DNA of 28,520 nucleotides from a virus, in the IMG/VR virus record IMGVR_UViG_3300045825_000283, positions 1 to 28,520 of that record; one strand, given 5' to 3'. The translations under genes and the position numbers were made by a program. Each line of letters begins with the position of its first letter. Position 1 is the stretch's first letter. Below the pieces are notes generated by a model. The model ran no database searches and was not told the DNA's origin. It saw only the letters and a list, made by a program, of their open reading frames with translations. Positions 1 through 28,520 of this stretch are shown here, piece after piece.

Positions 1-2392
1 AGCCTTGTGTTATTTTCCCTTCCGACACTCGACCATTTTTAATTCCAAGCGCTCTATTCCTTGCCGAATTTATTTGAGCGAGTTCGTCTGGGTTTTTGGT
101 CATTAACTTCGGATTAATCTTGAGCGGGTCATCTGTCCACTGCTTATCAACGACATCCTGCATGCCGAAAGCATTTGGAGCAGTTGCGACTCGCCCGCCT
201 GTGATGTTGAAAATAGCTTTGCGATATTCTTCATCGTTTGCTTTTTTATCTTGCAACTTTTGAAATTCTTTAGGATTTTTATCGAATACCCAAAGCACTG
301 CGTCTCGCACGGCGTTGGTTGCGCCAGTCAAGTCAGTCGACATTTTTGTGACGGCGTTCTCTACGTCCTTCACATTGTTGCGCGTGGATGTGCCAATATC
401 GACAAGCTCTTTGTCTTTCGCAAGATTGAGCAGCGCTCCCTTCAACGCATCCGCACCGCCGGGTTCTTTCGCCCCGGCCTGTTTTGCTAACAGATTGTCT
501 TTTTCCTCTTTTGACAAAGAACCAAAATCACCTTTCAGAAAACTTGCTGAAAAGTCATTCAATCCTTTATCGTCGCTTCCCAATATTGAAGCAAGCGTCA
601 TGTGCTTAGAAGCGCCAACCTTGGACATATTAATTTTGTATTTGTCCATCAGCGTTTTCGACATTCCGCCGATACTTCCTGATTTTTGCCATGCAGTGTC
701 GAACCCACGAAATTCCTGCTGACTCAATCCGGTTATGGTCGCACCGCCCATTTCATATTCGGATGTTCCCGGCTTGGCCCATCTTTGAAGCTCAAGCATC
801 TGTAAATCGACATTGGCGCGGTCGCTGTTCGGGTTGGCTTTTATTGCGCGAGCTACTTTTTTCCTGCTTTCTGGCACTCTTGGATCATCGATCAATTGCT
901 GCATGGCATTACGAGCCGAGCCGTTTGCTCCTTGAGATTTGATCAATCCAATCTCCAGCGCCCCCATTCCGGTGCCTTTGAATGCGTTTTGAAAAGCCGC
1001 CAATTGCATATTGTTTGTTGCTTCGCTGCCGTTGCCACGGAATGCCGAGTCCACCCTTCCCATGATTGAAGCTGCACCCTGCACATCCATGCCGGGCATG
1101 CCTGAACTATTCAGGTTAGACATCATCCCAGCGTAACCGGCGATATTCGGCGCAGCCACCAGAGACTGCCGTGCAGCCGTTGATGCGAAGTTGGTCACGG
1201 CAGACAGCAATTCTCCGGCCTTGGAACCCAGCCCGCCCTTTTCAATCGCCTCAGCCATGACCATGCTCATGCGCTTTGTGTCGCCACCGTCCGCCTTGAA
1301 CTGGCGCATCGTGGCCATGAAACTGACACCCTGAGACGGATCAAGCCCAAGAGACCGAGCGAAACCGGTTGAATTGTTGATATCGCCGGAAAGCCCCTTG
1401 CCGCCCATCGAGCCGGAGATTTGTGTGAACTCACGCGAGAGTTTAAGGGACTCGGCATAGGTCAGCCCCATCCCTGTCGCGGCGGCCCGCGTAGAGGCGC
1501 GTAATGACTCGAAATCAACCCTTACGCCACCCAGTGAGCGGCGCAGATCGGCAACTCCAGAGGATTCAGTCTCGGCACCACCGAGCGCATTCCCAATACC
1601 GCCGCCAAGCGCTCCGCCGAGGGCAGAACCGGCCACCATACCCAGCGGGCCACCCAGCATGCCAAGGCCACCACCAAGGATCGAGCCAATCGAACCAACA
1701 ACGCTGCCACCCGTCCCGCCGACCATCATAGAGCCAAGCGCCCCACCAGCGGCCCCGGCCATCATGTAACCCTTACCACCCCAGCGGCTGGATTGTGGTT
1801 TTTCGACTCCTGCGTTTTGCAGGATGCGTGAGAGCGCATTCTTGCGGGCATTCTGCTCTACCGCATTCCCGCTCTTGTCTCCAAGGACGTCGGCGAAGCT
1901 GCCATGTTGGACATAGGCCGAAGATGCACCACCACCAGACCGCATGCGGGAGTGAGCGCGGGAGATTGCATCAACCTGCGTCTCCGAATACGAGCGCCCC
2001 ATCGCACGAAGGGCTTCCTGCTGCTTCTTGATTTCAGCCGTGGCCAGCTTGGTCTTTGAGGCCAGCCGCTCCATCGATGTCTCGGCCTTGGACTTACCCT
2101 GCCCACCGTTGGTTAGTTCCTTGACGGACTGGGATATGGCATTGCGAACATTATTGAGCTGCTTCTCGGCATCGCTGGTATCGACGCCGAGCTTTTTCTT
2201 GTCCTCTATCAGCTTTTTGAACGCATCGGCAGACTGCCGTGCAGACTTCATGCGATTTTCAAACTCGCCGGTCTCGACAGTCAGGTGCCCACCAGTGAGG
2301 GAAGACTGAAGCGCCTCGGCGTTCTTTTGCGCGCTTTGAAGCGCAGAATTCAGGTCTCCTACGTCTGCGCCGACTTCAATCTTGATGCCCAT
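1..2392 (-). CDS. Tail tape measure protein (3' end outside window)
   Basis: This reading frame starts with ATG at 2392, just after the stop of the frameshifted tail chaperone, and stays open to the left edge. About 797 residues are visible and the C-terminus is missing. The first ~190 residues are charged and helical, as expected of a tail-length ruler. Residues ~208-272 form a glycine/alanine/methionine-rich hydrophobic stretch with repeated small-x-x-x-small spacing, typical of the membrane-active part of tape measure proteins. The rest is alpha-helical with no recognised enzymatic domain in the visible part. Position directly after the G/T chaperone pair is the standard place for this gene. 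In the family, the protein sets tail length, is bound by the chaperones during assembly, and is ejected ahead of the DNA. Function rests on context and composition rather than on a catalytic motif. Confidence 0.88.
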   Translation of the reverse strand, partial: MGIKIEVGADVGDLNSALQSAQKNAEALQSSLTGGHLTVETGEFENRMKSARQSADAFKKLIEDKKKLGVDTSDAEKQLNNVRNAISQSVKELTNGGQGKSKAETSMERLASKTKLATAEIKKQQEALRAMGRSYSETQVDAISRAHSRMRSGGGASSAYVQHGSFADVLGDKSGNAVEQNARKNALSRILQNAGVEKPQSSRWGGKGYMMAGAAGGALGSMMVGGTGGSVVGSIGSILGGGLGMLGGPLGMVAGSALGGALGGGIGNALGGAETESSGVADLRRSLGGVRVDFESLRASTRAAATGMGLTYAESLKLSREFTQISGSMGGKGLSGDINNSTGFARSLGLDPSQGVSFMATMRQFKADGGDTKRMSMVMAEAIEKGGLGSKAGELLSAVTNFASTAARQSLVAAPNIAGYAGMMSNLNSSGMPGMDVQGAASIMGRVDSAFRGNGSEATNNMQLAAFQNAFKGTGMGALEIGLIKSQGANGSARNAMQQLIDDPRVPESRKKVARAIKANPNSDRANVDLQMLELQRWAKPGTSEYEMGGATITGLSQQEFRGFDTAWQKSGSIGGMSKTLMDKYKINMSKVGASKHMTLASILGSDDKGLNDFSASFLKGDFGSLSKEEKDNLLAKQAGAKEPGGADALKGALLNLAKDKELVDIGTSTRNNVKDVENAVTKMSTDLTGATNAVRDAVLWVFDKNPKEFQKLQDKKANDEEYRKAIFNITGGRVATAPNAFGMQDVVDKQWTDDPLKINPKLMTKNPDELAQINSARNRALGIKNGRVSEGKITQG

Positions 2393-2650
2393 TTAGATCA
2401 CCTTTTCCCAGTCGTCCGATTCCATCAGTTCAGCAATTGACTCGGCATTAAATTCTTCATCTTCGCTGCTGTCCGTCGCAGGGTTGGCAGTGAAGTGGTG
2501 CGCCCAGAATTCAGTCTCAATTTCCTCTGGGGTCAAACTAAGGAAGCGCGGGTCGTTCGGGGTGAGATTGTATTTCTGCCGGAACCAGAATGAGTAGGTT
2601 CCGACAAGTTCCCGTCCTTTACGCCTTGCTTGCGACTTTCGCCGCGACTC
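2393..2650 (-). CDS. Tail assembly chaperone, T-type frameshift extension
   Basis: An open frame of 85 codons follows the end of the G-type gene and ends with TAA directly before the tape measure ATG. It has no ATG, GTG or TTG near its beginning, so it is not expected to be started independently. From residue ~17 of the extension it reads ELVGTYSFWFRQKYNLTPND, followed by an acidic tail ending ESDDWEKVI. Aromatic and polar motifs like this are common in the second tail chaperone of contractile and long non-contractile tails. It lies +1 relative to the upstream gene, so a +1 (or -2) slip near codon 100 would give a fusion of about 185 residues. In the family, the fusion coats the tape measure protein and recruits tube subunits, and is absent from the finished virion. 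Confidence 0.8.
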   Translation of the reverse strand, partial: ESRRKSQARRKGRELVGTYSFWFRQKYNLTPNDPRFLSLTPEEIETEFWAHHFTANPATDSSEDEEFNAESIAELMESDDWEKVI

Positions 2651-2951
2651 GAAAAGAGTCCTCCTTTTCTGTGAGCAGGTTTGAAAGCTCTACCACTTGC
2701 AAACCTTTACTGTCGTCCAGCGCGGTCAGGTCTTCCCATCCAGCAGGGCAGGACACGCAAAGCACGCTGTGCGCAGCCGTGATTCCAGCAAAGAAGCTCA
2801 GTTCTTTGTCCGCTTCTTCGTCCTCGCCTTGCAGGTAGCGCAGGTACACCACGCGAATCTTCATCATGTCGCCAATGGTGCGGCGTGCGTAAACGAAGTC
2901 ACCAACATCAGGTAGCGGGATCGTGAAGTCTGTAGCGGATGGTTCTCTCAT
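2619..2951 (-). CDS. Tail assembly chaperone, G-type (110 aa)
   Basis: This 110-residue protein begins with ATG at 2951, preceded by AGGAGA seven bases upstream. It lies between the tail tube gene and the tape measure gene, the fixed position of the major tail chaperone (lambda gpG-like). It contains the acidic segment LQGEDEEADKELSFF and two cysteines (VLCVSCPAG). It terminates at TAA in frame 0. A second frame continues without an independent start, which gives the classic G/GT arrangement. A small fraction of ribosomes would make the longer GT fusion. It is probably cytoplasmic and acts only during assembly. The call rests on context and on the downstream frame; residue-level similarity to known G proteins is not obvious. 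Confidence 0.8.
   Translation of the reverse strand: MREPSATDFTIPLPDVGDFVYARRTIGDMMKIRVVYLRYLQGEDEEADKELSFFAGITAAHSVLCVSCPAGWEDLTALDDSKGLQVVELSNLLTEKEDSFRVAAKVASKA
2648..2669 (-). promoter_or_regulatory. Candidate programmed +1 (or -2) frameshift site with SD-like stimulator
   Basis: On the minus strand the sequence reads AAGGAGGA, four bases, then UUU CGA in frame 0 (codons 100-101 of the G-type gene). A tRNA-Phe on UUU could slip one base forward onto UUC, while CGA is a slowly decoded codon in many bacteria. The strong Shine-Dalgarno-like AAGGAGGA serves no start codon in either frame, and resembles the internal stimulator of the prfB +1 shift. Slipping here joins the frame that encodes the T-type extension. 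A -2 slip on the U-run would reach the same frame. Confidence 0.6.
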
Positions 2952-2970
2952 TGTGGTCTCCTGTTGAAAC

Positions 2971-3002
2971 GAAAAAGCGGGACGGATTCAAACCCGTCCC
3001 GC
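2971..3002 (-). terminator. Rho-independent terminator after the tail tube gene
   Basis: Perfect 9-bp arms GCGGGACGG and CCGTCCCGC (2977-2985 and 2994-3002) enclose an 8-base loop. On the minus strand the hairpin is followed by TTTTTC, as in an intrinsic terminator. It sits 18 bases downstream of the tube stop codon and just before the chaperone gene. It would lower transcription of chaperone and tape measure genes relative to sheath and tube. Confidence 0.8.
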
Positions 3003-3020
3003 GTTTGGAATGGCGCGGGT

Positions 3021-3446
3021 TTAAGCGCCCTTGCCGGATACATCCAGAGCCTTGAATACGGCGCTAGACACGATGATTGCATGTTTGCGAACGTGAACAC
3101 TTCCGCTGTCATACGAGCAGCCGATGTACTTGCGCAGGGTGGCACCGGAGTCCTTATCCACTGTCAGGATGTCGAAAACAACACCTCGCAGGGCATCGTC
3201 TCCATTCTCAAAGGTTAACCCAAGAGTGCGTAGATTACCGAGGCGAAGTACCATTTCCTCGATATTTATCGAGTGGGTTGCCATCGTAGGTACGTGTTCT
3301 TGTACGTGAATATCGCCGATGCCCGATGCACTTTCCAACGAATAGCTGTCACTCATGTCAACGGACTGAGCCATGCCGACCACATTACCGTCCAGCATGA
3401 CAACGTGGCGGTTACCGGACTTTACTTTCAAATTCTGTTGAGCCAT
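3021..3446 (-). CDS. Tail tube protein (141 aa)
   Basis: This is the gene directly downstream of the tail sheath, the usual place of the tube protein in contractile tails. It encodes 141 residues, in the size range of myophage tube proteins, with a beta-rich pattern. Segments such as NRHVVMLDGN and an internal HVQEHVPTMATHSINIEEMV stretch alternate polar and hydrophobic residues, as in the tube beta-barrel. The ATG at 3446 is preceded by AAAGGAAA. Tube subunits stack as hexamers inside the sheath and form the channel for DNA. The terminator immediately downstream separates this highly expressed gene from the low-copy chaperone and tape measure genes. No enzymatic residues are expected or seen. 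The identity follows mainly from order and size. Confidence 0.82.
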   Translation of the reverse strand: MAQQNLKVKSGNRHVVMLDGNVVGMAQSVDMSDSYSLESASGIGDIHVQEHVPTMATHSINIEEMVLRLGNLRTLGLTFENGDDALRGVVFDILTVDKDSGATLRKYIGCSYDSGSVHVRKHAIIVSSAVFKALDVSGKGA

Positions 3447-3477
3447 GACTCATTTCCTTTCGTGAATAAATTGTCCG

Positions 3478-5196
3478 TTAAACCGTCGCAGTGCCGGAAT
3501 ACGGTACAGCGTGGATCGTGCAAAGAATGAAGTTCTGCGGGATTCCGGGGCTGCACTCGAACTCAACGCTGGTCACGTCACCAGCGACCGACACGGTGAT
3601 GTTCTTGTAAGCAGGGCTGTTCGCATCACCGACCAGAATACCAAGACCGGCAGGGACAGGTTTAGCCAGAGCGCGCAAGGATGTATCAGCAGCCTCGAAC
3701 ACTTCCGTCAGGTACGTCGGGCTTCCGTTCTTGCCGCGCAGCGCATCAACAGCCTCACGCACAGTGCGAGACACGTAATCCATCGCCGCACCAGTCGAAG
3801 CCTCGACTCGGTTGTAGTTCTTGTTGTTCAGCCATGTGGTGCAAGACTTGACGACCTTGTAAACGCCGTTCACGTTCTCGACAGCCATCACGCCACCAGC
3901 AACAAGCGGATCAGTGTCGGTCGGATTGCGCAGATCAACCTCCATGCCTTTTGCTTTGATGGACTTGTTGGTCAGGGCGGTACCGGGTGTGACACCAGAC
4001 AGCATACCGGCCAGTTGAGCAGCAACGATATAAGGTGGCAGCAATACCAGCGTGCCGTTCAAGTCATAGTCGCGTTCGCCGAAGCCAACATACGACACAC
4101 GGTCGCTGTTCAGCGCAGCAGCAGCTGCGACAGCACCAGCAACAGTTCCACCAGAAGCACCGCCGCACACAGCGCGGCGCTCTTTGCGGGCAATGTCGGA
4201 CATGAACGATACATGCGTCGAAGTCATCGCGTGAATCGATGCATCGCTGGTGACGGGGCTTACCCACTGGCAGTCCTGAGTTTGCAGGACGGTGAAGGCG
4301 TTTGTCCACTGGGTGTTTGTAACCGTTCCATCCGTACCGCCAGCCAGATATGTAAAGGCGATATTTGCAGGAAGCGTCCCAACGCTCGCGGCGCGAGTCG
4401 CTGTAACGAAACCCTCACTCGTACCGTTGATCCAGTCAATAACGGCCTGCAGGTTTGCGGTCACGGTGTACAGGGCGGTTTTCACGTCCTGAGTGATTGC
4501 CACGGTGTCCAGAGAATTCAAAGTGGCGTCGTTGCCGTTGCCATTGAGAACGACAGCAGCGAAGCTGGCAACAGCATTGATACGGTCGACCAGTTTCTGC
4601 ACGGTGTTGTAGGTCGCCAAGTCCAGACTTGCAACCTGAGTACCAGCCGGAGCTTGAAGCACCAGAATCGTGTTGTTGATCGACATCACTGCGGTAGCTT
4701 GAACGCCGCCGTACTGGATGCTGAATTGCGAAGAAGCGATGTTGTCTTGACTGAAATAGCTGTTGCCAAGCTGGGTGGTAACCTTTTTACCGGATACCGT
4801 GCCGGACTCGATTTTGACTTTGATCGCATTGGTGTACAGGCCGTAGTCGGTCGATACTAGATTGATCACGGGCGCAGCCAACGAATCAAGCAGCGCCAAG
4901 GAAGCCTGCACGGCAGGGTTCACGCGGACAGCGATAATCTTGGAAGGTGCCGGAGTCTCAGAACTCGGGTCGAATGCTTTCTGGATCGCGGTCAGCAATT
5001 CCCCGGAGCGCAGAACCAATGCAGCCTCGGTCGCATTGCTGAATGCGATAGCGGAGTTCGGAATGCCACCTTCGGACTGCCCGATCAAGGCAAGCGTATT
5101 TCCGCCTTGAGGGTTTCTGTTTGCCATTGCCGAGTCATCGACTTGGCTGGCGGTGGTTGGGGTGGTGTACAGGCGACCGGCAAAAAAGACAGACAT
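3478..5196 (-). CDS. Tail sheath protein (572 aa)
   Basis: This 572-residue protein has the layout of contractile tail sheath proteins: a variable N-terminal half followed by a conserved C-terminal domain. The C-terminal half contains the segment LPPYIVAAQLAGMLSGVTPG, matching the conserved helix and loop after the sheath core strand, then the terminal region TVREAVDALRG and a strand-rich end. The start at 5196 has a strong AAGGAG eight bases upstream. In the family, sheath rings surround the tube and contract to drive it through the host envelope. Its presence shows myovirus-type morphology. The tube gene follows 31 bases later and a small unknown protein precedes it. The N-terminal half is rich in Ala, Thr, Val and Asn, and may carry exposed decoration domains. 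Confidence 0.92.
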   Translation of the reverse strand: MSVFFAGRLYTTPTTASQVDDSAMANRNPQGGNTLALIGQSEGGIPNSAIAFSNATEAALVLRSGELLTAIQKAFDPSSETPAPSKIIAVRVNPAVQASLALLDSLAAPVINLVSTDYGLYTNAIKVKIESGTVSGKKVTTQLGNSYFSQDNIASSQFSIQYGGVQATAVMSINNTILVLQAPAGTQVASLDLATYNTVQKLVDRINAVASFAAVVLNGNGNDATLNSLDTVAITQDVKTALYTVTANLQAVIDWINGTSEGFVTATRAASVGTLPANIAFTYLAGGTDGTVTNTQWTNAFTVLQTQDCQWVSPVTSDASIHAMTSTHVSFMSDIARKERRAVCGGASGGTVAGAVAAAAALNSDRVSYVGFGERDYDLNGTLVLLPPYIVAAQLAGMLSGVTPGTALTNKSIKAKGMEVDLRNPTDTDPLVAGGVMAVENVNGVYKVVKSCTTWLNNKNYNRVEASTGAAMDYVSRTVREAVDALRGKNGSPTYLTEVFEAADTSLRALAKPVPAGLGILVGDANSPAYKNITVSVAGDVTSVEFECSPGIPQNFILCTIHAVPYSGTATV

Positions 5197-5218
5197 AGCT
5201 TTCTCCTTGATGAATTAT

Positions 5219-5488
5219 TTAAACAGGCTTCGTCTCAAACGCAGTAAAGCGCGCGGAGAAGTTTGCATGTGTGTCCTTGACGGTACCGGCTTTATTTTCC
5301 ACGTAGAAGAACGCGCCGATCAGTTCAACCCGACTATCCGTCGAGGACAGTCTGGTGCAGAATTCCTCCAGCGTCAGCGGAAAGTCAGTGACCTCCTTGC
5401 TCGGCTGAACAACAGGAGCAACAGAAGTGGTTGCCACAGGAGCATCCGGTAAATCTTGCGTGTCTTTCGCTGGTGTTTCTTTTGCCAT
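5219..5488 (-). CDS. Small unknown structural-region protein (89 aa)
   Basis: I place the start at the ATG at 5488, where TAGGAGA lies eight bases upstream. A longer in-frame extension to 5587 has no ribosome binding site and would overlap the upstream gene. The N-terminal ~30 residues are rich in Pro, Ala, Thr and Val (MAKETPAKDTQDLPDAPVAT) and look disordered. Residues 35-89 form a compact-looking domain with LTLEEFCTRLSS and a final FSARFTAFETKPV. It lies between the tail terminator and the sheath, and is likely to be co-translated with the upstream gene because its ribosome binding site overlaps that gene's TAG stop. I do not recognise the family. A minor tail or assembly role is an inference from position only. 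Confidence 0.75.
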   Translation of the reverse strand: MAKETPAKDTQDLPDAPVATTSVAPVVQPSKEVTDFPLTLEEFCTRLSSTDSRVELIGAFFYVENKAGTVKDTHANFSARFTAFETKPV

Positions 5489-5499
5489 TTCGCTATCTC

Positions 5500-6333
5500 C
5501 TAATAAACCACGCTGACCAGAATTGATTTCATTACCGCACTGCTCAACGACGATGTAACCGATGGTGCCTGACAGGTGAAAGTACACATCACTTGATACA
5601 CCGGCACGTTGTAGCTCTGAAAATCTTCGGTGTCTGCCTGCTGGAATTCGACCTCAGTCAGACCAACACCATAAAACACGGGGAGGTTTGCCTGAATGAT
5701 CGTCTTGATCGCTTGCCTTAGAGACCGTCGTTCGTCCGGATTGAGAGACCAAACAACAATCGAAAGCTGAACGCGAGACAACCACCCTTCGCTACTTTCC
5801 CATTTCTCAGCTACCGCGTCATATGCGTCACTGGCTATCATTTCACCCAGAGCGCGAGTCGCGGCGGCGTCCTGATTGCAATGTACTGTCACGACAGGCC
5901 ACGCCACATCGTCGAATAATGGGGGGGCGGTGAGCACCTTGATAGCGGTTGCAGCAGTGTCGATTCGGCTGGCAGCAATCAATGCCTGCAGCCCATCATC
6001 CAGCCGGTCGCGCACAAGCAGCAAAGGATCGACGCCATTGTCCAGAAAGCTCGCCGCTGGGGTGGCGCTCAGAGTAGCCTCGGCAGTCCATGTCGTGCCG
6101 TTGAACCAATATGGCTTGTAGAAGTACGGGGTGCCGTTCAGCAGGCCGGTGATGTCGAGTTGCACATTCCCTCCGCCATTGCTGGCCACCACGGAAGCGG
6201 CGGCATCGTTGTATCCGGTGAACGTGTCCGCCAGCTTGCGCAGCACGCGCCACTCAAGCGCGGCAACCGGCGGATTGTAAAAAATCCGGATGGCATTACC
6301 GACAGGGAGAAGTTCTAGCAGGGCGAGAGGCAT
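5500..6333 (-). CDS. Tail terminator-like protein with N-terminal FN3-like domain (277 aa)
   Basis: Residues ~1-95 read like a fibronectin type III or Ig-like beta-sandwich, with VGNAIRIFYNPPVAALEWRV, a central ITGLLNGTPYFYKPYWF turn typical of FN3 (GLxxGxxY) and a terminal strand. Residues ~100-277 are a separate alpha/beta domain with DPLLLVRDRLDDGLQALI near its start and QLSIVVWSLNPDERRSLRQA further on. This resembles tail terminator or tail completion proteins, which cap the tube and join it to the head. The gene sits between the neck-type protein and the sheath, where terminators are found. It ends with TAG, which overlaps the ribosome binding site of the next gene. No strong ribosome binding site precedes the ATG at 6333, so translational coupling is likely. 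The fusion is uncommon in the better known families. Confidence 0.65.
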   Translation of the reverse strand: MPLALLELLPVGNAIRIFYNPPVAALEWRVLRKLADTFTGYNDAAASVVASNGGGNVQLDITGLLNGTPYFYKPYWFNGTTWTAEATLSATPAASFLDNGVDPLLLVRDRLDDGLQALIAASRIDTAATAIKVLTAPPLFDDVAWPVVTVHCNQDAAATRALGEMIASDAYDAVAEKWESSEGWLSRVQLSIVVWSLNPDERRSLRQAIKTIIQANLPVFYGVGLTEVEFQQADTEDFQSYNVPVYQVMCTFTCQAPSVTSSLSSAVMKSILVSVVY

Positions 6334-6343
6334 GGATGGAGTA

Positions 6344-7111
6344 TTACATCACGATATTTGACAGGGCGGATTTCATATTTAAGGCCAAAATCTCGTTCAT
6401 GGCCGACGAAACGTCACGGGCTATGTTCTTGCCGGGCTTGGCCGCGATCAGCCATTTGCCTACCTGCTTCGAGGTCATCACGCGGAATGTGAGGTAGGCC
6501 GAAGACTTCTGGTCGCCGGACGAGGTGTCGAACCGCACCATCCCTGCATAAATATCGGTCGAATGGCCTGCAGCCTTTGGTGTCATTCCAGCTGCCAGCC
6601 TGCCACCCCAACTATATGACGCCTGCGGCACCGTCGCACCGGTTGCGGAAAGGCGGGTACCAGTGCCAGTGATACTCGATGCAGCAAGGTTTTTGGCAAT
6701 CGCGTAAACATCGCTTGGCATTCCGCCAATTGCGCCCGGTGTGTTGTGCCGCATGGGGATGATCAGGTACTTGGAGCCGTCCTTAGCCATGCGCGTCTTT
6801 GACGACGTGTTCAGCATTTCCTTGAGGTCGCGCGGAGCGAAGCCGTTCTCGAACTGCTCTGCCAGCGGAGAATCAGACCAGACCTCGGCGGTGGTCGGAC
6901 TGAGCATCTTCCACTCGACGGACTCAGCCATCGCCTTCTTGTCGCCGATCCAGATATCCGGAACGCCCATTACAGAGGCTTGCCATGTGGCCTTTGTCTG
7001 CTGTGCGGTGGTTGAAATTGCCGATTCAATGCCGTCCATGCAGGCAGCCAGAACCGCCTCGGCCAGACCAGAAAGACCGCGCACGTCGAACTGGACGCGG
7101 AAGTCGGCCAT
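6344..7111 (-). CDS. Neck / tail completion protein, virion morphogenesis type (255 aa)
   Basis: The 255-residue product has an N-terminal amphipathic segment (FDVRGLSGLAEAVLAACMDG). A central part follows with SDSPLAEQFENGFAPRDLKE and a KYLIIPMRHNTPGAIGGMPS stretch, and the C-terminal region is helical. The pattern of a helical N-terminus, an exposed E-x-G turn and a late beta sheet is reminiscent of HK97 gp10 or phage virion morphogenesis proteins, which act at the head-tail joint. The start at 7111 overlaps the upstream stop as TAATG and has TAGGAAA upstream. Position between the connector-type gene and the tail terminator agrees with a neck role. The family match is from pattern and order only. 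Confidence 0.6.
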   Translation of the reverse strand: MADFRVQFDVRGLSGLAEAVLAACMDGIESAISTTAQQTKATWQASVMGVPDIWIGDKKAMAESVEWKMLSPTTAEVWSDSPLAEQFENGFAPRDLKEMLNTSSKTRMAKDGSKYLIIPMRHNTPGAIGGMPSDVYAIAKNLAASSITGTGTRLSATGATVPQASYSWGGRLAAGMTPKAAGHSTDIYAGMVRFDTSSGDQKSSAYLTFRVMTSKQVGKWLIAAKPGKNIARDVSSAMNEILALNMKSALSNIVM

Positions 7112-7743
7112 TATTTCCTACCGAGCAGGTCGAATTTGCGCAGGACGACGCGCCGTGGGAGCGCGGAGCCGTGCTGGTGCGCGCGGTCTTGGGCGATATC
7201 GGAGAAGCAGAAGTACTCCGGAACCTTGCGGCCAGTGATACTGAACTGCTGGCCAGAGGGAGGGGGAGTTTGCCCGGCCTGCCAAGTCAACGCGCCATCA
7301 GTGCCGACGTTCGGGATTCCACCCTCAACAAGGTGCCCAGCCGCGATCCAGAAGATGCGATCAATCTCGGAAACTGCGAAGTTCAGCTTTTTGGTCGAAT
7401 CAGCCATCGTCTGGCTGAACGGAGAGGACGAGTTCATCATCGCCACGCGGTCGTACTGCCCCATCGGGTACAGGGCAGAATCGGACGGAAGAGTGAGCAC
7501 GACGTCTCCCTGCTCCCACATTCCCATCATTGCCCATTCGCGCTGCACCTTTGCGCCAGCGATACCGGCGTCACCCTGCACAGCATCCGTCCACGTCCGG
7601 CCCTTACCGGCGCAGATCGGGCAGTTGGGCTGCGGAGAGCCGGAAGTAGGCGAAAGGCACGGGCAGGCGAAGGCGCGGCGCCATGAGAAAAGCTGGCCGA
7701 TGCCGCCAAGGAATGCGTTAAAAGCGAGGGGTTCGAGATGCAT
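7111..7743 (-). CDS. Cysteine-containing neck / head-tail joining protein (210 aa)
   Basis: This protein of 210 residues carries a four-cysteine cluster near the N-terminus (C27, C29, C41, C44, in ACPCLSPTSG and NCPICAGKG), which may bind zinc. The GxGxW context following C44 is like small phage neck proteins that use a zinc ribbon. The remainder is beta-rich, with DRVAMMNSSSPFSQT and ITGRKVPEYFCFSD segments. It lies between the connector and the tail completion protein, and overlaps the latter as TAATG. I see only a weak ribosome binding site before the ATG at 7743; the upstream stop is 28 bases away. Likely role: a virion protein at the head-tail interface. The exact family is not certain. 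Confidence 0.55.
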   Translation of the reverse strand: MHLEPLAFNAFLGGIGQLFSWRRAFACPCLSPTSGSPQPNCPICAGKGRTWTDAVQGDAGIAGAKVQREWAMMGMWEQGDVVLTLPSDSALYPMGQYDRVAMMNSSSPFSQTMADSTKKLNFAVSEIDRIFWIAAGHLVEGGIPNVGTDGALTWQAGQTPPPSGQQFSITGRKVPEYFCFSDIAQDRAHQHGSALPRRVVLRKFDLLGRK

Positions 7744-7771
7744 AACGCCAGATTAGCGTCACGATTGAAGC

Positions 7772-8563
7772 CTACAAAATCATCATTCGAGCGCCATGCA
7801 GGGACTGCAGCAAGGTGTCCAGCTTCCCTTCGATTGTTGCCTCGTATTTATCCACATCGATAGACAGGGACTGAGAAAGGCCATCAGCCGAGATTGATCC
7901 GGACTGCGGCAGGAAGGCATCCTCAACCATGCGGAGCGCGGCCATTTTGAATATTAGGTCGACCAAGTCTGGATAATCGGTGAATACATCCTTCAACCCA
8001 GCGGTGTACCTGATGTGCATCATCTGCGGGATATTGCGACCACCGGAGAGCATGGACAGCATGAAGCCCTGCAACGGAGCAACCTGAAGCCCTGAAGCGC
8101 TCGGCAAGAATTGAACCTGTCCGGCCTTCTTGTCGAGGCGTAGCCAATCCAGCGGGACGTTGAAAATCCCTGCAACCGGGGATGGATACTGGAAGTACAC
8201 GCTCTCCACGCTGATAATCGGCGTGCGGCGCAGAATGGTGAAACCCCAGTCTTCTACGTTCCAGACTGAAGGATCGTAGTCATAGGCGCCTTCTTCTACG
8301 TAATCCTGCCCAACGGCAAGGGCGGAGATTTCGGCACTGGTTGGAGCATAAGCAAAAACAACGGTCGGCTTCAGCAGCACGCGCAACCGGCGAGCGCAGT
8401 CGGCCTCGGCGGCGATCAATTTGTCCCAGAGGTCACCATCAGTCGGAACGAACTTCGAACCCAGAATACCCTGCGCCAAGCGCACAACCTGATTGTTGCG
8501 CAGCTTGTTCACATAGGCATTTGCGCCTGTGGTCGATGGGTACGTGCCGAAGATGGTGGACAT
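7772..8563 (-). CDS. Head-tail connector / adaptor protein (263 aa)
   Basis: This 263-residue protein begins MSTIFGTYPSTTGANAYVNK. It has an early helical segment (LWDKLIAAEADCARRLRVLL), a beta-rich centre that includes TPIISVESVYFQYPSP, and C-terminal helices (DLVDLIFKMAALRMVEDAFL). The SGSISADGLSQSLSIDVDKY segment near the end resembles the glycine/serine loop before the last helix of head-tail adaptor proteins. It follows the capsid genes and precedes the neck genes, the usual order. In known phages, such proteins form a ring below the portal. The stop codon is TAG. The ATG at 8563 is four bases before the upstream gene's stop and has AAAGGC upstream. Confidence 0.6.
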   Translation of the reverse strand: MSTIFGTYPSTTGANAYVNKLRNNQVVRLAQGILGSKFVPTDGDLWDKLIAAEADCARRLRVLLKPTVVFAYAPTSAEISALAVGQDYVEEGAYDYDPSVWNVEDWGFTILRRTPIISVESVYFQYPSPVAGIFNVPLDWLRLDKKAGQVQFLPSASGLQVAPLQGFMLSMLSGGRNIPQMMHIRYTAGLKDVFTDYPDLVDLIFKMAALRMVEDAFLPQSGSISADGLSQSLSIDVDKYEATIEGKLDTLLQSLHGARMMIL

Positions 8564-8566
8564 GGA

Positions 8567-9049
8567 TTATTTGCCTTTGCCTTTTGCGACGTCTGCCGCT
8601 TTATTTTCAGCCTCAACCCGCTCGGCTTCCAGCTTCTCAGCCGCAAGGCGGTCGGTTTCTGCTTGCTCGGTGGCGAGACGTTCAGCCTCGACGCGATCAG
8701 CTTCTTCCTTTTCAGCAGCAAGGCGTTCTTCCTCGGCTTTGTCGGCGGCCTCTTTTTCCAGTCGCGCGACTTCATCCGCTGCGGCCTGTTCGGCGGCAGC
8801 TTTGTCAGCGGCTTCCTTTGCTGCGGCTTTTTCAGCGTCGGCTTTGGCTTTAGCTTCTGCCTTTTTCGCAGCTTTTACCTCTTCCTCGGTCGGTGGGTTG
8901 GCGCGGACGTATCCGGGAATGCGCAGAAAGCGGTCGAGGTCTTCACCTTCGATATCATTGACGGATTCCATGAGACCTTCGGCATTCTTGGCGAATTCAT
9001 ATCCGCCGATGTTGTTGCTTCCGTTCGGGCCTGTGTATTTGATTTTCAT
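8567..9049 (-). CDS. Capsid-linked coiled-coil protein (160 aa)
   Basis: The start at 9049 is chosen because AAGGAG lies seven bases upstream; a TTG extension to 9091 would run through an inverted repeat. Residues 1-55 form a small domain starting MKIKYTGPNGSNNIGGYEFA and ending near RIPGYVRANPPT. Residues ~56-160 are almost entirely Ala, Glu, Lys, Asp and Arg with heptad-like repeats (for example LEKEAADKAEEERLAAEKEE), a predicted long coiled coil. It directly follows the major capsid gene, separated by a hairpin. A role as a head fibre, decoration or stabilising protein would suit the compact base plus long coiled coil, but this is inference. I do not recognise the N-terminal domain, although small domains of this kind are seen beside phage capsid genes. 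Confidence 0.7.
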   Translation of the reverse strand: MKIKYTGPNGSNNIGGYEFAKNAEGLMESVNDIEGEDLDRFLRIPGYVRANPPTEEEVKAAKKAEAKAKADAEKAAAKEAADKAAAEQAAADEVARLEKEAADKAEEERLAAEKEEADRVEAERLATEQAETDRLAAEKLEAERVEAENKAADVAKGKGK

Positions 9050-9077
9050 CGTGAACTCCTTGTGTGTTTTCTGTGAA

Positions 9078-9102
9078 TAGGGGCGACTCAAGGCCGCCCC
9101 TA
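9078..9102 (-). repeat. Intergenic hairpin after the major capsid gene
   Basis: Perfect 8-bp arms TAGGGGCG (9078-9085) and CGCCCCTA (9095-9102) enclose a 9-base loop. The hairpin lies between the capsid stop codon and the next ribosome binding site. There is no T-run after it on the minus strand, so an mRNA stability or processing element, or an inefficient terminator, is more likely than a full intrinsic terminator. Confidence 0.6.
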
Positions 9103-9126
9103 CACTTTACCAGTTACAGCCCCAGA

Positions 9127-10572
9127 TTAACCGAAGGGGTTCCAAACAGCCTTGGCTTGGTTGGTCAGGATGTTCTTGATCACGATGTGGTGCTGACGCT
9201 TCGTGATGCGCAGATATCCGAACAGCAACTGTGCCCAAGGGATTACGGCCTGATTGGTCGTAGCCAGCGGGAACTTCATCATCGGCAACAGCTGGCGCCA
9301 AGTGATGGCGGAATCACCAGCGGTCATGTTCAGCATGTAAGCCGAAGTAGTGCCGGGGATTTCGCGGTTGTAGTCCGTCCAAGTGGTCGTTGCACCGGCC
9401 TTGGCGATACGTGCGCACTCGCGGAAGTCTGCGGTTGCGTTTGTGCCACCCTTGCGCGAGCGGTAGATCACGTAGCCAGTCTCGGTACCAGCAGCCGAAG
9501 CGGTGATAACCAACGGCACTTTGTCGCCAGCGGAAACGGCGATTTGTGCAGACTTGGAAACAGCCGACTGACCGTTTGCATTCACACCAGCTACTGCGTA
9601 GTAGTAGTTGCCAGCGTGCGCAGCAGCGAAGGCGGAAGTTACATCGCCAGTCGGGGTTGCGGTCGGTACGGATGCGCAGGAGAACACGTTCGCAGCAGCG
9701 ATAGCGGAGTAACGCAGTTCGAACGGTGTCTTCTGAGCTTGGTCACGGACGAACACGTCGCGGCGTACAGCGATATCGCCTTGAGCGGTCACGATGCCAC
9801 GAACCGGGGTGCCCAGCTTTGCCTCTTTACCGGCGTCCAGCATTGCGCGGTAAGCAGGGTCGAGGTTCACGTCCAGATCAGCGCCGCAAGCAGGAGCCAT
9901 GATCAGGTCGGTAGGAGTACCGAAGTTGCCGTAACCAGCGATGGTCGCAGCAGCTTGGGCGATTGCATTGATCGAGGTCAGCGGCAGGCCACCGGCATCG
10001 ATAATGTGATCAGCGGAACCGAGGCTGTTGATTTGCGCACGGATACCGGAGAACTCAGAAGGAACGACAGCCTCGTCGCCTTCGAAGCACAGGTACTCGG
10101 CGTCGGTCAGCAGTTGCTTTGCGCCGTTTTGTTGCTCAACGGTCTCAGCTTCGATGATCGCACCTTGCAGAGTCTGCACTAACGAAACTTGACGCTTCGT
10201 CATCAGGTACTTCACGAAACCAACGCGACGAGCGTAGTCACCAGTTGCTTCTTGGATGATGCCCAGTTCGGTGTTGGTCGATCCGCCCATGAAACCACCA
10301 ACGCCGGACTGTTCAGTCCATTCGTCAACAGTCGCACCAGCGCTTTGCTTCGGCAGCATGTTGAACAGCACGAAGTGTTTGTTTTCCTGAATGACGGACA
10401 TCAGGGTCTTATCCAGCGACTGGATGCGCAGGGCACCACCGCCGGTCAGCGAGGAAGAGTTTGTGCCGTAATCAGCCGAGAGGGCTTTGTTCAGCGCCTC
10501 AACGTCTTGCATGCCCATTTGTCCGGTGATAGCACGACCGCCGGGAGCGTTGCTAATTTGATTCAAGTCCAT
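9127..10572 (-). CDS. Major capsid protein with Ig/FN3-like insertion (481 aa)
   Basis: The gene follows the prohead protease and scaffold genes, as expected for an HK97-fold major capsid protein, and has a good GGAG ribosome binding site. Residues 35-59 carry the motif YGTNSSSLTGGGALRIQS followed by LDKTLMS, seen near the N-terminus of several large-phage capsid proteins. Residues ~60-300 are compatible with the HK97 core (TDAEYLCFEGDEAVVPSEFS; PTDLIMAPACGADLDVNLDP). Residues ~303-408 form a different, Thr/Ala/Gly-rich beta domain (NYYYAVAGVNANGQSAVSKS and GYVIYRSRKGG), typical of an FN3 or Ig fold. The end (HHIVIKNILTNQAKAVWNPF) returns to core-like sequence. The inserted domain would project from the capsid surface. 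A 25-residue N-terminal stretch is also found in the protease. Confidence 0.88.
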   Translation of the reverse strand: MDLNQISNAPGGRAITGQMGMQDVEALNKALSADYGTNSSSLTGGGALRIQSLDKTLMSVIQENKHFVLFNMLPKQSAGATVDEWTEQSGVGGFMGGSTNTELGIIQEATGDYARRVGFVKYLMTKRQVSLVQTLQGAIIEAETVEQQNGAKQLLTDAEYLCFEGDEAVVPSEFSGIRAQINSLGSADHIIDAGGLPLTSINAIAQAAATIAGYGNFGTPTDLIMAPACGADLDVNLDPAYRAMLDAGKEAKLGTPVRGIVTAQGDIAVRRDVFVRDQAQKTPFELRYSAIAAANVFSCASVPTATPTGDVTSAFAAAHAGNYYYAVAGVNANGQSAVSKSAQIAVSAGDKVPLVITASAAGTETGYVIYRSRKGGTNATADFRECARIAKAGATTTWTDYNREIPGTTSAYMLNMTAGDSAITWRQLLPMMKFPLATTNQAVIPWAQLLFGYLRITKRQHHIVIKNILTNQAKAVWNPFG

Positions 10573-10607
10573 GTTTATATCTCCAAAAAGTTACGACGGG
10601 GGTGTCT

Positions 10608-11276
10608 TCAGGCGGACAGACGTGCGCGGATATGCGCGGGTATTGGCAGACCGCGATTGATGTACGTTTCCGCCATCGACACCTCGGTACCGCTAATTTT
10701 TCCAGAACTGATCAAAGAGTCGCACTTTGCCATCAACTCGCCATCAGTCAGTTGAGCTTCGCCACCCTTCGCCATTTCACCGGCAACAGGGATAACAGTC
10801 GCAGAACGCTGTCCACGGCCAGAGCCTGCCAACTTGCTCATTTGCTCGTTCAGGCTGGCAATCGTGGAACCTTGAGCCTTGATCAGTTCGGCCTGTGATT
10901 TCAGCATGTCATGCACGGAGGTCAAAGCCTTGCCGAGATGATCATTCTCTTGAGCGCGGGCGGTCTTGATGTCGGACAGTTCGGTCTGCAGAGCCTTGAC
11001 CATTGCAGTACCGTCGACGGCTTCAACTTCTTTGCCGTCTTTGTCGAACAGGGTCAGAGATTTTTCCATGCCTTCCTCGCCTTTTTCGTCTTTGTTGTCG
11101 GCATCGCCGTCGCTTGCGCCGCCTTTGTTGTCTGCATCGCCATCACCTTCGTCGGAACCGGCAGCAGCCGCAGCAGCAATGGCAGCATCACCAGAACCTT
11201 CGGTGGATTTGCGCAGTTGCTCAAGCTCGCCTACCAGCTTGCCGAACGCGCCGTCTTCTTTGTTTTCAGTGCTCAT
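10608..11276 (-). CDS. Capsid scaffolding protein (222 aa)
   Basis: This 222-residue protein lies between the prohead protease and the major capsid gene, the classic scaffold position. Residues ~28-70 are very acidic and low-complexity, with runs of Ala, Asp and Gly (for example SDEGDGDADNKGGASDGDAD). Residues ~90-150 form a long helix with coiled-coil character (KALQTELSDIKTARAQENDH). The C-terminal ~50 residues are less acidic and may contact capsid subunits. The ATG at 11276 overlaps the protease stop (ATGA) and has AAGGAG upstream. In related phages the scaffold guides prohead assembly and is then degraded by the neighbouring protease. No catalytic residues are expected. The composition and order make this call fairly firm. 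Confidence 0.8.
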   Translation of the reverse strand: MSTENKEDGAFGKLVGELEQLRKSTEGSGDAAIAAAAAAGSDEGDGDADNKGGASDGDADNKDEKGEEGMEKSLTLFDKDGKEVEAVDGTAMVKALQTELSDIKTARAQENDHLGKALTSVHDMLKSQAELIKAQGSTIASLNEQMSKLAGSGRGQRSATVIPVAGEMAKGGEAQLTDGELMAKCDSLISSGKISGTEVSMAETYINRGLPIPAHIRARLSA

Positions 11277-12238
11277 GTTGTACTTCTCCTTTTAGCAGTT
11301 TCAGTCTCAAGGTCGCGCAAGAATCGCTCAACCCACTCCAGAGCGCGGTCACCCGTCACTCCAAGATTATGAGCCAGCGAGACAAGCCGCTGCGCCCCGT
11401 TCCCGTCACCCTTGCCGCCCTTCCAAGCTGCAGCAAGTTTGTCGCGGAATTTCGTGTAGCCATCGGTCGAGTCTGGCACCGTGGTACTCATTAAATGGTG
11501 GTCTTGTGACTGCGTGCGCAATGCGGCACCGCCGGTCAAAGTCGCAGAATCAGTGCCATATCCAGCTTCGAGAGCCTTGATCACAAAGCCATCCAGCGAT
11601 TTCGCAAACACCCCGATGGGAGTGGTCGAGACTTCCGGCACTTGCTTGTTGACAGGAGTGCGGTCGAGGGCGAGGTTGTTCCACCGCACCTTGTCGATCA
11701 CCGCAACACGTTCTCCGGTCGATTGGTCGAACTTAACAGATTTTGAAAGCACCGATCCACCAACAGACGGGTACCAGCGGGAAGGTGGGCTTTGCACGGT
11801 CATCGAATCCCAGACCATCTGCGCATTGTCTGCACGGGCACCGCCGCCTTGGTACAGTTCAGCCTTAACGAAAGTGCTCTTGCCATTCACGCGGACTTCA
11901 ATCGGCTTGCCGATTTCATAGTCCAAAAAGTTCGGAATACCAGACTTCGGGCCGAGGATGGTGTAGTGCGAAATATCCACGTTGCCGTGGCGCAGGTAGT
12001 AGTCCGAGCTATCGGTCAGGGCTTTTTGCAGGATGATTTCGTTTTGATGGTCAACGCTCTCGTCGCTGGCTTCAATGAAAATGAAGCGCTTTGTTCCTTC
12101 CATTGACGGGGTAGCCTTAAGCAGCCCGCCAAACGATACAAATTCCGGCACGCTGGCGAGCAGCGTGGCGTCGTTTTGTTGGGATGTGGCAGCTTGATTC
12201 ATGGAATGCATTGTGTCATCACGACTTTTGATCAGCAT
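11273..12238 (-). CDS. Prohead maturation protease with capsid-like C-terminal motif (~321 aa)
   Basis: I place the start at the ATG at 12238, which has GGGGCGA upstream; an in-frame TTG at 12280 and ATGs at 12211 and 12202 are alternatives. The protein shows the expected features of an S78/U35-type prohead protease: an IFIEASDESVDHQNEI segment near the start, a histidine region (LRHGNVDISHYTILGP) and a serine region (SRWYPSVGGSVLSKSVKF). Downstream, the residues encoded by 11486-11560 copy the N-terminal motif of the major capsid protein (YGTDSATLTGGAALRTQS, then DHHLMS). The C-terminal ~60 residues are charged. It overlaps the scaffold gene by ATGA. In the family, it cleaves scaffold and capsid N-terminal segments during maturation. 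The catalytic residues are assigned by pattern only. Confidence 0.8.
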   Translation of the reverse strand: MLIKSRDDTMHSMNQAATSQQNDATLLASVPEFVSFGGLLKATPSMEGTKRFIFIEASDESVDHQNEIILQKALTDSSDYYLRHGNVDISHYTILGPKSGIPNFLDYEIGKPIEVRVNGKSTFVKAELYQGGGARADNAQMVWDSMTVQSPPSRWYPSVGGSVLSKSVKFDQSTGERVAVIDKVRWNNLALDRTPVNKQVPEVSTTPIGVFAKSLDGFVIKALEAGYGTDSATLTGGAALRTQSQDHHLMSTTVPDSTDGYTKFRDKLAAAWKGGKGDGNGAQRLVSLAHNLGVTGDRALEWVERFLRDLETETAKRRSTT

Positions 12239-12470
12239 TCGCCCCAACGCGTTTGTGCCCGAGGCGAATAACGTCCTCAAGGTGTGCGCGCTCTTGGATT
12301 AGGTCGAGGTATTCGTGCCCAAGTTCATCATCAGTCACGGCCATCGGGCGCAGTTCTTCGATGCGTTTGCGCACGACTTCCATGCGCGCCACGGCGGTAG
12401 AGAGGATTTTCTTCTCGGAGGTTTCTGTCTTGGCGGAGAGAGCGGACAGATCGCCCATGAGTTTATGCAT
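12219..12470 (-). CDS. Small coiled-coil protein (about 83 aa)
   Basis: The ATG at 12470 is favoured because AGGA lies eight bases upstream; an ATG at 12479 is also in frame. The start overlaps the end of the large helicase gene, and the end overlaps the protease start, so it is tightly coupled to both. The protein is nearly all helix. Residues ~10-75 have heptad-type spacing (LSTAVARMEVVRKRIEELRP; HEYLDLIQERAHLEDVIRLG). I do not recognise the family. Small helical proteins next to the protease and scaffold can act in capsid assembly or cargo binding. Its location between the polyvalent protein and the protease suggests a link to packaging that protein into the head, but nothing in the sequence proves this. 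Confidence 0.65.
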   Translation of the reverse strand: MHKLMGDLSALSAKTETSEKKILSTAVARMEVVRKRIEELRPMAVTDDELGHEYLDLIQERAHLEDVIRLGHKRVGANADQKS

Positions 12471-15400
12471 TGGCTTCATCCTGTGCGAATTTCTGTTTCA
12501 AGTGCCACGCCAAGCCGCTGTCGTCCAAACCCTCCATCGAGGACGTCATCAGCTCGCGCAGCCCATACTTGCGTTTCAGCCGGTCGCGCGCCTTCGAGAT
12601 TGACGGGTGCTCGGCAACCAGATCAGCCAATTCGATGTCGTTCTTTTGTCCAGTGCGGTTGATACGGCCCTGCCTTTGGCCGTGGGTCATGGCCGTGTCC
12701 GGTGTATCCATCTGCACCTCCCACTGCCCGCGCTGCAGGTTCATCCCAGTAGCACCAGCATCCGACGCAATCATAATGTCGGCAGAAGCCTCGCCTGTCT
12801 CGGGGTTGAATTCCAACTTCTTCTTGTCTTTGTCTTGAGTCGAGTCGGCGCCTGTAAGGGTAACAACGCGGTGCCCTTCCTTCTCCAGCCGCGCCTTGAG
12901 TTGGTCGACCGACTGAAGACTGTGGGCGAAAATTACCCCCGGCTTGCCGCGCCGAGCATTGGCGTAGGTGGCGGCCATATCCAGCAGGGCGCCTTCTGGG
13001 TGGGTATGAATGATCCGCTTGGTAGCCGCATTCTTGATCAGCCCTATGGACTTCTGCAGCGCGCGGGCGACATCCTCAACCTTGTCGTCCGGCACGCCTT
13101 CGAACCGTTCCGGCGAGAGGCGCTTCATCGCGTCGACGGCCAGCGTGCCGTTCATCTTGGCAATGCGAACCTCGGAAACGTCCTTGTCCAGCTGCGCCAG
13201 CGCCGCGTTTTGCTTGTCGTTCAGCTTCACATTCACGGTCTGGCGGTCGGCCTTCACATCCGGATCGATGCGGGAAGCGTAGACATAGCGGGCCATTTCG
13301 CGCTTGAGTGCGTCCTTGGCCGCCACGGTATCGCCGCCGTACTTGCGCATGAAGGCCGCGCGGTCGGTGTAACGACTCCTGTCCATCTTCGCCAGCATAT
13401 CGAATGCCTCGGATGCGTCGTTCTTTACCGGATCGCCGGAAGATGGCATGAAGTACTCGGCGTTATCGGAGAAAGCGTCCGAGACGTTCGCCAGCCCAGA
13501 GTTCTCCTTGCCTTCCCGATTGAGGGTGTACTGGCTCTCGTCAACCGACATATAGTCGAAGTTGAAGCCTTCGGTATCCGAAACGGACTTTGCCCATTCC
13601 TTACGCTGCTCGGGTTTCATCTTCTGCAGCCGGTCGGACATTTCAGATTCGGATACCCCTGCATGCTTGGCGCCAAGGTGGATCATGTCGTCGCGGAAAG
13701 ATTGGTGTGTGGCCATCACCATATGGGTGGCAGGATCGCGGTACGCAGCAAGACGTTCTTCTCGGGACGCACCCGGCTCGGCGTGAACTTTGTATTTACC
13801 GGGTTCGAGGTAGCGCACAGCCTCGCCGCCGAATTGTCCTTGAACAATGGATGGACAGAGCACCAATCCGCGATTGACCTTACCTTTGCCGTGCAGATGC
13901 GTAAACCCAGCCATTTGCAAAAGGCTCTTGCCGGAGCCGGTACCGAAGGCCGCCACAACGCGTTTGTTGGATTCCAGCAGTTTGATCAGCCGCTGCCGCG
14001 CGAAGTTCTTGCCACCAGACATCGACGCATTCCAGAGCTTTGCCGGTTTGCCCGGGCGAAAGTTCTGCCCGACCACAGACATCATGCCTGCAATCTTCTG
14101 CTCGGCAGCCTGCCCGATGGTGTACCGCTCGTCCGCGCCCAGCGGTTTATCAGCCGGAGCGTCCTCGGTCGAGAAGAATCCCATCTGCGACTGGTCGAAT
14201 GCTTCCTTTTCCTGTTGGGCCGCGTCGAGTTTGTCCTTCACCGAGCCGGAGGCGTACTTTCCGCCAGACCGTTCGCGCATGGAGTCGAGCAGTTCTTTCT
14301 CTTTGGCCGTGCGCGCTTCCCGAGCGGCAGGGTCAACCGCGTCCAGATGGTCGAGACTGTTGCGGATCGTCGTCCGGCCAAGTTTTAGAGGGGCGTCTGG
14401 ATGCAGCGTATTATAAGTATCGGAAAACTTGTGCGAGATGTGCGAGCGCACCAAGTCCTGTACGGATTCGACGGCCTTCTCGTTCGACCCCAACATTTCA
14501 ACGTACCGACCCCAACTCAGACCGGCGGAATTGACCTGTTCAGCCATCGCGTCGCGCTTGCTTTTCCAGTCCTGCCACTCGGGGTTTGTGGATTCTTCAC
14601 CGAACAGGTCGAGCGCCTTCTGTTCCGGCTCATTGGCCGCGTGTGCTTCCAGAGTCGCGCGCAGTTCTGCCGCCTTCGGGTCTTCCTTGGCGACGTTGGC
14701 GTGCCACCAGTTGCGCAGGCCGCTGCGCTCCTTGGCGGACAAGTCGCCTATCGGTTTGAACGCTGAAACGCCTTCAGGTGTCTCGGCCAGCGCGCGGTGC
14801 AGGGAGTCGACCGACTTCTGGGTAACCTCGAACGATTGCTTGTGGATGGGGGAGCGGGTACCGCCGTACTGGCTCTGGGTGTAGTCGTCAGCCATCGTCT
14901 CCCACGAATCACGCAGGGTTTCGATGGGCTTCATTTTCCCGTCTTCGCCCTTGAGTGGAGCAACCGCATCCAAAGCATCCCGGTACGACGCCGGATCGCC
15001 AGCCTTGGCAAAGAAGTCGGCAGAATGCACGTCGGCCAGAATATCCCGAGGCTCATCCCCGTCCGCCATGCGCCCGCCAATGTAATCCTGCAGCGATTGT
15101 TTCAGGTCACCGGAAGGCGCGAATGGCTTGGAAATGCGCTCGGCAACCCCCGGCTGCACGCTCATGGACAGGTCTGGCCGGTTCGCAATGCCGATTGGCA
15201 GCCAGCCGTCCTCGTCCTGAGACCCTTCCATAATGTCCAGATTACGCCGGACTTGCGCCATACCAGCGCGGTCGATTGGCTTTGCCAGCCGATCCATGCC
15301 ATCACCCTTGATATTGGCGACCAATTGACCACCCACGGCGGACAGTTCGAAGTCGCCCGGCTGCAGCCCGATGGCGCGAAGCTGGATAACGGCCTGTTCC

Positions 15401-17427
15401 GGCTTTACCATGCCGAGGTTCACCTCGAGATGGTCGGCCTTGCCATTCAGGGCGCTCACCAGCGCCGCGTTGCCCTGCATTTCCCCCATTGCCTGTCCTA
15501 GCACGCGCTGCCCTTCAGCAACGGCCTGACGGCGCTTGTCGTTCGCCGCTTGGGCAATCAGCAGGTCGGCCCCATTCTCGGCGTCCGGCAGTTCAATGGC
15601 GGCAGCCGCGTCGTAGAATTCCTTGGCGCTGGACACAGCCTCCTGCTGCTTCTTTTCGTACTGTTCCACATGGAACTCGCCCATTGCGTCGCGTACCTTG
15701 TCGGCGTCGGCGCCCATATCGGCCTGAATGCGGCGGGCCAGCACTTGAGCAGCCCCAGAGACCCCGAGCACGTCCACCACGGAACGGTCGATCAATCCAT
15801 CACCGCCCACAACCTGTGAGAAGGAATTCAGCGCGTTGAAAGCCCCAGCACCGATGTGCCCGGCCAGCTTCGACTCCCCACCGGCAGCGTCGGCAGCGCG
15901 CAGGAAGGCGCGGGTACCGGAAGTCCGGACGTCTTCCTCCATCTGCTTGCGGGCCGATTCTTCAATATCTGCGTCGGAAACGTCGATGATCTGGGCTTTG
16001 GACTCTACAACCTTGGCCGTGTCCAACGCTTTCGAGGCGTCGCGTGCCTGCATTTCAGCAATCCGGAGCCGCTTCTGCAGCTTGAGCATGGTCGCGGCTT
16101 TTTGCGCATCGGTCAGGACTTTGACGCTCGGGGGTGGGGTGTCGGGGTTTTCCAGACGGAAGGCCGCAAGTTCCTCGGCAATCGCCTGCTTGTGGTCGTC
16201 CTTGGTCTCGGGGATGGGCTTATTCTCCGGATCAACCGGCTTGCCCATCGCCACGTTCGCCTCGGCCTTGGCTGATTCCTTGTCGATTCCCGCGCGGTTG
16301 GTATAGTCGGCATTGAAGCCCAGCTTTGCGCCGGTCACTTCCGGTAGGGGAGCGAGGTCGTTAACCGACAGGGTACCGGCGTCGTTCGTTTCCAGCGGAA
16401 TCAGCCCAAGTCCGGACGCGGCCCGTGCACCGGCATCCTCCACCAGCACGCGCCGGTTCAGTTCGACCGTGTCCTTTGCGCGCTTGAACAGCGCCGTGGT
16501 GTGCTCTTTCCGTGCAGATTCCAGTGCGGCAGGGGAGAGACCGGCATGGGCAGCCTCGTCGAACTCCAAGTCCTTCGGCTCCCAGCCAGCCAGTTCTGCA
16601 ACCCCATGCACGAAGTTGTCGCGCTCGGTTTGCATGGCGGCCTTGAGTTTGCCGCGCTCTGCCTGCTTGGCATCGTGGACGCCCAGTTCTTTGTCCTTGG
16701 CGATTTGATCCTTGCGGGCGAGTTGGCGCTCTTGGTGCTTTTCTGACAATTCCTGACGGTACGATGATTGCGGCTTCACGCCGCGCAGCTTGAGGTGGTT
16801 CAGTTTGCCACCGGCACCGCCGATGACTGACGCAGTCCCGTCTGGATGCTCAGTGATGAGGATCGGGACGCCCTTCGAGCCTTCCCCATTTGGATGAACT
16901 GTCAGCCACCTTTCTCCGGGGCCGAGGGATTTGAACAGCAATTCATCCCCAACAATCAGCGCCCCATCAGCCGCAGCAACCCGCACCTTAAAGTCGTCCA
17001 CAGGCATGACCAGCACATCCCCAAGGAAGCGCTCGTCGTCGTAGTGCAGCATGAACACGCCGATGGCTTCCTCGGCGTTGTCGAACCCAAGCATGACCTT
17101 CTGCTCGTCGTCTTCGGTAAATTCAGGGGGGCGGCGGGTGGTGATGACGTAGGCCAGAGCAGCATTCTCGTCTGGGCCGAGGAAACAGTCTACATGATCA
17201 CCGTCCGTGCCGAGTGTCGTTTTTCCGAGACTTCGTTTAATGTACCCATAGTCGAAGTGCATGCGCGATTCCCAGCGCTTGCCAGAAGGATCGACGCCAC
17301 GGCGAACGGTACCAGAAGGATTCTCGATTGAGATATCCATACCGGCGAACCGCAGCTTTTTCTTTTTGTAGTTTCCGGCCCTGAGTTGCGGGTCGGTAGG
17401 TTCGTGAGAATGTCGGAATAGATGCAT
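12463..17427 (-). CDS. Polyvalent protein: InPase-like domain plus SNF2-type helicase (1654 aa)
   Basis: This is the largest gene in the window. Residues ~25-155 resemble family I inorganic pyrophosphatases, with the acidic cluster GTDGDHVDCFLGP at 73-85 (D75, D77, D80). Such domains are known in phage polyvalent proteins (InPase, PF18823). Residues ~175-210 form a small beta segment (VIGGAGGKLNHLKLRGV). Residues ~215-1090 are mostly helical, probably several unrecognised domains. The C-terminal third is an SF2 helicase of the SNF2 type: Walker A GTGSGKS at 1162-1168, DESQ box II at 1296-1299, SSGDPVKN near 1330, DAGATGMNLQ near 1555 and QRQGRINRTGQ at 1584-1594. In such proteins, domains are often injected with phage DNA and counter host defences. 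Location among the head genes supports virion packaging, but that is inference. Confidence 0.88.
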   Translation of the reverse strand: MHLFRHSHEPTDPQLRAGNYKKKKLRFAGMDISIENPSGTVRRGVDPSGKRWESRMHFDYGYIKRSLGKTTLGTDGDHVDCFLGPDENAALAYVITTRRPPEFTEDDEQKVMLGFDNAEEAIGVFMLHYDDERFLGDVLVMPVDDFKVRVAAADGALIVGDELLFKSLGPGERWLTVHPNGEGSKGVPILITEHPDGTASVIGGAGGKLNHLKLRGVKPQSSYRQELSEKHQERQLARKDQIAKDKELGVHDAKQAERGKLKAAMQTERDNFVHGVAELAGWEPKDLEFDEAAHAGLSPAALESARKEHTTALFKRAKDTVELNRRVLVEDAGARAASGLGLIPLETNDAGTLSVNDLAPLPEVTGAKLGFNADYTNRAGIDKESAKAEANVAMGKPVDPENKPIPETKDDHKQAIAEELAAFRLENPDTPPPSVKVLTDAQKAATMLKLQKRLRIAEMQARDASKALDTAKVVESKAQIIDVSDADIEESARKQMEEDVRTSGTRAFLRAADAAGGESKLAGHIGAGAFNALNSFSQVVGGDGLIDRSVVDVLGVSGAAQVLARRIQADMGADADKVRDAMGEFHVEQYEKKQQEAVSSAKEFYDAAAAIELPDAENGADLLIAQAANDKRRQAVAEGQRVLGQAMGEMQGNAALVSALNGKADHLEVNLGMVKPEQAVIQLRAIGLQPGDFELSAVGGQLVANIKGDGMDRLAKPIDRAGMAQVRRNLDIMEGSQDEDGWLPIGIANRPDLSMSVQPGVAERISKPFAPSGDLKQSLQDYIGGRMADGDEPRDILADVHSADFFAKAGDPASYRDALDAVAPLKGEDGKMKPIETLRDSWETMADDYTQSQYGGTRSPIHKQSFEVTQKSVDSLHRALAETPEGVSAFKPIGDLSAKERSGLRNWWHANVAKEDPKAAELRATLEAHAANEPEQKALDLFGEESTNPEWQDWKSKRDAMAEQVNSAGLSWGRYVEMLGSNEKAVESVQDLVRSHISHKFSDTYNTLHPDAPLKLGRTTIRNSLDHLDAVDPAAREARTAKEKELLDSMRERSGGKYASGSVKDKLDAAQQEKEAFDQSQMGFFSTEDAPADKPLGADERYTIGQAAEQKIAGMMSVVGQNFRPGKPAKLWNASMSGGKNFARQRLIKLLESNKRVVAAFGTGSGKSLLQMAGFTHLHGKGKVNRGLVLCPSIVQGQFGGEAVRYLEPGKYKVHAEPGASREERLAAYRDPATHMVMATHQSFRDDMIHLGAKHAGVSESEMSDRLQKMKPEQRKEWAKSVSDTEGFNFDYMSVDESQYTLNREGKENSGLANVSDAFSDNAEYFMPSSGDPVKNDASEAFDMLAKMDRSRYTDRAAFMRKYGGDTVAAKDALKREMARYVYASRIDPDVKADRQTVNVKLNDKQNAALAQLDKDVSEVRIAKMNGTLAVDAMKRLSPERFEGVPDDKVEDVARALQKSIGLIKNAATKRIIHTHPEGALLDMAATYANARRGKPGVIFAHSLQSVDQLKARLEKEGHRVVTLTGADSTQDKDKKKLEFNPETGEASADIMIASDAGATGMNLQRGQWEVQMDTPDTAMTHGQRQGRINRTGQKNDIELADLVAEHPSISKARDRLKRKYGLRELMTSSMEGLDDSGLAWHLKQKFAQDEANA

Positions 17428-17456
17428 TCCGACAGGTTAACGTCACGACAGAATCG

Positions 17457-17846
17457 TCAGTTCTGGCCTACGAATTTCGCCAAGTTTAATGATATTGCAG
17501 CATCCAAACGTCCGATCAAATCGGCATCATCAGTGTCCAACCAAAAGCCGAAGCTATGTCCGATGAAGTTACCGCAGAATCGAACTGCATCAGGACGGTC
17601 TGGATATATCGGATTTATGTCGACTGCGACTCTTCGTTGCGACTCTTTGTCGTAAGCCATTTTTCCACTCCACGCTCTACCTCGGAATGGAGCGCAACCT
17701 TTTCTGCCGGAAAACGCTGGGTCATCAGAAAAGTCCAACCTCCTGTCTAGAGGCCACCGACAGATAGCGTCGAACAGCCCGTCAATGTCTGTGGTCGGCC
17801 AGTTCGGTATGCCCGACGCCGTCCCGATATCCGATGCGATTATCAT
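17457..17846 (-). CDS. Unknown protein upstream of the polyvalent gene (about 129 aa)
   Basis: I prefer the ATG at 17846, which has GGAAAG eight bases upstream; an ATG at 17861 gives a 134-residue form without a clear ribosome binding site. The protein is mixed alpha/beta, rich in Asp, Trp and Phe, with segments PNWPTTDIDGLFDAICRWPL, KMAYDKESQRRVAVDINPIY and FWLDTDDADLIGRLDAAISL. There is no signal peptide, transmembrane segment or metal-binding motif. It is the gene directly upstream of the 1654-aa polyvalent protein, so it is probably co-transcribed with it. I do not recognise the family. A compact globular cytoplasmic or packaged protein is the most that can be said. Confidence 0.7.
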   Translation of the reverse strand: MIIASDIGTASGIPNWPTTDIDGLFDAICRWPLDRRLDFSDDPAFSGRKGCAPFRGRAWSGKMAYDKESQRRVAVDINPIYPDRPDAVRFCGNFIGHSFGFWLDTDDADLIGRLDAAISLNLAKFVGQN

Positions 17847-17863
17847 GTCATAACTTTCCATAG

Positions 17864-18055
17864 TTAAAATTTGTGATCACTTAAAGAAGGCTCGCCATCC
17901 TTGCGAAGCCCGCACTTCGTACAAATAAACTCACCACGCCGAGCCTCGACATAGGCATTATGAGCAATGCGCCGAGCAAATTCCTCGGTGTCCTCGTTTT
18001 TCATTGGTCGCATGCCGGAGCCGGTCTCGCGCCACCACTTGAAAAAGCCGGTCAT
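17864..18055 (-). CDS. Small CxxC protein (63 aa)
   Basis: This 63-residue protein starts with an ATG that overlaps the stop of the transglycosylase-like gene (ATGA), which supports it as a real gene. The N-terminus (MTGFFKWWRETGSGMRPMK) is basic and aromatic. The C-terminus has a single pair CTKCG and a later histidine (SLSDHKF). One pair alone does not make a complete zinc ribbon, so any metal site would be partial or shared in a dimer. I do not recognise the family. It is coupled to the lytic enzyme gene, but no lysis-type membrane segment is present. Confidence 0.6.
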   Translation of the reverse strand: MTGFFKWWRETGSGMRPMKNEDTEEFARRIAHNAYVEARRGEFICTKCGLRKDGEPSLSDHKF

Positions 18056-18522
18056 AGCAGTTTGCGCGTCGTGGTATTAAATGGCGCATGATGACGCAAG
18101 CGCCACCGCTCTGCATGATGCCGATGCATGGCGATTTGACGCGCTCGCCACTTTACGCCTTCATGATATTTGCTCCCGCCGACCGCGTACTGCTTGGTTA
18201 GCATGATTTTCTGATAGCACGTCCAGCGGTTGCCCAAGTCGTGGTCGAGACCCCACTCCAACAGAAATATCTGCTGCGCCGGATTCATCCATGACGGCTT
18301 GCCGAGCGCAGGCTTCCACGATCCGTCCTTCTTCGCCATCGCGGCGAACTCGTAGAACGTCTCCTTGCGGAACTGAGCAATGCCGCGCGAGACACCGTCG
18401 TCACCGCTCGCGTCGTAGCGCATGCCGGATTCGCACTTCATTATGTTGAGCATCAGGCGGGCATCAGCAGCCTGCGCCGGAGCCGAGAACAACAAGCAAA
18501 GCGTTATGAAAAAATAGCGCAT
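18052..18522 (-). CDS. Secreted SLT-type lytic transglycosylase-like protein (156 aa)
   Basis: The start at 18522 is supported by AAGGAG eight bases upstream; an in-frame extension to 18636 adds a low-quality basic N-terminus and overlaps the neighbour. Residues 1-19 form a signal peptide (MRYFFITLCLLFSAPAQAAD) with a likely AQA cleavage site. The mature part begins with an SLT/lysozyme-like core: helix MLNIMKCESG with candidate catalytic E31, then DGVSRGIAQFR at 42-52, matching the Glu-Ser and G-x-x-Q pattern of soluble transglycosylase folds. The C-terminus is basic and aromatic. In phages, such enzymes cut peptidoglycan during entry or lysis. The signal peptide suggests Sec export, so lysis or local wall remodelling is likelier than a packaged tail enzyme. 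The substrate is not proven. Confidence 0.75.
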   Translation of the reverse strand: MRYFFITLCLLFSAPAQAADARLMLNIMKCESGMRYDASGDDGVSRGIAQFRKETFYEFAAMAKKDGSWKPALGKPSWMNPAQQIFLLEWGLDHDLGNRWTCYQKIMLTKQYAVGGSKYHEGVKWRARQIAMHRHHAERWRLRHHAPFNTTTRKLL

Positions 18523-18562
18523 TCGATTACTCCTTGGTTGGAAGGGTTTTTGCAGGAAAACA

Positions 18563-18769
18563 TCACGAATCGGCTGGTGCAACTTCTGAGAAATGCTGAA
18601 CGTAGATTTTATCGACCCACGCCTCCTGCGCATCACTGCCGAATCCGCGCCCAGCCACCGAGCGAAGAAAACGACGCTCCCAATTCGAGTACGTCGGCTC
18701 CCCCAGCAGCGGCAGCATCTTGTCGACCTTCTCGCCCATTGTCATAAGGCGTTTCCCTGCATTTGCCAT
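18563..18769 (-). CDS. Unknown small protein at the start of a minus-strand block (68 aa)
   Basis: The ATG at 18769 has GGGAGG five bases upstream. It is the first gene of the minus-strand block that runs leftwards, facing away from the first early promoter. The 68 residues are helical and charged, with MGEKVDKMLPLLGEPTYSNW, RRFLRSVAGRGFGSDAQEAW and VDKIYVQHFSEVAPADS. There is no signal peptide, membrane segment or metal site. The protein looks compact, with central Trp and Phe residues. I do not recognise the family. It could be regulatory or structural; its promoter, if any, lies in 18770-18840 and may overlap the divergent operator. Confidence 0.65.
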   Translation of the reverse strand: MANAGKRLMTMGEKVDKMLPLLGEPTYSNWERRFLRSVAGRGFGSDAQEAWVDKIYVQHFSEVAPADS

Positions 18770-18820
18770 GAGTCCTCCCGTTTAAAGTGGACGCATGGTG
18801 GCATAGATTAATCCGAAAGT

Positions 18821-18867
18821 AAATAGCCGTTGCTATTTGAAATGGGCAGTGATAGGATGCAGTTGTA
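18821..18867 (+). promoter_or_regulatory. Early promoter/operator, copy 1
   Basis: A perfect inverted repeat AAATAGC-CGTT-GCTATTT (18821-18838) overlaps a -35 hexamer TTGCTA (18830-18835). A 17-base spacer and a -10 hexamer TAGGAT (18853-18858) follow. GCAGTTGTA (18859-18867) adjoins the -10. The same repeat, spacing and GCAGTTGTA element occur again at 22155, so a shared regulator is likely. It drives the first plus-strand operon, whose first start codon is at 18897. Confidence 0.75.
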
Positions 18868-18896
18868 CCGACAAACCAAACCACCACGGAGGCAGC

Positions 18897-19091
18897 ATGA
18901 AACAGAGCGAAGCAAAGAAGGGCATGCAGGTAACGGTCATCGGAGATACGCCTGATCCGCAGGTTTACTACATCACCGAAATCAAAGGCAACTCAGCTCG
19001 CATTGCGTACACCACAGCAGAAGGCAAGACAGCACTCGGCGGGTTGGTGGATTTGAGCATGCTGGTCGAAGCAAAGAAGCAGGCAGCATAA
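18897..19091 (+). CDS. First gene of early operon 1, unknown (64 aa)
   Basis: The ATG at 18897 is chosen because GGAGG precedes it; an upstream in-frame ATG at 18837 lies inside the promoter. The 64 residues form a likely small beta-barrel: KKGMQVTVIGDTPDPQVYYI, TEIKGNSARIAYTTAEGKTA, then a helix DLSMLVEAKKQAA. The pattern (a short basic N-terminus, alternating strands and a final helix) resembles SH3-like small phage proteins, but I do not recognise a specific family. As the first gene of the operon it is probably made early and strongly. TAA ends it, and the next gene starts 30 bases later. Confidence 0.75.
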   Translation: MKQSEAKKGMQVTVIGDTPDPQVYYITEIKGNSARIAYTTAEGKTALGGLVDLSMLVEAKKQAA

Positions 19092-19120
19092 AAACACATA
19101 CCACTGAAAGGGCAAACACC

Positions 19121-19417
19121 ATGAACGAAAAACAGCTTGCAAAACTTCTCTCGGCAGTCCTCGGTAACATCGGAGGCCCAGCCGACCTAAAGGCGCTCGG
19201 CGTCACCCAAGTACAAGTAGTCAGCCCGCGCACAATCCGCATCGACATCGCCGAAGGCAAAAGCGCGATGGGCGTGAACCGCATCAAGGTTACGCTGCAG
19301 GAAGACGGCACCCTGCGCATTCGCACCGCGAAGTACGAAGAGATGGAGGACGTGCCGAACATTGCACCGGCCAACATCAAAGAGGCGTTCAAGAATATCG
19401 CTGGGGTGGAGGCATGA
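19121..19417 (+). CDS. Early operon unknown protein (98 aa)
   Basis: The 98-residue protein has a basic helical N-terminus (MNEKQLAKLLSAVLGNIGGP), a strand-rich centre (VTQVQVVSPRTIRIDIAEGK; VNRIKVTLQEDGTLRIRTAK) and a helical end (PANIKEAFKNIAGVEA). The order helix-strands-helix suggests a compact alpha/beta fold. No cysteine cluster or membrane segment is present. AAAGGG precedes the ATG at 19121. Its stop overlaps the next start as ATGA, showing translational coupling within the operon. I do not recognise the family. Confidence 0.75.
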   Translation: MNEKQLAKLLSAVLGNIGGPADLKALGVTQVQVVSPRTIRIDIAEGKSAMGVNRIKVTLQEDGTLRIRTAKYEEMEDVPNIAPANIKEAFKNIAGVEA

Positions 19418-19518
19418 AAACATTCCACGAACCGATGTACCCGATCCCAGAGCGCGTGCCGACATACCAAGAAAAGCTGGCGAAGGCCAAAGAGAGGCTG
19501 AAGGGACGGCAGTCATGA
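19414..19518 (+). CDS. Tiny coupled ORF (33 aa)
   Basis: A 33-residue ORF reads MKTFHEPMYPIPERVPTYQE and ends with a lysine-rich helix (KAKERLKGRQS). It is short, but its ATG overlaps the upstream stop and its TGA overlaps the downstream start, both as ATGA, and GGTGGAGG lies just before its start. That double overlap makes it a real gene rather than a chance frame. The first half is proline-rich and extended, and the second half is a basic amphipathic helix. Function is unknown; very small basic early phage proteins often bind a host protein. Confidence 0.65.
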   Translation: MKTFHEPMYPIPERVPTYQEKLAKAKERLKGRQS

Positions 19519-19829
19519 GCGCAACCAAAGGCCCGTGGGGAGTACGCGGGCGATTCATTGAGGCAGACCATAACTGGGCAACACCGGCATACGGCAACGG
19601 ATGGGGACGAACGGTGGTGGCCCATGTCGCCATGAATACGTCTGCCGACCGGGAAGAGGCAGAAGCGAACGCCCGCCAGATAGCCGCCGCACCAGAATTG
19701 CTGGAAGCGCTGCGCTGGACACTCGAGTGGATCGACGCGGTACCGAGCGACACCGTGCTGCCAGCCATGCCGGGATTCGACCGAGACGAAGTGAACCGCA
19801 TTCTGATTAAAGCAGGAGTCCGGCCATGA
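19515..19829 (+). CDS. Unknown phage protein with A-A-P-E-L-L-E-A-L motif (104 aa)
   Basis: The start at 19515 overlaps the previous stop (ATGA), and AAGGGACGG lies upstream. The N-terminal part (KGPWGVRGRFIEADHNWATP) is beta-rich with conserved-looking Trp. The middle (REEAEANARQIAAAPELLEA) is a motif found in very many phage proteins of unknown function, followed by an amphipathic helix LRWTLEWIDAVPSD. The end is a short helix (EVNRILIKAGVRP). No active site can be assigned. This common small protein family is typical of early regions in phages of Gram-negative hosts. It ends with TGA inside the next start codon. Confidence 0.75.
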   Translation: MSATKGPWGVRGRFIEADHNWATPAYGNGWGRTVVAHVAMNTSADREEAEANARQIAAAPELLEALRWTLEWIDAVPSDTVLPAMPGFDRDEVNRILIKAGVRP

Positions 19830-20122
19830 GCACAAAACGTATGTGGAAAACATCGTCGATTATTGCGATTGCCAACAGAATAAATGAGGTCGAGATTCTG
19901 GAAGAGACGGCTCAGTTCTACACATTCAAATACGTCTCCCTTGAAGACTTCGATGACAAGCCGATTCGGCGAAAGAAATGCGGCGACTTTCACGAAACGT
20001 TCGAGGCCGCAAAGAAATACAACATCGCCAGACTTGAGCGACACATCGTGAACATTGAACGCGACCTTGGGGAAGCCCAGCGCCGCCTCGAAGAAACTAA
20101 GCTGATGGAGCCAAAACAATGA
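19826..20122 (+). CDS. Early operon coiled-coil-ended protein (98 aa)
   Basis: This 98-residue protein begins MSTKRMWKTSSIIAIANRIN and has a beta-type centre (EETAQFYTFKYVSLEDFDDK), then a long C-terminal helix from about residue 55 to 93 (AKKYNIARLERHIVNIERDL; GEAQRRLEETKLM). The helix has heptad-like spacing, so a dimer is likely. There is no metal site, signal peptide or membrane segment. Start and stop both take part in ATGA overlaps with neighbours. I do not recognise the family. The basic stretch PIRRKKCGD could contact nucleic acid. Confidence 0.72.
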   Translation: MSTKRMWKTSSIIAIANRINEVEILEETAQFYTFKYVSLEDFDDKPIRRKKCGDFHETFEAAKKYNIARLERHIVNIERDLGEAQRRLEETKLMEPKQ

Positions 20123-20403
20123 GCGCCCCCATGAAATCCATCCAGCAACTCCAAAGCATGCAACTCGTCGCCATGACCCACGAAGAACGTGTGTTCCGGC
20201 ACCTCGCCAGCGGGCAACCACTGAACCCGCTCTACGCATGGACGCGATACGGGGTGTACCGGTTGGCCGACGTGATCTACAAGCTGCGCAACCGGGGCAT
20301 CAAAATCGTCAACGAGAGCATGGAGGTTGATAACCAGTTCGGGGAGAAGTGCAGGATAGGGAAGTACGTGATGGCGAAAGACCAACATTCGACTGGAGAT
20401 TGA
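20119..20403 (+). CDS. Helix-turn-helix protein, HTH_39-like (94 aa)
   Basis: Residues ~20-60 fit a winged helix: EERVFRHLASGQPLNPLYAW, then RYGVYRLADVIYKLRNRGIK, then a wing-like basic and polar end (NQFGEKCRIGKYVMAK). This order (helix, proline-containing turn, A-x-x-I-x-x-L-R-x-R-G recognition helix, wing) matches the HTH_39 domain known in phage proteins (PF14090). It is the only clear intact DNA-binding protein of the plus-strand block. Position in the operon driven by copy 1 of the repeat suggests it could act on the two repeated operators, but no sequence evidence links the protein to those sites. Start and upstream stop overlap as ATGA. Confidence 0.75.
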   Translation: MSAPMKSIQQLQSMQLVAMTHEERVFRHLASGQPLNPLYAWTRYGVYRLADVIYKLRNRGIKIVNESMEVDNQFGEKCRIGKYVMAKDQHSTGD

Positions 20404-20404
20404 A

Positions 20405-20968
20405 ATGACCGACATAGATAGGGAAACATTTGAGAATGCTGCAACGGCGCTGCGTTACGACATGACACGCGGACACACTCAGCGGTACGCATTCGAGAAT
20501 ACACAGCAGGCATGGATTCTTTGGAAAGCCGCCACCGAGCAAAGCTCTGCACGTATTGCGGAGTTGGAGAAAGAAGCTGAGAGGCGTAGCCAATTAGCTA
20601 CACCAAGTGACTTTAATCGTGAGCAGTTAAAGTTCGCCAATGCAACCATCGAAGAGTTGCGCAGGAAGTTGGCGGAGCAGAAATCAGAAGGTATTAAACT
20701 TGCGATTGAATCGGTAGCACGCTACTGCGCGACAACAGAAGTTATGAAACTATCCACCGCCCGCGCAGAAGGCCACGCGCAAGCCATGAAGGAAGTGAGC
20801 GAGACTCCGACTACTGTGTGGAAATATAGTTGCTATGGAATACCAGACAGCGAACGCTGCGCGAAGATGATGCATAACCAGTTCGACACGAACAAGCCAG
20901 AATCAGACGATGACTGGGAAGTATCGAACGTGGAAGAGTACATTCGCCGCACAACATTTAAGGAATAG
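20405..20968 (+). CDS. Unknown coiled-coil early protein, ends in TAG (187 aa)
   Basis: The first ~45 residues include RGHTQRYAFENTQQAWILWK, a pattern common in phage early proteins (Y-x-x-x-x-x-Q-x-x-W-x-x-W). Residues ~45-100 form a charged coiled coil (ARIAELEKEAERRSQLATPS; ATIEELRRKLAEQKSEGIKL). The C-terminal part contains TVWKYSCYGIPDSERCAKMM and an acidic end. The ribosome binding site is weak. The stop is TAG at 20966-20968. If that TAG were read, one Pro codon would follow and then TGA at 20972-20974, which overlaps the next start at 20971 as ATGA, the junction used by most genes here. The protein has no recognised enzymatic motif. Confidence 0.75.
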   Translation: MTDIDRETFENAATALRYDMTRGHTQRYAFENTQQAWILWKAATEQSSARIAELEKEAERRSQLATPSDFNREQLKFANATIEELRRKLAEQKSEGIKLAIESVARYCATTEVMKLSTARAEGHAQAMKEVSETPTTVWKYSCYGIPDSERCAKMMHNQFDTNKPESDDDWEVSNVEEYIRRTTFKE

Positions 20969-20970
20969 CC

Positions 20971-21549
20971 ATGACAGATAAATCAATACTGGAAAGAGCG
21001 AAGGCTTTCGGAATTAACTTTGGTGTATGCGAAGCAGGTGTAATTTGCGACGACACTATTTACCTATACCAACTCGAAGCCTTCCTATCCTCCGAGACAG
21101 CAGCACTCATAGAGGAAGTCGGTAACGCTACCAAGGCGCGTGAGTATTGGCGCGAATTGGCGTTTGACTTGGAAACTAACAAACTCCCTCAAATATCTGA
21201 CGCATTGCTTAATGTGACGATGGAAGTGCAAACACTTAAAGCAGAGCTGCAAGCAGCAGAGGCGAAGATTGTGATGCTGACTGAAATACTGAAAGAGTCT
21301 GTAAGCATGGTTCTCTATGTGTCACAGTTTACTAGCGATGATGGTGAAACTCCAGTTCCAGAATGGTACGAAGGAATCGAAGAAGCAATAAACACCAACC
21401 AAGAATCCTCCGCAAAGTTCATTGCTGTGGTGAAGGCGGAAGCGCTGGAAGATGCGGCGGTACGTATTAGAGCGATGTATGGACATGAGGCTGCCGCGTC
21501 TCAGTTATGCGACAGAATAGCATCAGAACTTCGTGGAGTCGGGAAATGA
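20971..21549 (+). CDS. Unknown early protein with coiled coil (192 aa)
   Basis: The ATG at 20971 has AAGGAA upstream, and its stop overlaps the next start. The 192 residues begin MTDKSILERAKAFGINFGVC, followed by a helical region. Residues ~70-105 form a coiled coil (QISDALLNVTMEVQTLKAEL; QAAEAKIVMLTEILKESVSM). The end (KAEALEDAAVRIRAMYGHEA; ASQLCDRIASELRGVGK) repeats the helical pattern. A central acidic part (SDDGETPVPEWYEGIEEAI) separates the two. No membrane, metal or catalytic motif is visible. Phage early regions often carry series of such E/A-rich proteins (the previous and next genes share this style), so local duplication and divergence are possible. Confidence 0.72.
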   Translation: MTDKSILERAKAFGINFGVCEAGVICDDTIYLYQLEAFLSSETAALIEEVGNATKAREYWRELAFDLETNKLPQISDALLNVTMEVQTLKAELQAAEAKIVMLTEILKESVSMVLYVSQFTSDDGETPVPEWYEGIEEAINTNQESSAKFIAVVKAEALEDAAVRIRAMYGHEAAASQLCDRIASELRGVGK

Positions 21550-21992
21550 GTGAACAATACTGGGATGCAGAATCTGCCGCAAAGCGAATGGATGCACTCG
21601 AATCAGAACTCTCCACCCTTCGTGCCGAGCGTGATGTACTGAAGGCAAGGATTGATGCTAAGCAGGAGCCTTTTTCTGTGGATGTTCCAGAGTATCACAA
21701 GCAAGGAATGGGCTGCGGGCTGGAGGATAGAGATATAACAGACCGCTATGATGCTATGGAGTACGGATGGGATTGCGCACTCGAACGAATGTTTGAGAAC
21801 CTACCAGAAAAACTCTACGCCCACCCAGCAATACCACCGGAAGGCATGATGCTGGTTCCGGTTGAGTTGACTGAGGCTATGTCTGATGCAGCTTATGCTG
21901 TTGATGCGCACCCAACTTTACCAAACACGTATGCGCATGTGTGGCGTGCCATGCTCAAAGCAGTACCAGCAAAGGGAGAGCAAGAACCATGA
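21546..21992 (+). CDS. Unknown early protein, phage V-P-V-E-L-T-type (148 aa)
   Basis: I start at the ATG at 21546, which overlaps the previous stop and has GGAG upstream. Residues 1-45 form a short coiled coil (SAAKRMDALESELSTLRAER). A central region (GLEDRDITDRYDAMEYGWDC) precedes the C-terminal motif IPPEGMMLVPVELTEAMSDA and a terminal helix with HVWRAMLKAVP. The C-terminal pattern (P-x-x-x-x-V-P-x-x-x-x-x-x-M-x-x-A, then W-x-x-M-L) is widespread in phages of enteric and related bacteria, function unknown. Its TGA overlaps the ATG of the amber-interrupted gene that follows, which helps to place that small gene's start. Confidence 0.75.
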   Translation: MSEQYWDAESAAKRMDALESELSTLRAERDVLKARIDAKQEPFSVDVPEYHKQGMGCGLEDRDITDRYDAMEYGWDCALERMFENLPEKLYAHPAIPPEGMMLVPVELTEAMSDAAYAVDAHPTLPNTYAHVWRAMLKAVPAKGEQEP

Positions 21993-22156
21993 CTTCAATC
22001 CCGTACCATTAGGATCGCCCCGGCTCCGTACCTTGGCCCGAGCACGCCAGAGCCATCTACCGCGACGGCATCGCCACAGGCAGGATCACCCTCAAGAACT
22101 TCACCCACGAACCATCCCAAAAGCCCGCCCCAGAGCAGCTTGATCTATTCCATTAA
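21989..22156 (+). pseudogene. Small early ORF interrupted by in-frame TAG (about 54 aa if read through)
   Basis: The ATG at 21989 overlaps the previous stop as ATGA and follows a good GGGAGAG site, as for the other operon genes. The frame reads seven codons (MTSIPYH), then TAG at 22010-22012, then continues in the same frame for 47 codons to TAA at 22154-22156. The continuation looks like protein (SVPWPEHARAIYRDGIATGR, then ITLKNFTHEPSQKP and a final EQLDLFH), and has no start codon of its own. Either a point mutation (for example CAG to TAG) inactivated the gene, or TAG is read as an amino acid. I do not recognise the family. It is the last gene of early operon 1. Confidence 0.6.
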
Positions 22157-22201
22157 ATAGCCGTTGCTATTCTACAATAGATGCGTTACTGTGCAGTTGT
22201 A
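22155..22201 (+). promoter_or_regulatory. Early promoter/operator, copy 2
   Basis: AAATAGC-CGTT-GCTATT (22155-22171) is identical over 17 bases to copy 1. The -35 TTGCTA (22164-22169), 17-base spacer, -10 TACTGT (22187-22192) and adjoining GCAGTTGTA (22193-22201) keep exactly the same spacing as copy 1, while the spacer bases differ. It begins within the stop codon of the amber-interrupted gene and drives the second early operon, whose first gene starts at 22239. Confidence 0.75.
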
Positions 22202-22238
22202 ACGAAGCGCAATACCCACAAACCACAAGGAGAACAGC

Positions 22239-23234
22239 ATGTGTGCACATGAGATTGACATGACAACCGGCAAAGCAGCAATGGCCTACATCGCAGGATC
22301 AGCAACACCGTGGCACAACCTCGGATTTCAAGTCGCAGCAGACGCCACCATTGCCGACTGGCAAAAAGCAGGCGGCCTTGAATGGGAAGCCAAGCGCGCG
22401 GACGTTTTCTACCAAGCCGAGAACGACGTCGGCATGAGCAAGTTCGCAGACAAGTCGGTTCTCTACCGCAGCGACACCAACAAGCCCCTCTCGGTGGTGA
22501 GCAAGGATTACAACATCGTCCAGCCCGCCGACATTCTGAACTTCTTCAGCGAAATCGCCAAGGAAGGCCACTTCTCAATCGAGACGGTCGGCAGCCTCAA
22601 GGAAGGTCGCCGCATCTGGGCACTGGCACGGGTCGGCGAGAACGCCCGCATCATGGACGACCAAGTCGCACCTTACCTGCTGCTGGCGACCAGCTTCGAC
22701 GGAACGATGGCGACCATCGGCAAGTTCACCAGCGTGCGGGTGGTTTGCAACAACACGCTGCAGGCCAGCCTGAGCAACAACGCAGGCAAGGCGCAGGTCA
22801 ACATCCCCCACAGCGCCCTCTTCAAGCCCGAGCAAGTCCGCGCCGAACTGGGCATCGCAATGGATAGCTGGGAAGAGTTCAAGATGCGCGCAGACTTGAT
22901 GGCGCACCGCAAGATCAACCCGGTCGAGGTCGACGCATACCTGCAGAACCTGCTCGAACCGTTCATTCCTTACGGCACCGTGTACAACGCGGACAAGGTC
23001 AAAGCCAGCCGAGGGTACCAGAGCATCATGACGCTGTTCACCGGCAAGCAGATCGGCACAGGGCAGGACGCAATCGACGGCACGCTTTGGGGAATTTTGA
23101 ACGCCAGTACGCAGTATGTGGATTGGGAAAAGGGCAAGGATCAGGACAATCGCCTGAACAACGCATGGTTTGGTACCGGAGCCAAGATCAAAGACCGCGC
23201 CTACGAAATCGCGCAGAAGATGGTGGTGGCATGA
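22239..23234 (+). CDS. DUF932 / phage-plasmid-like protein (331 aa)
   Basis: First gene of early operon 2, with AAGGAG six bases before the ATG. The protein has the features of the DUF932 family (also TIGR03299, phage/plasmid-like): an ATPWHNLGFQV region near the start (the P-W-H-x-L-G motif), YRSDTNKPLSVVSKDYNIVQ in the first third, a core with YLLLATSFDGTMA and RVVCNNTLQASL, and the end GTLWGILNASTQYVDWEKGK. The length of 331 is normal for the family. Members are found in phages, plasmids and mobile elements; their biochemical role is not settled. No obvious nuclease or helicase motifs are seen. The stop overlaps the next start as ATGA. Confidence 0.85.
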   Translation: MCAHEIDMTTGKAAMAYIAGSATPWHNLGFQVAADATIADWQKAGGLEWEAKRADVFYQAENDVGMSKFADKSVLYRSDTNKPLSVVSKDYNIVQPADILNFFSEIAKEGHFSIETVGSLKEGRRIWALARVGENARIMDDQVAPYLLLATSFDGTMATIGKFTSVRVVCNNTLQASLSNNAGKAQVNIPHSALFKPEQVRAELGIAMDSWEEFKMRADLMAHRKINPVEVDAYLQNLLEPFIPYGTVYNADKVKASRGYQSIMTLFTGKQIGTGQDAIDGTLWGILNASTQYVDWEKGKDQDNRLNNAWFGTGAKIKDRAYEIAQKMVVA

Positions 23235-23623
23235 AGACCGCAGAACTGACCGGAGCCGCCCTTGATTGGGTGGTTCAAGAGCTTGAATTTATGCATCGGG
23301 CAAAAAGTGGTGAGGTTGCAAAGCAGTGGGTTATCGACCGACACAAACAAGGCGAAGTATTCAGCAGCGCATCTACTGACTGGATGATTGGCGGGCCGAT
23401 TATCGAACGGGAAGACATCTCCTTCCGCAAGTACCACAATCCAGAAAGCGCGGCACACGGAAAATACTACGCGATGGTTTGCCAACAGAGCGGAGAGATT
23501 GTGCACTGGAAAGGATGGGGAGCAAATACACAAAAAGGGCCATCGGCGCTCATTGCCAGCATGCGCTGCTACGTTGCATCGAAGCTGGGCGACGAGGTCG
23601 AGATACCAAAGGAACTGCTATGA
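23231..23623 (+). CDS. DUF2591 / NinX-type phage protein (130 aa)
   Basis: The start MKTAELTGAALDWVVQ at 23231 is the conserved beginning of the DUF2591 (NinX-type) phage family. Later features agree: ASTDWMIGGPIIEREDISFR in the middle, and GPSALIASMRCYVASKLGDE near the end. The length of 130 residues is usual for the family. It overlaps the DUF932 stop as ATGA. Members are common in early or accessory regions of lambdoid and other phages, function unknown. No catalytic residues can be assigned. Confidence 0.85.
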   Translation: MKTAELTGAALDWVVQELEFMHRAKSGEVAKQWVIDRHKQGEVFSSASTDWMIGGPIIEREDISFRKYHNPESAAHGKYYAMVCQQSGEIVHWKGWGANTQKGPSALIASMRCYVASKLGDEVEIPKELL

Positions 23624-23901
23624 AGACCATCCACAAATACACCCTAGCCATCACCGACAAGCAAACCATCCAAATGCCAGTCGGGGCCGGAATCCTGACA
23701 GTACAGAACCAGAACGAGAGTCTGTGCATGTGGGCGCAAGTCGACGACCAGCCGCACAGAGTCGAATCCCGCGCATTTGCGGTAATCGGAACAGGGCATG
23801 AGATGCGAGAATATAACTCCCTCGGATACCTCGGCACCGTCCAGTTTCAGGGCGGCGCACTGGTGTTTCATGTTTTTGAAATCGATCCGATGCCGTTCTA
23901 A
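23620..23901 (+). CDS. Small phage protein, MKTIHKYTL family (93 aa)
   Basis: The ATG at 23620 overlaps the previous TGA. The start MKTIHKYTLAITDKQTIQMP, the ILTVQNQNESLCMWAQVD centre and the FAVIGTGHEMRE region match a small phage family that is very common in early and accessory operons, and which recent annotations list as a domain of unknown function (I believe DUF7352). The protein is all-beta in appearance, with the end GALVFHVFEIDPMPF. It ends with TAA that overlaps the next ATG (TAATG). A small beta-barrel structure is likely. The biological role is unknown. Confidence 0.8.
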   Translation: MKTIHKYTLAITDKQTIQMPVGAGILTVQNQNESLCMWAQVDDQPHRVESRAFAVIGTGHEMREYNSLGYLGTVQFQGGALVFHVFEIDPMPF

Positions 23902-24197
23902 TGACCCGACACGACCAACGCTACCAGCGCGCAGTCAAAGAACTCGAAGGCCGCGAGCTGGTGATGATTACCGACACGGAAGACCCGAGCAAAAAGATCA
24001 TAGTCGGCATCGCCCGGCGCGGGGTCGGGTACGTTGAACTGGCCTGCAGCAAAGAAAAGTATGACCCGTTCGGCCTGCTGGCGATGTTCAAGCGCCACAC
24101 GGGAGACGACGAAACGAAGTACCCACAACAAAACGAAGAAACGAGGACAGCATATGAGCGAGCAATTGCAGCTACTGCCAAACCCAGTAACCGTTGA
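23901..24197 (+). CDS. Early operon 2 unknown protein (98 aa)
   Basis: The 98-residue protein starts in a TAATG overlap. The first half (YQRAVKELEGRELVMITDTE) moves to a beta part (KIIVGIARRGVGYVELACSK), followed by DPFGLLAMFKRHTGDDETKY and a helical end rich in Glu and Ala. The middle has a hydrophobic core and a basic turn. No metal, membrane or catalytic motif is visible. The last 44 bases overlap the next gene in another frame. I do not recognise the family. Confidence 0.65.
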   Translation: MTRHDQRYQRAVKELEGRELVMITDTEDPSKKIIVGIARRGVGYVELACSKEKYDPFGLLAMFKRHTGDDETKYPQQNEETRTAYERAIAATAKPSNR

Positions 24198-24492
24198 ATT
24201 TGACGGGGAGCAGCACACACTCAGCGCGCAGCTGACGAACGACCTGCCGATCACCCTGTACGACAATGAATGGCTCAAGAAAAACCACCTGAAGCTGGCC
24301 GACCTCTTCCCCGAGACGTGGACGCACATGCAGAACCTCAACATGCTGGCCATCGGGTACCACCTGAAACTGCTGGGGGTGGACTGGCGCAACAGCTTCG
24401 AGCTTGGGGTGTGCATGTCGGCGCTGAAGCAGCACGGCGGGATATTTGAGCACAGCAGGGAGAACGTCAATCTGGTACGCCGAGTACCTTAA
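24154..24492 (+). CDS. Early operon 2 unknown protein (112 aa)
   Basis: I take the ATG at 24154, preceded by GAGGACAG, although it overlaps the previous gene by 44 bases. The protein begins MSEQLQLLPNPVTVEFDGEQ and has a folded-looking centre with DLPITLYDNEWLKKNHLKLA and MLAIGYHLKLLGVDWRNSF. The end (LGVCMSALKQHGGIFEHSRE) is basic. There is no membrane segment. The overlap is longer than other junctions in this block, so the true start could be later, but no other good ribosome binding site is seen. I do not recognise the family. Confidence 0.65.
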   Translation: MSEQLQLLPNPVTVEFDGEQHTLSAQLTNDLPITLYDNEWLKKNHLKLADLFPETWTHMQNLNMLAIGYHLKLLGVDWRNSFELGVCMSALKQHGGIFEHSRENVNLVRRVP

Positions 24493-24508
24493 CCATAAGG
24501 AGAGCAAG

Positions 24509-24877
24509 ATGGAAGTCAGGATAGATGGTCAACTTTATTCGATAGTGCCGGAGCAAGTAACCGACAAAACAGTAATGGCAGCACTCGATGTTCGCCTCGG
24601 AAACACCGACGCCGGAGACAATATCACCGTGCGCGACTACCTGCGAGAATTGCTGCTTACGCTTTGGGTCGAGCAGGAAGGATTCAGCGGAAAACGGCCT
24701 TTCGGTAATAGTGGATGGCAACGCGAAATATACATGCCGCTGATCAAGGCCGGTTTTATTCCGGGCAAGTTGGATGGTGATGGATACATCGATGAGTTCG
24801 ATGAGCACGAAGGATGTGAGTACATGAAGCAGTTGATAACCGCAGCATTTCACGGATTCACGGTTGATCGCGCATGA
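24509..24877 (+). CDS. Unknown acidic early protein (122 aa)
   Basis: The ATG at 24509 is preceded by AAGGAG; an upstream in-frame ATG lies inside the previous gene. The protein has MEVRIDGQLYSIVPEQVTDK, a VRDYLRELLLTLWVEQEGFS helix, and then FIPGKLDGDGYIDEFDEHEG, an acidic loop with an EF-hand-like D-x-D-x-Y-x-D-E-F pattern (DGDGYIDEF), and a final helix. The acidic loop could bind calcium or another divalent metal, but one loop is not proof. I do not recognise the family. TGA overlaps the next ATG. Confidence 0.7.
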   Translation: MEVRIDGQLYSIVPEQVTDKTVMAALDVRLGNTDAGDNITVRDYLRELLLTLWVEQEGFSGKRPFGNSGWQREIYMPLIKAGFIPGKLDGDGYIDEFDEHEGCEYMKQLITAAFHGFTVDRA

Positions 24878-25284
24878 GCCTCTGCGACACATGCTGCAAG
24901 CCCGGCCACTGCTGCCAGAATATCCCACTCTGGGGTAATGAAATGGATTTGGACATTCCAATGAGCAACACGAAATGGAAGAAACGAATCCACAAAATTC
25001 TTGATCGAATGGATAGAGACGCCAGACTGTATACAGAGCAATTCGGCAAGAAACACGGAAACCACGGGGTCTCATGTTTTATTCCAGCCCACCTTCATTA
25101 TTCAATAACCATAGCCGGAGTACAGCAAGGAAAGCCAAGGTTCAAGTGCTTAAATCTGCTTGATGGCCGGTGCTCAGATTACGAAAATAGGCCGGAGCTT
25201 TGCAAGACGTACAAAGAGGGATCGGATTCACTTTGTGCGGAGTATTGCGGGCCTCCTTTCCTTTACCCAAATGGAACGCCATGA
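24874..25284 (+). CDS. YkgJ-like cysteine cluster protein (136 aa)
   Basis: Eleven cysteines are grouped at the ends: C4, C7, C8, C13 and C14 in MSLCDTCCKPGHCCQN, then C92, C100 and C110 in FKCLNLLDGRCSDYENRPEL and the next residues, with C121 and C125 close to the end and C68 in the middle. The C-x-x-C-C start, a C-x-L-L-x-x-x-x-C segment and R-P-x-x-C-K match the YkgJ-type zinc or iron chelating family (CxxCxxCC, PF03692). In the family the role is unclear; metal binding is proposed. The first residues overlap the previous stop as ATGA. It may be a metal-dependent accessory protein of the phage. Confidence 0.75.
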   Translation: MSLCDTCCKPGHCCQNIPLWGNEMDLDIPMSNTKWKKRIHKILDRMDRDARLYTEQFGKKHGNHGVSCFIPAHLHYSITIAGVQQGKPRFKCLNLLDGRCSDYENRPELCKTYKEGSDSLCAEYCGPPFLYPNGTP

Positions 25285-25595
25285 GACCACTCACAAAACT
25301 CATGCTGAAGGTGCTCATCGACCTGCATCAAGGCCGTGGCTCGCACTTCGTCGATTGCACCAAGCGTGGGCAGATGGCAGGACGGTAGAGCACACTGCGC
25401 GGACTGCGCGACCGGCGTCTGGTCGAATGGCATGGCGGGATAATTTACATGCTCACCGAGCGCGGAAAAGAGATTGTGGCGCTGCTTACACCACAGAACA
25501 GGGAAACCATCATCGTGGGCGGCAGACGTCCCTGCAGAGCATCACTTCTTGGCGTGCTTCGCCGCCTGCTTGGCAAGGAACCCATCAAGCCATAG
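25281..25595 (+). pseudogene. Winged-helix-like ORF interrupted by in-frame TAG (104 codons)
   Basis: The ATG at 25281 overlaps the previous TGA as ATGA. The frame encodes TKLMLKVLIDLHQGRGSHFV up to MAGR, then TAG at codon 36 (25386-25388), and continues without a break as STLRGLRDRRLVEWHGGIIY, MLTERGKEIVALLTPQ and a basic end, to TAG at 25593-25595. Joined together, the two halves read like a winged helix: helix, recognition helix containing L-R-G-L-x-x-R-x-L-V, then a wing and L-T-x-x-G-K. The break lies in the loop before the recognition helix. Point mutation or read-through are both possible. The last ~54 bases overlap the convergent minus-strand gene. Confidence 0.6.
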
Positions 25596-26702
25596 GCTGA
25601 ACTCGTCGGCGGTCGCGCCTTCACCTAGAGCAACCCACGCACCACGACAATGCGGGTGAAAAACGCCACTGGTCACTGTCCACATTTCCTCCGGAGCACG
25701 CTTCACCAGCGCACCACCGACACGCTTGTACGGAGAAGCCGAGCGCCCGATGTTATTTTTTCCCACCCAGACGGAATTATCCCAGTCCTTGTCCTTCGCG
25801 TCCGGAGCCACCACGGTGACGACCTTCCCGTTCATCTTCTTGCAGAACGGGCATGCGCTCGCGTACTGCTCAACCCGCTTTACCTTGCCGCCGGGCGCCA
25901 CGTTCGCAATGAAGGCATTGTTCGCCAGTTCGCCAGCCTCGGTCACGGCGATCCGTCGCCAGTCACGGTTGTGCTCTGCAAAGTTGTCGAACAGCTTCTG
26001 CTCGAGCGACGAGTTTTCCTGCTTCACGCCAAGCCGCTTGCCAAGCTCGAAGTCGAGAATCGCGCTCTTGGTCTTGTGCCGGACGGAATCTGACAGGCCG
26101 ACGATATAGTCCGCAATCTTGGCCTCGCCGAACGAGAGCATGGCGTCGTGGTAGTTGATCTTGCGCAGCGCGGCGTCGAGTGCGCCTTTCTTTGCATATT
26201 CGACCATGAGCGCATCGGCCTGCGCTTCAGTGATGACGGCCAGAGCAGCTTGCACCCGTCCCATGATCATCGCGCGCTTCGCCAGCCATTCAGCCTGCGT
26301 CGCGGCGAAGTCGGGCGGTAGGTGCTTGTTCACCAGATAGTCGACCAGCAGCATGTAGTCGTTCGCCGACCACATTTCCTTCGGGATGCCTTCGAGGTAC
26401 ACCTTGGCTGCTTTGGATTCAGTCTCAGACCAGCGCGTCATGCCGTTGGGGATTACAGGCTTCGGAGCCGGTGCTGCGGTCTTGGATTCTTTCAGCCATC
26501 CCAACAGTTCTAGTTTGAGAGAGTCGAGCGCACTAACGCCTTTGGCCGTGGCTTGCTCGATCAGATTGCGAATGAATATAGACTCATGCGGGCGCCAGAT
26601 ATCGTCATCGCCGGAAGGCATCGAAAGCGCTTTGTGCATTTCCTCGAGCGTGCATTCGCAGCCTTCGTCATGCAGAGCGCCAATATCAACGAGCAGCGTC
26701 AC
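25542..26702 (-). CDS. Head morphogenesis protein, Mu F / SPP1 gp7-like (386 aa)
   Basis: The GTG start at 26702 overlaps the upstream stop as GTGA and has GGGGAG eight bases upstream. The first ~240 residues are helical. Residues ~247-266 read RDWRRIAVTEAGELANNAFI, the conserved helix before the C-terminal domain of Mu F-like proteins. The C-terminal domain has ACPFCKKMNGK (C284, C287) and later HPHCRGAWVAL (H349, H351, C352), the metal-type C-x-x-C and H-P-x-C-R pattern of the family. In related phages this protein is a minor head component near the portal and is needed for capsid assembly or genome delivery. Here it is away from the other head genes, with the plus-strand block between. The protein looks intact. 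Confidence 0.82.
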   Translation of the reverse strand: MTLLVDIGALHDEGCECTLEEMHKALSMPSGDDDIWRPHESIFIRNLIEQATAKGVSALDSLKLELLGWLKESKTAAPAPKPVIPNGMTRWSETESKAAKVYLEGIPKEMWSANDYMLLVDYLVNKHLPPDFAATQAEWLAKRAMIMGRVQAALAVITEAQADALMVEYAKKGALDAALRKINYHDAMLSFGEAKIADYIVGLSDSVRHKTKSAILDFELGKRLGVKQENSSLEQKLFDNFAEHNRDWRRIAVTEAGELANNAFIANVAPGGKVKRVEQYASACPFCKKMNGKVVTVVAPDAKDKDWDNSVWVGKNNIGRSASPYKRVGGALVKRAPEEMWTVTSGVFHPHCRGAWVALGEGATADEFSLWLDGFLAKQAAKHAKK

Positions 26703-26884
26703 AGTCTAACTCCCCGAGTAATTTTCTTGTCTTCATCATCCCGGCACTGAACGCATACCCGCTTGATCAGACGCGGCTTATCATATCCGCAGACAGAACA
26801 AATCCCCCGATTTCCAAGGGGGATGTCTTTTGATTCTCGGGCAATGTGTTCAGGAAGATATCTATCCGTGTACGCATCTGCCAT
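26699..26884 (-). CDS. TraR/DksA-like C4 zinc finger protein (61 aa)
   Basis: I start at the ATG at 26884; a TTG extension to 26923 has no ribosome binding site and overlaps the upstream gene. The 61 residues carry four cysteines (C29, C32, C44, C47) in RGICSVCGYDKPRLIKRVCV followed by QCRDDED. The spacing C-x2-C-x11-C-x2-C, with an arginine/lysine linker, resembles the zinc finger of the small phage TraR/DksA family, as does the MADAYTDRYLPEHIARES start. Such proteins bind RNA polymerase in some phages and plasmids. Its stop overlaps the GTG of the head morphogenesis gene, so the two are coupled. An RNA polymerase role is inference. Confidence 0.65.
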   Translation of the reverse strand: MADAYTDRYLPEHIARESKDIPLGNRGICSVCGYDKPRLIKRVCVQCRDDEDKKITRGVRL

Positions 26885-26894
26885 GTCGCATTCG

Positions 26895-27209
26895 TCACCC
26901 ACCGCCAGCCTTATATATTCCAAGCACAGTTAGTAGCTTTAAAGTGAAACCTGCGGCAATTAGACTAAGCAACAAAAACATCAGCGCGACCGCGCCTTTT
27001 TTCGCCAACTCCAGACGGAGTTCAGACCAGAACCTCTCCTGAGCGATTGCTGCGTCGATCATTTTCTGGTGAGCATCATGGTGCCCCTTTGGGTCATCAT
27101 TCGGGAAGGCAGATAGAAGCACTTTGTACTTTCCGGTTAACTCTTCGAGCGCCTTGCAAACTCTACCACTCGGCACTCCGCATTGAGTTTCTTCGTTCTG
27201 CGTTGGCAT
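26895..27209 (-). CDS. Small membrane protein with C-terminal transmembrane segment (104 aa)
   Basis: The 104-residue protein has a polar N-terminal part (residues 1-70) with two cysteines and the helices RVCKALEELTGKYKVLLSAF and AHQKMIDAAIAQERFWSELR, then one clear membrane segment at ~72-95 (AVALMFLLLSLIAAGFTLKL), and a short basic end (GIYKAGGG). GAGGT lies upstream of the ATG at 27209. Arrangement of an amphipathic domain followed by a C-terminal membrane anchor is seen in some phage lysis regulators and holin-like proteins, but one segment and no lysis neighbours other than the distant transglycosylase make this unsure. I do not assign a family. The hairpin directly upstream may regulate it. 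Confidence 0.65.
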   Translation of the reverse strand: MPTQNEETQCGVPSGRVCKALEELTGKYKVLLSAFPNDDPKGHHDAHQKMIDAAIAQERFWSELRLELAKKGAVALMFLLLSLIAAGFTLKLLTVLGIYKAGGG

Positions 27210-27218
27210 TTAGACCTC

Positions 27219-27264
27219 ATGGTTATTCTTGGGATAACCATATTGTCATATCACGACAAATCAA
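27219..27264 (-). promoter_or_regulatory. Hairpin and candidate minus-strand promoter upstream of the membrane protein
   Basis: Perfect arms ATGGTTAT and ATAACCAT (27219-27226, 27234-27241) with a 7-base loop lie just before the ribosome binding site at about 27215. A weak sigma70-like promoter overlaps it on the minus strand: TTGATT (27264-27259), a 16-base spacer and TATGGT (27242-27237). The hairpin would fall at the start of that transcript, so it might be an operator or a 5' mRNA structure. No T-run follows, so it is not a standard terminator. Confidence 0.4.
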
Positions 27265-27287
27265 TTGTGGCATCCATTACTTACCCC

Positions 27288-28520
27288 TTAAAATTTATAC
27301 GCTCCAACACTCCAAGGGCTAACCCTTGTCGCTTTGATGTAGTCATCCCAAACTGGAACCGGAGTACCTGCGCCGATTGCTGGGGAGCCTGCTTTCAGAG
27401 CGAAGTGAGCGGGAAGGGTTGGAGTTGCACTAACGAATACATTCGATGCTGGCTGATTGTAGGCAACTAGATTGTGATCGGAAATCACTGCAAGTCCATT
27501 GCCATAAGTAATGAATGAATTAGTATCATTTGGAGCAACGAGAACATTATTCCTGATTGTTGTTGTCAAAGAATCAACAGAAGTGCTTACCGCCAACACA
27601 CGATTATTATTAGGCACATAGGTTGAGTAGAACGTATTGTTATAGATATATGTCAAATCAGAAGGTGGCCCTAATTCGCCGGGATTCACCGAAACTCCCA
27701 TCCCTGTACCGGACGTACCTATATTCATAATGTTATTTCTAACTGTCGTTCCAACTGTATTGACAATATTAACTGCCAAGTTATTCCCTGCTGCTGCCGA
27801 GAAATAGTTTCTCTCCACAATAATATTTCTCAACCTCTCATCATGCGATGTTGCTTGTGAACCAATATGAATATCCCAAGGTGTTGCAACACCCCCTTGA
27901 AGTATATTGTCTGCAATTACCACCTGTTCACTATATGTTCCGTCCCAAGGTGCAGGATTCCCCACGCCGCGACTAGCGGAGTGGAGATCAATGCAGTGCT
28001 TTCCTGATGATAGATCAAAATTCTGAGGGTTCCAGATATCATTATTTGAGATAACGCCCTTGGTTATTTTCGGTGCACGAAGAACATGCTCACCACCAGC
28101 CACTCCAGTTGCAGGCCGTGTGTTGTCTATGTGGTTCCCTTGAAATGCAAAGCGTTCACTTAATATCCATACATTCACATGGCCCGCCCCATTATTTATT
28201 CCATTAGAGGTGCTATCCTGAATAGTGAGCTGATCTGCGTTTGGTATGGAAGCGTCAGAAGTAGCAAATGCGGCATCAGTGTTAGTCACATCCACGCGAA
28301 GAATTGTGATCTGCTTTCTATCTAGGAGTCTGATACCATTAGAGGACGTGGTTCCGATTGCATCGAATGCCATATCCATCACACGCCAATCATCACCCGT
28401 ATTAAATGCTATTGTTGAGTGACCATCTCCGGTGACTTGTACGAATGGTTTGGCACCTGTTCCGTAAGCTCCGATGAGTCCCGGCCCTGCTTGTGTGACG
28501 ATGCTTGAAGCACTTGCAGC
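27288..28520 (-). CDS. Parallel beta-helix protein, tailspike/depolymerase-like (5' end outside window)
   Basis: The frame is open from the right edge to TAA at 27288, at least 410 residues, and its N-terminus is not in the window; a GTG at 28382 is internal. Repeated turns such as GVISNNDIWNP, QVVIADNILQGGV, NIIVERNYFSAA, TTVRNNIMNIG, LTYIYNNTFYS and TTIRNNVLVAP have the N-N-x-V/I/F pattern of right-handed parallel beta-helices. The C-terminus (HFALKAGSPAIGAGTPVPVW and then SVGAYKF) is the closing element often seen in secreted beta-helix proteins. Such proteins in phages are usually tailspikes that bind or cleave surface polysaccharide. No catalytic pair can be assigned by eye. Base composition is visibly more AT-rich than that of the other late genes, which suggests acquisition. 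Confidence 0.7.
   Translation of the reverse strand, partial: AASASSIVTQAGPGLIGAYGTGAKPFVQVTGDGHSTIAFNTGDDWRVMDMAFDAIGTTSSNGIRLLDRKQITILRVDVTNTDAAFATSDASIPNADQLTIQDSTSNGINNGAGHVNVWILSERFAFQGNHIDNTRPATGVAGGEHVLRAPKITKGVISNNDIWNPQNFDLSSGKHCIDLHSASRGVGNPAPWDGTYSEQVVIADNILQGGVATPWDIHIGSQATSHDERLRNIIVERNYFSAAAGNNLAVNIVNTVGTTVRNNIMNIGTSGTGMGVSVNPGELGPPSDLTYIYNNTFYSTYVPNNNRVLAVSTSVDSLTTTIRNNVLVAPNDTNSFITYGNGLAVISDHNLVAYNQPASNVFVSATPTLPAHFALKAGSPAIGAGTPVPVWDDYIKATRVSPWSVGAYKF

Follow-up and report, generated by a model that had tools for sequence, protein, structure and literature searches.

In lambda, the tail assembly chaperone G is accompanied by a minority extended form, GT, which arises by a -1 shift. 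Shifts of +1 are also known among tail chaperones and are not new, since such a slip is annotated in the records of SPO1 (for gp10.2-gp11.1) and Adastra, HSTV-2 has been called very likely +1 in a review (PMC5009743), and the training set of PRFect holds 350 forward cases (PMC10274946). They have been reported for HSTV-2 and for a minority of SEA-PHAGES genomes; the phage K record annotates a frameshift protein. One +1 site occurs in the release factor 2 gene prfB, where CUU_UGA, with a stop codon in the A site and a Shine-Dalgarno (SD) sequence 3 nt away, has an autoregulatory role; 3 nt is the SD spacing given for +1 stimulation (PMC5009743). Another, UUU_CGN, is a proven +1 site in influenza A PA-X, with a +1 junction peptide and an influence of the E- and A-site codons (PMC3498833). 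UUU_CGN has also been proposed as a +1 site in plant amalgaviruses (PMC5052127).

The DNA analyzed here, referred to as the window, is a virus record of 28,520 bases in which the putative chaperone locus is read on the minus strand (Table 1). Two overlapping frames, G and T, lie between the tail tube gene and the presumed tape-measure gene, which is the layout of a G/GT pair; counterparts of the latter ORF are annotated as tape measure in SPO1 (gp11.2) and Adastra. The T frame is +1 (equivalently -2) relative to G, unlike the -1 frame of lambda, to which no sequence link was shown. ATG, GTG, and TTG are absent from the T frame of the window from its opening to 28 codons beyond the junction, and its sole Met is near the C terminus. 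Together with the conserved slip site described below, this points to a second frame that would be joined to G by frameshifting. The T protein matched positions 113-190 of 230 in the tail assembly chaperone profile phrog_25000 (E 5e-6). A preliminary description of the locus had read the T frame as +1 to G with no start codon of its own and its product as a tail chaperone type; both readings stand, all its coordinates were right, and the separate T start that was looked for in the window was not found near the junction. It had also treated +1 as an unusual class, and here only the direction holds, such shifts being already known in the systems named above.

Table 1. Features of the chaperone locus and neighboring genes in the window.
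Feature	Position	Strand	Basis
G-type tail assembly chaperone gene, 110 aa	2619..2951	-	ORF listing; phage homologues; predicted fold
Ends of the G gene	ATG at 2951; TAA at 2621-2619	-	ORF translation
T frame, stop to stop, +1 to G (open 2689-2396, then TAA at 2395-2393)	2393..2689	-	phrog_25000 tail assembly chaperone match
Predicted start of the translated T part, past the slip	2650	-	
Putative slip site UUU_CGA: P-site UUU (Phe codon 100, 2654-2652), A-site CGA (Arg, 2651-2649); UUU to UUC	2649..2654	-	
E-site codon UCU (Ser)	2655..2657	-	UCU/UCC common in relatives
Shine-Dalgarno-like AAGGAGGA	2659..2666	-	anti-SD duplex energy; synonymous codon preference in relatives
Tail tube (virion structural protein, phrog_985), upstream neighbor	3021..3446	-	named major tail protein/tail tube in relatives
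Tail sheath (phrog_279)	3478..5196	-	PHROG match
Downstream ORF, 797 aa, runs off the window; presumed tape-measure protein	2..2392	-	position

Sequence searches of Pfam and PDB with G gave no useful match. The AlphaFold2 model of G, built from a 66-sequence alignment, had a mean pLDDT of 95. The HK97 tail assembly chaperone (2OB9) was tied first in comparisons with this model, at a Z of 4.5 and an rmsd of 3.8 over 87 residues, which is suggestive only. Foldseek found no match to the model in PDB at E 0.001; among its BFVD matches are named tail assembly chaperones, one of them from Bacillus phage JL (E 0.011). Another fold match, Rhodococcus phage Finch, was considered as a further family, but its T lies in the -1 frame. 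Gene order, the SPO1 annotation, and the predicted structures support a chaperone role by analogy with lambda, the likeness being a chaperone with a minority extended form and a role inferred from gene order. By the same analogy, G would coat the tape measure and the T part would recruit tail tube subunits.

A homologous G/T pair was found at more than 100 loci, 82 of them non-redundant, in ~90-kb myophages and prophages of Proteobacteria and in Herelleviridae, including SPO1. In tblastn searches G matched ~90-kb myophages of Pseudomonas, Bordetella, Aeromonas, Enterobacter, and Yersinia; T matched the same phages as well as Morganella and, at a weaker level, Bacillus and Exiguobacterium phages of the SPO1 type. 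With sheath proteins as bait, about 100 loci were drawn from viral and bacterial genome contigs. A T profile search yielded 105, and an overlapping frame with an in-phase TTT C was detected automatically in all but three; inspection of two that had been missed (L071 and L100) revealed the FR/TTTCG junction, and the third (L024) is disrupted by indels. Wherever the pair was intact, the homologous T was in the +1 frame. At least one relative is a prophage, since the locus from Microvirga lupini (L117) is on a chromosome-sized contig of 1.44 Mb.

The G proteins were aligned by profile with no site assumed, and the codon was then read at the Phe100 column, which avoids circularity. This column was TTT in 102 of 103 loci (the lone TTC is in L024; locus counts for the slip site and the SD element ignore shared ancestry). 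Among 79 non-redundant loci it was the only fully conserved codon of G, the runner-up reaching 76%; TTT made up 21-44% of the other Phe columns of G and T in the proteobacterial branch. The base right after UUU at the aligned site was always C. In the A site, CGN was present at 80 of the 82 non-redundant loci (CGC 31, CGA 30, CGT 18, CGG 1) and CAG at two. Two loci, L008 and L111, in which UUU_CAG replaces UUU_CGN at the junction, provide a natural test of the A-site codon. Compared with background CGA was enriched and CGG depleted, a bias that is confounded because the third base of CGN also fixes codon 2 of T. The E-site codon was UCU or UCC in 57 of the 82 loci (57 of the 61 with Ser) and never UCA, AGU, or AGC. 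In four Herelleviridae (phage K, PEf771, Twort, and A511) only ~14 nt separate the opening of the T frame from the G stop, so that a shift is confined to a few codons, and TTT CGN falls inside this gap. The TTT CGN site is also present in Lactobacillus Lb338-1 and Bacillus SBSphiJ5. This comparison with related phages, which had been suggested as a check, argues for the earlier placement of the slip at UUU CGA, with TTT C recurring at the aligned codon in more than 100 homologous loci.

No avoidance of UUU_CGN was seen elsewhere in these genomes, so the motif alone is probably a weak slip signal. RNA structure upstream or downstream of the site was no stronger than in control stretches (mean z near 0, 82 loci).

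Based on these data, G and T are very probably a tail chaperone pair with a +1 slip at UUU CGA that is boosted in this branch by an SD-like element. We infer that most ribosomes would read G and terminate at 2619. In the remainder, tRNA-Phe would move from UUU to UUC, a perfect match, and the slipped ribosomes would resume at GAG, giving a G-T fusion (...Glu-Asp-Ser-Phe-Glu-Ser...). The upstream AAGGAGG would pair with the 16S rRNA tail while UUU enters the P site, which would raise the frequency of the slip in this phage branch; the E-site UCY and A-site CGN codons would also assist.

The SD-like AAGGAGGA had been described as lying four bases before UUU CGA. It is present; UUU follows the last G of AGGAGG (2660) at a distance of 5 nt, or 4 nt when the final A of AAGGAGGA is included. 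The anti-SD duplex at the window site has an energy of -11.6 kcal/mol. Within the proteobacterial-phage branch, Lys at -12 is encoded by AAG 45 times vs. once by AAA, and Glu at -9 by GAG 60 times vs. nine by GAA; these are the most G-skewed of all Lys/Glu columns in G and T, uncorrected for ancestry. An anti-SD energy of -6 or lower was reached by 54 of 72 sites of this branch vs. two of 53 other in-frame TTTCG sites, and the SD occurred together with UCY at 44 of 72 vs. none of 53 (both uncorrected for ancestry). Judged from these codon preferences, the AAGGAG SD-like element is genuine and under synonymous-site selection in phages of the proteobacterial branch. Only two of ten Herelleviridae representatives reach -6; the other eight lack a strong SD yet keep UUU_CGN. 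The pattern among relatives is that of a lineage-specific SD, weak or absent in most Herelleviridae, and of UUU_CGN as the constant part.

The site had been likened to that of prfB, which it does resemble in the +1 direction, in a putative SD-like stimulator just upstream, and in the predicted re-pairing of the P-site tRNA one base on. The likeness fails at the codons, which are UUU and a sense Arg codon (CGA) in place of CUU and a stop, at the spacing, and at the autoregulatory role. A prfB-type site, at which the SD would be the essential driver of the slip, could be argued from the strength and fixed place of AAGGAGG and from the synonymous selection in one branch. We consider it unlikely: the spacing is 5 nt and not the 3 nt given for +1 stimulation (PMC5009743), the A site holds a sense codon, and the site is kept in the eight Herelleviridae representatives with no strong SD. 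By sequence, the UUU_CGN sites of influenza A PA-X and plant amalgaviruses are the closer parallel; they have UUU in the P site and CGN in the A site, as in the phage family (UUU CGA in the window). The E-site UCC matters in PA-X, and the phage family prefers UCC/UCU; no downstream RNA structure was seen in the phage family. These viral sites differ from those of the phages in being used by eukaryotic ribosomes, in unrelated genes, and with no SD. The gp10.2/gp11.1 pair of SPO1 is like that of the window in its homologous T part, gene order, annotated +1, and junction (UCC_UUU_CGU), but it has no strong upstream SD-like element, and its identity to the window proteins is 13% for G and 28% for T.

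It has been assumed in GenBank records of several relatives, including Dolphis, PHB04, ST4, and others, that T is a separate gene starting at an internal ATG, and some T-frame ATG is indeed found near the junction in 47 of the 82 loci. Such a gene is very improbable as the source of T, because no start codon (ATG, GTG, or TTG) exists there in the window or in 20 further loci, the conserved part of T upstream of the internal ATGs would be lost, and the invariant TTT C would be left unexplained. On the +1 reading, several public phage annotations have T broken up or leave it out. Short separate T genes with internal starts are annotated at 3428-3589 in L010, 1961-2131 in L011, 1934-2116 in L012, 1973-2122 in L014, 1952-2134 in L015, 1633-1767 in L016, and 1130-1366 in L120.

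The preliminary description had left the choice between +1 and -2 undecided. A Mu-type -2 shift at the same place, with the ribosome slipping back two bases and inserting an extra Phe (Phe-Phe-Glu), is permitted by the frame alone, and in the window it would pair tRNA-Phe with CUU at two of the three positions. Relatives carry CUU, CCU, GAU, CGU, and others at this position, so that two pairs would form in 32 of the 82 loci, one in the remainder, and three in none; the P-site tRNA would thus not properly re-pair two bases upstream. In influenza A, moreover, UCC_UUU_CGU gave the +1 junction peptide only (PMC3498833). A -2 shift is highly improbable on these grounds. The +1 slip is favored because it is the only re-pairing possible in all relatives, and because the invariant C after UUU is needed by +1 re-pairing alone; on sequence grounds the direction can be regarded as settled.

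A sequencing indel, which had been named as a finding that could overturn the frameshift, or transcriptional slippage could be argued from the U run (UUUU in the window) and from one unannotated record (Bacillus phage phiBsKO1-1, L024) that has lost a T there. Either is scarcely credible, since the identical layout recurs in more than 100 loci from many sources and about 60% of relatives have just three U before C, a run too short for polymerase slippage. The L024 record has indels in G, with one T missing at the slip site, and through them the end of G and T fall in one frame; these are probably read errors.

The +1 frame and a TTT CGC at the G-T junction were also found in the haloarchaeal myoviruses HSTV-2, HRTV-5, HRTV-8, and Hardygib1, whose chaperones share both +1 and UUU_CGN with the window. 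The G protein of HSTV-2, the one compared, has no detectable similarity to the window G family, and these two observations therefore suggest that the UUU_CGN site arose repeatedly. A limited search found no literature linking UUU_CGN to tailed phages, and an earlier report is possible. We tentatively propose, with somewhat less than even confidence, that UUU_CGN is a general +1 site in tailed viruses of bacteria and archaea and in eukaryotic viruses, and that its boost in the proteobacterial-phage branch comes from an SD at 5 nt, a spacing at which +1 stimulation had not been known. Three questions remained from the work on influenza A PA-X: the reason for shifting at UUU_CGN, the part played by the CGN and UCC codons, and the use of comparable motifs outside the eukaryotic viruses in which they were seen. 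A widespread phage family in which this site occurs both with an SD and without one offers natural comparisons on bacterial ribosomes, for which tRNA and ribosome genetics are simple.

Elsewhere in the window, an ORF of 1654 aa (12463-17427, minus strand) matched a large DNA helicase (phrog_62); its N-terminal part is common to several unrelated-looking phage proteins.
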